NCBI RefSeq assembly: GCF_003052165.1
Contig: NZ_CP024869.1
Coordinates: 1,398,001 to 1,462,000 of the forward strand
Direction of reading: 5' to 3'
DNA: 64,000 bases
From: Dietzia sp. JS16-p6b
GTDB taxonomy: Bacteria > Actinomycetota > Actinomycetes > Mycobacteriales > Mycobacteriaceae
Shown: positions 1 through 64,000 of the stretch, piece after piece
How the letters are laid out: every line of letters starts with the position of its first letter
Numbering within the stretch: the stretch's first letter is position 1
The notes under the pieces: model-generated
Databases searched by the model: none
Told to the model about the DNA's origin: nothing
What the model saw: only the letters and a program-made list of their open reading frames with translations
Made by a program: the position numbers and the translations under genes

Positions 1-601
1 CACCGACCCTGGAGATCAGTGCGTGAAGGACGTCGACGGTGGCGCGGGCGTCCTGGAGCGCCCGGTGGTTCGGCTCGACTGTGGATCCCAGATGGGAGGC
101 GAGTTCGCCGAGGCGGTGCCCACGGGTTTCGCCCCGATGGAGGATGCGCCGGGCCAGCGTGAGCGTGCACACCGACGGGGGATCGGGCCACGGGTGGCCG
201 GTCGACTCGGCGGCCGCGCGGAGGAATCCGAGGTCGAACCGGGCATTGTGGGCGACCAGTACGGCGCCGCGGGAGAACTCCAGGAACGTCGCCATCACCT
301 CACCGAGTGCAGGGGCCCCGACGAGATCGACGGGCGCGATCCCGGTGAGCCTGCTGATGTGGGCCGGCAGCGAGCCGGTGATGGAGACGAAGGTGGACAG
401 CTCGGCCCGGACCTCCCCACCCCGTACCCGGACCGCGCCGATCTCGGTGATCTCATCCGTTCCCGGCCGGGTACCGGTGGTCTCCAGGTCGACGACGACG
501 AACGTCACCTCGGAGAGCATCGGCTCGAGCTCGTCGAAGGCGGCCTGGACCCCCGTGGTCCCCGGGGTGTGGACCAGTTCTCGAGTCGGGGGGCAGGGCA
601 T
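1..601 (-). CDS. DEDDh 3'-5' exonuclease, N-terminal part (cut by window edge)
   Basis: This reading frame enters from the left edge and starts at ATG 601. About 200 codons are visible. The DnaQ-like exonuclease fold is clear: Exo I VDLETTG (D38, E40), Exo II AHNARFD (H118, D123) and Exo III NHRALQD (H179, D184). These acidic residues bind two metals for 3'-5' cleavage of DNA ends. Actinobacterial proteins of this type (Rv2191-like) usually carry a GIY-YIG/UvrC-like nuclease domain behind the exonuclease, but that part would lie outside the window. A GTG at 610 is an alternative start. It is divergent from the Cys-rich gene, so 602-790 holds promoters for both. The function as a DNA repair exonuclease is inferred. 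Confidence 0.85.
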   Translation of the reverse strand, partial: MPCPPTRELVHTPGTTGVQAAFDELEPMLSEVTFVVVDLETTGTRPGTDEITEIGAVRVRGGEVRAELSTFVSITGSLPAHISRLTGIAPVDLVGAPALGEVMATFLEFSRGAVLVAHNARFDLGFLRAAAESTGHPWPDPPSVCTLTLARRILHRGETRGHRLGELASHLGSTVEPNHRALQDARATVDVLHALISRVG

Positions 602-777
602 GGCGCACACGGTAACGATCCGGTCCGACACGGACGTCCGACGCACCCCGCCGTCCGCCGTCCGTCGTCACAGGGGATGGGTGTCGTAGGGGTGGGGTGT
701 CGTACCCGGCCGTTACGGTCTGCCCCGAGCCGCAAATCGCGGCCTGGTAACAAATGGGCAACACGCCCAGGACGGAG

Positions 778-793
778 TGTGATGTAGATCATG
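778..793. promoter_or_regulatory. GlxR/CRP-like cAMP-receptor site
   Basis: The sequence TGTGATGTAGATCATG matches 8 of the 10 fixed positions of the CRP/GlxR palindrome TGTGA-N6-TCACA and keeps the central TA. It overlaps the first possible start (ATG 791) of the Cys-rich gene. In corynebacteria GlxR controls several cell-wall hydrolase genes. Its effect here is inferred. At this position it could repress, or act on an upstream divergent promoter. Confidence 0.5.
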
Positions 794-1009
794 TTCTCGA
801 TGGACTGCTCGCGGTGTCCGGCCCGGCCGAGCGGGTGCGAGGACTGTGTCGTCTCCGTGATTCTGTCCGAGGAAGTGCAGGTAGATGCACTATCCGAGGA
901 GTCGTGCGGGTATGTTCTCGAGCCCGAGGTGCGTTCGGCGATCGAGGTGCTCATGGCGCTCGGGCTGGTCTCGACCCTGGAGATCGTGGGTGCTGAAACG
1001 GCCGCCTAG
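791..1009 (+). CDS. small Cys-rich conserved protein
   Basis: This protein of 72 residues (69 if ATG 800 is used) has four N-terminal cysteines spaced C-x2-C-x6-C-x2-C (within CSRCPARPSGCEDC), then an acidic middle and a hydrophobic helix-forming C-terminus. The cysteine pattern suggests a metal or Fe-S site, but no catalytic motif is visible. I recall similar small proteins next to NlpC/P60 genes in other Actinobacteria, with no known function. The start is uncertain: neither ATG has a well-placed ribosome binding site, and ATG 791 lies inside the GlxR-like site. The riboswitch leader of the hydrolase gene follows about 100 bases downstream. Confidence 0.7.
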   Translation: MFSMDCSRCPARPSGCEDCVVSVILSEEVQVDALSEESCGYVLEPEVRSAIEVLMALGLVSTLEIVGAETAA

Positions 1010-1104
1010 CGGATGGGCTGGACTTCGGCGAGATGGTTTCGTAACCTTTTCGAGACCTCGGAAGTCATCACCCGCCCACCGGTGGGGGCCGGGGTCGCCA
1101 CCAA

Positions 1105-1225
1105 AGCGCCACCGCGGCGCACCGGGGAACCACGTTCCACTGGGGTGAATCGCCCGACGGCCGAGAGGCCGGGGCGTAGGACAGACTTCCGTGTCCGAAC
1201 CCGTCAGCTAACCCGGTCGGTGTCC
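1105..1225 (+). promoter_or_regulatory. ydaO-type c-di-AMP riboswitch
   Basis: The leader carries the conserved blocks of the actinobacterial ydaO/yuaA aptamer in order: ACCGGGGAACC (1121), TGGGGTGAATC (1141), GGGGCGTAGG near 1171, then ACTTCCGTGTCCGAACCCGTCAG (about 1184-1206) and CTAACCCGG. The class binds cyclic di-AMP and usually switches expression off when the ligand is high. In mycobacteria and streptomycetes it precedes rpf/NlpC-P60 wall-hydrolase genes, as here. No U-tract terminator is visible before the GTG at 1250, so control may be translational or Rho-dependent. Block boundaries are approximate. Confidence 0.85.
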
Positions 1226-1249
1226 AGGAAGAAAGAGGAAATCACTCTC

Positions 1250-1864
1250 GTGGGAGCCCACAGCATCAAGGCCAGCTCGACCGGGCGCCGTGTCGCCACC
1301 GCAGGACTGCTCGCTGCAGGCGCCGCCGTCGCAGGCGCCGGGACCGCGGCCGCCGCACCGGTGACCGTCGACGTACCCGTCGAACTGCGTCTGCCCGGTG
1401 TGCCCGCACAGGTCACCGTCGATCTCCCAGAGGGCATCGCCCTGCCGGCCGGCCTCGTCCCGGTCGCGGCAGCCCAGGCCGCCCCCGTCGAGTTCGCCAC
1501 CCCGGCGCCGGAGATCTCCACCGGCCAGCGCATCCTCGACGCCGCGAGCACCCGCGTCGGCTCGCCTTACGCCTGGGGCGCCACCGGCCCCAATTCGTTC
1601 GACTGCTCCGGCCTGACCTCGTGGGCGTACAAGGAGGCGGGGATCTCCATCCCGCGTACCAGCCAGGCCCAGATCGGCGGCGGCACCCAGGTCGCCAAGG
1701 CCGACCTGCAGCCCGGGGACATCGTCGCGTTCTACAGCGGCGCCAGCCACGTGGGAATCTACGCCGGCAACGGCCAGGTCGTGCACGCCCCGTACTCCGG
1801 CACCTCGGTGAGCTACGCGCCGCTGGATTCCATGCCGTTCTACGGTGCGACCCGCTACTACTGA
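1250..1864 (+). CDS. secreted NlpC/P60 peptidoglycan hydrolase
   Basis: This is a cysteine endopeptidase expected to cut stem peptides of peptidoglycan outside the membrane. The start is GTG 1250, after GAAAGAGGAAA, because the longer in-frame ATG at 1013 would translate through the riboswitch. The 204-residue product opens with a basic segment and an Ala/Gly-rich signal peptide ending near AAAAPV (about residue 36), then a Pro/Val-rich linker and a C-terminal NlpC/P60 domain. The triad is visible: C119 in FDCSGL, H167 in SHVGIYAG, H179 in VHAP. There is no coiled coil, unlike the next gene. Expression is likely c-di-AMP controlled. RipA/RipD-type enzymes are the nearest relatives I recall. 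Confidence 0.9.
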   Translation: MGAHSIKASSTGRRVATAGLLAAGAAVAGAGTAAAAPVTVDVPVELRLPGVPAQVTVDLPEGIALPAGLVPVAAAQAAPVEFATPAPEISTGQRILDAASTRVGSPYAWGATGPNSFDCSGLTSWAYKEAGISIPRTSQAQIGGGTQVAKADLQPGDIVAFYSGASHVGIYAGNGQVVHAPYSGTSVSYAPLDSMPFYGATRYY

Positions 1865-1891
1865 GTCGCCCCGCACACGCGCTCCAGCGGA

Positions 1892-1933
1892 CCCCGCCGA
1901 TCCCCGGTCACGTAACCGGTGTCGGCGGGGTTC
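1892..1933 (+). terminator. hairpin after NlpC/P60 gene
   Basis: A 9-bp stem (CCCCGCCGA 1892-1900 with TCGGCGGGG 1922-1930) encloses a second stem (CCGGT/ACCGG). It follows the stop codon by 27 bases. The run after it is TTCGTCGTCT, so the U-tract is poor, as is common in actinobacteria. Confidence 0.55.
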
Positions 1934-2026
1934 GTCGTCTGTACTATCTCGACAACGACCATCCCGACCACGGTGCAATCCACCGCCCCCGTCGTGCTCC
2001 GTCCGTCTCCGAACCATGATCCGAGA

Positions 2027-3169
2027 ATGCCGCATCTGCCCATGACCCAGAGATCCCGGTCGATCGCCCTCACCGTTGCCGCCTTCGCCCTCCTGGGCTC
2101 CGGCGGAGTGATGGTGCCGGCGCAGACGGTGTCGGCCCAGACCGTGGATCCCGGGACGGCGGGCCCGGCCGGGGCCGAGAGCACCGGTACGACGGGCCCG
2201 CCCCAGGACACCGCGCCGGAACGATCCGCCTCGTCAGGCCAGGCCACCGGTGAGGACCTGGTCGAGCTGGCGAGGCTGTCCGCGGAGGCCGGCGCACTCG
2301 GGGAGGAACTGCACCTGGCGCGAGCGGATCTGGAGAGGGCCGACGCCGAACGGCAGCGACGCGAGCGCGAGGCCGGAGTTGCCGCCGGACTCGCCGCCGT
2401 CGCCGATCTGGGGGCGTCGCGCGACCAGTCGCTCGTCGATCGACTCGCGACTCTCCGCTACCGCGGGGGCGATACCGGTGCCACCCGGGCCGCCGTCCTC
2501 GCCGAGAGCCCCCGAGACCTGGTCGACCGGATCGGTACTCTGCAGCGGCTCTCCGGCGCCACCACCAGTGCGCTCGGCGCCTCGCGCGCCGCCTCAGCGG
2601 AGGCCGCCCGTCTCCGGGTGGAGGCGGATCTCGCGTCGGAAGCCGCGCGCGCCTCGGCGCGTGACGCCCAGCGACGCGCGGATGACCTCGATCAGCGGTC
2701 GGACGAGATGAGAGTGCGGATCGACGAGGTGAGACGTCGCGTGGACGCTCTCTCCGACGCGCAGCGTGCACTCTGGGCCGGCGGCCCCCTGGTGCCCCCG
2801 GGGTACGTCGCCCCGGCGATCGACGGGGTCAACACGGCCGCCCTGAACGTGGCCCTCACCCGGATCGGTGCCCCGTACTCCTGGGGGGCGACCGGACCGT
2901 CCGAGTTCGACTGCTCCGGCCTCATGGTGTGGGCGTACGCGCAGGAGGGCAAGACGCTTCCCCGGTCGAGTCAGGCGCAGGCGGTGGCGGGGGCGCCCGT
3001 GGCGATGCCGGACATCCAACCCGGAGACCTCGTCATCTACTACGCGGGTGCGACCCACGTCGGCATGTACGCCGGCGACGGACTCGTCCTCCACGCGCCG
3101 ACCTACGGGGTGCCGGTCAAGCTCGAGAAGGTCGACGCGATGCCGATCAGCGGGGTCCGTCGCTACTGA
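2027..3169 (+). CDS. RipC-like NlpC/P60 hydrolase with coiled coil
   Basis: This is a secreted peptidoglycan endopeptidase, about 380 residues with ATG 2027 (375 with ATG 2042; the in-frame ATG at 1919 lies in the terminator hairpin and is unlikely). After a signal peptide (about residues 10-37) come roughly 170 residues rich in Glu, Arg and Ala with long heptad-like stretches, interpreted as a coiled coil. A C-terminal NlpC/P60 domain carries C296 in FDCSGL, H344 in THVGMYAG and H356 in LHAP. This architecture matches mycobacterial RipC (Rv2190c) and DIP1281-type proteins, whose coiled coil is thought to be activated by FtsEX. The gene order exonuclease-RipC-PimB supports the assignment. No clear ribosome binding site marks either start. 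Confidence 0.88.
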   Translation: MPHLPMTQRSRSIALTVAAFALLGSGGVMVPAQTVSAQTVDPGTAGPAGAESTGTTGPPQDTAPERSASSGQATGEDLVELARLSAEAGALGEELHLARADLERADAERQRREREAGVAAGLAAVADLGASRDQSLVDRLATLRYRGGDTGATRAAVLAESPRDLVDRIGTLQRLSGATTSALGASRAASAEAARLRVEADLASEAARASARDAQRRADDLDQRSDEMRVRIDEVRRRVDALSDAQRALWAGGPLVPPGYVAPAIDGVNTAALNVALTRIGAPYSWGATGPSEFDCSGLMVWAYAQEGKTLPRSSQAQAVAGAPVAMPDIQPGDLVIYYAGATHVGMYAGDGLVLHAPTYGVPVKLEKVDAMPISGVRRY

Positions 3170-3221
3170 CGCGTGGGCGCCGGGCAGGCGATCCCCGGGC
3201 GGTGTGGCAGTCTCGGACGTG

Positions 3222-4355
3222 ATGACGAAGACCCTGCTGATCACCAACGACTATCCGCCGCGGCCCGGTGGTATCCAGTCGTACCTGGAGACCTATCTGG
3301 CGCACCTGGACCCGGAGGACGTGGCGGTCCTCGCCTCGACGTTCCGGGGCCGGGACTCGATCGAGTACGACGACTCCCGCCCCTATCTGGTCGAGCGGGT
3401 CCCGACGGAGATGCTGCTGCCCACACCGGATCTCGCGAAGCGTGCCCGGCGACTGGCCTCGGACTTCGGGGCGAGCACGGTGTGGTTCGGTGCGGCAGCA
3501 CCGCTGGCCGCCATGGCACCCGTCCTGCGGGAGGGGCCCGTCACCCGCATCGTCGCCAGCACCCACGGCCACGAGGTGGGGTGGTCGATGCTGCCGGGTT
3601 CGCGCCAGGTGCTCAGGATGATCGGTGAGTCCACGGACGCCGTCACCTACGTGAGTGAGTACACGAGGCGACGCCTCGCGGCGGCGTTCGGCCCGCACGC
3701 GAGGCTCGTGCACCAGCCCGGGGGGGTCGACACGGACAGGTTCCGGCCCGATCCCGTGCGGCGGCGGGCGATCCGCGAGCGCTACGGGGTGGCGGACCGT
3801 GAGGTGATCGTGTGTCTCTCCCGCCTCGTCCCGCGAAAGGGACAGGACGCGCTCATCCGCTCGCTGCCCGAGATCGCCCGCCGCGTCCCGGAAGCGGTCC
3901 TCGTCGTCGTCGGGGGTGGCCCGTACCGGCGGACGCTGGAGGGTCTGGCGCGCAGGCACGGGGTGACGGACCGGGTGATCTTCACCGGCCGGATCCGGGC
4001 GGACGAGATCGTCGATCACCACCGGATGGCGGACGTGTTCGCCATGCCCTGCCGCACGCGGGGTGGGGGACTCGACGTGGAGGGGCTGGGGATCGTGTAT
4101 CTGGAGGCCTCGGCCTGCGGCGTCCCAGTCGTGGCCGGCCGGAGTGGTGGCGCCCCGGAGACGGTCCTGGACGGGACCACCGGGCTCGTGGTGGACGGGA
4201 CCTCGACGGGCGAGATCGTCGACGCCGTGGCCGGTCTGCTCTCGGACCGGCCACGCGCGTCGTCGATGGGTGTCCGCGGACGCACCTGGGTTCTCGACTC
4301 CTGGCGCTGGGAAGACCTCGCCCGCAACATGCGGCGAGTGCTCTCCGGGGACTAG
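3222..4355 (+). CDS. pimB: GDP-mannose-dependent PIM mannosyltransferase
   Basis: This cytoplasmic GT4 (GT-B fold) enzyme adds the second mannose to phosphatidylinositol monomannoside, an early step of PIM/lipomannan synthesis. The 377-residue protein begins MTKTLLITNDYPPRPGGI, whose GG lies in the N-terminal donor/acceptor loop. The C-terminal half has the GT4 E-x7-E signature (EGLGIVYLE) followed by GGAPE and DGTTGLVVDG. Length matches mycobacterial PimB (Rv2188c, about 385). A GTG directly precedes the ATG at 3219. It is convergent with the fadD gene. MgtA-like GT4 enzymes are similar, but synteny with RipC upstream and FadD15 downstream favours PimB. Confidence 0.88.
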   Translation: MTKTLLITNDYPPRPGGIQSYLETYLAHLDPEDVAVLASTFRGRDSIEYDDSRPYLVERVPTEMLLPTPDLAKRARRLASDFGASTVWFGAAAPLAAMAPVLREGPVTRIVASTHGHEVGWSMLPGSRQVLRMIGESTDAVTYVSEYTRRRLAAAFGPHARLVHQPGGVDTDRFRPDPVRRRAIRERYGVADREVIVCLSRLVPRKGQDALIRSLPEIARRVPEAVLVVVGGGPYRRTLEGLARRHGVTDRVIFTGRIRADEIVDHHRMADVFAMPCRTRGGGLDVEGLGIVYLEASACGVPVVAGRSGGAPETVLDGTTGLVVDGTSTGEIVDAVAGLLSDRPRASSMGVRGRTWVLDSWRWEDLARNMRRVLSGD

Positions 4356-4400
4356 CTTCCCGATCGAGTCCCGATCCGGGCGTGGATCGAGTCTCGGACG

Positions 4401-6200
4401 TCAGGTGTAGAGATCCTCGATCTGTGCTGCGAACTTCTGGTGCACCACGTTCCGCTTGACCTTGAGCGACGCGGTGAGTTCACCGGTCTCCTCGGTGAAC
4501 TGATCGGGGAGGACGTGGTACTTCTTGATGGCCTCCGAATGGGAGACGGTGCTGTTGGCCCGGGACAGCGCCTGGTCGAGATGCTCGATCATGTCCGCGT
4601 CCCGCAGCAGCTCGTACAGGGACCCGGTCTTGTGGTGGTGGGCCTTCCACCGGTCCAGTGCCTCGGGGTCGAGGGTGATCAGCACCGAGATGAACGGCTT
4701 CCCGTCGCCCACACACACGGCCTCGGCGACGAGCGGGTCCGCCCGGAGCGCGTCCTCGAGCTGGTTCGGAGCGACGTTCTTGCCGCCCGCGGTGACGATG
4801 ATCTCCTTCTTGCGGCCGGTGATGGTCAGGTAGCCGTCCTCGTCCAGCGATCCGAGGTCCCCGGTCCGGAACCAGCCGTCGGAGAAGGCCTCGGCGGTCG
4901 CACGCTCATTGCGCCAGTAGCCGGAGGTCACCACCGGGCCGTTCACCTCGACCTCGCCGTCCGGGGCGATCCGGACCGCGCATCCGGGCAGTGGCTGGCC
5001 GACGGTCCCGATACGCATCTTGCCGGGGGTGTTGACCGCGATCGCCGCGCAGGTCTCCGTGAGTCCGTACCCCTCGAAGATGTTGACACCGATGCCGTCG
5101 AAGAAGTGGGTCAGGCGTTCGCCGAGCGGCGCGCCACCCGAGATGGCGATCTCGCAGCGTCCACCCAGTGCAGCGACGAGCTTGGCGTAGACGAGTCTGG
5201 CGAACAGCGCGTGGCGGAGCCTGAGCAGTGGCCCGACCCGCCCACCGCGGTTGGCCTTGGAGTAGGCGACGGCGGTGTCGGTGGCCTTGTCGAACATCCA
5301 CGCCTTGAAGGCACCGCCGTCCTGGGCGGTGGCCTGGGCCTTGTTGAAGACCTTCTGGAACACGCGCGGGACGGCCAGGATGTAATGGGGCCGCATCTCG
5401 GAGAACGTGTCCACGAGATTCGTCAGGTCCGACGAGTGGGCGATCCGGACGCCGGCGTGGAACCCCGCGTAGGTGATGGCGCGGGCCAGCACGTGGGCCA
5501 GGGGAAGGAACATGACCGTGGTCGCGTCCTGCCGGAGATACTGGTTGAACGGGGTCTCGAGGACAGCGAGGGTCTCGGACATGAAGTTCCGGTGGGTGAG
5601 CATGCACCCCTTGGGTCGTCCGGTGGTGCCGGAGGTGTAGATCAACGTCGCGGGGGCGTCCGCGCTCACCGCGGCGCGACGTTCGTCGAGCACCGCGTCG
5701 GCGACGTCGGTCGCCCCGGCGACGAGCAGGTCCAACGCGGGGCTCTCGCCCTCGATCACCAGGACGTCGGGGGACCCCTCCAGGTCGGCGATCCCCTCGC
5801 GGGTGGTCGCGGCGTGGGTCTGCTTCTCGACGATGATGAGCCGGGCGCCCGAGTCCTCCATGATCCAGCGGATCTGTTCCGCGGACGAACTGTCGTAGAC
5901 GGGTACCGTGACCGCGCCCGCCGCCCAGATCGCGAAATCGATCACGTTCCACTCGTATCGCGTCGAACACAGGAGGGCGACCCTGTCCCCGGCCCCGATC
6001 CCGCGGGCGACCAGGCCCCGACCAACCAGGCGGACCGTGTCGGCGAACTCCCGGTTGGTGACGTCGGTCCACCGTCCGTCGACCGGGCGTTGGAAGGCCA
6101 CGTTGTCCGGAGTCCGCTCCGCCCGGTCGTACGCCGCCTGGGCACAGGACCAGTCTTCGGGGACGGTGAAAGTGGCGGGGGCGGCGACGTATTCGCGCAA
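4401..6200 (-). CDS. fadD15: long-chain fatty acyl-CoA ligase (FadD15-like)
   Basis: This is an AMP-forming synthetase that activates long-chain fatty acids to acyl-CoA. The 599-residue protein shows the P-loop-like motif YTSGTTGRPKG (about residue 185), the YGLTE motif, and GWFRTGDLG followed by GRKKEIIVTAGGKNVAP (C-terminal hinge). The start codon is TTG 6200, chosen because it follows AGGAGGACCCT and gives the N-terminus normal for the family. No upstream ATG or GTG fits better. The M. tuberculosis homologue Rv2187 also sits next to pimB and the SRPBCC gene. The enzyme is probably membrane-associated, but no transmembrane segment is evident. The exact chain length preference cannot be read from sequence. 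Confidence 0.92.
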   Translation of the reverse strand: MREYVAAPATFTVPEDWSCAQAAYDRAERTPDNVAFQRPVDGRWTDVTNREFADTVRLVGRGLVARGIGAGDRVALLCSTRYEWNVIDFAIWAAGAVTVPVYDSSSAEQIRWIMEDSGARLIIVEKQTHAATTREGIADLEGSPDVLVIEGESPALDLLVAGATDVADAVLDERRAAVSADAPATLIYTSGTTGRPKGCMLTHRNFMSETLAVLETPFNQYLRQDATTVMFLPLAHVLARAITYAGFHAGVRIAHSSDLTNLVDTFSEMRPHYILAVPRVFQKVFNKAQATAQDGGAFKAWMFDKATDTAVAYSKANRGGRVGPLLRLRHALFARLVYAKLVAALGGRCEIAISGGAPLGERLTHFFDGIGVNIFEGYGLTETCAAIAVNTPGKMRIGTVGQPLPGCAVRIAPDGEVEVNGPVVTSGYWRNERATAEAFSDGWFRTGDLGSLDEDGYLTITGRKKEIIVTAGGKNVAPNQLEDALRADPLVAEAVCVGDGKPFISVLITLDPEALDRWKAHHHKTGSLYELLRDADMIEHLDQALSRANSTVSHSEAIKKYHVLPDQFTEETGELTASLKVKRNVVHQKFAAQIEDLYT

Positions 6201-6343
6201 AGGGTCCTCCTGGTGGAGACGATCGATGGTCTAATCGCGGTGAGGACACACTATCCCCGGGGGTGGACGGCATCCACGCCACCCGTGCGCCCGGGCGTCA
6301 GCCGGAGGGCGCATCCCGGCGGGAGATATGTGAAGCTGGGGAT

Positions 6344-6805
6344 ATGAGTGAGGACAACGGCGCCCCCGAGGTGTGGCCGACCAGCGACTCCACGGTCATC
6401 GAGGCGACGGTCGAGGACGTGATGGCCGTCATCTCGGACTTCGACTCGTATCCGGAATGGTCCACGTCGATCCGGGTCGCCGAGGTCCTCTCGGTCGGCG
6501 CGGACGGTCGGCCAGACCGGGTCCGGTTCGCGCTGGAGGCCGGTGCGATCGTCGACGACTACGTCCTCGTCTACTCCTGGTCGGCGGACGACAGGGCCGT
6601 CGAGTGGCGCCTCGAGAGTTCGACGCTCCAGCGCGCGCAGAAGGGCTCCTACCGGCTCGAGCCGGTCGAGGGCGGCACCCGGGTCGACTACGAGTTGGAG
6701 ATCGAGCTCGTGGTGCCGGTGATCGGTCGGCTCCGCGACCGGGCCGAGCGGCGGATCCTCTCCGAGGCTCTCCGTGAACTCAAGCGCCGGGCCGAGTCGA
6801 GGTGA
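6344..6805 (+). CDS. SRPBCC/START-like lipid-binding protein (Rv2185c-like)
   Basis: This 153-residue protein has the helix-grip SRPBCC pattern: an N-terminal beta strand, the segment VISDFDSYPEWSTSIRVAEV, alternating strands, and a long C-terminal amphipathic helix (LRDRAERRILSEALRELKRR). Such proteins bind hydrophobic ligands (polyketide cyclase/dehydrase superfamily). No catalytic residues are identifiable. The start ATG 6344 follows GGGGAT; the in-frame ATG 6263 lies in the divergent promoter region. Its stop overlaps the next gene by four bases (GTGA), indicating coupling with the ArsA-like gene. The Rv2185c-Rv2184c-Rv2182c neighbourhood suggests a role in envelope lipid metabolism (inferred). 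Confidence 0.85.
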   Translation: MSEDNGAPEVWPTSDSTVIEATVEDVMAVISDFDSYPEWSTSIRVAEVLSVGADGRPDRVRFALEAGAIVDDYVLVYSWSADDRAVEWRLESSTLQRAQKGSYRLEPVEGGTRVDYELEIELVVPVIGRLRDRAERRILSEALRELKRRAESR

Positions 6806-7689
6806 CCGGGTCGAGGGTCGTGATCGTTCTGGGGGGCGACCCGGCGGACAGGTCCGCGGCGATGGCGGATTTCCTGTTGGACGCCGGCGGAACCGCTCTC
6901 ATCCTGACCGGGGATCCCGGTTCGGTCGATCCCCGACTGGACACGACCGACGAGGGGCCCGTGGAGGTCCGCGCAGACGACGCCACCGCGAGACTCGAGG
7001 CGTACACATCGGGGGCCGTGGACCCGGAGGACGAGGTGCTCGCGGCCCTCGCCACCGGTAGCGACGCCCCCCTCGCGGCAGTACTGGGATGGGAGTACGC
7101 CCGGCGTGCGGCTGCCGCGGGGGTGTGGGATGTGGTGATGGTCGACCTCGACGGTGATCTCGCGGCCGTCCGCAGGCTTTCCGCAGCGGGGGAGCTCGCC
7201 GGGTTCGTGGAGTCCCGGTGGCCCGCGCATGTCCGGTTCGCGTCCATGGCGGCCGGGGACCGTGCCGACGCCCGGACCCGCGAGGCGCACCGGTTGTCCC
7301 TCCTGGCCGGGGAGGTCTCGACGTTCCTCGCCGGGCCGGTCGAGGTGATCGTCGCCGGCGGTGCTCCGGACCGCACGGCGGCTCTGGCGACACTCGCCCG
7401 CGGTGCGGTCACCCCCGTCGTGTCCGCGGACGGCAACGGTGGCTACCGGGCGGAGTTGCCGGTGCCCGCCCCGCCGACGACTCCGCCCTCGGTCGAGAGC
7501 GGCGGTCTCCGGCTGGAGTTCAACGGCCTCCGGACAGTGCTGCGCCTTCCCGCGTTGCTGTCCCGGTGCACCCTCGTCGCGTCGCACCACGATCCGGTGG
7601 CGGGTGCCGTGGTCGCCGGATTCGTCCCGGATCCGGAGCTCTGGCCACCGAATCTCGTCCCGTCCGGATTCGCGGGCCGATCCGGGTAG
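6802..7689 (+). CDS. degenerate ArsA/Rv2184c-like protein lacking the P-loop
   Basis: The 295-residue protein starts at GTG 6802 inside the stop of the SRPBCC gene. Its fold resembles the ArsA/MinD-type ATPases at this locus in mycobacteria: an N-terminal beta strand leading to a loop, a middle segment VLGWEYARRAAAAGVWDVVMVD, and a FVESRWPAHVRF segment. Where Rv2184c-type proteins have the Walker A GKGGVGKST, this protein reads LGGDPADRSAAM, without the Lys and Ser/Thr, so it should not hydrolyse ATP in the usual way. The C-terminal 80 residues are Pro-rich then beta-like. There are no transmembrane segments. It may be a pseudo-ATPase partner of the lipid genes around it. Assignment is from residual similarity only. 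Confidence 0.65.
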   Translation: MTGSRVVIVLGGDPADRSAAMADFLLDAGGTALILTGDPGSVDPRLDTTDEGPVEVRADDATARLEAYTSGAVDPEDEVLAALATGSDAPLAAVLGWEYARRAAAAGVWDVVMVDLDGDLAAVRRLSAAGELAGFVESRWPAHVRFASMAAGDRADARTREAHRLSLLAGEVSTFLAGPVEVIVAGGAPDRTAALATLARGAVTPVVSADGNGGYRAELPVPAPPTTPPSVESGGLRLEFNGLRTVLRLPALLSRCTLVASHHDPVAGAVVAGFVPDPELWPPNLVPSGFAGRSG

Positions 7690-7739
7690 TATCCGCTTTC
7701 GTCGACCTCCCCAACCATGAGAAAGACCGGTGACCCCAG

Positions 7740-8474
7740 GTGCTGTACTGGTTGTTCAAGTACGTGATCATCGGGCCTTTCCTGCGAATGACCAGTCGGA
7801 CGGTCCTCACCGGCGAGGAGAACTTCCCGGCGAACGGGGCAGCGGTCCTGGTGGGGAATCACGAGTCCGTGGGCGACTGGTTGTTCACCCCGCTGCTCCT
7901 TCCCCGGCGGGTCACCTTCCTGGCGAAGAGCGACTACTTCACGGGCAGCGGGATACGCGGAGCCCTCAGCCGGTGGTTCTTCGCCGGGACCGGCCAGTAC
8001 CCGATCGACCGGACCAACGCGGACGCCGCGCAGGCGGCCCTCGACGCGGGCATGGAGGTCCTGTCCTCGGGGCAGATCCTGTGCGTCTACCCGGAGGGCA
8101 CCCGCACCCCGGACGGGCGGTTGTACCGGGGCAAGACGGGGCCGGCCCGGCTCGCGCTGCGCGCCGGGGTCCCGATCATCCCGGTGGGGGTGGTCGGGAC
8201 GGGTGACTACATCCGCAAGGTCACCCGACCGCATCGCCGGACTCCGGTCCGCGTGATGATCGGGGAACCCCTCGACCTGACGCCGTGGGCCGGTCGGGAG
8301 GGGGACCGCGTGGCCGAGCGCGAGATCACCGACGAGTTCATGCGGCGTATCCAGGCGCTGACGGGTCAGGAGTATGTTCCGGACGTCTACGGTGCGGAGA
8401 TGAAGAAGCGCTACGAGGCGGTCCGGAAGTCGGGACGAAACCTTCTCGACACTCCCGTCGAGGGGCAGCGCTGA
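7740..8474 (+). CDS. plsC: 1-acyl-glycerol-3-phosphate acyltransferase family protein
   Basis: This PlsC-family acyltransferase moves an acyl chain from acyl-CoA or acyl-ACP onto a lysophospholipid or glycolipid. The 244-residue protein has the catalytic block NHESVGD (NHx4D, about residue 40), the substrate loop YPEGTRTPDG, and the VPIIPVGVVGTGDY segment. An N-terminal hydrophobic stretch (LYWLFKYVIIGPFL) would lie on the membrane. It starts with GTG 7740. The homologue I recall is Rv2182c, near pimB in mycobacteria, so a role in phosphatidic acid or PIM acylation is plausible but not demonstrated. A TAGTAT at 7685-7690 may be its -10 element. The exoribonuclease gene follows five bases later. 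Confidence 0.88.
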   Translation: MLYWLFKYVIIGPFLRMTSRTVLTGEENFPANGAAVLVGNHESVGDWLFTPLLLPRRVTFLAKSDYFTGSGIRGALSRWFFAGTGQYPIDRTNADAAQAALDAGMEVLSSGQILCVYPEGTRTPDGRLYRGKTGPARLALRAGVPIIPVGVVGTGDYIRKVTRPHRRTPVRVMIGEPLDLTPWAGREGDRVAEREITDEFMRRIQALTGQEYVPDVYGAEMKKRYEAVRKSGRNLLDTPVEGQR

Positions 8475-8479
8475 CGCCG

Positions 8480-10419
<1,940 letters not shown>

Positions 10420-10425
10420 GCCGCG

Positions 10426-10470
10426 TCCGGACCGGGTCCCTGACGGGGCCCGGGGGGCCTCGGGTCCGGA
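10426..10470. terminator. bidirectional hairpin between aroG and pknL
   Basis: TCCGGACC (10426-10433) pairs with GGTCCGGA (10463-10470), and an inner GGGTCC/GGGCCC stem lies between. It occupies the 55-base gap between two converging genes and can serve both. No U-tract is present on either side. Confidence 0.5.
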
Positions 10471-10474
10471 GGAC

Positions 10475-12667
10475 TCAGCCCAGTGCGTCGATCTCGACCT
10501 CGCTGCCCCGGGCCACGACCCGCCCGGGCAGCGGGTTCTGGCCGTAGACGATCCCGCCCGGCGACCCCGAGTCGAGGACGGGCTCGAGCCCGGCGTCGCG
10601 GAGGGTCTGCCGGGCGTCGGAGGCCCGGGCCCCCAGGACGACGGGGACGGTCACCGCGTCGGACGGGACGATCCGCAGCACGGCGTTGGCGGGATCCAGC
10701 CTCCGGCCGGCGGGGGGGTCGGTGCTGACCACCCGACCGTCGGCAATGCGGCGGTCGGTGACGGGCGGCTGGCGGACGATCGTGAAACCGGCCCTGGTGA
10801 GTACGTCGGTGGCCTCGTCCACCGGTACGTCCCTGATGTCGGGGACGGTGAGGGCGTTGGAGACCAGCAGCGTCACGCCGTCCCCACGGGCCACGTCCGA
10901 TCCGACGTCGGGGTCTGTGCCCACGGCGAGCCCGCCGTCGACCTCGTCGTCGTAGACCCGGCGGACCTCCGACACGGTGAGCCCGGATCCCTCCAGCGCG
11001 GCCCGGGCCTGGTCCTCCTCGAGGCCCGCGACATCGGGGACGCTCACCGGAGCCGGTCCCGAACTGGTCACCATCGACACCCTGGTCCCCACGTCGACGG
11101 TGGTCCCGGACCGTGGCTCCAGAGCCACCACCTGCCCGACCGGGACCGAGTCGGAGTGCTCGGTCCCGCCGCGGACCGGTTCGAGCGAGTTCTCCCGCAG
11201 CAGGGCCGAGACGGTGTCGACGTCGCGTCCGGCGCCCACCTCGGGCACGACCGGCCGTCCCACGGAGACCAGGACCGCCACCGGGTCACCGCGGGGGACG
11301 CGGGCCCCCGCCTCGGGGTCGGTTCCGACCAGTCCCGCCCGGGGCACGTCGTTGCTGAACGCGTCACGGGTGGTGGCCGCCAACCCGACCGCGTTCACGG
11401 CGTCTGTGGCCTGGCCCACCGACATCCCCTGCACCGCCGGGACGGTGACGAATCGGCCGGACCCGAGCCACCATCCGGCCACGGCCAGCACGATGGCGAG
11501 TGCGAGCACGACCAGCAGCCAGAGCAGGCCGAGCTTGCGGCGCGGACGGACAGGCGCCCGGTCGGCGAGCGGTTCGACCTCACCCCGGGCATGGTGGGTC
11601 CCGGCGGGCGGGGGCGGAGGGGCCGCGTCGAGGCCCACCCTCGTGTGCACCCGCGTCGGCACCGGTCCGTCGCCGCGGCCGAGCGCCTCACCGCTCTCGC
11701 GATCGGCGGCGTCGAACTCCGCCGCGCCGTCGGGCGCCGATCGGGCGGCGGCAGCCCGGGCCCTGGACCAGGACGACTGCTGCGGTGCGGGGACGACGTA
11801 GGTGGGGAAACGTCCGATCTCGGCGGCCCGGTCGAGGTCGTCGAGCATCTCCGCCGCGTCCGGGTACCTGTCCTCGCGGCTGCGGCGCGTCGCCCGGAGG
11901 ACCAGGTGGTCGAGGTCCTCTGCCACGGAATCGGACTGGTCGGACGGGGCGGGGACGTCGGTGTCCAGGCGACGGTAGGCCACGGCGATCGAGTTGTCCC
12001 CGCTGAACGGGGGCTCCCCGGTGAGCATCTCGTAGGCGAGGACGCCGAGTGAGTAGAGGTCGGAGCGTCCATCGGTGTCGGTTCCGGAGATCTGCTCGGG
12101 GGAGAGGTAGGCGGCGGTGCCCATCACGACACTCCGGGAGGTCGCTCTGGACTCGGCCACCGCACGCACGAGGCCGAAGTCGGCGAGCTTGACGGCACCG
12201 GTCGTCGAGATGAGGACGTTCTCGGGCTTGATGTCGCGGTGCACCAACCCGGCCGCGTGAGCCTCGCGCAGAGCGCCGAGCAGTGGGCGCAGTACGGCGG
12301 CGGCCGCGTAGGGGGGCATGGGTCCGCGCTCGTCGAGGAGCTCGCGCAGGGTCCCGCCCGGGACCAGTTCCATGACGAGGAAGGCGGTGTCCCCCTCGAC
12401 CCCCTGGTCGAAGACCTGGACGATGCCCGGGTCGGACAGTCGAGCGGCCGAGCGGGCCTCGAGGGTGAACCGGTCGACGAAGGCCCGATCTCCGGCGAGG
12501 GCGGGATCCAACAACTTGACGGCGACGTGACGGTCGAGCCGTTCGTCAGTGGCCAGGTGGACGATCGACATCCCGCCACGGGCGATCACGGCGTCGAGCC
12601 GGTAGCGCCCGTCGAGCACCGTGCCCGGCCCTGGAAGCTGCCCGTCGTGAGTGGTCATGGAGTCCAT
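10475..12667 (-). CDS. pknL: Ser/Thr protein kinase PknL with five PASTA repeats
   Basis: This is a membrane receptor kinase. Residues 20-280 form a Hanks-type kinase: GGMSIVH glycine loop, VAVKLLD (catalytic Lys), VHRDIKPEN (catalytic Asp), ADFG, and an activation loop leading to MGTAAYLSPEQ. A Pro/Ala/Asp-rich juxtamembrane region follows, then one transmembrane helix (LLWLLVVLALAIVLAVAGWW), then five extracellular PASTA repeats. PASTA repeats bind muropeptides or lipid II in other kinases. M. tuberculosis PknL lacks PASTA repeats while corynebacterial PknL has them, so this is the corynebacterial form. ATG 12667 and ATG 12658 are both possible starts. It is divergent from the Rv2175c-like gene, whose product is a known PknL substrate in mycobacteria. 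Confidence 0.93.
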   Translation of the reverse strand: MDSMTTHDGQLPGPGTVLDGRYRLDAVIARGGMSIVHLATDERLDRHVAVKLLDPALAGDRAFVDRFTLEARSAARLSDPGIVQVFDQGVEGDTAFLVMELVPGGTLRELLDERGPMPPYAAAAVLRPLLGALREAHAAGLVHRDIKPENVLISTTGAVKLADFGLVRAVAESRATSRSVVMGTAAYLSPEQISGTDTDGRSDLYSLGVLAYEMLTGEPPFSGDNSIAVAYRRLDTDVPAPSDQSDSVAEDLDHLVLRATRRSREDRYPDAAEMLDDLDRAAEIGRFPTYVVPAPQQSSWSRARAAAARSAPDGAAEFDAADRESGEALGRGDGPVPTRVHTRVGLDAAPPPPPAGTHHARGEVEPLADRAPVRPRRKLGLLWLLVVLALAIVLAVAGWWLGSGRFVTVPAVQGMSVGQATDAVNAVGLAATTRDAFSNDVPRAGLVGTDPEAGARVPRGDPVAVLVSVGRPVVPEVGAGRDVDTVSALLRENSLEPVRGGTEHSDSVPVGQVVALEPRSGTTVDVGTRVSMVTSSGPAPVSVPDVAGLEEDQARAALEGSGLTVSEVRRVYDDEVDGGLAVGTDPDVGSDVARGDGVTLLVSNALTVPDIRDVPVDEATDVLTRAGFTIVRQPPVTDRRIADGRVVSTDPPAGRRLDPANAVLRIVPSDAVTVPVVLGARASDARQTLRDAGLEPVLDSGSPGGIVYGQNPLPGRVVARGSEVEIDALG

Positions 12668-12758
12668 TCTGCCCGCCGGCGTCGCGATATCGGCATGCGA
12701 CCGGGCGGCGCGCCCGGCAGGGGTCCCCGCGGTGGTGACCGCCGGGCCTCGCTGGGAC

Positions 12759-12764
12759 TAACGT
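12759..12764 (+). promoter_or_regulatory. -10 hexamer of Rv2175c-like gene
   Basis: TAACGT ends seven bases before GTG 12772, and no ribosome binding site is present. This is the leaderless arrangement and supports GTG 12772 over the in-frame GTG 12763. Confidence 0.5.
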
Positions 12765-12771
12765 GGTCGCC

Positions 12772-13140
12772 GTGAGTACCGTTCCGCATTGTGATGACGT
12801 CCTGCCCGGGGACATCGAGACGATCAATCTGCCCGAGGTGTCGAGTCGACTGGGGATCCCGGTCACCCGTGTACACGACCTGCTGCGTGAGGGGGGACTG
12901 ATCGCCGTCAAGCGTGGCGGCGTGGTGGTGGTCCCCGCGGTCTTCCTGGACGACGACGACGAGGTGGTGCGGTTCCTGCCCGGTCTCGTCTCGGTCCTGC
13001 GGGACGGCGGCTACCGCGACGAGGAGATCCTGCGGTGGCTCTTCACGGAGGACGACAGCCTGCCGGGTCGGCCCGCGGACGCACTCCACGGTCACCGCGC
13101 CCGGGAGGTCATCCGGCGCGCTCAGGCGATGGCGTTCTGA
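12772..13140 (+). CDS. Rv2175c-like DNA-binding protein, PknL partner
   Basis: The 122-residue protein has a winged-helix/excisionase-like N-terminus (INLPEVSSRLGIPVTRVHDL, then LREGGLIAVKRGGVVVVP), followed by the conserved LPGLVSVLRDGGYRDEEILRWLF segment and ending AREVIRRAQAMAF. It aligns by eye with Rv2175c, a small DNA-binding protein that PknL phosphorylates on its N-terminal region. This protein has a Ser and a Thr in its first four residues, but whether they are targets is unknown. Its 3' end overlaps the converging mptA gene by 32 bases. DNA targets are not known to me. Confidence 0.88.
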   Translation: MSTVPHCDDVLPGDIETINLPEVSSRLGIPVTRVHDLLREGGLIAVKRGGVVVVPAVFLDDDDEVVRFLPGLVSVLRDGGYRDEEILRWLFTEDDSLPGRPADALHGHRAREVIRRAQAMAF

Positions 13141-14665
13141 TCCCGCTGGTGGCCCGCCACCACCACCCGGCCACCGCCAGGGAGGCGAGCACCGCGACCC
13201 CGGAGAGCACCGGGCTGTAGAGGCTGGTCGATCCGTTGGGTCCTATCGCCATGACCAGGAACACGGTCGTTCCGACCGCGGCGGTGGTGGCTCGTGGCCC
13301 CGGCCTCGCCAGAACCCAGAACGCGGCCACCCACACGTAGTACCAGGGCCAGGCGAGCGAGTTCAGTACGACGAAGGCCAGCAGCGCCAGCATGATTCCC
13401 CGCAGCGCCGTCCTCCGGTCCCGGCGATGGAGCCACCACACGGCCACCAGCGCCACGGCGAGGACCACCCGCCCGACCTGTCGTGCCACCGCCAGCACGT
13501 CCTCGAACCCGGGGGAGTCGGTGACCGCGTGGATGAGATGCGCTGCCGCCGTCGGTGCGCTGAGGTAGTTGATCACCCTGTCGGACACGGCGATCGCGTC
13601 GAACCATCCGACTCCGGTACCGGACCCGAGGGTGGTCAGCCCGAGCACGGCCATCGCGACCGCCGCGGCCAGCGCCGTGTCGCCGAGCGCCCTGAGCGTC
13701 GGTCTGGCGACAGCCGGGTCGTCGCGGCGTCGCGACAGCGTGATCCACAGCAGGAACGGGGCCACGATCACGGCGGTCGCCTTGAAGGCCACTGCGATCC
13801 CGATCGCCGCCCCCGCCCAGGTCACGCGACCGTCGAGGGTGAGGACGACCGCCCCGAGGCAGGCGACGAGCGGGAAGATCTCATTGTGCAGCCCGCCCGC
13901 CAGGTGGATCACGGCGAGTGGCGACGCGCACGCCAACCAGACCGCGGCCGCCGCGTCGACGCCGGTCCGGCGAGCGGCCATGACGAGCAGAACGGTCAGT
14001 GCGGCCAGTGCGGACAACACCGCGACGCGCAGGATGACGATCCCCACCGCCGGGTGGCCGCCGGACACGGCCACCACGCCCCTCATGAGCAGCAGGTGGA
14101 GCGGTCCGTACGGAGTGGCGGTCGACTGCCAGTCGGGGCTGACCTCGTCCGAGAACGCGCCCGGGTTGGCCTCGGGACCGAACTCGTAGGGATCGACGCC
14201 CGCGGCGGTCATCGCCCCCTGGGCGAGGTACGACCAGGCGTCGCGGCTGAACATCGGCACCGCGGGCAGTGTCGGAAGCGACCACAGCGCAGTGGCCCAC
14301 ACCGCGTCCCGCGTGGGGAGCCGACCGGACAGCGCCCGCGGTCCCAGCGCGAGCCAGCCGCTGAAGAGCAGCGCGATCCCGATCCAGCACAGCGTCAGCG
14401 CCAGGATCTCACCGTGACCGAAGGTGAACCCGAGCAGTCCGACGGCGACGGCGGGTCCGCCGTCCACCGGCAGTGCCCCGGCGCCGAAACCCCCGAGCGT
14501 CAGGAGTGCGGACCCGAGCATCCCGCGGTACAGCGCGGGACCGGAGGGCCCGGTGAGGGCCGAGCGCGCAGAAGAGGTGAGCGAGCGGGCGGCGCGCGTC
14601 GGCACCGACGGATCCGACTCGTGGGACGTGACGGCCCCCGGGGTGGGATCAGGCGCCACCGTCAC
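13109..14665 (-). CDS. mptA: alpha-(1->6) mannopyranosyltransferase MptA
   Basis: MptA is a polytopic GT-C mannosyltransferase that uses polyprenyl-phosphomannose to build the distal alpha-1,6 mannan backbone of lipomannan/lipoarabinomannan. The 518-residue protein has about a dozen hydrophobic helices. The first large loop carries FSRDAWSYLAQG, with the acidic residue typical of the GT-C catalytic loop, followed by DPYEFG and ATPYGPL. The C-terminus is short and cytoplasmic. The start GTG 14665 overlaps the idsA2 stop by four bases, so translation is coupled. The 3' end overlaps the converging Rv2175c-like gene. Pairing with a polyprenyl synthase gene fits its need for a lipid-linked donor. 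Confidence 0.9.
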   Translation of the reverse strand: MTVAPDPTPGAVTSHESDPSVPTRAARSLTSSARSALTGPSGPALYRGMLGSALLTLGGFGAGALPVDGGPAVAVGLLGFTFGHGEILALTLCWIGIALLFSGWLALGPRALSGRLPTRDAVWATALWSLPTLPAVPMFSRDAWSYLAQGAMTAAGVDPYEFGPEANPGAFSDEVSPDWQSTATPYGPLHLLLMRGVVAVSGGHPAVGIVILRVAVLSALAALTVLLVMAARRTGVDAAAAVWLACASPLAVIHLAGGLHNEIFPLVACLGAVVLTLDGRVTWAGAAIGIAVAFKATAVIVAPFLLWITLSRRRDDPAVARPTLRALGDTALAAAVAMAVLGLTTLGSGTGVGWFDAIAVSDRVINYLSAPTAAAHLIHAVTDSPGFEDVLAVARQVGRVVLAVALVAVWWLHRRDRRTALRGIMLALLAFVVLNSLAWPWYYVWVAAFWVLARPGPRATTAAVGTTVFLVMAIGPNGSTSLYSPVLSGVAVLASLAVAGWWWRATSGIRTPSPERAG

Positions 14666-15741
14666 GACCGTCGACGGGTGGCGGCCTCGGCCAGGGCGCG
14701 GAGTGTGACCCGACCGTGCTCGCTCACCGCGTCGGAACCGATCGCGTCCAGGGCCCGGACCGTGAAGGTGTCGATCTCCGCCTCGACGGAGGCCACCGCA
14801 CCGCAGTCCACCAGTATCCGGCGCGCGCGCTCGAGATCGGCGGGGTCGAGATCGGTGCCCAGGACCGAGAGCAGGAATTCCGCCTCCCCGGTCGGCGCCA
14901 GCGCCGTACCGCGGGCGAGCAGGAGGGTCCGCTTGCCCTCTCGGAGGTCGTCCCCGGACGGCTTGCCGGTCACCTCCGGATCACCGAAGACGCCGAGCAT
15001 GTCGTCACGGAGTTGGAACGCCTGCCCCACGGCCACCCCGAACTCGCGCAGCGCCGTGACGGTGCCCGGCTCCGCCCCGGCGAGCGCGGCACCGATGTGC
15101 AGGGGCCGTTCGACCGTGTATGCGGCCGTCTTGAAGCGGTTGACCCGGGCCGGCGTCTCCTCGTCGGTCGCACCGGAGGACTCGGCGAGGATGTCCAGCA
15201 TCTGCCCCGAGAGCACCTCGGTCTTCATGGCGTACCACGGCTCCAGTGCGCGGCCGAGCGCGGTGGGGTCGACGCCCGAGGTCACGAACATCTCGTCCGC
15301 CCAGGCCAGTGCGAGGTCCCCGACGAGAATCGCCTGCGACACGCCGTACCGGGCGGGGTCTCCGGACCATCCCAGGTCGCGGTGTGTCGCCTCGATCGAA
15401 CGATGGACCGTCGGTCGGCCGCGACGGGTGTCCGAGGCGTCCACGATGTCGTCGTGGATGAGGGCGCAGGCCTGGATCAACTCGAGTGCGGCGCAGGCCG
15501 TGAGGATCTCATCCGGGACCGTCGCGTCCGCCGGGCTCGCGGCCGACCACCCGGCCAGGCCGAAACGGGGTCGGATCCGTTTGCCGCCGTTGAGGACGAA
15601 GTCCGACAACCGTCCCGCGAGGGCGTCGACACGGTCGTCGACCCCTGACACCACCCGCCGCCGCTCGTCGAGATGGCGGCGGAGGGCGCCGAGCACCCGT
15701 TGCGCGTCGTCCGGACGAGTCGCCGTGACCACGGTCACCAT
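14662..15741 (-). CDS. idsA2: polyprenyl diphosphate synthase (IdsA2-like)
   Basis: This trans-prenyltransferase makes geranylgeranyl or similar diphosphates from isopentenyl units. The 359-residue protein has NGGKRIRPRFGL, a first aspartate-rich motif DDIVDASDTRRG (DDxxD), HRSIEATH, and a second motif FQLRDDMLGVFGD. The small residues preceding the first DDxxD would set product length, but I cannot predict it. ATG 15741 follows GAAGGG; the longer in-frame start at 15951 runs into metF on the other strand and is rejected. It forms an operon with mptA. A TAGGAT about 40 bases upstream may be its -10 element. M. tuberculosis Rv2173-Rv2174 has the same pairing. Confidence 0.9.
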   Translation of the reverse strand: MVTVVTATRPDDAQRVLGALRRHLDERRRVVSGVDDRVDALAGRLSDFVLNGGKRIRPRFGLAGWSAASPADATVPDEILTACAALELIQACALIHDDIVDASDTRRGRPTVHRSIEATHRDLGWSGDPARYGVSQAILVGDLALAWADEMFVTSGVDPTALGRALEPWYAMKTEVLSGQMLDILAESSGATDEETPARVNRFKTAAYTVERPLHIGAALAGAEPGTVTALREFGVAVGQAFQLRDDMLGVFGDPEVTGKPSGDDLREGKRTLLLARGTALAPTGEAEFLLSVLGTDLDPADLERARRILVDCGAVASVEAEIDTFTVRALDAIGSDAVSEHGRVTLRALAEAATRRRS

Positions 15742-15824
15742 CCCTTCGGGGCGCCGCCGCCCGGCAGCCCTCGTGACCGTGATCCTAGTCGCCGGGCGGG
15801 GGTCGGGACCGGCGCGTGTCGGGC

Positions 15825-15830
15825 TACCCT
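15825..15830 (+). promoter_or_regulatory. -10 hexamer of leaderless metF promoter
   Basis: TACCCT ends six bases before GTG 15837. With no ribosome binding site present, this predicts a leaderless mRNA and fixes the start. Confidence 0.55.
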
Positions 15831-15836
15831 GGTCCG

Positions 15837-16814
15837 GTGACCCAGCTACCCCACCTCGTACCGGCGGGCGGCGACCGACACCCGAGCATCGTGGACCGCA
15901 TCGCCTCGTCGCGCACCCCCAGGGTGCCGTTCTCCGTGGAGTTCTACCCACCCCGGGACGAGGCCGCGGAGGCCCGTCTGTGGCGCGCTGCCTCGGTGTT
16001 CTCCGAACTGGGGGCGGCGTTCGTGTCCGTCACCTACGGTGCGGGCGGCTCCACCCGCGACCGGACCGTCAAGGTGGTGGAGAGGGTGGTCCGGGAGACC
16101 GACCTGGTCCCCATCGCGCACCTGACGGCAGTGGGCCATTCGATCGCCGAACTACGCGAGATGATCCAGATGTACGCCGACGTGGGGGTCACCAACATCC
16201 TCGCGCTCCGGGGCGATCCCCCCGGTGACCCGCTCGGGGACTGGACGCCGCATCCCGAGGGTCTGCACTACGCGGAGGAGCTCGTCCGACTGATCCACGA
16301 GGTCGGTGACCTCCACGTGGGCGTCGCCTCCTTCCCCGAGGGTCACTACCGGGCGCGCGACCTCGATCACGACACCGAGATCCTGCTCAACAAGCTCCGC
16401 GCCGGCGCCGAGTACTCGATCACTCAGATGTTCTGGGATGTCGAGCACTATCTGCGCCTGCGGGATCGACTGGAGTCCGCGGACCCGGAGCAGGCCGTCA
16501 AACCGGTCATCCCCGGGCTCATGCCGGTGACGAGCCTGCGTCAGGTCCGCCGCATGGTGGAGCTGTCCGGGTGCGCACTGCCGGACGGACTGTCCGACAG
16601 GCTGCGTACGGCGGCGGGGGACGGCCCCGAGGAGAACCGTGCCGCGGTGCGTGAGGTGGGGATCGAGTTCGCCACGGAACTCTGCGAGCGCCTGATCGCC
16701 GAGGGCGTGCCGTGCCTGCACTTCAACACCCTGAACTTCTCCCGCGCCACCCACGAGGTGCTGGCCAATCTCTCGATGGTCCCGTCGCCGGACGTGGTGG
16801 CGAGCGGGGTCTGA
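15837..16814 (+). CDS. metF: 5,10-methylenetetrahydrofolate reductase
   Basis: MetF reduces methylenetetrahydrofolate to methyltetrahydrofolate for methionine synthesis. The 325-residue protein has the TIM-barrel pattern: FSVEFYPPRDEA (catalytic Glu), VSVTYGAGGSTRD, LVPIAHLTAVGHS, NILALRGDPPGD, GVASFPEGH and the C-terminal HFNTLNFSRAT. It matches the mycobacterial Rv2172c type, a short single-domain MetF that differs from the E. coli enzyme. The start is GTG 15837. It is divergent from idsA2 and convergent with lppM. The flavin requirement of this subtype cannot be judged from sequence. Confidence 0.9.
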   Translation: MTQLPHLVPAGGDRHPSIVDRIASSRTPRVPFSVEFYPPRDEAAEARLWRAASVFSELGAAFVSVTYGAGGSTRDRTVKVVERVVRETDLVPIAHLTAVGHSIAELREMIQMYADVGVTNILALRGDPPGDPLGDWTPHPEGLHYAEELVRLIHEVGDLHVGVASFPEGHYRARDLDHDTEILLNKLRAGAEYSITQMFWDVEHYLRLRDRLESADPEQAVKPVIPGLMPVTSLRQVRRMVELSGCALPDGLSDRLRTAAGDGPEENRAAVREVGIEFATELCERLIAEGVPCLHFNTLNFSRATHEVLANLSMVPSPDVVASGV

Positions 16815-16817
16815 CAC

Positions 16818-16869
16818 CGCCCGCTCCGTTCTGTCGCGGGTGCCCGCGCTGTCGCGGGGGCCCGGGCGG
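16818..16869. terminator. possible hairpin between metF and lppM
   Basis: CCGCCCG (16818-16824) can pair with CGGGCGG (16863-16869), with a smaller GCGGGTGCCCGC hairpin inside. It fills the gap between converging genes. There is no U-tract. Confidence 0.35.
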
Positions 16870-16870
16870 G

Positions 16871-17599
16871 TCAGCGCACGAGGCGGTCCGAGCGGGCGCG
16901 GGAGGTCCGGGCGGCGAGGATCGTCCCGATCGACACCAGCAGGGCCGCGCCGATCCCGACGATCATCCATACCGCGAACCCGCGGGTGGCGGGATCCGGG
17001 TAGGACGAGGACGCCTGCATCCGGGTGATGGAGCCCGGCGCCGGCGTCCAGCTCACGGAGTTGCCCCCACCGAGCGTGCCGTTAGTCTCGCCGATACGGT
17101 TGGGGAAGGTGAGGTCCACACGCGTGGTCGCGGACTCCGCGCGGTCCGCGGGGATCCCCGAGAGGTCCACCGAGCCCGTGAATGACACCGTGTCGCCGCT
17201 CCGCCGGAACCCCAGGGTGTAGGGACGGGCGCCCTCGACCTCGATGGCCAGGGACAACGCGTCGACCTCCGCGAAGGTCAGCTGGGTGAAGTAGATCTCC
17301 CTGCCGGTGAAGCCGTCCGCGGAGTAGGCGGTGATCCGCACCTTCTGCTCCAGGCCGGACGGAGTCGACAGCCGGTCCAGCGCCGCCGTCTGCGCCGGCT
17401 GGTCACCGGCCACCAGTATGCGACCCGAGACGGTGTCGTCCTTCCGCACACTCATCTGCGCGTTCAGCTGGAGACACCCGGTGAGGACGAACAGCATCGT
17501 CACCAGGGCGGTGACGCCCACGATCCGGCGGCCCGCGGGGGAGCGCGGGGCCGTCACGGGGTTGGTCGCTGTGCCGCTCGGTTCGATCACGGTCGTCAT
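16871..17599 (-). CDS. lppM: lipoprotein LppM
   Basis: The 242-residue protein has an N-terminal signal ending in a lipobox (VLTGC), a beta-rich exported domain (about residues 50-195) and a C-terminal transmembrane helix (VWMIVGIGAALLVSIGTIL) followed by a basic tail. This matches LppM (Rv2171), which in M. tuberculosis exists in lipidated and soluble forms, binds PIMs and affects phagosome trafficking. The start ATG 17599 overlaps the stop of the CrtI-like gene by four bases, so it is the last gene of a three-gene operon. A longer frame to 18922 only shadows that gene. In a non-pathogen its role is probably PIM/LM handling at the membrane (inferred). Confidence 0.9.
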   Translation of the reverse strand: MTTVIEPSGTATNPVTAPRSPAGRRIVGVTALVTMLFVLTGCLQLNAQMSVRKDDTVSGRILVAGDQPAQTAALDRLSTPSGLEQKVRITAYSADGFTGREIYFTQLTFAEVDALSLAIEVEGARPYTLGFRRSGDTVSFTGSVDLSGIPADRAESATTRVDLTFPNRIGETNGTLGGGNSVSWTPAPGSITRMQASSSYPDPATRGFAVWMIVGIGAALLVSIGTILAARTSRARSDRLVR

Positions 17600-19182
17600 T
17601 GTGCCCGCGTGCGGAGCCGACGCCGCGTCGACGTGCCGAGTCGGCGACCGACGAGACGTGCCACCGTCCTGCCGCTCGTGCCGATGACGCCGCCGCCGGG
17701 ATGGGTGGAGGCGCCCGCGAGGAACACGCCGTCGGCGCCGGGGACGGTGTGTCCGGCCAGATCCGGGTGGGGTCGCATGGGGAGCATCTGGTCGAGGGAC
17801 ATCTCCACGTGCATCACGTTGCCCCCGATCAGGCCGAGCTCGGTCTCCAGGTCCTGAGGGGTCTGGACATGGCGGTGGACGATGGAGTCGGTGAGCCCGG
17901 GCGCGAAGCGCTCCGCGGCCGCGATGATCCGGTCCGCCTCCCCGGGACCCGCCTGCGACCAGGAGCGCCCGTCCGCGAGATGCCGTGGGTGCCATTGCGA
18001 CCACAGTGTGAGCTCGTGCCGGCCCGCCGGCGCGAGCGAGGGGTCGAGCGAGCTGAAGCTCATCGCGAGGACGGCGGGATCCGCGTCGAGCCGTCCGGCC
18101 GCGGCGACCCCGTACCGGTGGTCGAGTCGGCGACGGTCCGTCACGAGCAGTTGCAGCCCGTGCGAACTGGTCGTCGTGGGCACTCCCGGGTAACGCGGCA
18201 GATCCGTCGTGCCCAGCCGGACGACCATCCCCAGCCCGAACCCGGGGCGGATCCTCCGGCGCCAGGCGTCGAGTCTCGCCGCGGGGAGTTCGTGGGAGAG
18301 GAGGTCGAGCGTGGTGTGGACGTGACAGGCCGCGACGACGGCCGAACAGTGCAGTGACCGGCCCCCCGCGGTCTCCACCCGCCACCCGGACCCCGCGCGG
18401 CGGATCGCCGTCGCTCCTGCACCCGCGGTGACCGATCCACCAGCGGCACGGACGGCGGACACGAGCGCGTCGGCGAGCGCGCCCGACCCGCCGATCGCAC
18501 GGCCGGGAGGGGTCTGGTGCATGAGCGCCGCGAAGCCGATCATCGGCGCGGTGCCGGCATGGGACATCGGTGGCCCGGACTGCGCGCCGAACCAGGACAG
18601 GGCGGCCTTCAGCCGCTCGGACGTGAAGGTCTGGTCGAGCAGGGCGTCGCCGGAGGACAGGAAGGTCTGGACCGCGCCGAAGGGATCCCGGAGATCGTCC
18701 CGACCGAGGAACGCCGCTCCCAGTCGGGACGCCGTGGGACGGACGCCGAACCCCTTCATCATCCGTCCGGCCAGGACCCCCCACCGGCGGACGAATCCGC
18801 GGTACGCGCGCGCATCCGTCTCGCCGCAGGCGGCGGCGATACTCGCGCAGGTCAGGTCGAGGTCGCGATGGAAGACGATCGGGGGGTCGTCGCTGCCCGG
18901 CGGGGCGGGGGCGAATCCCCACGGGTCACAGTCCACATACCTGAGGCCGTGAGCGGCGAGGTCCAACTCTTCCGGGATACCCGTGTGTCGGATCATCAGG
19001 TGCGCTGACGACCCACGATCCGTGCGGTGGCCGGGATAGCGCTCGACCGTGGAGGTGGCACCGCCCAGGACCGTGTCCTTCTCCACCACGTGGACGTCGA
19101 GGCCGGACCGCGCGAGATACGCGGCGCAGATGAGTCCGTTGTGACCGGATCCGATCACCACGACGTCATGACGGTTGTTCAC
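17596..19182 (-). CDS. CrtI/phytoene-desaturase-like FAD oxidoreductase
   Basis: The 528-residue protein starts at GTG 19182 behind ACGGAGGCTCGC. The N-terminal dinucleotide-binding motif is VVIGSGHNGLICAAYLARSG followed by VVEKD, and the C-terminal FAD motif is DGVFLAGASTHPGGGVIGTSG. This is the amine-oxidase/phytoene-desaturase superfamily, whose members oxidise carotenoids, retinol-like polyprenoids or other hydrophobic substrates at membranes. The substrate cannot be named. No carotenoid genes are near, although idsA2 lies 3 kb away. It overlaps lppM by four bases and the GNAT gene by 17, so all three are one transcription unit. I do not recall a homologue at this position in mycobacteria, where Rv2170 and lppM adjoin. 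Confidence 0.85.
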   Translation of the reverse strand: MNNRHDVVVIGSGHNGLICAAYLARSGLDVHVVEKDTVLGGATSTVERYPGHRTDRGSSAHLMIRHTGIPEELDLAAHGLRYVDCDPWGFAPAPPGSDDPPIVFHRDLDLTCASIAAACGETDARAYRGFVRRWGVLAGRMMKGFGVRPTASRLGAAFLGRDDLRDPFGAVQTFLSSGDALLDQTFTSERLKAALSWFGAQSGPPMSHAGTAPMIGFAALMHQTPPGRAIGGSGALADALVSAVRAAGGSVTAGAGATAIRRAGSGWRVETAGGRSLHCSAVVAACHVHTTLDLLSHELPAARLDAWRRRIRPGFGLGMVVRLGTTDLPRYPGVPTTTSSHGLQLLVTDRRRLDHRYGVAAAGRLDADPAVLAMSFSSLDPSLAPAGRHELTLWSQWHPRHLADGRSWSQAGPGEADRIIAAAERFAPGLTDSIVHRHVQTPQDLETELGLIGGNVMHVEMSLDQMLPMRPHPDLAGHTVPGADGVFLAGASTHPGGGVIGTSGRTVARLVGRRLGTSTRRRLRTRAQ

Positions 19183-19774
19183 GCGAGCCTCCGTGCTGGG
19201 TGAGGGGGAGCGGACGCGACAGTACGGCGAAGGGCCGGGCGTCGCCTTCGAACCTGTAGGCCCTGAGTACATCCGAGAAGCCCAGCGACCGGTACAGCCG
19301 CCACGCCCCGTTGGCCTCCTCGGGGACCTCGGGGGTCGAGAGCAGCACGGATCGCTCCGTACGGTCCGCCAGGAAGCGGCGGAGCAGCTCCGTCCCTATC
19401 CCGCGCCCCTGATAACGGGGGGATACGTGGAGTTCCGTCAGTTCGACATAATCCGTCGGCAGCTGTCGACCCTGATCACTCAGGCCCCGGGCGACCTGCT
19501 CGTACCACCACTGACCAGGGGCGCCCCGGTAGCCATAACAAATGGCCACCAGCGGCCCACGGGCGTGACCGAGAAACCGTCGACGCGGCGACTCGAAGGC
19601 CGCGACCCCGGACCACCCGTCTCGGTGACTGTGCTCCATCCACGCGGGGGCCCGGGATCGGATCACCTGGGGCGGGTAACCCATGGCGTCGACGTAGACA
19701 CCGAGCGCCTCGGGCAGTCGGTCTCGGAACTCGCCGGCGTCCAGGCTGGTGATCACGGTGTCCATCCACCCCAT
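19166..19774 (-). CDS. GNAT N-acetyltransferase (Rv2170-like)
   Basis: The 202-residue protein has a GNAT fold with the acetyl-CoA-binding motif VSPRYQGRGIGTELL (about residues 129-143), a following helix, and the C-terminal GAWRLYRSLGFSDVLRAYRF. The N-terminal 80 residues include WMEHSHRDGWSG and a LGHARGPLVAICYGY strand. Homologues at this locus (Rv2170) are about 206 residues, and lysine or isocitrate dehydrogenase acetylation has been reported for Rv2170. The substrate here is unknown. ATG 19774 is preceded by GATGAG. It leads the operon with the CrtI-like and lppM genes. Confidence 0.85.
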   Translation of the reverse strand: MGWMDTVITSLDAGEFRDRLPEALGVYVDAMGYPPQVIRSRAPAWMEHSHRDGWSGVAAFESPRRRFLGHARGPLVAICYGYRGAPGQWWYEQVARGLSDQGRQLPTDYVELTELHVSPRYQGRGIGTELLRRFLADRTERSVLLSTPEVPEEANGAWRLYRSLGFSDVLRAYRFEGDARPFAVLSRPLPLTQHGGSREQPS

Positions 19775-19857
19775 CTCATCACGTGCGCGCGTTCGCGACC
19801 GGGATTGTGTCGTACCCCGCCGATACCGTGAGCCGCAGAAGGGGAGGTGCAGGGCAG

Positions 19858-20262
19858 ATGGGTTCGAGAACGCCGGTCCGTACGCCAGCCGGGGGTGCCG
19901 TCGGGTTCCTCGGTCGAGCGGAGCGCGCCGAGATCCACCGGGGCCGGGCCGTGGCCGCGACGTCCCCCGCCGACCGGTTTCTCGAGTCGTACCGCGCGGC
20001 GAGGTCGGCGGCGGCGGCGCTCGTGTCCCCGGGGCCGCGTCGTCGTGGACCTTCCGATGTTTGGCACAGACTCGCCGCGGAAGTGCCCGAATTGGCGGAA
20101 TGGGCCTCCGCGTTCGGCGGTTACTCGACCCTCGCCGCCGCCGTGGAGGACGGTCTGCCCCGCGACGTCTCACACCGTATGGCGGACGATTTCCTCTGGG
20201 CGGTCGGCCGATTCCTGGACCTGGTGGACGAGCGGTTGGGGGTTCTGGGGCCGGCGGCGTGA
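19858..20262 (+). CDS. SAV_6107-type HEPN-domain protein
   Basis: The 134-residue protein is all-helical, starting at ATG 19858 after GGGGAGGTGCAGGGCAG. The conserved parts are PADRFLESYRAARSAAAALV and, near the C-terminus, SHRMADDFLWAVGRFLDLVDERLG. I recognise this as the SAV_6107 group of HEPN proteins, which lie beside the DUF3040 gene in many Actinobacteria. Canonical HEPN RNases carry R-x4-6-H. The nearest match here is weak (no clear RxxxxH), so nuclease activity is doubtful. There is no nucleotidyltransferase partner nearby, so it is probably not a toxin-antitoxin pair. Function is unknown. Confidence 0.75.
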   Translation: MGSRTPVRTPAGGAVGFLGRAERAEIHRGRAVAATSPADRFLESYRAARSAAAALVSPGPRRRGPSDVWHRLAAEVPELAEWASAFGGYSTLAAAVEDGLPRDVSHRMADDFLWAVGRFLDLVDERLGVLGPAA

Positions 20263-20308
20263 CGCCGTGGACGACGGGTGGGGCAGGCTTCCCGTCGTCA
20301 CGCGGAAT

Positions 20309-20327
20309 CGCGGTGGTCACCACCGCG
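20309..20327. promoter_or_regulatory. 19-bp perfect palindrome, candidate operator
   Basis: CGCGGTGGT-C-ACCACCGCG is a perfect dyad with nine-base arms and a single central base. It lies in the 176-base gap before the DUF3040 gene, about 45 bases upstream of a TAGACT -10-like hexamer (20372-20377). The single-base centre favours a protein-binding site over an RNA hairpin. The regulator is unknown. Confidence 0.45.
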
Positions 20328-20438
20328 TTGCGCTCGTATGATGGGAGGAACCCTCGACCGGCCGATCCCCGTAGACTGTCCACGTCACACGGCCGAGCCG
20401 GCCGAGCTCGTAAGCACGAGCGTTCTGAGGAGGTCGCA

Positions 20439-20846
20439 GTGCCCCTGTCCGAGCACGAGCAGCGCATGCTCGACGAGATCGAGAATGCGCTCTACGCCGA
20501 CGACCCCAAGTTCGCGTCGTCTGTTCGAAAGACCGGTGGGGCCGGTGGTCGGCGACCCGCCGGTGTAGTAGTGGTCCTCGGTCTCGTGGGGGTCGCGCTC
20601 CTAGTGGGCGGGCTGGCGCTCGACTTCAAGCCCGGCGGTTTTCCCGTCCTCAGTCTGGTGGGTTTCCTCGTGATGTTCGCGGCCGGTGTGATGGCTCTTC
20701 GTTCGGCGCCCTCCACGGGGTCGTCGACCGCGGCCTCCGGTGGAACCCGGGTACCGGGTGCGGGGAAGTCGTCCTCCAAGGGGGCGGAAGGCCAGAGTTA
20801 CTCTTCTCGCATGGAAGACCGCTTCCGCCGTCGGTTCGAGCAGTAA
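20439..20846 (+). CDS. DUF3040 membrane protein (Rv2169c-like)
   Basis: The 135-residue protein begins MPLSEHEQRMLDEIENALYADDPKFASSV (written in part: SEHEQRMLDEIE is the DUF3040 signature), followed by two adjacent transmembrane helices (about residues 42-60 and 68-86) and a Ser/Gly-rich cytoplasmic tail ending MEDRFRRRFEQ. The GTG start at 20439 follows CTGAGGAGGTCGCA, an excellent ribosome binding site. The family is universal in Actinobacteria and usually lies just upstream of mraZ, as here. Its function is unknown. A strong hairpin follows the stop, separating it from the dcw operon. Confidence 0.85.
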   Translation: MPLSEHEQRMLDEIENALYADDPKFASSVRKTGGAGGRRPAGVVVVLGLVGVALLVGGLALDFKPGGFPVLSLVGFLVMFAAGVMALRSAPSTGSSTAASGGTRVPGAGKSSSKGAEGQSYSSRMEDRFRRRFEQ

Positions 20847-20867
20847 CCACGACGTCTGACGAGCTCC

Positions 20868-20910
20868 GGGGAGGGGCGAGCGCATCGGCGCTCGCCCCTC
20901 CCTCCTATTT
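20868..20910 (+). terminator. strong intrinsic-type terminator after DUF3040 gene
   Basis: A 14-bp perfect stem (20869-20882 with 20889-20902; GGGAGGGGCGAGCG) with a six-base loop is followed by TCCTATTT. It is the strongest hairpin in the window and sits 22 bases after the stop. Confidence 0.8.
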
Positions 20911-21278
20911 GCGAGGTTCGGGCCCGCTCCTGAGGTAGCGGTGTCCGAGGTATCGGCCCGCTTCCGAGCGCCGGCCCGCTCCGCTCCGCCTCTCTGGCGA
21001 CGAACCACTCCTGTGGCTCCGCACGTGTCTCGGCGACCGTCCTACTCGATGTCATCCGAGAGTCCGGCGGGCGAGTTGGCGACGACCGTCCCCACCACTC
21101 GCGCCCCTGCTCTCCACTTTGCCCCACCAGCATCCGTCCGGTAATCCCACGGATGCGCTCGAGTCACATAAACCACAGACAACCACCGGAAATGCGTCCG
21201 TGTGGGTGCGCCACGTTAGGTTCCGGTAGCGGAGTTGTCCCGCTCTTGCGCGGTCTGAACTGCAAAGACTTCCCAAGG
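20911..21278. other. long non-coding leader region upstream of mraZ
   Basis: No convincing gene is seen on either strand; the open frames here lack ribosome binding sites and recognisable products. It contains degenerate GGCCCGCT(C/T)C repeats (20925-20992), a 7-bp hairpin CATCCGT/ACGGATG (21131-21155), and a TAGGTT (21216-21221) that could be the -10 element for the dcw operon. On the minus strand CCCCA/CTCCA words at 21112 and 21122 are ten bases apart, weakly echoing the MraZ boxes. Confidence 0.5.
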
Positions 21279-21333
21279 TGGGGAGAAGTGGGGCGCAGGC
21301 CTTGTTTGTGGGGCATTGTGGGGTACAGTGGGG
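21279..21333 (+). promoter_or_regulatory. MraZ-box array (five TGGGG in 10-bp register)
   Basis: TGGGG occurs at 21279, 21289, 21309, 21319 and 21329. Every start is in the same ten-base register, with the unit expected at 21299 missing. MraZ is known to bind TGGGN direct repeats with five-base spacers upstream of its own gene. The array ends 43 bases before the mraZ start, so autoregulation of the whole dcw operon is expected. Confidence 0.8.
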
Positions 21334-21375
21334 GATGCGAGGAGCTCGAAGGGGCCTGATCCCAGGAGGTGGCGG

Positions 21376-21852
21376 GTGACCGACACCGACCCCAACGACT
21401 CCGAGCGCGAACGAGCCTTCGTCGGGTACGGGACGCACCGTCCCAAGCTCGACGACAAGGGACGGCTGACGATCCCCGCCAGGTTCAGGCCAGGCCTGTC
21501 GGACGGGGTGGTGGTGTGTGGGTGGTTCACCAACACGCTCTCGGTCTTCCCGGAGCGCGAGTTCGACGCGCTGGTCAGAAAGGTGCGGCCGACCGCCAAC
21601 CTCAGCGAGAGGCACATGGCGTTCTTCCGGCTCCTGGTGAGTGGCGCGGAGGTTCAACAACTCGATTCACAGGGGCGGATCTCCATCCCGGTGAGTCAGC
21701 GAAATTACGCGGGCCTCGGCAAGGACTGCGTGGTCAACGGCCTGGGGGAACGCCTCGAGGTCTGGGATGCAGACGCCTGGGACCGCTACAGCGCGGAGAA
21801 CCTCCCCGTGTTCTCCGAGATGGAGGGCACATCCCTGGGGATCGAATTCTGA
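21376..21852 (+). CDS. mraZ: transcriptional regulator MraZ
   Basis: MraZ is a ring-forming AbrB-fold DNA-binding repressor of the dcw cluster. The 158-residue protein has both duplicated halves: GTHRPKLDDKGRLTIPARFR (first DxxGR) and VQQLDSQGRISIPVSQR (second DxxGR). GTG 21376 is chosen because AGGAGG lies six bases upstream; the frame from 21316 starts inside the MraZ boxes. This start adds about 15 residues (TDTDPNDSERERAF) before the usual MFxG beginning. A spacer of 205 bases follows before rsmH, the largest gap in the first half of the operon. Confidence 0.93.
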   Translation: MTDTDPNDSERERAFVGYGTHRPKLDDKGRLTIPARFRPGLSDGVVVCGWFTNTLSVFPEREFDALVRKVRPTANLSERHMAFFRLLVSGAEVQQLDSQGRISIPVSQRNYAGLGKDCVVNGLGERLEVWDADAWDRYSAENLPVFSEMEGTSLGIEF

Positions 21853-21872
21853 TCGCCGGGGTCGAGAACGCA

Positions 21873-21983
21873 CTGTCGAGAGCGCATTTCGACAGCACGG
21901 CATGTGGACAGCACGAGAGCACGACGGACGGAGCCCCCCGGCCCCTGCCCGGCACCACCCTGGCGTACTTCCCCAACGCCAGG
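21873..21983 (+). other. two hairpins in the mraZ-rsmH spacer
   Basis: CTGTCGA (21873-21879) pairs with TCGACAG (21889-21895), and CCTGGCGT (21959-21966) pairs with ACGCCAGG (21976-21983). Both have perfect stems and nine-base loops. Neither has a U-tract. They may be RNA processing, pausing or attenuation elements. No gene fits the spacer. Confidence 0.45.
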
Positions 21984-22057
21984 TGGGTACCGGACGGGGA
22001 CCAGGGGGCTCCACCACAACCGGAGAGCCGATGGCATCCGGACGGGAGGGAGGCGAC

Positions 22058-23080
22058 ATGGCGGAAGAGCCCGGCTCCGACCGCGCCGCGGCCCGGTTCG
22101 GCCACGTCCCCGTCTTCCTCGACCGCACCCTCGAACTCTTCCGGCCAGTCGTCGACGCCGCCGCCACAGCGGGCCGCAGGCCGGTGATCGTGGACGGCAC
22201 GTTGGGCTTGGGCGGACACACCTCGCACCTCCTCGCCGCATTCGACGACCTGCGGGTCGTCGGGGTCGACCGCGACCCGGACGCCCTCGAGATCGCCACC
22301 CGGAGGCTCACCGCGTTCCGGGACCGGTTCACTCCCGTGCACGCCCGGTTCGACGATCTCGACCTGATCGTGAGCAGTCTTCCCGCGGAGTCGAGGGACG
22401 ACGCCGGGCCCGCGATCGACGGGGTGCTGCTCGATTTCGGTGTCTCATCCATGCAGCTCGACGTGGCAGAGCGGGGATTCGCGTACTCGGTCGACTCGCC
22501 GCTGGACATGCGGATGGACCCCACCACGGGGCCGACCGCCGCCGACATCCTGGCGGACTACCCGCGCGACGATCTCGCGAGGATCTTCAGGGTCTACGGC
22601 GAGGAGCGGTTCGCGCGACAGATCGCCTCCGCCATAGTGCGTCGCCGGGAGACCGATCCCATCTCGTCCAGCGCCCAGCTCGTCGAACTCCTCTACGACA
22701 CCATTCCCCAGGGCGCACGACGCACCGGCGGGCATCCCGGGAAGCGCGTCTTCCAGGCCCTGCGTATCGAGGTCAATGCCGAGCTCGAGGCGGTGGAGAA
22801 CGCGGTACCGGGGTACCTCGACCTCCTGAGGCGTGGCGGGCGGGCGCTGTTCATGGCGTACCACTCGCTCGAGGACAAGATCGTCAAGCGGGAACTCACC
22901 CTCCGGACCGCCTCGCGCACCCCGGCCGGACTGCCGGTGGAACTGCCGGGGCACGGCCCCGAGTTCGAGTCCGTGACCCGCGGGGCGGAGAAGGCGTCAC
23001 AGTCCGAGATCGACCACAACCCGCGCTCGGCCTCGGTCCGGGTGCGATGCGTCCGGCGTATCGACGGGAGAACCCCATGA
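22058..23080 (+). CDS. rsmH: 16S rRNA m4C1402 methyltransferase
   Basis: RsmH (MraW) methylates N4 of C1402 in the 16S rRNA decoding centre using SAM. The 340-residue protein has HVPVFLDRTLEL, the SAM motif VDGTLGLGGHT, VGVDRDPDAL, LLDFGVSSMQLD, and the C-terminal AYHSLEDKIVKR and IDHNPRSASVRVR. ATG 22058 is taken because GGGAGGGAGG lies just upstream; ATG 22031 in frame has no such site. The stop overlaps ftsL by four bases (ATGA). Confidence 0.95.
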   Translation: MAEEPGSDRAAARFGHVPVFLDRTLELFRPVVDAAATAGRRPVIVDGTLGLGGHTSHLLAAFDDLRVVGVDRDPDALEIATRRLTAFRDRFTPVHARFDDLDLIVSSLPAESRDDAGPAIDGVLLDFGVSSMQLDVAERGFAYSVDSPLDMRMDPTTGPTAADILADYPRDDLARIFRVYGEERFARQIASAIVRRRETDPISSSAQLVELLYDTIPQGARRTGGHPGKRVFQALRIEVNAELEAVENAVPGYLDLLRRGGRALFMAYHSLEDKIVKRELTLRTASRTPAGLPVELPGHGPEFESVTRGAEKASQSEIDHNPRSASVRVRCVRRIDGRTP

Positions 23081-23862
23081 CGAGCACCATCGACACGGCG
23101 GATCCCGCCGACAGCTCAGATACCCGGCGCGCGCCCACCGCCCCGACCGGGCGGCCCCCGGGCGTCGGGGCGGTGGGCCTGCGCCGTAAGCCGGTCACCC
23201 GCTCGGTGCGGGGGCGCAGGACGGTGGTCGTCCCCGCGGAACGACTGAGTCCTGCCGAGTTGGCGGGTCGGATCCCCTTCGTGGTGGTCATGCTCCTCCT
23301 CATCGGAACGGGCGTCGGCGGGACTCTCCTGCTGTCGGCGCAGACGACGCAGGACACCTACGACCTCAAGAACGCGCGCGACGCCAACGTGGAGCTCGTC
23401 GAGCGCATGGAGGCGCTCCGGGCGTCCAACGAGCGCGCCCGGTCGGCGGAGGTACTGGCGCAGCGCGCCGAGAAGCTCGGAATGGTCGGGGTCGCCAGTG
23501 CCCCCATCCTCACCAGGGGGTCGGACGGTGTGATCGAGGTGGTCGGCGAGCCCGAGGCGACGCTCGGCGCGCCGGTCAGGCCGCTGCAGCCGGCTCCGGT
23601 AGGGTCCGAACCGTCGACGTCGCCCGAGCGGGGCGGATTCGACGCACCTCCCGCGCAGGTGCCGCAGGACAGGACTCCCCGCGGGGTCGCTCCCGTCCCG
23701 TATCCACCTCTCGCGGGTCGCCCGGTCCCGGCCGCACCGCCGGCCCCGATGGAAGAGCCCTCCGGCCCGGCTCCCGCTGTGGCCCCCGATCCCCCGGCCC
23801 CCGTGCCGGCCCCGGGTGGCGAGGTCGCGACACTCGCGCCGGTCCCCGGCCCGCTCTACTGA
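23077..23862 (+). CDS. ftsL: cell division protein FtsL
   Basis: FtsL is a bitopic divisome protein that works with FtsB/FtsQ to activate FtsWI. The 261-residue protein has a cytoplasmic basic N-terminus, one transmembrane helix (about residues 65-88, GRIPFVVVMLLLIGTGVGG), a periplasmic leucine-zipper-like stretch (DLKNARDANVELVERMEALR) and a conserved AEKLGMVG segment. A long tail of about 100 residues is rich in Pro and Ala, as in other Mycobacteriales FtsL. Assignment rests on position, topology and the KLGMV motif. It is coupled to rsmH by the ATGA overlap. Confidence 0.85.
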   Translation: MTSTIDTADPADSSDTRRAPTAPTGRPPGVGAVGLRRKPVTRSVRGRRTVVVPAERLSPAELAGRIPFVVVMLLLIGTGVGGTLLLSAQTTQDTYDLKNARDANVELVERMEALRASNERARSAEVLAQRAEKLGMVGVASAPILTRGSDGVIEVVGEPEATLGAPVRPLQPAPVGSEPSTSPERGGFDAPPAQVPQDRTPRGVAPVPYPPLAGRPVPAAPPAPMEEPSGPAPAVAPDPPAPVPAPGGEVATLAPVPGPLY

Positions 23863-23888
23863 CGACACGACCTGCGAAAGGCCCCTCG

Positions 23889-25802
23889 ATGACCGATCGA
23901 CGCAATCCGGGACAGGGCCCGCGGGTCCCTTCGGGGGCATCTCGCGGCGGCCGCTCGGACGACGGTCGGCCGCCCACCCGGTCCGGCAGGGTCCTCACCG
24001 CCGACTCGACGGACCGGCGGTTCACGTGGATGCGCTCAGCTTTCGCCGTCATCATGGTGATAGCGCTGGTCAAGCTGCTGTGGGTCCAGACGATCGGCGG
24101 CACCGAGCTCGCGGCACGCGCGGAGAGCCAACGACAGGTCCACCAGGTGCTCCCCGCCACCCGCGGCGCGATCGTCGATGTCCACGGCGACCCGATCGCG
24201 TTCACCCGCGAGGCCCGGGACCTGTCCATCCAGCCGCTGGTCGAGCAACGCAACGCCGAAGCGCGCAGGGAACTGAACCGCACCAACCCCACCTGGGGCG
24301 AGCTGGTCGAGCAGATCGCTGACGAGTTCGAGTCCGTGCTGGGGGAGAAGATCGACCGGTCGGAGATCGAGGCCAAACTCACCTCCGAGGGTGGTTTCAC
24401 CTACCTCGTCCGCAACGTGGACGTGACCCAGGCCAATGCCATCACCAGGAAGTTTCCGATGATCGGTGCGGAACGGGTGGACATCCGCGAGTACCCGGGC
24501 GGAGCCCTCGCGGCAAACGTGGTGGGAGCCACGTCGAAGAGCGACGACGGGAAGCTCATCGGTCTACAGGGCATCGAGGCGTCCTTCAACGACGAGCTCG
24601 ACGGTGAGGACGGCCGCCAGACCTTCGACCGTGCCCAGGACGACACGGTGATCCCGGGGACCCTGCGGAACGTCTCGGCCCCACGAGACGGTGACACGAT
24701 CCGTCTGACGCTCGACGCGGACCTGCAGTGGCACGTCCAGAAGGCCGTGCAGTCCGCCAAGGACTCCTCGGGTGCGCAGAGCGCGTCGGCGGTCGTGCTG
24801 GACTCCGAGACCGGAGAGGTCCGCGCGATGGCCAACGACAACACCTTCAACCCCGCGGTGGGCATCGGCGCCGAGCTCGAGCGCGGGGCGGACCTCGGCA
24901 ACCCGGCGATCACCTCGCCCTTCGAGCCCGGCTCGGTGCAGAAGATCATCACCGCCGCCGCGGCGATCGAGGCCGGACTGACCGACCCGGGCGAGGTCCA
25001 TTCGGTGGACGGGAGCATCAGCATGGAGGGGGTGACCGTCTCCGATGCGTGGCAGCACGGGCCGACGCCCTACACGACCACGGGAATCTTCGGGAAGTCC
25101 TCGAACGTCGGGACTCTCATGCTGGCGCAGCGCGTCGGCAAGGAATCGTATTCTGAGTACCTGCGGAAATTCGGGCTGGGTCAGCGGTCGGGCATCGAAC
25201 TCGCCGGCGAGTCTGACGGTCTGGTACCCGACCTGCAGAACTGGCAGGGTGGAACCTTTGCCAATCTGCCCATCGGGCAGGGGTTGTCGATGACCACCCT
25301 TCAGATGGCGGGCATCTACCAGGCCATCGCCAACGACGGGGTCCGGGTGCCGCCACGGATCGTCGCCGAGCGGGTGGACCCGGACGGTGAGGTCCACGAG
25401 GCCGATCGACCGGAAGGAGAGCGGGTGGTCAGCGAGCAGACCGCTCGCACAGTGCGTGACATGTTCCGCTCGGTCGTCCAGTCCGGCCCGGGGGCACAGG
25501 CGGGAACCGGCCCCCAGGCCGCGGTGGCGGGGTACCAGATCAGCGGGAAGACCGGCACCGCCCAGCAGATCGACCCCTCGTGCGCCTGCTACTCCAACTC
25601 GCGGTACTGGATCACCTTCTCGGGCATCCTGCCCGCCGACGATCCGAGGTACGTGATCTCGATCATGCTCGACGCTCCACAGCGCGGCACTCTCGGCGCA
25701 TCCGCCGCGCCCCTCTTCCACGACATCGCCTCGTGGCTGGTCAACCGGGACAACATCCCGCCGTCCGCCCCCGCGGCGGACCTGATCCTGCAGGCGCAGT
25801 GA
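23889..25802 (+). CDS. ftsI: septal peptidoglycan transpeptidase FtsI (PBP3/PbpB)
   Basis: This class B penicillin-binding protein cross-links septal peptidoglycan, paired with FtsW. The 637-residue protein has a short cytoplasmic N-terminus, one transmembrane helix (FAVIMVIALVKLLWVQTIG), the dimerisation domain with RGAIVDVHGDPIAF, and the transpeptidase domain with SVQK (nucleophile S349), SSN (404-406) and KTG (554-556). A basic residue-rich segment before the helix is typical of Mycobacteriales PbpB. The start ATG 23889 follows GAAAGGCCCC. It ends with a short tail after the transpeptidase domain, with no PASTA repeats. Confidence 0.95.
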   Translation: MTDRRNPGQGPRVPSGASRGGRSDDGRPPTRSGRVLTADSTDRRFTWMRSAFAVIMVIALVKLLWVQTIGGTELAARAESQRQVHQVLPATRGAIVDVHGDPIAFTREARDLSIQPLVEQRNAEARRELNRTNPTWGELVEQIADEFESVLGEKIDRSEIEAKLTSEGGFTYLVRNVDVTQANAITRKFPMIGAERVDIREYPGGALAANVVGATSKSDDGKLIGLQGIEASFNDELDGEDGRQTFDRAQDDTVIPGTLRNVSAPRDGDTIRLTLDADLQWHVQKAVQSAKDSSGAQSASAVVLDSETGEVRAMANDNTFNPAVGIGAELERGADLGNPAITSPFEPGSVQKIITAAAAIEAGLTDPGEVHSVDGSISMEGVTVSDAWQHGPTPYTTTGIFGKSSNVGTLMLAQRVGKESYSEYLRKFGLGQRSGIELAGESDGLVPDLQNWQGGTFANLPIGQGLSMTTLQMAGIYQAIANDGVRVPPRIVAERVDPDGEVHEADRPEGERVVSEQTARTVRDMFRSVVQSGPGAQAGTGPQAAVAGYQISGKTGTAQQIDPSCACYSNSRYWITFSGILPADDPRYVISIMLDAPQRGTLGASAAPLFHDIASWLVNRDNIPPSAPAADLILQAQ

Positions 25803-25877
25803 CGCGCGACCGGCAAGGTAGCGTGTAGCGGGTTCACGAGGGGTCACGGAGAACGAGAGGCGGGTCGAGGACAGGCG

Positions 25878-27437
25878 ATGACGACAGCAGCACAGCTGGC
25901 TGACGCGGTGCAGGCGAGCCTCCTCGGTGACAGGGCGGCAGCCGACGCGGAGCTGACCGGCGCCACCATCCGGGCCCAAGACGCGGGAACCGGCACGCTC
26001 TTCGCCGCGCTGCCCGGGTCGAGGATCCACGGCGCCTCCTTCTGCGCGACGGCGGTCGAGGCGGGCGCGTCGGCCGTACTCACCGACACCGAGGGCCTGG
26101 AGTTGATGGGTCCCGTGGCCGACCGCGTCCCGGTGCTGGTGCACCCGCGACCCCGGTCCGTTCTGGGCGAGGTGGCGGCGGCCGTCGTCGGTGACCCCTC
26201 TGCTGACCTGGACGTCGTGGGGATCACCGGGACGTCCGGCAAGACGACGACGACCTATCTCGTGGAGGCGGCGCTCGAGGGCTGTGGCCTCGTGGCGGGA
26301 CTCATCGGCACCACTGGCAGCAGGGTGGGCGGACGGCACCTGCCGAGCAGTCTCACGACTCCTGAAGCGCCCGAATTCCAGTCGCTGCTGAGTGAGATGC
26401 GAGCCGGGGGTGCCCGCGCCGTCGCCGCAGAGGTCTCCAGCCATGCGTTGCGGCTCGGTCGGGTGGACGGGACACGGTTCGCCGTCGGCGCCTTCCTCAA
26501 TCTCTCCCAGGATCATCTCGACTTCCACCCGAGCATGGAGGACTACTTCCGGGCCAAAGCCCGGTTGTTCGACTCCGACGCCGACCCGGGTTCCGCGGTG
26601 CGGCCCGCCGAGCGGGCCGTGATCGTCGTCGACGACGACTGGGGGAGACGACTGCTGGCGGCCCGACCGGACGCGGTGACCGTCTCGGCCGATCCCCGCG
26701 GGTCCGCCGACTGGACGGCGGGCGAGGCGTTGACCACCGACGACGATCGGCAGGCGTTCGCCGCGTGGGGGCCGCACGGGGTGACCGTGGAGGTCGATCT
26801 ACCGCTCCTCGGCCGGTTCAACGTGACCAATGCGCTCGTCGCACTCGCGATCGTCGACGCCCTCGGTCTCGATGTTCGGGCCGCGGCCGCCGGACTGAGC
26901 AGCGTGCGGGTGCCGGGGCGCCTCGAGCCGGTCGTCCGTGGGCAGGATTTCCGCGTCCTCGTGGACTACGCCCACAAACCGGCCGCGGTCGCCGCGGTCC
27001 TGAGGTCCGTGCGTGCGCAGACCCGGGGACGGGTCGCAGTGGTCCTGGGCGCGGGCGGGGACAGGGATCCGGGCAAGCGACCTCTCATGGGTGCGGCGGC
27101 CGCGGAGGTCGCGGACCTCGTGGTGGTGACCGACGACAACCCGCGCAGCGAGGACCCCGCCGCGATCCGCGCGTCGGTTCGTGCGGGTGCCGAGGCCGCT
27201 GCCGGCGAGGGGACCGGCATCGAGGAGATAGCGGACCGGGGAGCCGCGATCGCCGCGGCGATCGACTGGGCCCGCTCCGGCGACGCGGTGGTGATCGCGG
27301 GCAAGGGCCACGAGACCGGGCAGGAGATCGAGGGAGTGGTCTTCCCCTTCGACGACCGGACCCGCGCGGCCGAGGAGCTCATCAGACGCATGGAATACAC
27401 CGACCCATCGGTCCGGACGGAGGACAACACCTCATGA
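25878..27437 (+). CDS. murE: UDP-MurNAc-tripeptide synthetase, meso-DAP specific
   Basis: MurE adds the third residue to UDP-MurNAc-L-Ala-D-Glu with ATP. The 519-residue protein has the three Mur ligase domains and the P-loop [12 protein letters not shown] (about residues 114-125). The specificity motif is DNPR (about residue 420), the signature of meso-diaminopimelate enzymes, so the peptidoglycan is of the DAP type. KGHETGQEI near the C-terminus is also typical. ATG 25878 follows a 75-base gap after ftsI that holds GAGAGGCGGG. The stop overlaps murF by four bases. Confidence 0.96.
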
Positions 27438-28948
27438 TCGACCTCACCCTCGGCGAGATCGCCGAGATCGTCGGCGGGCGGTTGGTCGGAGGTGACCCCT
27501 CGACCGCGGTCACCGGTTCCGTCGAGTTCGACTCCCGTCGTATCGACCCCGGCGGGTTGTTCCTCGCCCTGCCCGGCGAGCGGGTCGACGGCCACGAGTT
27601 CGTCGGCCGCGCTCTGCAGGCCGGGGCGGCGGCCGCTCTGGTCGCGCGCGAGGTCACCGACGTCCCCGGGGCGGGGGGTGCCCAGATCGTGGTGCCCCCC
27701 GTCGACCGGCGCGTCACCAACGCCATGGCCCTGGCCGCGGATTCCGACGGGTCCGGGGCGGCGGTGCTCGCGGCACTTGGAGCCCTGGCACGAGCCAGCG
27801 TCGACAGGCTGGTCGCCGACCACGGGCTCGTCGTGGTCGGGATCACCGGCTCCTCGGGCAAGACCAGCACCAAGGACCTCATCGGGGCTGTCCTCTCCGC
27901 CGCCGGGACGGTCATCGCGCCGCCCGGATCGTTCAACAACGAGATCGGCCACCCCTGGACCGCCCTCCGCGCCGATGAGTCCACCGACTTCCTGGTGCTC
28001 GAGCTGAGTGCGCGAGCGCCGGGCAACATCCGGGAGCTCGCGGAGATCGCGCCCCCGAGGATCGGGGTGGTGCTCAACGTGGGGACCGCGCACCTCGGTG
28101 AGTTCGGGTCGCGCGACGTCATCGCCGCCACGAAAGGTGAGTTGGTCGAGGCCCTGCCGGATGCGGCCCATGGAGGGGTCGCGGTGCTCAACGCCGACGA
28201 CGAACGGGTCCTGGGCATGGCCGGGCGGACCTCCGCCGAGGTCGTGACGGTGGGATCCGGCCCGTCCGCAGACCTCCGCGCCGAGGGCGTGCGGGTGGAC
28301 GACGAGGTCCGGGCCTCCTTCCGCCTGGTGACCCCGGACGGCGAGGCCGACGTGGCCCTCCGGGTCCACGGTGAACACCAGGTGGGCAACGCCCTCTCGG
28401 CCGCCGCGGTGGGCCTGGCCTGCGGGATGGATGTCTCGACGATCGCCGGCGCCCTCGGCACCGCGCGGGCCGCGTCCGCGCGCCGCATGGACGTGCGGGT
28501 GACCGCCGACGGCGTCACCGTGATCAACGATTCCTACAACGCGAACCCCGATTCGGTGCGGGCGGCGCTCAGGTCGCTCGCCGTGATGGCGCGGGCGGGC
28601 GGGGGCCACCGTCGGACCTGGGCGATCCTGGGCGAGATGGCCGAACTGGGCGAGGAATCGGTGAGGGAGCACGATCTCATCGGTCGGTTCCTCGTGCGCC
28701 TCGACGTGTCCCAGCTGGTGGTGGTCGGCCGGGGTCGACCGCAGCGCGCGCTGTACCAGGGTGCGGTGCAGGAGGGGTCGTGGGGGTCGGAGGCGGTGCA
28801 CGTCGAGACCGCCGAGGAGGCGTGCGCCCTCGTGGACGAACAGCTGCAGCCGGGGGACATCGTGCTGGTCAAGGCCTCTGCGGCAGTGGGGTTGTGGAGC
28901 GTGGCGGAGCATGTGCTCGCGACGCGTGGTGAGGAGATGTCCGAATGA
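27434..28948 (+). CDS. murF: UDP-MurNAc-tripeptide D-Ala-D-Ala ligase
   Basis: MurF attaches D-Ala-D-Ala to complete the UDP-MurNAc pentapeptide. The 504-residue protein shows [22 protein letters not shown] in its N-terminal domain, the P-loop [29 protein letters not shown], the lysine-carbamylation region KGELVEAL, and [15 protein letters not shown] in the C-terminal domain. ATG 27434 is embedded in the murE stop (ATGA), and its own stop is coupled to mraY in the same way. Confidence 0.95.
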
Positions 28949-30039
28949 CCCAGATCATGGTCGCGGGCATCGTCGCCTTCGTCGTGAGCATCTTCCTCAC
29001 CCCGGTGCTCATCATCTACTTCCGTCGACACGGCTTCGGGCAGGAGATCCGGCTGGAGGGCCCGCAGTCCCACATGAGCAAGCGCGGGACCCCCAACATG
29101 GGCGGGATCGCGATCCTCGCCGCGGTGTGGCTCGGCTACATCGTGGCCGGGCTGGTGGGACAGGTGACGGTGGGCGGCGGGGGATTCACGGCCTCCGGTC
29201 TGCTCATTCTCGGGCTGGCGACCGCGTTGGCGGCGGTCGGGATGATCGATGACGGCCTCAAGGTGTTCAAGCGGCACAACAAGGGTCTGGGCATCCTGTC
29301 CAAGACCGTCGGCCAGGTGCTCGCGGCTCTCGCGTTCGGCATCCTGGTCCTGGGTTTCCGGAACGACGACGGGCTGACCCCCGCCAGCCGCTCGTTGAGC
29401 TACATGCGCGACTTCGTCGCCGTGACCTTCCCGGTGGTCGTCTTCCTGATCTTCATCGTGATCCTGGTCTACGGCTGGTCCAACGCGGTCAACTTCACCG
29501 ACGGCCTGGACGGGCTGGCCGCCGGGTCGATGGCCATGGTTATGGGCACCTACGTCGTGTTCAGCTTCTGGCAGTTCCGGTATTCGTGCTTCTCCACCGC
29601 GGAGGGGGTGGATCTGTCCGGGTGTTACCAGGTGCGTGACCCACTCGACATCGCGGTGGTGTGTTCCGCCTCGCTCGGGGCGTGTCTGGGCTTCCTGTGG
29701 TGGAACGCCGCCCCGGCCAAGATCTTCATGGGCGACACGGGGTCGATGTTCCTGGGTGGCATCGTCGCAGGCGTCTCGGTGGTCTCGCGCACCGAGCTGC
29801 TCATGGTCGTCGTCGGCGCGGTCTTCGTGATCGAGTTCGTCTCGGTCCTCATCCAGGTCGCGGCGTTCCGCACCACCGGCCGTCGTCCGTTCCGCATGAC
29901 TCCCATCCACCACCACTTCGAGAACGGCGGGTGGGCCGAGACGACCGTCACCATCAGGTTCTGGCTCCTCGTGGCCATCTCCTGCGGCCTGGCGATCGCG
30001 CTGTTCTACGGTGACTGGCTCGCGAGCACATCGGGGTGA
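28945..30039 (+). CDS. mraY: phospho-MurNAc-pentapeptide transferase MraY
   Basis: MraY transfers phospho-MurNAc-pentapeptide to undecaprenyl (or decaprenyl) phosphate, forming lipid I at the inner membrane face. The 364-residue protein has about ten transmembrane helices. Conserved loops are visible: [26 protein letters not shown] (Asp-Asp metal site), [24 protein letters not shown] and the HHHFE motif. ATG 28945 overlaps the murF stop, and the stop overlaps murD (GTGA). Confidence 0.96.
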
Positions 30040-31574
30040 CGGACGTGACAGAGCGGGAGATGAGAGAGCACGAGGCGACAGCACGCCGCACGACAGGGAC
30101 CGGAGCGACCGCGCGGGGTCTCGGCATCCGCGATCTCACCGGAGCCCGCGTCCTGGTCCTCGGCGCCGGGGTGTCCGGCCCGGGGGCGGTCCGGATACTC
30201 CACGCGCTCGGCGCCGAGCCCGTGGTGGCGGACTCGCGACCGGACGCCGTCGCGCTGCTTCAGGCCTCGCTCCCGGAGGGGGTGGGCTGTACCGGCGTCG
30301 GCCTCGATCGCGCGGCCGAGATGATTGCCGACACCGGCTCCGGGCGGATCGACCTGGTGGTGACGAGCCCGGGGTGGCGGCCCGACTCCCCGCTGTTACT
30401 GTCCGCCACCGAGGCCGGCCTCGAGCTGTGGGGGGACGTGGAACTGGCCTGGCGGGCCGATGCGGCCGGGGTGTTCGGGCCGCCGCGGACCTGGCTCGCG
30501 GTGACGGGTACCAACGGTAAGACCACCACCACCTCGATGCTCGAGTCGATCTGCCGGGAGGCGGGCATGGCCGTGCGGGCGTGCGGCAACATCGGCCTGC
30601 CCGTGACGGAGGTCCTGCTCGCCGAGCCGAGGGTCGAGGTGCTCGCGGCTGAACTGTCGAGTTTCCAGCTCCACTGGGCGCCGAGCTGCCGACCCGACGT
30701 GGGGGTGGTCCTCAACGTCGCGGAGGACCACCTGGACTGGCACGGGTCGATGGAGGCCTACGCCGCGGCCAAGGCCCGCGTCCTCACCGGGCGGGTGGCG
30801 GTGGCCGGGAACGACGACCCGATCGCCTCCCGACTACTGGAGGAGGCGCCCGCGCCCACGCGGATCGGGGTGCGCCTCGGCGCACCCCGTGACGGTGAGC
30901 TGGGGGTGGTCGACGGTGTCCTCACCGCGCGGATCGGTGACCGCGGGGCCGACGACATGGTGCCACTGCTGCCGGCCGTGGACGTCCGACCGCCGGGACC
31001 CGCGGGCGTACTCGACGCTCTCGCCGCCGCGGCGGTGGCGATGTCGGTGGGGGCTGAGGCGGAGCACGTCGCCGCCGGACTCCGGGGGTTCACGGTCGCC
31101 GCGCACCGCGCGGAGCTGGTCGACATGGTGGACGGGGTCCGCTATGTGGACGACTCCAAGGCGACCAATCCGCATGCGGCCCGCACGTCGCTGCTCGCGG
31201 GCGGGATGATGGTGTGGCTCGCCGGCGGACTGCTCAAGGGCGCCGATGTCGACCCCCTGGTGGCGGAGGTGGCGGACGTCCTGCGCGGGGTGGTACTGAT
31301 CGGCCGCGACCGGGCGCGGATCGCGGAGGCATTGTCCCGACACGCGCCGGGGGTGCCCGTCGTGGAGCTGGCCTCGGGGGACGATGACGGTGCGGCGGCT
31401 CCCGACGAGCCGCAGCAGACGATGGACCGGGCGGTCGCCGAGGCCGCGCGGATGGCCACCGGAGGCGACACCGTGCTGCTCGCCCCCGCCGCCGCGTCGA
31501 TGGACATGTTCACCGACTACGGTCACCGCGGGCGCAGCTTCGCGCTCGCCGTGGGCCGGGTCGCCGGGAGGTAG
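30036..31574 (+). CDS. murD: UDP-MurNAc-L-alanine:D-glutamate ligase
   Basis: MurD adds D-glutamate to UDP-MurNAc-L-Ala. The 512-residue protein begins with about 35 extra residues relative to the minimal enzyme, then [14 protein letters not shown] (UDP-binding Rossmann motif), the P-loop [14 protein letters not shown] (about residues 157-170), [13 protein letters not shown], and [13 protein letters not shown] in the C-terminal domain. GTG 30036 is coupled to mraY through GTGA. An internal start near 30060 is possible because the N-terminal stretch is poorly conserved. Confidence 0.94.
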
Positions 31575-31577
31575 GGC

Positions 31578-33338
31578 ATGGCACTTCACGAATCCGCTCG
31601 CCGGGGCGGCACCGACAGTGGCCACGACGTCGAGGATCAGGTCGCCGTGGCCCGGCCCGACCTGTTGGGCCGTATCGCCGCGCCGCTGGCGGCGATCAAC
31701 CGTGCACCGCTGACCTCCTTCCACGTGGTCATGGTGGTCACCGCACTGCTCACGGTGATCGGCCTGGGCATGGTGCTCTCGAGCTCCAACGTCCTCGCGT
31801 TCTCCGGTGGCGGTACACCCTTCGACATCTTCCTCCGCCAGGCGGTCTTCGTGACGATCGGCTGGGTGGGGTTCCTGGTCGCCCTGCGTATGCGGTTCGA
31901 GCTCCTCCGGGCCGCCGCGCTACCGATGCTGCTGGTGTCCATCGGGCTGCTCATCGCCGTCCTGATCCCGGGCGTCGGCATGGAGATCAACGGCTCGCGC
32001 GGATGGATCGACCTCGGGTTCTTCGCGATCCAGCCCGCGGAGATCGCCAAGTTCACGTTCATCGTCTGGGCCTCGTCGGTGGTGGCCAAGCGGATACGCA
32101 CCGGGTACTGGCTCGATCTGCTCTTCCCGGCCATCGTCGGGTACGGGGTGGTCGCCGCCCTCGTCGTCGTCGCCCCCGACCTCGGGATGGCCACGGCGGT
32201 GACCCTCGCCTTCCTGTGCGTGCTGTGGTTCGCCGGGTATCCGACCCGACACTTCGTGTGGGTGATCGCCTTCGGCACCGTCGTGTTCGGGGTGCTCGCG
32301 GTGACGTTCGCCTATCGGTTCGAACGGGTCAGAACATTCGCCAACACCTTCGTCGGGGACTTCTCCAACCCGCAGGGGTCGGCGTACCAGTCGTATCAGG
32401 GGATGCTCTCGCTGGCCGAGGGAGGCCTGTTCGGGGTCGGCCTGGGACAGTCCAGTGCCAAGTGGTTCTACCTCCCCGAGGCGACCAACGATTTCATCTT
32501 CGCGATCATCGGAGAGGAACTGGGCTGGTTCGGGGCAGCGGTCGTCGTCTCGCTGTACCTGGCGTTGGGATGGGCGGGTATGCGCATCGCGCTGCGCTCG
32601 GCCGACCCGTTCCGGCGACTGCTCGCGGGCACGATCACCACGACGATCGTCCTCCAGGCGTTCATCAACATCGGGTACGTGGTGGGCCTGCTGCCGGTCA
32701 CCGGCCTCCAGCTACCGCTGATCTCCAACGGTGGCACCTCGGCGGTCGTCACCCTGGTGTCCCTCGGACTCCTCGCCAACTGCGCACGACACGAGCCCGA
32801 GGCCATCTCCGCGATCCTCAGTTCCCCGGAGCGTCGCCGGCGACGGTGGTTCACCCTCCCGGATCCGCGCCCCTACACCCCCGAGCGGCCGGTTCCCGCC
32901 TCGGACGCCCCCGGCCGCTCGAGCGCCGGCGCCCGGCGCTACGGCGAGCCCGTGACCCGCCAACAGGCACCCCGATCGTCCGGTTCCCGGTCCACCGCGT
33001 CGGGCACCTCGGCCGCGCGGACGGCCGGTACGCGACCGTCCGGGACACCGGCCCGCGACCGGTCGCAGGCCGGACGTAGGGCCGCCCAGCCGGCACCGGC
33101 GCCGCGGCCGGCGCGCGGGGCACCCGCGGGTCCGCTGTACGAGACGATGCCGATCCCGCCCGACACCGCCCGGGACCGTCGTCGTGGGGCGACCGCCATG
33201 ACCGGGCGCAACGCCAAGCCCGTCCGCGCCCGGGAGGACGACCGTCGCCAGCCGCGGCGACCGGCGGTCGACCCCGGTACCCGGCAGTCCCCGGGCGGCG
33301 GCGGACCCAGTCCTATCCACCGGGGACGGGAGCGATGA
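31578..33338 (+). CDS. ftsW: lipid II polymerase FtsW (SEDS)
   Basis: FtsW is the SEDS-family glycosyltransferase of the divisome. The 586-residue protein has ten transmembrane helices in its first 420 residues, with SEDS motifs GSRGWIDLGFFAIQPAEIAK (about residues 138-157), YQSYQGMLSLAEGGLFGVGLG, EATNDFIFAIIGEELG and the helix-linked LPLISNGGTSAVV. A cytoplasmic tail of about 160 residues, rich in Arg, Pro and Ser, follows. Long tails are typical of Mycobacteriales FtsW, where they contact FtsZ. It begins three bases after murD and overlaps murG by four. Confidence 0.95.
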   Translation: MALHESARRGGTDSGHDVEDQVAVARPDLLGRIAAPLAAINRAPLTSFHVVMVVTALLTVIGLGMVLSSSNVLAFSGGGTPFDIFLRQAVFVTIGWVGFLVALRMRFELLRAAALPMLLVSIGLLIAVLIPGVGMEINGSRGWIDLGFFAIQPAEIAKFTFIVWASSVVAKRIRTGYWLDLLFPAIVGYGVVAALVVVAPDLGMATAVTLAFLCVLWFAGYPTRHFVWVIAFGTVVFGVLAVTFAYRFERVRTFANTFVGDFSNPQGSAYQSYQGMLSLAEGGLFGVGLGQSSAKWFYLPEATNDFIFAIIGEELGWFGAAVVVSLYLALGWAGMRIALRSADPFRRLLAGTITTTIVLQAFINIGYVVGLLPVTGLQLPLISNGGTSAVVTLVSLGLLANCARHEPEAISAILSSPERRRRRWFTLPDPRPYTPERPVPASDAPGRSSAGARRYGEPVTRQQAPRSSGSRSTASGTSAARTAGTRPSGTPARDRSQAGRRAAQPAPAPRPARGAPAGPLYETMPIPPDTARDRRRGATAMTGRNAKPVRAREDDRRQPRRPAVDPGTRQSPGGGGPSPIHRGRER

Positions 33339-34453
33339 GCGCGCCGCGCACCGAGGGCCTGTCAGTTCTGGTCGTGGGGGGCGGTACCGCTGGCCACATC
33401 GAACCCGCCCTGGCCGTCGGTGAGGCCGTGGCCGAGCTGGACCCGAACGCCCGTGTGACCGCCGTCGGCACCCCGAAGGGTCTCGAGACCGAGTTGGTCC
33501 CGCGCCGCGGTGTCCCGCTCGAGTTGGTCGACCCGGTTCCCCTGCCCCGGAGCGTCGGGGGGGACCTGCTCCGCCTGCCCACCCGGTTGGTGCGCGCCGT
33601 GCGGGGCGCGCGCGCCGTGTTGCGCCGGACGGACGCCGACGTGGTGGTGGGGTTCGGCGGTTACGCGTGCGTCCCCGTGTACCTGGCGGCCGCCCTCACC
33701 AGGGGCCGGGTCCCGATCGTGGTCCACGAGGCCAACGCCCGCGCGGGGATCGCCAACAAGCTCGGCGCACGGTTCGCTGAGGCCACGCTGGCCGCGGTCA
33801 GTGGATCCGGACTGGACGCCCGGGTGGTGGGCAACCCGGTGAGGCGGGCGGTGGCCGGTCTCGACCGGGCCGCGTTGCGGGCCGAGGCGCGGGCGACCTT
33901 CGGGCTGGACCCCGACGCGCCGACCGTGCTGGTGGTGGGTGGATCCCAGGGAGCTCGAACCCTGAACTCGGCGATGGCCGCGGTGGCGCAGGAGTTCTCC
34001 GACGCCGGCGTCGGCGTACTGCACGCCGTGGGGCCCAGGAACCTCGGTGACGCGCCGGTCGTGACGGGGGACGGGCCCGCCTACGTGACGGTGCCCTATC
34101 TGGACCGGATGGACCTGGCGTACGCGGCAGCCGATCTGATCCTGTGCCGTTCCGGGGCGATCACGGTGGCCGAGGTCTCCGCGGTGGGGCTCCCCGCCGT
34201 GTTCGTCCCGCTCCCGCACGGCAACGGGGAGCAGGCGCTCAACGCCCGGGACCTGGTGGCGGGCGGCGCGGCGCTGCTCGTCGAGGACGTGGCGCTCACC
34301 CCGGACCACCTCCGGTCCACGGTCCTGCCCCTCGCACTGGACCGCGACCGGCTGGACTCCATGTCCGCGGCCGCCGTCAGCGGCGGCTCACGAGATGCGG
34401 CGGAGGTCGTGGCGCGGATCGCGATCGAGGCCGCCGGAAAGGCACGGCGTTGA
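33335..34453 (+). CDS. murG: lipid II synthase MurG
   Basis: MurG transfers GlcNAc from UDP-GlcNAc to lipid I. The 372-residue GT-B protein has the N-terminal G-loop VVGGGTAGHIEPALAV, FGGYACVPVYLAA, HEANARAGIANK, the second G-loop VVGGSQGARTLN, and the C-terminal RSGAITVAEVSAVGLPAVFVPLP with HGNGEQALNA. The start ATG 33335 overlaps the ftsW stop (ATGA). The stop TGA shares bases with the TTG start of murC. Confidence 0.95.
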   Translation: MSAPRTEGLSVLVVGGGTAGHIEPALAVGEAVAELDPNARVTAVGTPKGLETELVPRRGVPLELVDPVPLPRSVGGDLLRLPTRLVRAVRGARAVLRRTDADVVVGFGGYACVPVYLAAALTRGRVPIVVHEANARAGIANKLGARFAEATLAAVSGSGLDARVVGNPVRRAVAGLDRAALRAEARATFGLDPDAPTVLVVGGSQGARTLNSAMAAVAQEFSDAGVGVLHAVGPRNLGDAPVVTGDGPAYVTVPYLDRMDLAYAAADLILCRSGAITVAEVSAVGLPAVFVPLPHGNGEQALNARDLVAGGAALLVEDVALTPDHLRSTVLPLALDRDRLDSMSAAAVSGGSRDAAEVVARIAIEAAGKARR

Positions 34454-35958
34454 CCGAGAGCACCGCACCTGAGGCCCGCTCCACCGGGGACGGCATCACG
34501 ACGGGGTCCGTTCCCGACACACTGGGTCGGGTCCACATGATCGGCATCGGCGGCGCGGGGATGTCCGCCGTCGCGCGGATCCTGCTCGACCACGGGGTGG
34601 CGGTCTCGGGCAGTGACGCGCGGGACTCTGCGGACCTCCGTTCCCTCGAGTCCCTCGGCGCCGTGGTCCGGGTCGGCCACGACGCGGCCGCGCTGCACGC
34701 GCTCGACTCCCCGCCGCAGATCGTGGTGGTCTCCAAGGCCGCGATCCCCGCGGACAACCCCGAGCTGGTCGCGGCGCGGGCGGCCGGGATCCCGGTGGTC
34801 ACCCGGTCCCAGGTCCTCGGCCACCTCGCGCGGGCGGGTCGCTCGATCATGGTGTGCGGCACGCACGGGAAGACATCCACGACCTCGATGCTGATCGCCG
34901 GGATGCTCGCCGCCGGCGCGGACCCGTCCTTCGCGGTGGGGGGCACGGTGCTGCAGTTCGGCACCAACGCCCACGGCGGCGCGGATCCGGTGTTCGTGGC
35001 CGAGGCCGACGAGTCCGACGGCTCGCTCGTCCACTACGAGCCGGACGTGGTGATCCTGACCAACGCGGAGCCCGACCACCTCGATCACTTCGGTACGGCG
35101 GAGGCGTACTTCGAGGTCTTCGACACGTTCCTCGCCCGGATCCCGGAGACCGGCGCCCTGGTCGTGTGTCTGGACGACGAGGGAGCGGTCGAGCGCGCCC
35201 GCCGCGCGGCGTCCGCGGGTGTCCGGGTGGTGGGGTACCGCACCGCGGGCGGCCCGGAGACCGACCTGCCGGTCACGGGGGAGCTCGCCGGGATCGACGT
35301 CGACTCGGGCGGGACCCGGGCCGTTCTCACGCTCGACGGCCGCCCGCGCGGGGACCTCCACGTGGGTACCCCGGGCCGCCACATGGCGCTCAACGCCCTC
35401 GCGGCCCTGCTCGCCGCCCGGGAGGTCGCGGGGGACGCCGGGATAGACGTCGAGGACTTCCTGGCCGGCCTGTCCGGCTTCGGGGGAGTGGGCCGACGCT
35501 TCGAGCCCAAGGGCACGGCGACCGTCCGCGGTGGTCGGGCGAGGGTCTTCGACGACTACGCGCACCATCCCACCGAGGTCAGGGCGGTGTTGAGCGCGGG
35601 GCGGGAGATCGTCTCCGCGGACGGCGGCCGTCTGATCGCCGTGTTCCAGCCGCACCTGTACTCCCGGACCCGGATCTTCGCCGAGGAGTTCGGGCGGGCC
35701 CTGTCCCTCGCCGACGAGGTGGTGGTGCTCGATGTGTACGGCGCGCGTGAGCAGCCCGAGCCGGGTGTCGACGGCGGACTCGTCGCCCGCCACGTCAGCT
35801 CCCCCGCCCACCACGTGCCCGACCTCGACACGGCCCTGGCCACGGTCTTCGAGGTCGTCCGGCCCGACGACGTGGTGTTCACCCTCGGGGCCGGGGACAT
35901 CACGACGCTCGGCCCGAGGATCGTGGCCGGGCCCACGGGGAGCGGGACGGGGTCATGA
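34450..35958 (+). CDS. murC: UDP-MurNAc:L-alanine ligase
   Basis: MurC adds L-alanine to UDP-MurNAc, the first peptide step. The 502-residue protein has VHMIGIGGAGMSAVARIL, SGSDARDSADLR, the P-loop CGTHGKTSTTSML, EADESDGSLVHYEP, and DDYAHHPTEVRAVL with QPHLYSRT. The start is TTG 34450, which overlaps the murG stop (TTGA). No ATG or GTG between it and the conserved IGIGGAGMS could serve, so the rare codon plus coupling is the most likely arrangement. ftsQ follows after 30 bases with its own ribosome binding site. Confidence 0.93.
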   Translation: MTESTAPEARSTGDGITTGSVPDTLGRVHMIGIGGAGMSAVARILLDHGVAVSGSDARDSADLRSLESLGAVVRVGHDAAALHALDSPPQIVVVSKAAIPADNPELVAARAAGIPVVTRSQVLGHLARAGRSIMVCGTHGKTSTTSMLIAGMLAAGADPSFAVGGTVLQFGTNAHGGADPVFVAEADESDGSLVHYEPDVVILTNAEPDHLDHFGTAEAYFEVFDTFLARIPETGALVVCLDDEGAVERARRAASAGVRVVGYRTAGGPETDLPVTGELAGIDVDSGGTRAVLTLDGRPRGDLHVGTPGRHMALNALAALLAAREVAGDAGIDVEDFLAGLSGFGGVGRRFEPKGTATVRGGRARVFDDYAHHPTEVRAVLSAGREIVSADGGRLIAVFQPHLYSRTRIFAEEFGRALSLADEVVVLDVYGAREQPEPGVDGGLVARHVSSPAHHVPDLDTALATVFEVVRPDDVVFTLGAGDITTLGPRIVAGPTGSGTGS

Positions 35959-35988
35959 CGAGGGCCACCTCGTGAGGGGGACACCGCG

Positions 35989-36804
35989 GTGACCGATGAG
36001 CCACGCGAGGACGCGGTGGATCCGACGACGTCGGATGATCCCGACCGACGGCTCGCCGCGGCCGCCGTCCGTCGCTCCGACGAGCGGGTGCGCCACTCGG
36101 ACCCCGCGGTCCGGGCCACCCTGCGCAGGCGGCGTCGCCGTACCAACCGCATCTACATCGGGCTCGGTGTGGCCCTGGTCGTCCTGCTGGTCGGGTACAT
36201 CGCGATATACTTCCTGCCGGTGTTCTCCGTCCGGCAGGTCCAGGTGACCGGGACCAGCACGATCCCGGTGGAGGCGGTGACCGAGCGGGCGGCGGTGTCC
36301 CCCGGGACCCCGCTGCTCCAGGTGGACACCCACGCGGTGGCGCGGCGTGTCGCGGGGATCCCGAGGGTGGACCAGGTCACGGTCACGCGGGACTACCCGT
36401 CGAACCTGCGGATCGAGCTGATCGAGCGCACCGCCCTGGTCGTGGTCGAGGTCGACGGCGCCCGGCACCTGGTGGACGGGCAGGGCATCGACTTCGGGCA
36501 GGGGGACCCGCCTCCCGGAACCCCCGAGCTCACCGTGGGGGACGGCGCACGCTCCGACCTGCCCGGGATCGTCCGGGACCTGTCGACGGTCTTCGCCGAG
36601 GTCCGGGGGACCGCGGGGCAGGAGATCGCGTCCGTCGAGGTGGAGAGTCCGGCGTCGATCGTCCTCACCCTCGTCGACGGGCGCACCGTGGAGTGGGGGG
36701 CCGCGGGTCGCGACCACGAGAAGGCGGTCGCCCTGCAGATGGTCCTCGAGCAACCCGGGCAGGTCTGGAACGTCTCCAATCCGGCGTTGCCGGCCTCACG
36801 GTAG
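35989..36804 (+). CDS. ftsQ: cell division protein FtsQ
   Basis: FtsQ is a bitopic divisome scaffold that binds FtsL/FtsB. The 271-residue protein has an acidic then Arg-rich cytoplasmic N-terminus, one transmembrane helix (about residues 54-74), an extracytoplasmic POTRA domain (VFSVRQVQVTGTSTIP through VTVTRDYPSNLRIELIERTA) and the FtsQ domain (HLVDGQGIDF). GTG 35989 follows GTGAGGGGG. It is the last gene before the separate ftsZ promoter region. Confidence 0.93.
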   Translation: MTDEPREDAVDPTTSDDPDRRLAAAAVRRSDERVRHSDPAVRATLRRRRRRTNRIYIGLGVALVVLLVGYIAIYFLPVFSVRQVQVTGTSTIPVEAVTERAAVSPGTPLLQVDTHAVARRVAGIPRVDQVTVTRDYPSNLRIELIERTALVVVEVDGARHLVDGQGIDFGQGDPPPGTPELTVGDGARSDLPGIVRDLSTVFAEVRGTAGQEIASVEVESPASIVLTLVDGRTVEWGAAGRDHEKAVALQMVLEQPGQVWNVSNPALPASR

Positions 36805-36895
36805 ACCGACACGCCCGCGAGCCTCGTGGACGTGCGGGGCCGGTGCCCCTACCGTGTGATCCGACGGCGGAAACCGCCTCTGACCAGCAACTTTA

Positions 36896-36912
36896 ACCCT
36901 CAAGTAGAGGGT
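36896..36912 (+). promoter_or_regulatory. inverted repeat in ftsZ leader
   Basis: ACCCTC-AAGTA-GAGGGT is a perfect 6-bp inverted repeat, 75 bases upstream of the ftsZ ATG and 40 bases after a TACCGT -10-like hexamer (36850-36855). It may be a protein site or a short mRNA hairpin. The 183-base gap it occupies is by far the largest in this part of the cluster and should hold the ftsZ promoters. Confidence 0.4.
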
Positions 36913-36987
36913 GAGAGTTAGGCGAGAGTCTTTCGTCGAGACAGCATGCAACCGAGCACGACACCCCCAAAGGAAGGCCGGGCCTCG

Positions 36988-38169
36988 ATGAGCTCACCGC
37001 ACAACTACCTCGCAGTCATCAAGGTCGTCGGAATCGGGGGCGGCGGTGTCAACGCCGTGAACAGGATGATCGACGAGGGCCTCAAGGGCGTCGAGTTCAT
37101 CGCGGTGAACACCGATGCGCAGGCTCTGCTCATGTCCGACGCCGACGTCAAGCTCGACGTCGGTCGCGAACTCACCCGCGGCCTCGGTGCCGGCGCCGAC
37201 CCGGAGGTCGGGCGCAAGGCGGCGGAGGACCACAAGGACGAGATCGAGGAGGTCCTCAAGGGCGCGGACATGGTCTTCGTCACGGCCGGGGAGGGCGGCG
37301 GTACCGGCACCGGTGGCGCGCCGGTCGTCGCGGCCATCGCGCGTAAGCTCGGCGCGCTCACCGTCGGCGTCGTGACCCGCCCGTTCTCCTTCGAGGGCAA
37401 GCGTCGCGGGGGACAGGCCGAGGCGGGGATCGAGGGCCTGCGCGAGGCCTGCGACACCCTGATCGTGATCCCCAACGACCGCCTGCTCCAGCTCGGGGAC
37501 GCCGGCGTGTCCATGATGGAGGCCTTCAAGACCGCCGACGAGGTCCTCCTCAACGGCGTCCAGGGGATCACCGACCTCATCACCACCCCCGGCGTGATCA
37601 ACGTCGACTTCGCCGACGTCAAGGGCGTCATGTCCGGGGCCGGCAGCGCGCTCATGGGGATCGGCTCCTCGCGGGGCGAGGGTCGGGCGTACAAGGCCGC
37701 GGAGGCCGCCATCAACTCGCCGCTCCTGGAGACCACGATGGAGGGCGCCAAGGGCGTACTCATGTCGATCGCCGGCGGCAGCGACCTGGGCCTGTTCGAG
37801 ATCAACGAAGCCGCGACCCTCGTCCAGGAGGAGGCGCACCCCGACGCCAACATCATCTTCGGCACCGTCGTCGACGACTCGCTCGGCGACGAGGTGCGGG
37901 TGACCGTCATCGCCGCCGGGTTCGAGGGCGGCTCCCGGCAGTCCTCCGGTGCGGGTCAGTCGCGGCGCGGCCGCCACCACCTCGACGACGACGAGGTCCC
38001 CGGCGCCTCCGGCGACACCGGCGGTGCCTCCGGGCTCGGATCGACCCCTCTCGACGGCGGGCGTCGCGAGGAGCGCCGTGAGTCGGCTCAGGCCGGCGCC
38101 GGTACCCAGGGATCGCGCCGCCGGGACGAGGACGACGACATCGACGTCCCCCCCTTCATGCGGCACTGA
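36988..38169 (+). CDS. ftsZ: tubulin-like division GTPase FtsZ
   Basis: FtsZ polymerises into the Z-ring that recruits the divisome. The 393-residue protein has [23 protein letters not shown]-type nucleotide contacts, the tubulin signature [12 protein letters not shown] (about residues 100-111), [11 protein letters not shown] and the T7-loop region. The C-terminus is a Gly/Arg/Asp-rich linker ending [11 protein letters not shown], the conserved tail bound by SepF and FtsW. ATG 36988 gives [13 protein letters not shown], matching mycobacterial FtsZ, and has AGGAAGG upstream. The in-frame ATG 36946 would add 14 unconserved residues. Confidence 0.97.
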
Positions 38170-38174
38170 CCGGC

Positions 38175-38897
38175 GTGGCCACCCACGGCCCCGGGCGCGT
38201 CCGCCGGATCATCACCACCCGCCGCGGAGGCGTCTCCACCGGGGACTTCGACTCGTTCAACCTCGGTGACCACGTCGGCGACGCCCCGGCCGCGGTGGCG
38301 GCCAACCGGGCCCGGCTCGCGCGCAGGCTGGGAGTGGCGGCGTCGGACGTGGTGTGGATGGACCAGGTGCACGGCAGCCGGATCGCCCGGGTCACCCGCC
38401 CCACCGGCGGGGCCGTCCCGGCGACCGACGGACTGGTGACGGACCGGCCCGGCCTGGCCCTGGCCGTGTTGAGTGCCGATTGCGTGCCCGTCCTCGCCGC
38501 GGACGAGGAGGCCGGGGTCATCGGCGCGGCCCACGCCGGCCGGAAGGGTGCCGTCGGCGGGATCGTCCCCTCGCTGATCGGGGCCATGACGTCGTTGGGA
38601 GCCCGCCCCGAGAGGATCTCCGTCCTGCTCGGTCCGGCGGCGGCGGGACGACACTACGAGCTGCCCGACGACCTCGCGGACGAGGTGGAGGCGGCCCTGC
38701 CGGGCAGCGGCACCCGGACCGTCGACGGGACGGCCGGGGTGGACCTGCGCGCGGGCCTGGCCCGACAGCTCGCCGGACTCGGCGTGGTCCGCGTGGACAC
38801 CGACCCGCGGTGCACCATCGCCGACGACTCCCTCTTCTCCTACCGCAGGCAGGGACGCACCGGACGCCAGGCCAGCGTGATCCTGCGGCAGCTCTGA
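38175..38897 (+). CDS. pgeF: peptidoglycan editing factor / purine nucleoside phosphorylase family
   Basis: PgeF (YfiH, laccase-domain) proteins cleave or phosphorolyse purine nucleosides. In E. coli the family member removes L-Ser misincorporated in UDP-MurNAc-peptide. The 240-residue protein has ITTRRGGVSTGDFDSFNLG, MDQVHGSRI, the metal-binding Cys/His set in SADCVPVL and GAAHAGRKG, and the C-terminal DDSLFSYRRQGRTGRQASVI. GTG 38175 is five bases past the ftsZ stop, so it is co-transcribed. In M. tuberculosis the equivalent gene (Rv2149c) has the same place. Confidence 0.9.
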   Translation: MATHGPGRVRRIITTRRGGVSTGDFDSFNLGDHVGDAPAAVAANRARLARRLGVAASDVVWMDQVHGSRIARVTRPTGGAVPATDGLVTDRPGLALAVLSADCVPVLAADEEAGVIGAAHAGRKGAVGGIVPSLIGAMTSLGARPERISVLLGPAAAGRHYELPDDLADEVEAALPGSGTRTVDGTAGVDLRAGLARQLAGLGVVRVDTDPRCTIADDSLFSYRRQGRTGRQASVILRQL

Positions 38898-38926
38898 CCT
38901 GCTGGCGACCGGCCGGGCCGCTCCGA

Positions 38927-38932
38927 TAGGTT
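38927..38932 (+). promoter_or_regulatory. -10 hexamer upstream of the yggS micro-ORF
   Basis: TAGGTT ends six bases before ATG 38939, the leaderless spacing seen at other genes here. It implies a promoter inside the pgeF-yggS gap driving a transcript that starts on the micro-ORF. Confidence 0.45.
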
Positions 38933-38938
38933 GAGGAC

Positions 38939-38980
38939 ATGCAGCGATGTCCCCGCCCGGAGCCCACCCGCCGTGTCTGA
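38939..38980 (+). CDS. 13-codon leaderless micro-ORF overlapping yggS start
   Basis: ATG 38939 opens a frame of 13 codons (MQRCPRPEPTRRV) whose stop TGA 38978-38980 overlaps the yggS GTG start (38973) in another frame. The ATG sits six bases after TAGGTT, so it would be the 5' end of a leaderless mRNA. Ribosomes ending here could re-initiate at yggS, for which GGAG (38959) also lies at a suitable distance. Arg/Pro-rich codons with one Cys could make translation condition-dependent. Leaderless short ORFs are common in mycobacteria. The peptide itself need not be functional. This is prediction only. Confidence 0.4.
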   Translation: MQRCPRPEPTRRV

Positions 38981-39701
38981 TCCGCGATCAGAGGAGTTGG
39001 CCGCGCGGCTCACCGAGACCAGGGAGCGGCTGGACGCGGCGCTGGCGGCGGCGGGCCGTCAGGACGGTGTCGACCTCGTCGTCGTCACCAAGTTCCACCC
39101 CGTCGGGGACGTCGCGCGGCTCGCCCGCCTGGGGGTCCGGGACCTCGGCGAGAACCGCGTGCAGGAGGCGGCCGCGAAGGTGGCCGATCTGGCCGCCACC
39201 GAGCCGGATCTGGCGGCGGCGGTGCGCTGGAACATGATCGGCCACATCCAGTCCAACAAGGCCGCCGCGGTGGCCGGGTGGGCGGATCGCGTGCACTCGG
39301 TCGACTCGGTCAAGGTCGCAGGCGGGCTGCAGAAGGGCAGGGGCCGGGCCGCGGCGGACGGCGAGCGACCCGGGGTGCTTCCGGTGCTGCTCCAGCTGAG
39401 TCTCGACGGGGACACCTCACGTGGCGGGGTGACCCGCGACGACCTCCTCGCGCTCGCCGATCACGTCGCGGGGCTGGACCACCTGCGGCTGGCCGGGCTC
39501 ATGGTGGTGCCGCCGTTGACCGGACCGCCCGCCGCTCACTTCGCCGAGGCCGCCCGGGTGGCGGAGGAGTTGCGTCGCGCTCACCCGGGGGCCCGTGAGT
39601 TCTCCGCCGGGATGTCCGGCGACCTGGAATCCGCGATCGCCGCCGGTTCGACCTGCGTGCGTGTCGGAACGGCGATCCTGGGACCACGGCCAGTAGTTTG
39701 A
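38973..39701 (+). CDS. yggS: PLP homeostasis protein YggS/PROSC family
   Basis: YggS-family proteins bind pyridoxal phosphate on a single TIM-barrel domain and buffer PLP and amino acid pools. The 242-residue protein has LVVVTKFHP (PLP Lys), DLGENRVQEAAAK, WNMIGHIQSNKA, HSVDSVKVA, LAGLMVVPPL, FSAGMSGDLESAIAAGST (phosphate loop) and VRVGTAILGPR. GTG 38973 gives MSDPRSEEL; the frame from 38931 lies upstream of the predicted transcript start. Its place between pgeF and sepF is conserved across Gram-positives. Confidence 0.9.
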   Translation: MSDPRSEELAARLTETRERLDAALAAAGRQDGVDLVVVTKFHPVGDVARLARLGVRDLGENRVQEAAAKVADLAATEPDLAAAVRWNMIGHIQSNKAAAVAGWADRVHSVDSVKVAGGLQKGRGRAAADGERPGVLPVLLQLSLDGDTSRGGVTRDDLLALADHVAGLDHLRLAGLMVVPPLTGPPAAHFAEAARVAEELRRAHPGAREFSAGMSGDLESAIAAGSTCVRVGTAILGPRPVV

Positions 39702-39772
39702 GGTCCAGCATCGCGGGGCCTCTCCCGCGACGAACGGCCCGCGACGACCCGTATCAGGAAGGTCCCCGGAAG

Positions 39773-40468
39773 ATGAGCGCAATCGCCCGGTTCAAGGAGT
39801 ACTTCGGAATGTCGCCCGTCGCGGCGTACGAGGACGAGTACCTGGACGACTACGACCGCCCGATCCACCACGACCTCCGCGGTTCCCGTGCGCCGCACGA
39901 GGCCGACGACCTCGGCGGCGTCTCCCGCGATCGCCGAGCGGACTACGGGTACGCCGCCGACCGGTACGACGACGAGGCGACCCCCCGGCCCCGCTTGGGA
40001 GATCTCGATCCCGTCGACGAGCCCGCCCCGGAGCGTCGGCACCGCGGTCTCGATGACCCCGCCCCGCGCCCGAGGCGCTACCACGCGGCGGAGGCCGGGG
40101 CCCGGGCCTCGCTCCGCGGCGTCCCCGTCACCCGCGGCGCCGTCGCCCTGGCTCCGGAAGAGGACTTCGTCGAGGACGGGCTGGTGACCCTCCCCGAGAC
40201 CGTGGTCGAGCGTCCGCGGGGATTCGGTGACGGCAAGAGCCTCGGGGAGCACTTCCGCGCGGGCCGAGCCGTGGTGTTGGATCTGTCCACGATGGCCTCC
40301 GGGGACGCGCGCCGCATGGTCGACTTCGCCGCCGGCCTGGTCTTCGGTCTCGACGGCCGCATGGAGAAGGTCACCGATCGCGAGCGCACCTTCCTGCTGC
40401 AGCCCGCCGGAATGGATCTCACCGAAGCCGAGGTCCGGGACGCGGTCAACGGCGCGTTCCGTCGCTGA
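39773..40468 (+). CDS. sepF: cell division protein SepF
   Basis: SepF links FtsZ to the membrane and replaces FtsA/ZipA in Actinobacteria. The 231-residue protein has an N-terminal amphipathic helix (MSAIARFKEYFGM) for membrane binding, an acidic Asp/Arg/Tyr-rich linker of about 110 residues, and a C-terminal DUF552 core: AVVLDLSTMASGDARRMVDFAAGLVFGLDG (described here in part) with FLLQPAGMDL. ATG 39773 follows AGGAAGGTCCCCGGAAG. It lies in the conserved ftsZ-pgeF-yggS-sepF-yggT-wag31 order. Confidence 0.93.
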   Translation: MSAIARFKEYFGMSPVAAYEDEYLDDYDRPIHHDLRGSRAPHEADDLGGVSRDRRADYGYAADRYDDEATPRPRLGDLDPVDEPAPERRHRGLDDPAPRPRRYHAAEAGARASLRGVPVTRGAVALAPEEDFVEDGLVTLPETVVERPRGFGDGKSLGEHFRAGRAVVLDLSTMASGDARRMVDFAAGLVFGLDGRMEKVTDRERTFLLQPAGMDLTEAEVRDAVNGAFRR

Positions 40469-40526
40469 TCCCGGGCGGCCACCCCGTCTGACCGGGTGCC
40501 CGCGGCGCGGCGTCGATCGCTGCCAG

Positions 40527-40532
40527 TAGTCT
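40527..40532 (+). promoter_or_regulatory. -10 hexamer of leaderless yggT promoter
   Basis: TAGTCT ends six bases before GTG 40539. No ribosome binding site is present, so yggT may be made from its own leaderless transcript as well as by read-through from sepF. Confidence 0.5.
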
Positions 40533-40538
40533 TGTCCC

Positions 40539-40838
40539 GTGCGTGAAATCCTGCTGGTCCTTTACATCATCACCCAGGTCTTCTGGTATCTGCTCCTCGC
40601 CAGGATCGTCGTGGAGATGATCGCGTCGTTCTCCCGTGGCTGGAGCCCCCGCGGTGTCCTGGCGGTGGTTCTGGAGTGGCTGTTCACCATCACCGATCCT
40701 CCGGTCAAGGCGCTGCGCAAGGTCATCAAGCCGGTCCGGATCGGGCAGGTCTCCCTCGACCTGTCGGTGTTGGTGCTCTTCGTCATCATCATCGTGATCC
40801 AGCTGGTCCTGCGGATCATGATCACCAGCGTCGCGTGA
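40539..40838 (+). CDS. yggT: YggT family membrane protein
   Basis: The 99-residue protein has two transmembrane helices (ILLVLYIITQVFWYLLLARIV and LVLFVIIIVIQLVLRIMI) joined by a loop with the family motif LFTITDPPVKALRKVIKP. YggT proteins are small membrane proteins linked to turgor or ion resistance in E. coli and sit beside sepF/divIVA in Gram-positives. The mycobacterial equivalent is Rv2146c. The exact function is unknown. It is followed by the wag31 promoter region. Confidence 0.88.
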   Translation: MREILLVLYIITQVFWYLLLARIVVEMIASFSRGWSPRGVLAVVLEWLFTITDPPVKALRKVIKPVRIGQVSLDLSVLVLFVIIIVIQLVLRIMITSVA

Positions 40839-40904
40839 GGGGCGTGGCGGGACACAAGTGATGCGGTCACCCGGGCCGCAGGTGACGCGCGGGCCGAATG
40901 TGAC

Positions 40905-40910
40905 TAGATT
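40905..40910 (+). promoter_or_regulatory. putative -10 element of wag31
   Basis: TAGATT lies 84 bases before the wag31 ATG, giving a 5' leader of roughly 75 bases. This is unlike the leaderless genes around it. No convincing -35 is seen. Confidence 0.4.
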
Positions 40911-40940
40911 GGCACGCGTTAAGGTAGTAATGAAGTCGTG

Positions 40941-40964
40941 GGTCCGGTTCGAGAACGCCGGACC
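40941..40964 (+). promoter_or_regulatory. hairpin in wag31 5' leader
   Basis: GGTCCGG (40941-40947) pairs with CCGGACC (40958-40964), and the loop can add TTC/GAA pairs. It is 30 bases before the ATG. It might affect mRNA stability or start access. Confidence 0.4.
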
Positions 40965-40994
40965 GGCACCCGAGACGACCACGAGGGGTATCCC

Positions 40995-41906
40995 ATGCGC
41001 TTGACTCCAGCCGATGTGCACAACGTCGCGTTCTCAAAGCCGCCGATCGGTAAACGGGGCTACAACGAGGACGAGGTCGACCAGTTCCTCGACCTGGTAG
41101 AGGAGGAGCTCGGAACCCTCGTGGAGGACAACGACGACCTCCGTCAGCGTGTCGACGAGTTGACCAAGGACCTCGAGAAGGCCCGGAAGGCGGCGGAGAA
41201 GTCCGACAAGGCCTCCGCTGACTCCGCTAGCGGTTCGGGTGCCGGCCGCGTCGAGGAGCCGCGGGCCGCCACCCCGCCCGCCCCGGCGCCGACCCCGGCA
41301 CCGACTCCGGCGCCGCCCGCGGCCGCGCCGTCACTCGCCGGAGAGGACAGCGGTTCCGCCAACTCGGACACCCATCTGCGCGCGGCCCGCGTCCTGGCGA
41401 TGGCGCAGGAGATGGCGGACCGCCTCACGGGCGAGGCCAAGAAGGAGTCCGACGGGCTCATGGCCAAGGCCCGCGGTGAGTCCGATCGCCTCGTCGGCGA
41501 CGCCAAGAACCAGTCGGAGAAGATGGTCGGGGACGCCCGCAGGGAGGCCGACAAGATCCTCGGCGAGGCCAAGGCCAAGTCCGACGGGATCGTCAAGGAC
41601 GCGCAGGCGCGCTCCGAGCAGCAGATCAAGGAAGCACAGGCCAAGGCCGACGCCCTGCAGGCCGACGCGGAACGCAAGCACACCGAGATCATGGCCACCA
41701 TCAACCAGCAGCGCGGGGTGCTGGAGGGTCGCATCGAGCAGCTTCGGACCTTCGAGAAGGACTACCGCAGCCGCCTCACCAGCTACCTCGAGAACCAGCT
41801 GACAGAACTCGGCAAGTCCGGCTCCGCCGCCCCCGCCGCACCGGCCGAGAACGCCGGCGCGCCGGACCAGGGTGGCAAGAAGGACGGCGGCCACCGCGCC
41901 GAGTAG
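40995..41906 (+). CDS. wag31: polar growth scaffold Wag31/DivIVA
   Basis: Wag31 (DivIVA, antigen 84) marks cell poles and directs apical growth. The 303-residue protein has the DivIVA membrane-binding N-terminus ([20 protein letters not shown], then [19 protein letters not shown]), a first coiled coil to about residue 75, a Pro/Ala-rich linker (about residues 85-120, with [12 protein letters not shown]), and a long second coiled coil made of repeating Lys/Glu/Asp/Ala heptads. It ends with a Gly/Lys-rich tail. ATG 40995 follows GAGGGGTATCCC. In mycobacteria PknA/B phosphorylate a Thr in the region after the first coiled coil; I cannot place the equivalent site reliably. Confidence 0.95.
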
Positions 41907-41927
41907 CCCATCCGAGTCGTCGCGTCC

Positions 41928-41958
41928 GGTCCCCGCCCCTGCCCAGGGTGCGGGGACC
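41928..41958 (+). terminator. hairpin terminator after wag31
   Basis: GGTCCCCGC (41928-41936) pairs perfectly with GCGGGGACC (41950-41958), with an inner CCCT/AGGG stem. It follows the stop by 21 bases. The sequence after it (GACGTATATTCG) has no long U-tract but holds a TATATT that could be the -10 element of the next gene. Confidence 0.6.
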
Positions 41959-42031
41959 GACGTATATTCGGGGGGTGGGTCCGCCCCGGAGCCGGTGTAT
42001 TCCACGACTCGCACCACGGCAGGAGGAACGC

Positions 42032-42262
42032 ATGCTCGTCGTCGCACTCGGACTGACGCTGCTCGGCTTCGCCTTCCTCGTCGCGGCCGTGGCGACCGGA
42101 CAGATCGGGTGGGCGTGGGCCTGCATCGTGGCCGGCGCCCTCGGACTGCTCTTGCTGCTCATGGATCTTCTCCGCGGGAGGACGGCCCGCGACGGCTCCG
42201 GAGAGAATCCACCGGACGCGAGTGACGAGGCGGAGGAGACGGGCGCCCACAGCGACAGGTAG
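42032..42262 (+). CDS. small two-helix membrane protein
   Basis: The 76-residue protein starts at ATG 42032 after AGGAGGA, a strong ribosome binding site. It has two closely spaced hydrophobic helices (VVALGLTLLGFAFLVAAVAT and WACIVAGALGLLLLLMDLL) and an acidic, polar C-terminus. It resembles the small membrane proteins found between wag31 and ileS in related genera; Rv2144c is possibly equivalent. I do not recognise a function. The T-box leader of ileS begins just after it. Confidence 0.75.
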   Translation: MLVVALGLTLLGFAFLVAAVATGQIGWAWACIVAGALGLLLLLMDLLRGRTARDGSGENPPDASDEAEETGAHSDR

Positions 42263-42274
42263 CATCACCCGATG

Positions 42275-42535
42275 TCCGGCGATGAGCCGGATGCGCTGAG
42301 ATCCGGCCATCACCGGGGAGCGCTCGGAAGAACGGTCGGTCCCGAGGTGGGAGCGGCTCAGTAGAACCGAACGGGGGAGCCCGTCAGGGTCCCCGATCCA
42401 CGAGTGGGCGTCGCACCGTCGACGCCAAACGGGGTGGTACCGCGGACGGATGCGCCAGTCGCGTCCGGTTCGTCCCCGAGCGCAGGCCTGTCGGCCCCAC
42501 GGGTACCAACTCGTGTGGGCCCGTACCTCGAGGAG
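42275..42535 (+). promoter_or_regulatory. T-box leader (isoleucine) controlling ileS
   Basis: The T-box core AAACGGGGTGGTACCGCGG is at 42427-42445. Upstream, a short Stem I forms from GCCGGAT (42286-42292) with ATCCGGC (42301-42307). The flanking CCATCACCGGGGAGC is typical of actinobacterial ileS T-boxes, with ATC (42309-42311) a candidate isoleucine specifier. GGTACC in the T-box (42436) recurs at 42502 and as GTACC at 42523, just before the Shine-Dalgarno CGAGGAG. This suggests alternative pairings that free or hide the ribosome binding site, so control is probably translational. Uncharged tRNA-Ile should turn ileS on. Confidence 0.85.
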
Positions 42536-42544
42536 TCCGCCCAC

Positions 42545-45500
42545 ATGAGCACCGAGCCCACCGCAACGGGTAGCGCGTACCCGATTCTCGACCTCACCGG
42601 CGGCACCACCGCGCAGTCGCCGTCGTTCCCCGCGCTCGAGCAGACCGTCCTGGCCCGGTGGGACGAGCGCGACACCTTCCGTGAGTCCGTCCGCAGGCGA
42701 GCGGATGCCGACGAGTACGTCTTCTACGACGGCCCCCCGTTCGCCAACGGCCTACCCCACTACGGACATCTGCTCACCGGGTACGTCAAGGACGTGATCC
42801 CGCGCTATCGCACCATGCGCGGTTACCTGGTCGAACGCCGGTTCGGCTGGGACTGCCACGGTCTGCCCGCCGAGCTCGAGGCGGAGAAGCAGCTGGGGAT
42901 CACCGAGAAGTCGCAGATTCTCGAGATGGGTCTTGCCGAGTTCAACGCGGCGTGCGAGAAGTCGGTGCTGCGCTACACCGATGAGTGGGAGGACTACGTC
43001 CACCGCCAGGCCCGCTGGGTGGACTTCGAGAACGACTACAAGACCTTGGACATCGACTTCACCGAGTCCGTCCTGTGGGCGTTCAAACGCCTCTATGACA
43101 AGGGTCTGGTCTACAAGGGTTTCCGTGTGCTGCCGTACTCCTGGTACGAGCAGACGCCCCTGTCCAACCAGGAGACGCGGTTGGACGACGCGTACAAGAT
43201 GCGACAGGACCCCGCGGTCACGGTCGGACTGCCGCTCGAGGCCCCGCAGTCCAGCCCGTTCCACGGTGCCGAGGCGCTGGTGTGGACCACCACCCCCTGG
43301 ACCCTGCCGTCCAACCTGGCCGCCGCCGTCCACCCCGACATCGACTACTGCGTGGTGCAGGTGAACACGGGTGATCTCGCCGGCCGACGCTTCGTCGTGG
43401 CCGAGGCGCGCCGGGGGGTGTACGCGCCCGAGTTCGGTGAGGACGCGGAGGTGGTGGCCACCGCGAAGGGCTCCGAACTGGTGGGGCTGCCGTACGTCCC
43501 GCCGTTCGACTTCTTCGCCGGCCACCCGAACGCGCACGTGGTGCTGGCGGCCGACTACGTCACCACCGACTCGGGTACGGGCATCGTCCACCTCGCGCCG
43601 GCCTTCGGCGAGGAGGACAAGGACGCCTGCGACGCGGCCGGCATCGAGCTGGTCATCCCCGTCGGAGCCGACGGGAAGTTCACCGCCGAGGTGCCGCCGT
43701 ACGCGGGCCAGCTGGTCTTCGACGCCAACGCGCCGATCTCACGCGACCTGCGCGCGGCGGGGCGACTGATCCGCCACGAGACCATCGAACACTCCTACCC
43801 CCACTCCTGGAGGTCCGGCCAGCCGTTGATCTACATGGCCCTGCCGGCCTGGTTCGTCAAGGTCACCGCGTTCCGCGACCGGATGGTCGAACTCAATCGC
43901 GAGCAGATCACCTGGATGCCCGAACACGTGCGCGACGGGCAGTTCGGCACGTGGCTCGAGGGCGCGCGGGACTGGAACATCAACCGGAACCGGTACTGGG
44001 GCGCGCCGATCCCCGTCTGGGAGTCCGATGACCCCGCCTACCCGCGCGTGGACGTCTACGGGTCTCTCGACGAGCTCGAGGCCGACTTCGGCGTGCGGCC
44101 CACTGATCTGCACCGTCCGTACATCGACGAGCTGACCCGGCCCAACCCCGACGACCCGACCGGCAGGTCCACCATGCGGCGTGTGGCCGACGTGTTCGAC
44201 TGCTGGTTCGAGTCCGGGTCCATGCCGTTCGCCCAGGTCCACTATCCCTTCGAGAACAAGGAGTGGTTCGAGACCCACAACCCGGGCGACTTCATCGTGG
44301 AGTACAACGGCCAGACCCGGGGCTGGTTCTACACCCTGCACGTCCTGGCCACGGCTCTCTTCGACCGGCCCGCGTTCACGCACGTCGCCGCGCACGGCAT
44401 CGTGCTGGGCAACGACGGCCTCAAGATGAGCAAGTCCAAGGGCAACTACCCGGACGTCAACGAGGTGTTCGCCCGCGACGGCTCCGATGCCATGCGCTGG
44501 TTCCTCATGAGTTCCCCCATCCTCCGTGGCGGCAATCTCGTGGTGACCGAACAGGGCATCCGGGAGGGCGTGCGCCAGGCCATGCTCCCGCTGTGGAACT
44601 CCTACAGCTTCCTGCAGCTGTACGCCGCCGAGCGCGCCACCTGGCGGACGGATTCACCCCACGTGCTGGACCGGTACATCCTGTCGCGGCTGGCCACGAC
44701 CCGGGATGCGATGACCCGGGCCCTGGACAGCACGGACATCGCCGCCGCGTGCGACGAGCTGCGCCAGTTCGCCGACGCGCTGACCAACTGGTACGTGCGC
44801 CGGTCCCGGTCGCGGTTCTGGGCAGGGGAGGCGTCGGGCCAGGATTCGCGCGACGCCTTCGACACGCTCTACACGGTCCTCGAGACGACCATGCGGCTCG
44901 CCGCGCCGCTCCTGCCCCTCATGACGGAGGTCGTGTGGACCGGGCTGACCGGACGGGAGTCCGTTCACCTGGCGGACTGGCCGGCCGATGACGAGCTCCC
45001 GCACGACGCCGGGCTGGTCGAGGCGATGGAGGCCGTCCGCGACGTGTGTTCCACGGTGTCCTCGATCCGGAAGGCAAAGCACCTGCGCGTGCGCCTGCCC
45101 TTGAACGTGCTCACCGTGGCGATGCCCGACGCCGAGCGGCTTGAGCCGTTCACCGGCATCATCGCCGACGAGGTGAACGTACGAGAGGTGCGCCTGACCA
45201 GCGACGTGGCCGCCCACGGGCGGATGGAGCTGGCGGTCAACGCGCGGGCGGCGGGGCCGCGGCTGGGCAAGCAGGTGCAGGCGTGCATCAAGGCCGCCAA
45301 GACGGGCGACTGGTCCGAGGTCGACGGCGTGGTGGTGGCCGGTGGCGTCGAGCTGCAGGAGGGCGAGTACGAGCACCGCCTCGTGGCCGCGGATCCGGAG
45401 TCCACGGCGGCGCTCGCGGGCGGGGCCGGTCTGGTGGTGTTGGATCTGACCGTCACGGAGGAGCTGGAGGCCGAGGGCTGGGCCAAGGACCGGATCCGCG

Positions 45501-45724
45501 AGATCCAGGAGGCCCGGCGCGCCGCCGGTTTCGACATCTCCGACCGCATCCGGGTACGCCTGGAGGTCCCGGCGGACCGTCGCGAGTGGGCCGACCGTCA
45601 CGCCCGCCTGATCGCCGACGAGGTCCTGGCCACGGACTTCGAGGTCCTCGACGCGCTCGACCCGGCGGACGGCGAGGCCGAGGAGCTCGGTGACGGTGTC
45701 AGGATGACCCTGGCCCGGGTCTGA
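42545..45724 (+). CDS. ileS: isoleucyl-tRNA synthetase
   Basis: IleRS charges tRNA-Ile and edits valine. The 1059-residue class I enzyme has the HIGH motif as HYGH (residues 72-75), the CP1 editing domain ([15 protein letters not shown]), KMSKS (about residues 627-631 in [10 protein letters not shown]) and a long C-terminal anticodon-binding region ([12 protein letters not shown] onwards). The length and C-terminus are of the eukaryote-like IleS type found in Actinobacteria, which is often less sensitive to mupirocin. ATG 42545 is set by CGAGGAG nine bases upstream inside the T-box expression platform; the frame from 42404 runs through the T-box. Confidence 0.96.
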
Positions 45725-45758
45725 CACGGACCGGTCCTGAGCCGAGACGGGAACCGGC

Positions 45759-47198
45759 GTGGCTGACGGGCAGGACCGCTGGGTCCTGCACGTGGACATG
45801 GACGCCTTCTTCGCCTCCTGCGAGCAGCTCACGCGGCCGACGCTGCGCGGTCGGCCGGTGCTCGTGGGAGGCGTGGGGGGTCGCGGAGTGGTGGCGGGGT
45901 GCTCCTACGAGGCGCGCGCCCGCGGCGCGCGTTCCGCCATGCCCTCGCACCAGGCCAGGCGGCTCGTGGGCCCCTCGGCCGTCTTCGTGTTCCCCCGGAT
46001 GGCGGTGTACCGCGCGTTGAGCCGCCGGGTGTTCGAGGTCTTCTCCGCGCACGCTCCGGTGGTCGAGAAGGTCTCGGTGGACGAGGCCTTCCTCGAACCC
46101 CCCGAGCTCCGTGGTGCCGACGTCGAGCGGACCCGGCGGTGGGCGGAGGACCTACGAGCGGCGATACGCGAGGCCACCGGACTGCCGGCCTCGGTGGGGG
46201 CGGGGGCGGGGAAGCAGTACGCCAAGATCGCCTCCGAGCTCGCCAAGCCCGACGGGATCGCGGTGGTGCCCCGACGCGATCATTCGGACGTGCTGTATCC
46301 GCTCCCGGTGCGGAGTCTGTGGGGCGTGGGGCCGGTGGCGGGGGAGAGACTCTCGCAATTCGGGATCTCCACCATCGGCGATCTGGCCGCGATGGACGAC
46401 GACGACGTGGTCCACGCGCTCGGCAGGACCGTGGGGCCGGCGATCGCCCGGATCGCACGGGGATATGACGACAGGCCCGTTCACGAACGGGCCGAGGCCA
46501 AACAGATCAGCGCCGAGAGCACGTTCGCGGCCGATCTCACCACCGCCGGGCAGGTGGCGGCGGCGGTGCGCAGAGCGGCGGAGGGCGCACACCGGCGGCT
46601 GCTGGGCGACGGGCGGGCGGCCCGGACCGTGACGGTCAAGATCAAGCGCGCGGACTTCACCTCGATGACGCGGTCGTTCACGTTGCCGGTGGGCACGACC
46701 TCGCTGGAGACGATCATCGCCGTCGCGCGGTCCCTGGCCCCCGACCCCGTGGACTTCGGCGCGATCCGGCTGCTGGGCGTGGGCCTGTCGGGACTGACCG
46801 AGATCCACCAGGACGCGCTGTTCGAGCAGGAGTTCCTGCCCGGGACGCGGCAGGGCCCCGGGCACGTCGACCTCGACGAGCTCCCCGACATCATCGGGGT
46901 CGGCACCACGGTCACGACCGATGACGAGGCCCCGGGCCCGGGTGCGGAGGCCGTGGACGACCCGCTCCCCGCCCCACCGGCGATCGGCGCGTGGCGTCAG
47001 GGACTGCAGGAGAGGTTCCGCACCGGTTCGGACGTCCGCCATCCCGCGTTCGGGCACGGCTGGGTCCAGGGCTCCGGCCACGGTCGGGTGTCGGTACGGT
47101 TCGAGACGGCGGTCACCGGCCCCGGTCGGATGCGGACCTTCGCCGAGGACGATCCCGACCTGGAGCTCGCCGACCCGCTGGACTCCCTGGGGTGGTGA
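45759..47198 (+). CDS. dinB: Y-family DNA polymerase IV (DinB/DinX-like)
   Basis: This is a translesion polymerase. The 479-residue protein has the catalytic motifs [13 protein letters not shown] and SVDEAFLEP, the palm segment [16 protein letters not shown], the thumb helix-hairpin-helix ([24 protein letters not shown]) and a little-finger domain. About 90 further residues ([22 protein letters not shown] region) follow the little finger, as in the M. tuberculosis ileS-linked DinX (Rv1537). No LexA box is seen upstream; it probably reads through from ileS, 34 bases away. GTG 45759 gives [15 protein letters not shown]. It is convergent with ansA. Confidence 0.92.
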
Positions 47199-47222
47199 CG
47201 CGCGGGCCGAAGCGTCTGCACC

Positions 47223-48236
47223 TCAGCTGTAGAGGTGGTACCGGGACCACTGTGAGCGGACCTCGGCGGCGTCGGCGCGCGCGAGCAGCGCGGTGAGCAG
47301 GACCCGCGCCTGGGAGGAGCGCAGGTAACCGCAGCTCAGAACGCCTCGCCTCGCGAGATCCGCCCCGCCGCCGGGGCCCGAGTACGTGGGCGTCGCCTCG
47401 CCTCTCGGAACACGGGTCGAGGTCGCCACCACGATGTCCGGGCGCTCCACGGACAGGTCCGCGACGGCCTCGGCCACAAGTGGGGGCAGGTTGCCGGACC
47501 CGGTCCCCTCGAGGACCAGCCCGCGGGCCCCGGCGTCCACGCAGGCCCGCAGCGCCACGGCGTCCGAGCCGGGCGGGCAGGACACCACGTCCACCCGGGT
47601 CCCGGAGAACCGGGCCCGGCCGGGCAGGGTGGGTCGCTCGAGCTCCGGCGGCAGACCCTCGACCGGCTGGTCCGGGGCGTTGCGGGCAAAGGCGACGGGC
47701 TCTGTGGTGTGCCACTTGCGGACCCCTCGGGCCTGGAGGATCGCCCGTCCCAGCACCACGAGGACGCCGAGACCACGTGAGACCGGGTCGGCCGCGAGCA
47801 GCACCGCGTCGAGGAGGTTCGCGGGCCCGTCGGACTCGGGGTGATCCGCGGGCAGCTGGGCACCGGTGACCGCCACCGGCCGGGGGTCGCTGTGGTGGAG
47901 GTCCAGCGCCATGACCGTCTCCTCCAGCGTGTCCGTCCCGTGGGCCACCACGACCCCGGCCACCTCCGGATCGGCGAGGACGTCCGCGACCGCGTCGACG
48001 AGGTCGTCCCACTCCGCGGGGCCGAACGTCGACGAGTCGGCGTCCAGCACGGCCCGCGCGCTCACCCGGATCGAAGCCGGCAGCGCCGAGCGCAGCCCGT
48101 CGAGCATGGCCTGCGTCGCCGCGGCCGAGTCGCCCGCCATCACCGCCCCTCCCGGCACCGTGGAGGCGGTGATCGTCCCGCCGGTGGTGCAGATCACGAC
48201 GTGGGGGGTATCGGTGCTGGTCTGGACGCTGGTCAC
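47223..48236 (-). CDS. ansA: L-asparaginase
   Basis: AnsA hydrolyses asparagine to aspartate and ammonia. The 337-residue protein (from GTG 48236) has both catalytic threonine motifs: TTGGTI near the N-terminus and AHGTDTLEE (about residue 95), plus the lysine region RKWHTTEP. No signal peptide is present, so it is the cytoplasmic type. The longer frame to 48299 has no conserved sequence. The same ileS-dinX-ansA-lspA order occurs in M. tuberculosis (Rv1536-1539). Confidence 0.9.
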   Translation of the reverse strand: MTSVQTSTDTPHVVICTTGGTITASTVPGGAVMAGDSAAATQAMLDGLRSALPASIRVSARAVLDADSSTFGPAEWDDLVDAVADVLADPEVAGVVVAHGTDTLEETVMALDLHHSDPRPVAVTGAQLPADHPESDGPANLLDAVLLAADPVSRGLGVLVVLGRAILQARGVRKWHTTEPVAFARNAPDQPVEGLPPELERPTLPGRARFSGTRVDVVSCPPGSDAVALRACVDAGARGLVLEGTGSGNLPPLVAEAVADLSVERPDIVVATSTRVPRGEATPTYSGPGGGADLARRGVLSCGYLRSSQARVLLTALLARADAAEVRSQWSRYHLYS

Positions 48237-48367
48237 CCGGTCCACAGTGGTGGGCTCCGGGCCCGTCGTCAACCACCCGGGCCGTGGACGGTGGAACAAT
48301 GGAGCGTCGGTATCCGTTGGGCTGCTGAACGGCCCGACAGTTGCACATCACGACGAAAGGACCAAGC

Positions 48368-48862
48368 GTGAGTCTTCGACGGACCATCGCCGCAGTCTCC
48401 CTCTCCGCCTTCGCCCTGGGCGGGCTCGCCGCATGCGGCGGGGATGACGACGGAGGGCGCGAGACGGCTCCGGCCCCCACGGCGACCGAGCAGACGGCCG
48501 CCCCCGTGCCCACCGCCGAAGAGCTGACCCAGCTGCTCGCCCGGGCCTCCGACCCGGCGGTGCCGGTGGAGGAGAAGGTCGACCTGGTCGAGGGCGGGGC
48601 CGAGGCGCCGGAGCTCTTCGATCAGATCGCCGCGCTGAAGGCCGAGCAGGGCGCCGACGTGATCATCACCGGCGCCGCCGAGGGCGACATCCCCGGCACG
48701 CTCATCGCCAACGCGGTGATCATCCAGCCCGGCCAGGAGGACATCAACGTCCAGGCCCAGTTCATCCAGCAGGGCGGTCAGTGGCAGCTGCAGCAGTCCT
48801 TCGCCTGTGCGCTCATCACCAACGCGGGGCTCGAGCCGCCGGCGACCTGCCAGGTCGCCTGA
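48368..48862 (+). CDS. MTB12-like lipoprotein
   Basis: The 164-residue protein starts at GTG 48368 after GAAAGGACCAAGC. The N-terminus is a lipoprotein signal with lipobox GLAAC, then a Thr/Ala/Pro-rich linker. The folded part (about residues 48-164) contains ARASDPAVPVEEKVDLVEGG and QQGGQWQLQQSFACALITNAG, which resemble the low-molecular-weight antigen MTB12 (CFP-2) family (NTF2-like fold). Two cysteines near the C-terminus (ACAL and TCQVA) may form a disulfide. The function of MTB12 proteins is unknown. It should be matured by the LspA encoded about 1.1 kb downstream. Confidence 0.78.
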   Translation: MSLRRTIAAVSLSAFALGGLAACGGDDDGGRETAPAPTATEQTAAPVPTAEELTQLLARASDPAVPVEEKVDLVEGGAEAPELFDQIAALKAEQGADVIITGAAEGDIPGTLIANAVIIQPGQEDINVQAQFIQQGGQWQLQQSFACALITNAGLEPPATCQVA

Positions 48863-48902
48863 TCTCCAGAGGAGCCCTCCGGGTCCCGCCCCTCGCCGGT
48901 CC

Positions 48903-49901
48903 TCACCCGGCGGTGCGGAACCGCAGCACCGAGTCCTCGACGTAGGTCGTGCGTCGGCCCGAACCCGGGTCCACGTACACGGCCCGCGTCGAGGACTCTG
49001 TGGTCCCGTCGACGGGCAGTGGCGCGCGGAGGTCCACGGTGAGTTCACCCGAGCCCGTCACCTCGTACGCCTCGACCTCCAGCGTGACGCCCGGGCCGCC
49101 ATCCGGGGCCGGTGCGTCCAGGGTCGCGGCGGCCTCGGGGGCGTCCAGCTCCATCGTCACGGTGGCCACGTCGCCGTCGAGGGCGGCCAGCTCGTACGTG
49201 ACGGACCGCTCCGGCGCCACCGCGTCGTCGACGCTCCGGGTGACGGTCCACCGGGCCCCCACCCCGATCGCCTCGGTCGGCCACGCGACGGTCGCGTCGG
49301 ACACGGCGTTCGCCGTGATCTCGACCCCCGCCCGTGCGGCATCCGTCGCGGTGGCCGGCGCCTCCAACGTCAGGCCGCGCACGATGCCGTCGGCACTGCG
49401 GGTCCAGGTGACCGCGAACCCGGGTGCGGTGGCGAACTGGGCGGAACGGAGCTCGTCCACGGAGGTGAAATCGCGGGCCGTGACGGTGGCCCGCTGGGCG
49501 CCGTCCACGTCCGGCTCCGACAGGCCCTCGACGGTCAGCGTCTGCTCGGGGGTCTCGTCGAGCCTCGGCTCCGCGCCCGGGACGGTCGTGCGAGCCGACG
49601 CGGATCTGGTGATGGCGACGGTCACGGCGTCTCGGGACGGGGAGTAGGCCATCACCCGCAGCTCCCCCGAGCCCTCGTCGAGGAGCTCGACCGTGGGGGC
49701 GGGTCCGGGGTCGACCTCCACCGCGGGCTCCAGAGCCCGATCCTCCTGAGCGGCGACGGCGTCGTCCCCGGGGGGGTCGCCCTCGTCCGCGCACGCGGCG
49801 CTGGAGGCCACGAGCGCGGTGGCCAGTGCGGCGACGAGCAGTCGCTGACCGGCCCGCACGGGTCGGGGACGGCCGGAGGCGGAGGGCGTTCGGAGGTTCA
49901 C
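48903..49901 (-). CDS. putative lipoprotein, DUF6263-like
   Basis: The 332-residue protein starts with GTG 49901. A signal with lipobox SAAC lies at about residues 33-36, followed by an acidic linker and a beta-rich domain of about 270 residues containing paired segments such as VTYELAALDGDVATVTMELD and SGELTVDLRAPLPVDG. The pattern of a repeated beta domain with a hydrophobic ligand cavity resembles DUF6263 proteins, but I am not certain. There is no catalytic motif. It is convergent with the MTB12-like gene and divergent from lspA. TAGGCT (49915 to 49910) lies eight bases before the start, so the mRNA may be leaderless. Confidence 0.7.
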   Translation of the reverse strand: MNLRTPSASGRPRPVRAGQRLLVAALATALVASSAACADEGDPPGDDAVAAQEDRALEPAVEVDPGPAPTVELLDEGSGELRVMAYSPSRDAVTVAITRSASARTTVPGAEPRLDETPEQTLTVEGLSEPDVDGAQRATVTARDFTSVDELRSAQFATAPGFAVTWTRSADGIVRGLTLEAPATATDAARAGVEITANAVSDATVAWPTEAIGVGARWTVTRSVDDAVAPERSVTYELAALDGDVATVTMELDAPEAAATLDAPAPDGGPGVTLEVEAYEVTGSGELTVDLRAPLPVDGTTESSTRAVYVDPGSGRRTTYVEDSVLRFRTAG

Positions 49902-49959
49902 GACCCCCGAGCCTAGAGGGTCCGCCCACCGGGCCCGGCGGCCCCGCCGGGGGATCAGG

Positions 49960-49965
49960 GATACT
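49960..49965 (+). promoter_or_regulatory. -10 hexamer of lspA
   Basis: GATACT, matching the relaxed (T/G)ANNNT form, ends seven bases before ATG 49973. The intervening GGAGCGC is too close to act as a normal leader, so a leaderless transcript is likely. Confidence 0.5.
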
Positions 49966-49972
49966 GGAGCGC

Positions 49973-50548
49973 ATGACGGAGACCAACGGGACGCGGTCCG
50001 ATGCGGCGGGGACGACGCCCGGTGGGACCGGTGCCCGATACTTCAGGGCGGGGCCGGTCGCCATGCTGATGATCGCGGCGGTGATCGTGGCGGTGGATCA
50101 GGTGACCAAGGCGCTGGCGGTGTGGGGTCTCGAGGGGCAGGACCCGATCCGGATCGTCGGTGATTCCGTGCGGCTCCTCCTGCTCCGCAACCCCGGCGCG
50201 GCCTTCTCGATGGGCACGGGGTCGACAGTCGTGCTGAGCATCGTGGCCACCGTGGTCGTGGTGGGACTGCTGTGGTTCTCGCGGCGGGTCCACTCGAGGT
50301 GGTGGGCGTGGGGGCTCGGGTTGATCCTGGGTGGCGCCGCGGGCAACCTCGTGGACCGGTACGTCCGGGCCCCCGGCTTCCTGGAGGGCCACGTGGTGGA
50401 CTTCGTCTCGGTGGGGTGGTGGCCGGTGTTCAACGTCGCCGATTCGAGTCTGGTCATCGGTGTGATCGTGGTGGCCGTCGCCGTGGTCAAGGGAGTGGAG
50501 TTCGACGGCTCGCGGGGGCCAGTGGAGAAGGGCGGGGCGGATGGGTGA
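49973..50548 (+). CDS. lspA: signal peptidase II (lipoprotein)
   Basis: LspA is the membrane aspartic protease that removes lipoprotein signal peptides after diacylglyceryl modification. The 191-residue protein has four transmembrane helices. Catalytic aspartates are visible in [13 protein letters not shown] (first Asp) and [11 protein letters not shown] (second Asp), and [10 protein letters not shown] is the conserved N-terminal loop. The N-terminal 25 residues are polar and variable. It overlaps rluD by eight bases. Two predicted lipoproteins lie directly upstream. Confidence 0.94.
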
Positions 50549-51467
50549 GCTGCGCACATTCCCCGTCCCGGACGGTCTCGACGGGATGAGGGTGGACGCC
50601 GGTGTCTCCCGCCTCCTCGGGCTGTCCCGGACCGCGGTCGCCGATCTCGCCGGGCAGGGCAAGGTGTTGGTCGACGGCCGGGCGGTGGGGAAGTCGGACA
50701 AGCTCACCGGGATGTCGTGGATCGAGGTCGAGATGCCCGATCCGCGGGCCGAGCCCGCGGTGGTCGCAGAGCCGGTCGAGGGGATGGCCGTCGTCTACTC
50801 GGATGCCGACCTCGTCGTCGTCGACAAACCCGTCGGCGTGGCGGCGCACGCCTCGGTGGGCTGGACCGGCCCCACCGTGATCGGTGGGCTGGCGGCCGCC
50901 GGATACCGCATCTCCACCTCGGGGCCGCCGGAGCGCAAGGGGATCGTCCACCGACTCGACGTGGGCACGTCCGGACTGATGGTGGTGGCGGCCTCCGAGC
51001 GGGCGTACACGCTGCTCAAACGGGCGTTCCGCGACCGCACCGTGGACAAGACCTACCACGCGCTCGTCCAGGGCCACCCCGATCCGCTGTCCGGGACGAT
51101 CGACGCGCCCATCGGCCGCCACACGTCCAACGACTGGCGGTTCGCGGTCACCTCGGACGGCAAGCACTCCATCACGCATTACGACACGCTCGAGGCGCAC
51201 CAGGCGGCAACGCTCGTCGAGGTCAAGCTCGAGACCGGTCGAACCCATCAGATCCGCGTCCACTTCTCGGCCCTCCACCACCCGTGCGCGGGCGACCTCA
51301 CCTACGGCGCGGACCCGGTGCTGGCGAGGCGGTTGGGGCTGGAACGGCAGTGGCTGCACGCGGTGGGGCTCGGGTTCGATCACCCCGGCACGGGTGAACG
51401 CGTGGACTTCACCAGCCCGTACCCTGACGATCTCCAGCACGCGCTGGACGCCCTCCGCGCCGCGTGA
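50541..51467 (+). CDS. rluD: 23S rRNA pseudouridine synthase (RluD/RluA family)
   Basis: This enzyme isomerises uridine to pseudouridine in large-subunit rRNA. The 308-residue protein has an N-terminal S4-like domain ([25 protein letters not shown]), then the catalytic motif [17 protein letters not shown] with the active Asp, and [12 protein letters not shown]. Its substrate position cannot be told from sequence; RluD-type is named because it pairs with lspA as elsewhere. It starts inside lspA and its stop overlaps the next gene (GTGA). Confidence 0.92.
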
Positions 51468-52261
51468 CCGGCCCTGCCCCGGCAGCCGACCGCTCCACGC
51501 CCCGGTCGGTCGCGCTGAGGGCTCTTTCGAGCGTGGGCGTGGGCGTGGTGATCGTCCTGGCGCTGGTCGCCGTCCTCACCGCGCTGCGCACCGAGTTGCC
51601 GCGCAATCCCGGGGTGATGAGCGATGCGCTGGGACCCGAGAACGGCGAACTGGTCGACGACTACCTGGCGCGTGCCGCGGGCTCCCTGGTCGACGACGGC
51701 GAGCCGGGTGACGACGGCGAGGACCCCGCCACCGGAGCGGACGCCCCCCGCTGGGCACTCGTGACCGCCGCCCGGCCGTGGTCCGCCGCGGAGGCGGCCG
51801 CCGTGGTCCGGGGCCTGCCCAGGGTCTCCGGACTCTATGTCCAGGTGCCGGTCGACGGCGTGGCGATGCCCGTGACCGGGGTGACGTTGGCCGAGCCGGC
51901 AGCAGGGGAGTCGGGCCGTGAGCCGGTGCTGGACCGAGGCCTCGCGGAGGTGGTGCACCGGTCGGGTGGCGAGGTCCCCACCGGACCCGGGGGGCAGGCC
52001 CCGCCCGACGCCGACCGCGCGGCCGCGACCGCCGCGCTCACCGCCGCGCGGATCCGATCGGGGGAGCCGGCGATCATCGGTCTGCTCGCCCGGGGTACCC
52101 CGGCGCAGCTGAGGGAGGCGGCGGGCCGGCCGTGGGTGCGGGCCGTCGAGGCGCTGCCGGCCGACGCGGTGTGGCAGCGGTTCGCCGTCCGGCCCCTCCA
52201 ACCACAGCAGGTGGACGCCGCGCTCCCGCTGCCGGACGACGCGCCCGTCCCGTCGGCGTGA
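51464..52261 (+). CDS. membrane-anchored protein of unknown function
   Basis: The 265-residue protein starts at GTG 51464 within the rluD stop. One N-terminal transmembrane helix ([18 protein letters not shown]) anchors an exported domain of about 220 residues rich in Ala, Asp and Pro, with [19 protein letters not shown], a central acidic stretch ([11 protein letters not shown]) and [23 protein letters not shown]. No catalytic motif or repeat is evident. I do not recognise the family. Coupling to rluD and position before rarD give no clear role. Confidence 0.7.
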
Positions 52262-52277
52262 ACGTCAGGGAGCCGGG

Positions 52278-53255
52278 ATGGCACGGATGCGTGACCGTGG
52301 CGTGGTGATCGGGAAGCGGGACCCCACCGACCGGTCCGTGGCGATCGGGATGCTCGCCGGTGCCTGTGCCTACACCCTGTGGGGGTTCTTCCCCGCGTTC
52401 TTCCCGTTGCTCGAACCCGCGGGTGCGGTCGAGATCGTGGGCCACCGCGTCGTGTGGTCGCTGGTGATCATGGCGCTGGTGCTCTCCGTCACCCGGCGAT
52501 GGCGGCAGCTGTGGTCCCTCGACCGTCTCTCGTGGGCGCGGATCGCCGGGGCCGCCGGGTTCATCACCGTGAACTGGGGGGTCTACGTCTACACGGTCAA
52601 CTCCGAACGGGTCACCGAGGCCGCGCTCGGGTACACGATCAACCCCCTGGTGAGCGTCCTGCTCGGGGTCCTGATCTTCCGCGAGCGGCTGAACCGGCCA
52701 CAGGTGGGCGCGGTGGCCCTCGCCGTGGTCGCGGTGGGCGTTCTCACCGCGGGATACGGACACGTCCCGTACCTCTCGCTTCTGCTCGCGACGAGTTTCG
52801 GCTTCTACGGGGTCGTCAAGAAGAAGCTCCGTGCGGACCCGGTGGTCGGGATGACCGGGGAGGTGCTGGTCATCGCCCCCCTCGCCCTGTCCGTGCTGGT
52901 GTGGCTGGGTGTGACCGGCGCGGGCACGTTCACCGGGCACGGGGTGGGGCACTCGGCGCTGCTCGCCGCCAGCGGAGTGGTGACCGTGGTGCCCCTGCTC
53001 CTGTTCGCGACGGCCGCCCAGCGCATCCCCCTGGCCACCGTGGGAATGCTGCAGTACATCATCCCGATCCTGCAGATGGCCTGGGGACTGCTCGTGGTGG
53101 GCGAGCGGCTGGACGCGGTCCAGTGGGCCGGTTTCGCGCTGATCTGGACCGCGGTGATCGTGTTCACGCTGGCGGGGCGGTCGCCACGCTCGGCGCGTGC
53201 TGGGGTTTCGGGTCGTGTCGGAGCGGCGACCTACACTGGGCCGGACAAGCCGTAG
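52278..53255 (+). CDS. rarD: EamA/RarD family transporter
   Basis: The 325-residue protein has ten predicted transmembrane helices in two EamA halves, with the RarD-type features GMLAGACAYTLWGFFPAFF, VEIVGHRVVWSL, NWGVYVYTVN, GYTINPLVSVLLG and GMLQYIIPILQM. Members export or import small metabolites; RarD was named from a chloramphenicol phenotype in Pseudomonas and has no firm substrate. ATG 52278 follows AGGGAGCCGGG. It is the last gene of the lspA unit, and dnaE has its own promoter behind it. Confidence 0.9.
   Translation: MARMRDRGVVIGKRDPTDRSVAIGMLAGACAYTLWGFFPAFFPLLEPAGAVEIVGHRVVWSLVIMALVLSVTRRWRQLWSLDRLSWARIAGAAGFITVNWGVYVYTVNSERVTEAALGYTINPLVSVLLGVLIFRERLNRPQVGAVALAVVAVGVLTAGYGHVPYLSLLLATSFGFYGVVKKKLRADPVVGMTGEVLVIAPLALSVLVWLGVTGAGTFTGHGVGHSALLAASGVVTVVPLLLFATAAQRIPLATVGMLQYIIPILQMAWGLLVVGERLDAVQWAGFALIWTAVIVFTLAGRSPRSARAGVSGRVGAATYTGPDKP
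53232..53237 (+). promoter_or_regulatory. -10 hexamer of dnaE
   Basis: TACACT lies 30 bases before GTG 53268 and overlaps the end of rarD. It gives a short leader that includes the AGGAGG ribosome binding site (53254-53259), so dnaE is a leadered gene. Confidence 0.5.
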
Positions 53256-53267
53256 GAGGAATGCTGC

Positions 53268-56200
53268 GTGGGCGGATCCCAGTTCGTGCATCTGCACAAT
53301 CACACCGAGTTCTCGATGCTCGACGGGATGGCGCAGATCACCCCGTTGTTCGCCGAGGCCTCCAGGCTGGGGATGCCGGCGGTGGGAATGACCGACCACG
53401 GGAACATGTACGGCTCCTCGGACTTCTACAAGCAGGCCGTCAAGACCGGGATCACACCGATCATCGGCATCGAGGCGTACGTCGCCCCCGAGTCCAGGTT
53501 CAACAAGAAGCGTGTGCTGTGGGGCGAGAAGCACCAGAAGGGTGACGACGTCGCGGGGTCGGGCGCCTACACCCACATGACCATGCTCGCGGAGAACGCC
53601 ACCGGTCTGCGCAATCTGTTCCTGCTGTCCTCCCTGGCCTCGTACGAGGGACAACTGGGTAAGTGGGCCCGCATGGACGCCGAGATCCTCGCCGAGCACT
53701 CCGAGGGGATCATCGCCACCTCCGGATGCCCCTCCGGAGAGATCCAGACCCGCCTGCGCCTGGGTCAGCGCAAGGAGGCCTACGAGGCGGCCGAGAAGTG
53801 GCAGTCGATCTTCGGGAAGGACAACTTCTTCCTGGAGCTCATGGACCACGGAATCGACATCGAGCGACGGGTCCGGGAGGACCTGGTCGCGCTGGGCAGG
53901 GACCTGGGTATGCCGCCGCTGGTGACCAACGACTGCCACTATGTCACCCGCGAACAGGCCCACGCCCACGAGGCGATGCTGTGCGTGCAGACGGGCAAGA
54001 CCCTCGCCGACGAGAACCGTTTCAAGTTCGACGGCGACGGGTACTTCCTCAAGTCCGCCGACGAGATGCGGGCCCAGTGGGATCCCGAGGTCCCCGGTGG
54101 GTGCGACAACACGCTGTGGATCGCCGAACGCGTCCAGCCGTACGACGAGATCTGGGCCCCGAGGGACCGGATGCCCAAGTTCCCGGTGCCCGAGGGCGAG
54201 ACGGAGGACACGTGGCTGGCCCGTGAGGTCCACAAGGGTCTGGAGTGGCGCTTTCCCGCGGGGGTACCGCAGGAGTACCTGGACCGCGCGCAGTTCGAAC
54301 TCGAGGTGATCAAGGGCAAGGGGTACCCCGGGTACTTCCTCGTGGTCGGTGACCTCATCGAGTACGCCCGTTCCATCGGGATCAAGGTCGGTCCGGGCCG
54401 GGGCTCCGCGGCGGGTGCGCTCGTGGCCTACGCACTCAAGATCACCAACATCGACCCGATCGAGCACGGCCTGCTGTTCGAGAGATTCCTCAACCCGGAG
54501 CGCCCGTCCGCGCCGGATATCGATATCGACTTCGACGACCGCCGCCGCGGCGAGATGATCCGCTATGCCAGCGAGAAATGGGGTTCGGACAAGATCGCCC
54601 AGGTCATTACGTTCGGCACCATCAAGACCAAGGCCGCCATCAAGGACGCCGCCCGCGTGAACTTCGGCCAGCCCGGCTACGCGATCGCCGACCGGATCAC
54701 CAAGGCCCTGCCGCCGGCGATCATGGCCAAGGACATCCCCCTGTCGGGCATCACCGACCCCACGCACGAGCGCTACGGCGAGGCCTCGGAGGTCCGCCAG
54801 CTCATCGAGACGGACCCGGACGTCAAGCGGATCTACGACACCGCCCGCGGGCTGGAGGGCATGGTCCGCCAGGCGGGCGTCCACGCGTGTGCGGTGATCA
54901 TGTCCTCCGAGCCGCTGCTCGACGTGATCCCCATGTGGAAGCGTGCCCAGGACGGCGCCCTCATCACCGGCTGGGACTACCCCTCGTGCGAGGACATCGG
55001 CCTGCTCAAGATGGATTTCTTGGGCCTGCGCAACCTCACTGTGATCGGCGACTGCCTGGAGAACATCAAGTCCAACCGCGGCGAGGAGATCGACCTCGAC
55101 ACGCTCAGCACCGACGATCAGGCGACCTACGACCTGCTGGCCAGCGGCGACACGCTGGGGGTGTTCCAGCTGGACTCCGGTGGCATGCGCGAGCTCCTCA
55201 AGCGGATGAAGCCCACCGGCTTCAACGACATCGTGGCCGCTCTCGCCCTGTACCGACCCGGGCCGATGGGGATGGGCACGCACTGGAACTACGCCGACCG
55301 CAAGAACGGCAAACAGGAGCTCACCCCGATCCACCCGGAGCTGGAGGAGCCGCTCAAGGAGATCCTGGGCGAGACCCACGGGTTGATCGTGTACCAGGAG
55401 CAGATCATGGCGATCTCCCGCGAACTCGCGGGCTACACGGCCGGTGAGGCCGACGGGTTCCGCAAGGCCATGGGTAAGAAGAAGGCAGAGGTCCTCGCGG
55501 CCGAGTACGAGAAGTTCTCCGGCGGCATGGGTGAGCGCGGGTTCTCCAAGGAGGCCGTGGACGCGCTCTGGGGCACCATCGAGCCGTTCGCCTCCTACGC
55601 ATTCAACAAGTCCCACGCGGCCGGCTACGGGCTGGTGTCGTTCTGGACCGGTTACCTCAAGGCCAATTACCCGGCGGAGTACATGGCCGCCCTGCTCACC
55701 TCCGTGGGCGACGACAAGGACAAGGCCGCGCTGTACCTGTCCAACTGCCGGCAGATGGGGATCCGGGTGCTGCCGCCGTCGGTCAACGAGTCGCTCACCA
55801 ACTTCGTCTCGGTGGGCGAGGACATCCGCTTCGGGATGGGTGCGGTCCGCAATGTCGGTACGCACGTGGTGGACTCCGTCGTGTCCGCGCGCAAGGAGAA
55901 GGGGGAGTTCACCGACTTCTCCGACTACCTGGCGAAGATCGACCAGACCGCGTGCACCAAGAAGGTCACCGAATCGCTGATCAAGGCCGGAGCGTTCGAC
56001 TCCCTGGGACACCCGCGCAAGGGCTTGTTCCTGGTCCACGCCGACGCGGTCGAGTCGGTGATGTCCACCAAGAAGGCCGAGGCGGTGGGTCAGTTCGACC
56101 TGTTCGGCGGCGGGGATGCGGAGGACGCCGGGGGAGCCTCGGCGTTCAGTGACGTCTTCGCGGTCCGGGTCCCCGACGAGGAGTGGGACATCAAGCAGAA

Positions 56201-56822
56201 GCTGGCGCTCGAGCGGGAGATGCTGGGACTATACGTCTCGGGCCACCCGCTCGACGGGCTGGAGTCCGCGCTCGCCGCCAAGACCGACACGTCTATCGCC
56301 ACCATCCACGAGGGCGAGCTCCCGCACGGCACCGCGGTGACGATCGGCGGGATCATCTCCGGCGTGGACCGGCGGGTCAACAAGAACGGCGAACCGTGGG
56401 CGATCGTGACGATCGAGGACTTCAACGGCAGCGTCGAGGTGCTCTTCTTCCCCAAGACCTATCGCCTCGCCGCCCTCGACATCGCCGAGGACGCTGTCGT
56501 CCTGGTCAAGGCTCGCATCAACATCCGCGAGGACCGGGTCTCGGTGTTCGGCGACACCCTCGAGGTGCCGGACCTGGTCGTGGGTGGCAACGGCGCCCCG
56601 CTGGCGCTGACGTTGCCCACGAAGATGTGCACCATCGAGACGGTCACCGCCCTCAAGCAGGTCCTCGGGCGGCACCCCGGTCCCTCGGACGTCCACCTGC
56701 GGTTGGTCAACGGGACGTCGTCCACGGTGTTGCGGTTGGACGACCATCTGCGGGTCGAGACATCGTCTTCGCTCATGGGGGATCTCAAGGCGCTCCTCGG
56801 GCCGGGCTGCCTCACCGGATGA
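53268..56822 (+). CDS. dnaE: DNA polymerase III alpha subunit (replicative)
   Basis: DnaE1 is the replicative C-family polymerase. The 1184-residue protein has the N-terminal PHP domain ([23 protein letters not shown]), which in Actinobacteria is the proofreading exonuclease, then the palm catalytic aspartates in [12 protein letters not shown] (about residues 415-426), KTKAAIKD, the fingers, a duplicated HhH region, an OB domain ([21 protein letters not shown] in part) and a C-terminal region binding tau. Length and full PHP motifs mark the essential DnaE1, not the mutagenic DnaE2. GTG 53268 is supported by AGGAGG. Confidence 0.96.
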
Positions 56823-56851
56823 CCAGTTGGCGGTGACAGACCGCGCGGTGG

Positions 56852-56857
56852 GACACT
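56852..56857 (+). promoter_or_regulatory. -10 hexamer of leaderless ilvA promoter
   Basis: GACACT ends seven bases before GTG 56865; there is no ribosome binding site. The next GTG in frame (56871) is also close. Confidence 0.45.
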
Positions 56858-56864
56858 GGTCGTC

Positions 56865-58139
56865 GTGACCGTGACCGACTCCGCCGCGACCCAGGTCGTG
56901 ACCCCCGACGACATCGACACCGCTGCCCGCCGCATCGGCGATGTGATCCTCGCCAGCGAGCTGCACCAGAGCGAGCGGTTGAGTGAGCAGACCGGTGCGA
57001 CGATCCTGCTCAAGCGCGAGGACCAGCAGGCGGTCCGGTCGTACAAGATCCGTGGTGCGTACAACCTGATGTCGCAGCTGACCGGTGACGAGCGAAGCGC
57101 CGGAGTGGTGACCGCGAGTGCGGGTAACCACGCCCAGGGCGTCGCCTTCGCCTGCCGGAGCCTGGGGATCAACGGCCGCATCTACGTTCCCACCAACACC
57201 CCCAAACAAAAGCGCGACCGGATCCTCGCCCACGGACGCAACTGGGTGGAGCTGGTGGTCACCGGCGTCAATTTCGACGCGGCTCAGGCCGCCGCCCGCG
57301 CGGACGCCGAGCGGACGGGCGCGACGATGGTCCCGCCGTTCGACCATCCGGACACCATGGCCGGCCAGGGGACCATCGCGGCGGAGATACTGGCGCAACT
57401 CGACAGCGTCCCCGACGCGGTGGTCGTGCCCGTCGGCGGTGGCGGACTGGTGGGCGGGCTCGCGACCTACCTGGCGGAGTACGCCCCTGACTGCAAGGTC
57501 ATCGCGGTGGAACCCGCGGGGGCCCCGTCGCTGACCAGGGCCCTGGAAGCGGGGGAACCGGTGACCCTGGACACCGTCGACACCTTCGTCGACGGCGCGT
57601 CGGTGGCCCGGCTCGGCGATTTCCCGTTCGGGGTGATCTCCTCGATGACCGAGCGGATCCAGGTCCTCACGGTGGACGAGGGCGCGGTGTGCACCGCGAT
57701 GCTGGAGCTGTACCAGAACGAGGGGATCATCGCCGAGCCCGCCGGCGCGTTGGCGGTCACCGCGCTGGACCAGCTCGACATCGAGGAGGGTGCGACGGTC
57801 GTCTGCATCATCTCGGGAGGCAACAACGACGTCTCGCGGTACAGCGAGATCATCGAACGGTCGTTGGTCCACCAGGGCCTCAAGCACTACTTCCTGGTCA
57901 AGTTCCCCCAGGAACCCGGTCAGCTGCGTCGGTTCCTCGACGAGGTGCTGGGGCCGGAGGACGACATCACGCAGTTCGAATACCTCAAGAGGAACAACCG
58001 CGAGTACGGGGCCGCCCTCGTGGGCATCGAACTCGGCTCGGCCACCGGTCTGCATTCACTGCTCGAACGCATGGACGCCTCGCGTATCGACTGCGAGCGG
58101 CTCGAGCCCGGAACCGCGGCGTACGAGTACCTGACTTGA
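56865..58139 (+). CDS. ilvA: threonine ammonia-lyase (biosynthetic)
   Basis: IlvA deaminates threonine to 2-oxobutanoate for isoleucine synthesis. The 424-residue PLP enzyme has the cofactor Lys in VRSYKIRGAYN (K61), the SAGNHAQG motif, the phosphate loop VPVGGGGLVGG, and a single C-terminal regulatory ACT-like domain (HYFLVKFPQEPGQLRRFLD). One regulatory domain, instead of two, is the form of Corynebacterium and Mycobacterium. Feedback inhibition by isoleucine is expected. It is convergent with treZ, with only seven bases between stops. Confidence 0.94.
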   Translation: MTVTDSAATQVVTPDDIDTAARRIGDVILASELHQSERLSEQTGATILLKREDQQAVRSYKIRGAYNLMSQLTGDERSAGVVTASAGNHAQGVAFACRSLGINGRIYVPTNTPKQKRDRILAHGRNWVELVVTGVNFDAAQAAARADAERTGATMVPPFDHPDTMAGQGTIAAEILAQLDSVPDAVVVPVGGGGLVGGLATYLAEYAPDCKVIAVEPAGAPSLTRALEAGEPVTLDTVDTFVDGASVARLGDFPFGVISSMTERIQVLTVDEGAVCTAMLELYQNEGIIAEPAGALAVTALDQLDIEEGATVVCIISGGNNDVSRYSEIIERSLVHQGLKHYFLVKFPQEPGQLRRFLDEVLGPEDDITQFEYLKRNNREYGAALVGIELGSATGLHSLLERMDASRIDCERLEPGTAAYEYLT

Positions 58140-58146
58140 GCCCGGT

Positions 58147-59925
58147 CTACCCCGTCACCGTGTGGGTGCGCACCACCGCGAATCCGAAGGCCTGACAGAA
58201 GACCGAGTCATGGTCGACCACCGCTCCCGAAGTGAGCACCTCGTCGCCGGTGACCGGGACCCTGCTCGGTTCGGTTCCGAGGTTCACCACCAACGCCAGA
58301 GAGCCGCGGTGGACGATCAACCAGCGGCCGTCGTCGGCTTCGACCCCGCACCGCACGCGCACCGCACCGAGCCACGGATCGCTGAGCTCGGGTTCGGCCC
58401 GCCGTAGCGCGATGAGCGCACGGTACCCGCGCAGGATCCCGGCGTGCTGGTCCTCGGACTGCTCGGACCGGTCCAGCACCGACCGCCGGAACGTCTCCGG
58501 GTCCTGGGGGTCGGCCACGGTGGCCGGGTCCCATCCCATCTCGGCGAACTCGCGGGTCCGTCCCCGGCGCACGGCCTCGGCGAGGTCGGGTTCGGGGTGC
58601 GAGGTGAAGAAGCAGAACGGGGTCCGGGCGCCCCACTCCTCGCCCTGGAACAACATCGGGGTGAAGGGGGAGCACAGGATGATCGCGGCCTTGGCCAGCT
58701 GCTGGGCCGGGGTGAGGTTCACCGACGGCCGGTCGCCCGCGGCGCGGTTGCCCACCTGGTCGTGGGTCAGGGTGTAGGCGACGAAGCGGCTGCCCGGCAC
58801 CCGTTCGACGTCCAGCGGGCGGCCGTGGACCCGGCCCCGGAACGCCGACCATGTCCCCGCGTGCAGGAAGGCCCCGGTGAGCACCTGACGTAACGCCTCG
58901 AGGGAGCCGAAATCCGCGTAGTAGCCCTGGCGTTCCCCGGAGACCGCGGCGTGGACGGCGTGGTGCACGTCGTCGTCCCACTGCCCGGTGAGGCCCAGCC
59001 CGCCGCCCTCGCGCGCGGTGACCAGCCGCGGGTCGTTCTGGTCCGACTCCGCGATCAGGGACAACGGTCGTCCGAGGTGGGCGGAGAGGGACTCCACCTC
59101 CACCGCCAACTGCTCGAGCAGGTGCACGGCCGAGCCGTCGTGCAGGGCGTGGACCGCGTCCAACCGCAGGGCGTCCACGTGGAACTCGTCGAACCAGCGC
59201 AGGGCGTTGTCGATGATGTACCGACGCACCTCGCCCGAGTGCGGTCCGTCGAGATTGAGCCCCGACCCCCACGGTCCGTCGGCCGCGGACAGGTACGGGC
59301 CGAACTCCGGGAGGTAGTTCCCGGACGGGCCCAGGTGGTTGTAGACCACGTCCAGGCAGACGCCGAGCCCGCGGGCGTGGCAGGCGTCCACGAACTGCTG
59401 GAACGCGTCCGGGCCGCCGTACGGCTCGTGCACGGCGAACCACGCCACCCCGTCGTAACCCCAGCCGTACTCCCCGTTGAACGCACCCACGGGCATCACC
59501 TCGACCATGTCGACGCCCAGCTCCACCAGGTCGTCGAGGTGATCTATCGCGCTGGTCAGAGTGCCGACGGGGGAGAAGGTGCCCACGTGCATCTCGTACA
59601 GGACCGACCCCGCCAGTTGGCGACCGGTCCAGTGCGCGTCCGACCAGCGGGTGGCGTCCACCCGGTGCACCCGTGAGAGTCCGTGCACGCCGTGCGGCTG
59701 GCGCGGCGACCGCGGGTCGGGACGCGGATCGCTCGTCTGGCCGTCGTCGCCCGTCACCACGAACCCGTAGTCCCTGCCCTGCTCCCGCACGACGGTCGAG
59801 GACCACCAGCCGTCGGCGGCGCGGGTCATGGGAAAAGGATCGGCGTCGGCGGAGTCCAGGACCAGACCGACGGCTTCGGCTGTCGGCGCCCAGACGGAGA
59901 AGGTGTCACTGCTCGCGGAGGTCAC
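58147..59925 (-). CDS. treZ: malto-oligosyltrehalose trehalohydrolase
   Basis: TreZ releases trehalose from maltooligosyl-trehalose made by TreY. The 592-residue GH13 protein has an N-terminal carbohydrate-binding domain (FSVWAPTAEAVGLVL), then LYEMHVGTFSPVGT, YNHLGPSGNYL, catalytic ALRLDAVHAL (nucleophile Asp), LIAESDQNDPR (acid/base Glu) and LTHDQVGNRA. The start is GTG 59925, six bases after TACCCT, consistent with leaderless expression; the longer frame overlaps the YigZ gene. Trehalose is a major solute and mycolate carrier in mycolata. treY lies 3.7 kb away on the same strand instead of adjacent. Confidence 0.94.
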   Translation of the reverse strand: MTSASSDTFSVWAPTAEAVGLVLDSADADPFPMTRAADGWWSSTVVREQGRDYGFVVTGDDGQTSDPRPDPRSPRQPHGVHGLSRVHRVDATRWSDAHWTGRQLAGSVLYEMHVGTFSPVGTLTSAIDHLDDLVELGVDMVEVMPVGAFNGEYGWGYDGVAWFAVHEPYGGPDAFQQFVDACHARGLGVCLDVVYNHLGPSGNYLPEFGPYLSAADGPWGSGLNLDGPHSGEVRRYIIDNALRWFDEFHVDALRLDAVHALHDGSAVHLLEQLAVEVESLSAHLGRPLSLIAESDQNDPRLVTAREGGGLGLTGQWDDDVHHAVHAAVSGERQGYYADFGSLEALRQVLTGAFLHAGTWSAFRGRVHGRPLDVERVPGSRFVAYTLTHDQVGNRAAGDRPSVNLTPAQQLAKAAIILCSPFTPMLFQGEEWGARTPFCFFTSHPEPDLAEAVRRGRTREFAEMGWDPATVADPQDPETFRRSVLDRSEQSEDQHAGILRGYRALIALRRAEPELSDPWLGAVRVRCGVEADDGRWLIVHRGSLALVVNLGTEPSRVPVTGDEVLTSGAVVDHDSVFCQAFGFAVVRTHTVTG

Positions 59926-59931
59926 ACCCCC

Positions 59932-59937
59932 AGGGTA
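59932..59937 (-). promoter_or_regulatory. -10 hexamer of leaderless treZ promoter
   Basis: On the minus strand TACCCT ends six bases before GTG 59925. This supports that start and a leaderless mRNA. Confidence 0.5.
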
Positions 59938-59967
59938 GGGAATGTGGGCGAGCGGGGGCGGCGCGGC

Positions 59968-59973
59968 GATACT
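59968..59973 (+). promoter_or_regulatory. -10 hexamer of leaderless yigZ-family gene
   Basis: GATACT ends six bases before ATG 59980. It faces away from the treZ promoter; the two -10 elements are about 30 bases apart. Confidence 0.5.
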
Positions 59974-59979
59974 GGTCCG

Positions 59980-60657
59980 ATGACCGACTCCGCGACTCGT
60001 GTGCTCAGGCTGTCCGCCGGCCCGGACGTCACGGGCACGTACGAGGAGAGGCGCTCGAGGTTTCTCGCGGTGTTGAGGAGGTGTGACGACGAGGCCGCCG
60101 CCCGTGACCTGATCTCCGACCTCCGTCGTGCCCACCCGGACGCGCGCCATCACTGCAGCGCGTTCCTGGTGGACGTCCCCGGGTCCAGCCGGATCGAGCG
60201 CTCGAACGACGACGGCGAGCCCTCCGGAACCGCCGGCACCCCCATGTTGGAGGTACTCCGCGGAAGTCGGGTGACAGGGGTCGGGGCGGTGGTCGTGCGG
60301 TGGTTCGGCGGAACGCGACTCGGTACGGGCGGGCTGGTCCGGGCGTACGGCTCCGCGGTGTCGTCCGCGGTCGACGAGGCGTGGCGGGCGGGTCGGATCG
60401 TGGAGGTGACACGAACCCCCGCGTGGCGGGCCGAGGTCGACCACTCACTGGCGGGGGGCCTCGAGGGAGCCGTTCGCGCAGCGGGGGCGCAGGTGCTCGG
60501 CGTGGACTACGGCGGGCGGGTCGAACTGACGGTGGCCGGTGACCTCGAGGTGCTGGGTCCGATCCTGGCTACCCGGACGTCCGGTGGCGTCGAATGGGAG
60601 CCCGCCGGGGTGGCGACCACCGAGAACGCGGCGCGGCTGCGAGATGTGGAATCCTGA
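59980..60657 (+). CDS. YigZ/IMPACT family protein
   Basis: The 225-residue protein has the UPF0029/IMPACT domain: YEERRSRFLAVLRRCDDEAAA, HHCSAFLVD, RSNDDGEPSGTAGTPMLEVL and VVVRWFGGTRLGTGGLVRAYG, then a C-terminal ferredoxin-like domain (DUF1949). IMPACT proteins in eukaryotes regulate Gcn2; bacterial YigZ is a ribosome- or nucleotide-related protein without a settled function. ATG 59980 is set by the -10 spacing. It is divergent from treZ. Confidence 0.9.
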   Translation: MTDSATRVLRLSAGPDVTGTYEERRSRFLAVLRRCDDEAAARDLISDLRRAHPDARHHCSAFLVDVPGSSRIERSNDDGEPSGTAGTPMLEVLRGSRVTGVGAVVVRWFGGTRLGTGGLVRAYGSAVSSAVDEAWRAGRIVEVTRTPAWRAEVDHSLAGGLEGAVRAAGAQVLGVDYGGRVELTVAGDLEVLGPILATRTSGGVEWEPAGVATTENAARLRDVES

Positions 60658-60661
60658 CATC

Positions 60662-60898
60662 ATGAGCATGCAGCCCTACCAACCGAACTCGATCGAGGCC
60701 CAGAAGCAGCAGGTGCGCAAGGATGCCCGCACCACGGCGATCGCGCTGGGCGTGACCGTGGTGGCGTTGCCGATCGCGTTGTTCGCCAGTTCGTTCTTCA
60801 CCGTGGTGGCGATACTCGCGGGGATAGTCGCGATCTACAAGGGGAACCAGGTGCGCCAGGCCATCTCGGGCAAGCCCAAGAACCGCGAACTCTACTGA
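60662..60898 (+). CDS. small membrane protein
   Basis: The 78-residue protein starts at ATG 60662 (or ATG 60668), four bases after the yigZ-family stop. It has a polar N-terminus (QPYQPNSIEAQKQQVRKDAR), then a long hydrophobic stretch (about residues 27-60) likely to form two short helices, and a basic C-terminus. There is no obvious ribosome binding site, so coupling to the upstream gene is probable. I do not recognise a function. Confidence 0.65.
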   Translation: MSMQPYQPNSIEAQKQQVRKDARTTAIALGVTVVALPIALFASSFFTVVAILAGIVAIYKGNQVRQAISGKPKNRELY

Positions 60899-60904
60899 CG
60901 GACC

Positions 60905-61015
60905 GGGTCCGCCCGGAACCTGGTCAGCCGTGGCGGCGGACCACCGGCCCCGCTCACCCGTGGCGGCGGACCACCGGGCCCGCCCGGAACCCGCTCAGCC
61001 GTGGCGGCGGACCAC
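60905..61015. repeat. 71-bp-period imperfect tandem repeat including nitroreductase 3' end
   Basis: CGTGGCGGCGGACCAC occurs exactly at 60929, 60959 and 61000. GGG(T/C)CCGCCCGGAACC occurs at 60905 and 60976, 71 bases apart like the first and third copies. The third copy encodes the C-terminal VVRRHG of the nitroreductase on the minus strand. This is a local tandem duplication with an extra internal copy. Confidence 0.75.
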
Positions 61016-61669
61016 GTCGGTGAGGTCCGCGCGGCCGGCCCGGAAGATGTTCGCCGGGTGCTCCGGGTCGGCGTACCCGAAGGAGATGCCGCACACGATC
61101 ATCCGGTCGTCGCTGATTCTCAGGTACTCGCGGACCCCGTCGGAGTACAGCGCGAGGGCGGCCTGGGCGCACGTGGCCACGCCGAGTGAGGACGCCGCCG
61201 CCAGGAACGTCGCCACGTAGCCCCCACAGTCCACCGCGCCATAGGTGCCCAGGCCCGCGTCCGAGGTGATCACCGCGACGTGTGGGGCGCCGAAGAACCG
61301 GTAGTTCTCCAACATCTGCGTCAGGCGCGCCTCCTTGTCGGAGCGCTCGATGCCCAGCGCGGTGTAGAGGCCGTACCCGCTCTCCCGCCGGCGCTCGCCG
61401 TACACGCCGTCGTAGCGCTCAGGTGCCGGCAGATCCGATCGCATGCCGTTGTTCAGCACGTACTCGGTGAGGTGCGCGGCGAACCCGGAGGTCGCCGACC
61501 CGCTCACCAGGTCGACCTGCCATGCCTGGGAGTTGCACCACGAGGCCGTGCGCTGGGCCATCTGCAGGATCCGGTCGATCGTCTCGTCGGGGACGGGCTG
61601 GGACGTGAACCCTCGGCAGCTGTAGCGGTCGTCGAGGATCTGCTCGAGCGTGTCGGCGGCGTCGGTCAT
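60995..61669 (-). CDS. nitroreductase family protein
   Basis: The 224-residue protein is an FMN-dependent nitroreductase-fold enzyme: RYSCRGFTSQPVPDETIDRIL (FMN contact Arg/Ser), ASWCNSQAWQVDLV, and the C-terminal GGYVATFLAAASSLGVATCAQAAL segment with ISFGYADPEHPANIFRAGR. Such enzymes reduce nitroaromatics, quinones or flavins with NAD(P)H; the substrate is not predictable. ATG 61669 follows GGAGGGTCC. Its last codons are part of a tandem duplication. It lies between treZ and treY in the same direction as both. Confidence 0.88.
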   Translation of the reverse strand: MTDAADTLEQILDDRYSCRGFTSQPVPDETIDRILQMAQRTASWCNSQAWQVDLVSGSATSGFAAHLTEYVLNNGMRSDLPAPERYDGVYGERRRESGYGLYTALGIERSDKEARLTQMLENYRFFGAPHVAVITSDAGLGTYGAVDCGGYVATFLAAASSLGVATCAQAALALYSDGVREYLRISDDRMIVCGISFGYADPEHPANIFRAGRADLTDVVRRHG

Positions 61670-61751
61670 GGACCCTCCAGGTGATGGCGCGGAACTGTGA
61701 TGCCAGTCTCGCACGGGGCACCTCGCGACCCGCGCCCGCCACCGCCCGCCG

Positions 61752-61839
61752 CGCCCTCACGCCGCCCTCACGCCGCCCTCACGCCGCCCTCACGCCGCCC
61801 CTCGCCGCTCCTACGCCGCCCTCACGCCGCCCCTCGCCG
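61752..61839. repeat. 11-bp tandem repeat array
   Basis: The unit GCCGCCCTCAC is repeated four times in tandem, then decays through a related GCCCCTCGCCGCTCCTAC piece and reappears once. It abuts the left inverted repeat of the DUF559 cassette. Confidence 0.8.
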
Positions 61840-61884
61840 CGATCCGCCCCTCTGGGTGTGATTCGCCCCCGTAGTTCCGGGGGC
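61837..61884 (-). repeat. left inverted repeat of DUF559 cassette
   Basis: Read on the minus strand, these 48 bases match 63112-63159 on the plus strand at 35 positions (73%) without gaps. The conserved words are GCCCCC, CTACG, GATC-type and GAGGGGCGGA. The segment also contains a hairpin (GCCCCCG-TAGTTC-CGGGGGC). Confidence 0.7.
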
Positions 61885-62105
61885 AGAATGCAACGCTCGG
61901 GGTGCATCGTGTAACCACGGGGTCGTGCGGCACGTGATCGTCCATTGCTCCGAGGCGGCGCCCCGTCCCGCAGGCGAAACCTGGTGGTGAGCGCACAGAA
62001 AGGGGCGAACGGCGGCGATTCCAGCCCGCTGTGTCCGTCCACACCGTCATCGGGCGCCTACCGGATTCGACGGGTCGACGCAGAACCGTGGCACAGCATC
62101 AATGC

Positions 62106-63035
62106 ATGACCGGAATCGAAGAACTGCGTTCACGCCTCTTGACCACCCACGACCTGATAGCTCGGGGTGCCAGCGCCCAGGCTCTCAGCAGAGCGGTGTC
62201 CACCGGCGCGATGATCCGTCTGAGACCGGGGTTCTACGTCGACGCGGCCGCCCGAGAACTCAGCCGGGACGATCGACACCTCCTCATGGTCCTCGCGGCG
62301 GACAGATGTCTTGTGGCGCCGGTGTTCACCCACTGGTCTGCTGCACTTGTGCTGGGGCTCCCCTCATGGGGACTGCCGCTTCGGCAGGTGTCGGTGTCCC
62401 GCTACGGCCACGCCCAGCGATCGCGCAACACGAGGCTGACGAGACACGACGTGTCTCCGGTCGAGGCAGACGAGATCGTGACCGTCGGCGGACTTCAGGT
62501 CACTTCGCCAGATCGGACGGTGGTCGACATCGGAAGAGCCTGTGGGCGGGATACAAGTGTCGCGGTGGCCGATGCAGCTGTCTACGGCGAGTTGGCCACT
62601 GCGGAGTCACTGCACGTCGCCCTGGACCGGGCGGCGGGCAGAAGCGGGCTCAAGAAGGCTCGGGTGGCGATGACGCTGATGGACGGTCGGAGCGAGAGCG
62701 TTGCCGAGACACTGAGCAGGTTGACCTTCTCCGATCACTGCCTGCCGACGCCGGTGACCCAGGAGGACATCATCGACACACACGGAAATCGTGTCGCCCG
62801 CGTCGACTTCTTCTGGCGCGAACACGGGGTGATCGGCGAGTGCGATGGGTTCGGGAAGTACTTCGACGGACACGATCTCAGGGAGGTGAGACGTCGACTC
62901 GCGCGGGAGAAGGATCGCGACGCCGAGCTCGTCGCCCTCGGATATCGGGTCATCCACTGGCGGTGGGCAGATCTGGAGAGGCCGTGGTTGCTGGCCGAAC
63001 GGATCCGGCGCGTGCTGCTCGCGGCGGCAGCATGA
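62106..63035 (+). CDS. AbiEi-like N-terminus fused to DUF559 nuclease-like domain
   Basis: The 309-residue protein begins with a wing-helix segment like AbiEi-type antitoxin domains (TTHDLIARGASAQALSRAV, then GAMIRLRPGFYV) and a middle region with HWSAALVLGLP and SPDRTVVDIGRA. Its C-terminus resembles the Vsr-like PD-(D/E)XK domain DUF559: ESVAETLSRL, then ARVDFFWREHGVIGECDG with D234, E245 and D247, then REKDRDAEL (K269) and GYRVIHWRWADLERP. This suggests a nicking or endonuclease core, though activity is unproven. ATG 62106 is chosen by the conserved start; the frame from 62031 adds 25 unlikely residues. Many Actinobacteria carry several such genes of unknown purpose. There is no AbiEii toxin partner nearby. 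Confidence 0.75.
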   Translation: MTGIEELRSRLLTTHDLIARGASAQALSRAVSTGAMIRLRPGFYVDAAARELSRDDRHLLMVLAADRCLVAPVFTHWSAALVLGLPSWGLPLRQVSVSRYGHAQRSRNTRLTRHDVSPVEADEIVTVGGLQVTSPDRTVVDIGRACGRDTSVAVADAAVYGELATAESLHVALDRAAGRSGLKKARVAMTLMDGRSESVAETLSRLTFSDHCLPTPVTQEDIIDTHGNRVARVDFFWREHGVIGECDGFGKYFDGHDLREVRRRLAREKDRDAELVALGYRVIHWRWADLERPWLLAERIRRVLLAAAA

Positions 63036-63111
63036 GGATGAACCCGGTAGCCGACCTCCCCTGACGCCACACCTCACCGCTGTGGATGATCCGCCCATCC
63101 ACTCACGAGTC

Positions 63112-63159
63112 GCCCCCCGAGCTACGAGGGTGGATCGCGGTCCGAGGGGCGGACCGGGT
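63112..63159 (+). repeat. right inverted repeat of DUF559 cassette
   Basis: This is the plus-strand partner of 61837-61884, starting 77 bases after the DUF559 gene stop. It has the imperfect dyad CCCCGAGCTACGAGGG and ends 28 bases before the -10 element of the S4 gene, so it may form part of that promoter region. Confidence 0.65.
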
Positions 63160-63186
63160 GCGAACCGCTGGCCGCCGCTGTATCGC

Positions 63187-63192
63187 TATCCT
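63187..63192 (+). promoter_or_regulatory. -10 hexamer of leaderless S4 gene
   Basis: TATCCT ends six bases before ATG 63199, identical to the aroG arrangement. No ribosome binding site is present. Confidence 0.6.
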
Positions 63193-63198
63193 CCTCGT

Positions 63199-63564
63199 AT
63201 GGCAGTGCGGGTGGACGCGTGGACGTGGTCGGTGCGGCTCTTCCCGTCGCGGACGAAGGCGGCGGCCGCCTGCCGGGGCGGGCACGTCAAGGTCAACGGC
63301 GAGGCGGTGCAGCCGTCGAAGGCGGTCGTGCCCGGGGATCGTGTCCAGGTGACGGGGACGCTCGGCCGGATCCGCGTCCTCGAGGTCGTGCGGACGGTCA
63401 ACAAGAGGGTGGGCGCGCCGGTCGCCGCGACCTGCTATATCGACCACTCGCCCCCGCCGCCGCCGAGAGAGGTGCTGGCGTCACAGCCGCGGCGCGACAG
63501 GGGAACGGGGCGACCGACCAAGCGAGAGCGTCGCGAGACCGACCGCCTCCAGGGCCGTGGGTAG
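63199..63564 (+). CDS. S4-domain RNA-binding protein (Hsp15-like)
   Basis: The 121-residue protein is one S4 domain: VDAWTWSVRLFPSRTKAAAACRGGHVKVNG followed by KAVVPGDRVQV (shown in part), with a C-terminal basic tail (TGRPTKRERRETDR). Hsp15-type proteins bind stalled 50S subunits carrying peptidyl-tRNA. ATG 63199 is fixed by the -10 spacing; the frame from 63082 starts outside the predicted transcript. The last nine codons, including the TAG stop, form a 27-bp unit that is repeated once more directly downstream. Confidence 0.88.
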   Translation: MAVRVDAWTWSVRLFPSRTKAAAACRGGHVKVNGEAVQPSKAVVPGDRVQVTGTLGRIRVLEVVRTVNKRVGAPVAATCYIDHSPPPPPREVLASQPRRDRGTGRPTKRERRETDRLQGRG

Positions 63565-63591
63565 ACCGACCGCCTCCAGGGCCGTGGGTAG
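63538..63591. repeat. perfect 27-bp tandem duplication
   Basis: The 27 bases 63538-63564, which end in the TAG stop of the S4 gene, are repeated exactly at 63565-63591. The second copy is untranslated and reaches to 12 bases from the treY stop. The lack of any difference suggests a recent event. Confidence 0.9.
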
Positions 63592-63603
63592 ACCCCTGCG
63601 TGG

Positions 63604-64000
63604 TCAGTCGTCTTCGCGGACGAGCAGCACGACCGGTGACCCGACCAGTAGGTCGCCGACGTCCACCCGGCTCGAGATCACCGGGCCGCCCGGGCGCACC
63701 ACCCAGGTGCCCGCCGGGAGCACGACCTCGGTGCCGCGGAAGTCGTCGGCCCCGAGCACCGCGGTCCGCCGTCTGGCGATCATGCCGATCGCCGCGTGCC
63801 CGTCAACGATCCTGGCGAACGCCACCACGTCCCCGGAGGAGGGGCCCTGTACCGGCAACGCGAGGTGCGGGCCGGTAGCCATGCTCGCCGGGTGCGAGCG
63901 CCGGAACCGCAGCACCTCACGCACCAGCGCGAACTTGGGGTGCCCGCCGCGGGCCACCGCGCCGGACCGTAGGGGCTCATAGTCCACGAACCGGCGGTTA
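63604..64000 (-). CDS. treY: malto-oligosyltrehalose synthase, C-terminal end (cut by window edge)
   Basis: The reading frame enters from the right edge and stops at 63604. About 132 codons are visible. The segment NRRFVDYEPLRSG corresponds to the conserved DPDNRRPVDY region near the end of TreY, followed by a beta-rich C-terminal domain (ALPVQGPSSGDVVAFAR, GTEVVLPAGTWVVRPGG). TreY rearranges the terminal maltose of a glucan into trehalose, the substrate that TreZ cleaves. The GH13 catalytic residues would be outside the window. ATG 63987 is internal and not the start. Confidence 0.85.
   Translation of the reverse strand, partial: NRRFVDYEPLRSGAVARGGHPKFALVREVLRFRRSHPASMATGPHLALPVQGPSSGDVVAFARIVDGHAAIGMIARRRTAVLGADDFRGTEVVLPAGTWVVRPGGPVISSRVDVGDLLVGSPVVLLVREDD

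Follow-up and report, generated by a model that had tools for sequence, protein, structure and literature searches.

Introduction

In REPtrons, extragenic palindromes flank a gene and are scattered elsewhere in the genome as well (PMC8266576), and the repeats – REPs – are reported mostly between convergent or tandem genes (PMC3733652). The EDxHD homing endonuclease I-Bth0305I is reported to bind its target, of nearly 60 bp, as a dimer (PMC3943268). A genome paper on Rhodococcus includes proteins with the AbiEi domain name among the type IV antitoxins (PMC12915292). In the open-access literature, we found no description linking DUF559/AbiEi or homing-endonuclease proteins to repeats of the kind reported below.

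Here, we describe a locus in a 64,000-nucleotide stretch of the Dietzia sp. JS16-p6b genome (hereafter the window), in which a gene for a nuclease-like protein lies between two repeat units. On balance, we think it probable that the gene and the two units form a gene-plus-cognate-repeat system, REPtron-like but with another enzyme.

Results

The focal gene lies between two repeat units

The focal gene (62106..63035, + strand) encodes a 309-residue protein with an AbiEi-type winged helix at its N-terminus and a PD-(D/E)XK domain at its C-terminus, and is located in a genome assembled as one contig of 3.72 Mb. To its left is a repeat unit at 61841..61909 (no strand assigned), with half-sites at 61841-61852 and 61860-61870 and inverted half-sites at 61879-61890 and 61898-61909; to its right is a second unit at 63088..63155 (no strand assigned), with half-sites at 63088-63099 and 63107-63118 and inverted half-sites at 63126-63136 and 63144-63155. 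Both units are 68-69 bp long and contain four half-sites in 19 bp steps arranged about a dyad, the half-sites being GATNCGCCC and near variants (starts at 61841/61860 and 63088/63107; inverted ends at 61890/61909 and 63136/63155). The sequence-only reading had proposed inverted repeats around the gene; these are present (61840-61884 and 63112-63156, 45 nt, 76% complementary), but each arm is only half of a complete unit as delimited here (61841-61909, 63088-63155). A tandem array with an 11-bp unit (61752..61840, 8.3 copies, no strand assigned) abuts the left repeat unit immediately on its 5′ side.

The gene is low in G+C, as the same reading held (65.5% against 70.8% for the window, with none of 68 blocks of 930 bp equally low), and does lie between treZ and treY. 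It is not their sole separator, however, as what we take by recognition to be a YigZ-like gene, a small ORF, a nitroreductase-like gene and an S4-domain gene also lie in between.

The focal inverted pair is on its own merely moderately unusual: it has a gapped score of 24, and scores of at least 24 occur at eight of 415 same-spacing positions in the window (maximum 27), two of the eight being the focal locus itself. We therefore rejected the pair as stand-alone proof, its score being inside, not beyond, the top 2% of positions in real DNA. The reality of the focal repeats is supported because a sister species retains both arms and the same plan recurs across the family. The closest named homologues of the focal protein are from D. 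natronolimnaea (90% identical) and D. aerolata (61%).

The protein combines a winged helix with a Vsr-like nuclease domain

An AbiEi-like start and a Vsr-like end had both been recognized from the sequence, and both stand. The N-terminal winged helix matches PF13338 (AbiEi) at 25.7 bits, slightly over the cutoff of 25, and the PADLOC AbiEi model at 1e-12. The Vsr/I-Bth0305I-like PD-(D/E)XK domain spans approximately residues 196-309; its best fold matches are the homing endonuclease I-Bth0305I and Vsr, it has the fold of an EDxHD homing endonuclease catalytic domain, and its PD-(D/E)XK residues are conserved across the 85 distinct family proteins examined below. Foldseek returned no match for the structure model at E<=0.001 – the unreliable middle of the model (mean pLDDT 53) being left out of the reading – and a PDB sequence search with the focal protein gave none at E<=1. 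The assignment to DUF559 was not borne out, as the focal protein has no match to PF04480 at E<=1, and one match among four traceable relatives scanned (17.3 bits) is below the cutoff of 20.6. No transposase model in Pfam is matched by the focal protein. Homologues are usually annotated as hypothetical or antitoxin-like; the protein is probably a DNA-cutting enzyme. It differs from the Vsr/DUF559 proteins, of which VsrA of Caulobacter is an example (PMC12907096), in its added winged helix, its flanking repeats and its position below the Pfam DUF559 cutoff.

The AbiEi similarity at the N-terminus, together with a repeat unit upstream where one would be expected, could indicate an ordinary AbiEi, an autoregulator of the type IV antitoxin kind, with its operator duplicated downstream. 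We consider this improbable given that the nuclease residues are conserved, that units are dispersed (see below), and that the neighbours of the focal gene appear by recognition to be nitroreductase-like and S4-domain genes, with no AbiEii-type toxin gene among them. The AbiEi and Rv2827c antitoxins (PMC7319586) share the N-terminal winged helix and several inverted repeats upstream; the additional nuclease domain, and repeats that are also downstream and dispersed, distinguish the present protein from them.

Matching arms with private words accompany the family

The family is widespread. The focal protein has seven matches in its own genome, homologues are present in all 23 Dietzia genomes searched, and at E<=1e-15 it matches 126 of the 151 Mycobacteriaceae genomes sampled, many of which have multiple copies. 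Plasmid records matching the protein comprise two from Tsukamurella tyrosinosolvens and one from Collinsella aerofaciens; no phage record matches it, and a phage origin was set aside.

To compare flanks, 500 bp upstream of each gene was matched to the reverse complement of 400 bp downstream, with a threshold score of 28. An earlier set of 102 loci omitted loci with short flanks and included the same place more than once, and was recounted as 85 distinct proteins passing start, length and uniqueness filters. Inverted arms scoring at least 28 flank 49 of the 85 (29/44 in Dietzia and 20/41 in other genera), and none of 545 shifted positions at the same loci reaches 28 (maximum 26). The remaining 36 are under the threshold, and include the focal gene with its score of 24; its sister scores 32. 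The homologue L326 from a Tsukamurella plasmid scores only 14 as inverted and has, by eye, long same-orientation arms, and because of this the test was widened to direct arms; 58 of the 85 proteins then reach 28 and 44 reach 36. The null with direct arms included (371 positions) extends to 35, and the inverted count is therefore preferred as the basis. L326 is in T. tyrosinosolvens NZ_LR134465.1 (gene at locus 2992-3906) with GGGGGA-rich direct arms on both sides; it is annotated as a hypothetical protein, and its record, termed a plasmid, also bears rpmG and hadA.

The arms of a locus match each other with a median score of 38, compared to 9 between loci (49 loci), and a score of 28 between loci is seen only where the proteins are at least 60% identical. 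Instead of a single shared repeat word, each gene lineage carries a private one. The spacing, in contrast to the words, is constant: a word of nine bases is repeated, in unchanged orientation, 19 bp on in 28 of 98 arms and 20 bp on in 16 of 98 (the same 49 loci), whereas any other distance from 8 to 44 is found in at most four arms, and one shuffle per arm gives at most two. Different words at a constant spacing are what one would expect if the arrays were bound by members of a single protein family whose specificities have diverged. The check suggested by the sequence-only reading, whether the repeat pair accompanies homologues, comes out in favour for matching arms at 49 of 85 proteins, with private words on a common 19-20 bp grid. 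Two distant homologues, L005 (genome G000, approximately 735961) and L034 (G011), have arms of tandem GGTTGGCGGAC words.

Occupied and empty sites

Where resolved, the site between the nitroreductase-like and S4-domain genes (neighbour names by recognition) contains the gene in eleven Dietzia genomes, including that of the window, and just 100-180 bp or so in four others. In two further genomes it contains a VOC-like and YafY-like pair (L064 in G011 and L066 in G018), and this replacement of the nuclease gene indicates that the site is variable in Dietzia. The YafY-like regulator (also named by recognition) is broken in G011. Words at this site vary between species, and the two arms of each locus agree. 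At L074 (G003), the site is a 405-bp gap with a single palindrome, whose outer word, GATCTGCCGC, is not that of the gene at L024 in the same genome.

A second site is that of the L093-type gene, which has its own word. Its empty form is a convergent intergenic site (L250, L251, L254, L255 and L256) with palindromes that differ by species, some of them terminator-like, and the empty site of G006 retains, by eye, a degenerate unit of the L093 word. Empty sites, raised as a possibility by the sequence-only reading, hence exist in related Dietzia genomes at both the focal-type and L093-type places. As to movement of the cassette, no clean joint is definable at the focal or L093-type empty sites, and no target-site duplication was recognized in the stretches read, for which no near-identical empty allele is available to compare.

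Dispersal of units follows the gene for two words

In a second genus (g20), the gene arms contain AACGCGATAGAA-N22-TTCTATCGCGTT. This pair is present 75 times in genome G041, 88 in G066, 67 in G082 and not at all in G098, and the reversed control gives 0. Orthologues in G041, G066 and G082 are 100, 84 and 92% identical to the G041 query; G098 has no orthologue, its 47% match having an internal stop. The word of the Dietzia L093-type gene is ATCCGCTAC..GTAGCGGAT, with a control of 0 in 23/23 genomes. As raw genome counts that ignore kinship and include the gene's own arms where the pattern fits, units number 18 in G004, 12 in G008, 16 in G009, 9 in G014, 17 in G015, 11 in G019 and 28 in G020, all with the gene. 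In genomes whose site has both flanks and no intervening gene, the counts are 0 in G000, 2 in G002, 0 in G003, 5 in G006, 0 in G007, 1 in G012, 6 in G013 and 1 in G016. Eight genomes with an unresolved or assembly-broken site are outside this comparison, with 1 unit in G001, 14 in G005, 17 in G010, 0 in G011, 0 in G017, 1 in G018, 2 in G021 and 0 in G022; G005 and G010 have no assembled L093-type gene, with contigs breaking at the site, and G017 has a homologue with a different word. Dispersal follows the presence of the gene for these two words.

A third word has 8 hits in G000, 17 in G016, 6 in G019 and 0-2 in others (control 0), and may be taken as weak support for dispersal. The genes of G000 and G019 are 72% identical and the G016 copy has an in-frame stop; G007, with no hits, has a homologue that is 69% identical but with different arms.

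In its own genome, the focal word shows only slight dispersal. Searching for the focal core CCCCCGTAGTTCCGGGGGC gave three places (the two arms and one with three mismatches) versus eight for the reversed control, and was rejected; the search was misdirected because the core is mostly unit spacer, and it was replaced by counts of the strict pair ATCYGCCC..GGGCRGAT. With overlapping pairs and gene arms included, and with some single hits looking like chance, 13 of the 23 Dietzia genomes contain this pair, with one copy in the focal genome, at most nine in any other, and a control of 0. G007 has five such pairs without a close homologue (the best is 35% identical); intergenic repeats unrelated to the gene, which the sequence-only reading had named as evidence against it, are thus found in part. 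Across 120-204 kb samples of nine genomes, clear extra copies were seen for two of the 15 arm sets. Together with the word counts, this indicates that dispersal is strong in some lineages and slight or absent in many.

Units are intergenic arrays with conserved half-sites

Units are outside gene-like ORFs in 39/40 and 28/28 instances, compared to 154/390 random positions. According to a rough gene finder, which left 15 of 68 units without resolved neighbours, the neighbours of 52 resolved units are convergent for 36, tandem for 16 and divergent for none. A third, degenerate half-site-like word is located on exactly one side in 27 of 28 g20 units read.

The convergent placement, and the terminator-like palindromes at some empty sites, would suit ordinary palindromes such as bidirectional terminators that adjoin these genes by chance. 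The match within a locus, the private words and the 19-20 bp spacing are all contrary to this, as is the dependence of unit counts on the gene. Spacer pairing in 37 units mostly does not exceed that in column shuffles, positions 13-16 being slightly above it (lowest p 0.01), and an Rfam scan of 11 loci found no family at the units. This explanation is already disfavoured, and we regard it as very improbable indeed. Pairing at the shuffle level also favours double-stranded sites over single-stranded hairpins. The Rfam matches in the scan were two cobalamin riboswitches, both at L163 (14219-14290 and 15263-15454).

Inner half-sites (positions 19-29, not fixed by the pattern) are conserved in the same 37 units, and spacers are variable. 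Among ten orthologous pairs of solo units, 12/220 positions have changed in the inner half-sites versus 63/280 in the spacers; flanks of 11 pairs, which are partly coding, have changed at 405/3015 positions, one of the 11 being left out of the unit position counts for a length difference. Many solo units are at matching places in related species with diverged spacers, so a recent burst is not in evidence. One is common to G008, G009 and G019; G013 and G000 lack another G009 unit at the corresponding intergenic position. We do not claim that the units of a genome undergo concerted evolution, as four orthologous pairs compared with G008 give only a weak effect of 0.045 (permutation p 0.0005).

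The main rival to a cognate gene-and-repeat system is a host-serving binding protein: a DNA-binding regulator or chromosome organiser, with units that are sites under selection, those beside the gene being operators, and a nuclease domain with another role. Retention of half-sites while spacers drift at shared solo sites is compatible with this, as are units common to several species and the binding of AbiEi-type proteins to inverted repeats, two or four in number, that precede their own genes (PMC7319586). However, none of the 52 resolved units is between divergent genes, where promoters lie, which speaks against a transcription regulator; words differ by lineage, the number of units drops with loss or absence of the gene, and autoregulation needs no matching downstream unit. 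We judge a host-serving protein to be unlikely, albeit a serious contender.

Discussion

The comparisons suggest a gene-and-repeat partnership that has not been described before. In the mechanism we propose, the AbiEi-type winged helix would recognize a half-site of approximately 9-12 bp, and several protomers would bind the array of half-sites, spaced at 19-20 bp (about two helical turns), around the dyad. Through the upstream array, the protein probably also acts as a repressor of its own gene, like the AbiEi proteins that have been studied. The Vsr/I-Bth0305I-like domain may nick or cut at or near the arrays, and repair would then keep the arrays or copy them to other intergenic sites, rarely with the gene. 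With each lineage having its own word, protein and repeat would change together. We infer the binding, cutting, autoregulation and copying or spreading steps from sequence comparisons. What the comparisons show are genomic correlates: the flanking arms, private words, common spacing and intergenic placement, dispersal in step with gene presence for two words, a conserved active site, and half-sites that change more slowly than spacers.

The system is like a REPtron (TnpA_REP/RAYT; PMC8266576, PMC3116915, PMC3733652) in having a gene between extragenic palindromes that are also dispersed, in dispersed units that are mostly at convergent or tandem gene gaps, in the linkage of gene and repeat, and in private repeat classes. 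Cognate palindromes are found both at the gene and dispersed, clearly for two words and weakly for the third. There is no HUH (Y1) transposase gene, the enzyme being a PD-(D/E)XK nuclease; the repeats consist of half-sites spaced at 19-20 bp instead of GTAG-tagged hairpins, and are present in tens of copies rather than hundreds. The focal system is not a REPtron member, because its enzyme is not an HUH transposase and its repeats look like double-stranded arrays. I-Bth0305I provides the best fold match, and its target of nearly 60 bp (PMC3943268) is close to the 46-69 bp of the units; in the I-Bth0305I arrangement a single target is split by the gene, whereas here the gene is located between two copies of what we presume to be its target, and the word is also dispersed as solo copies. 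A homing or REP-associated element, as the sequence-only reading had it, survives in outline – accompanying repeats, empty sites, dispersal for some words and a homing-endonuclease fold – but there is no single repeat word, and movement of the cassette is hypothetical.

For the wider family, we see an even chance that an entire family of Vsr-like nucleases in the Mycobacteriales either drives or is maintained by dispersed extragenic repeats of its own, with private words on a shared 19-20 bp grid. On this reading, the family would be a REP-type system in which a restriction-fold nuclease acts on double-stranded arrays, independently of HUH transposases. If true, widespread proteins now called hypothetical or antitoxin-like would be nucleases with long DNA targets that can be read from the flanks of their genes, and dozens of protein-word pairs would become directly testable. 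The family would then represent a second, independent enzyme system for the spread or upkeep of extragenic palindromes.
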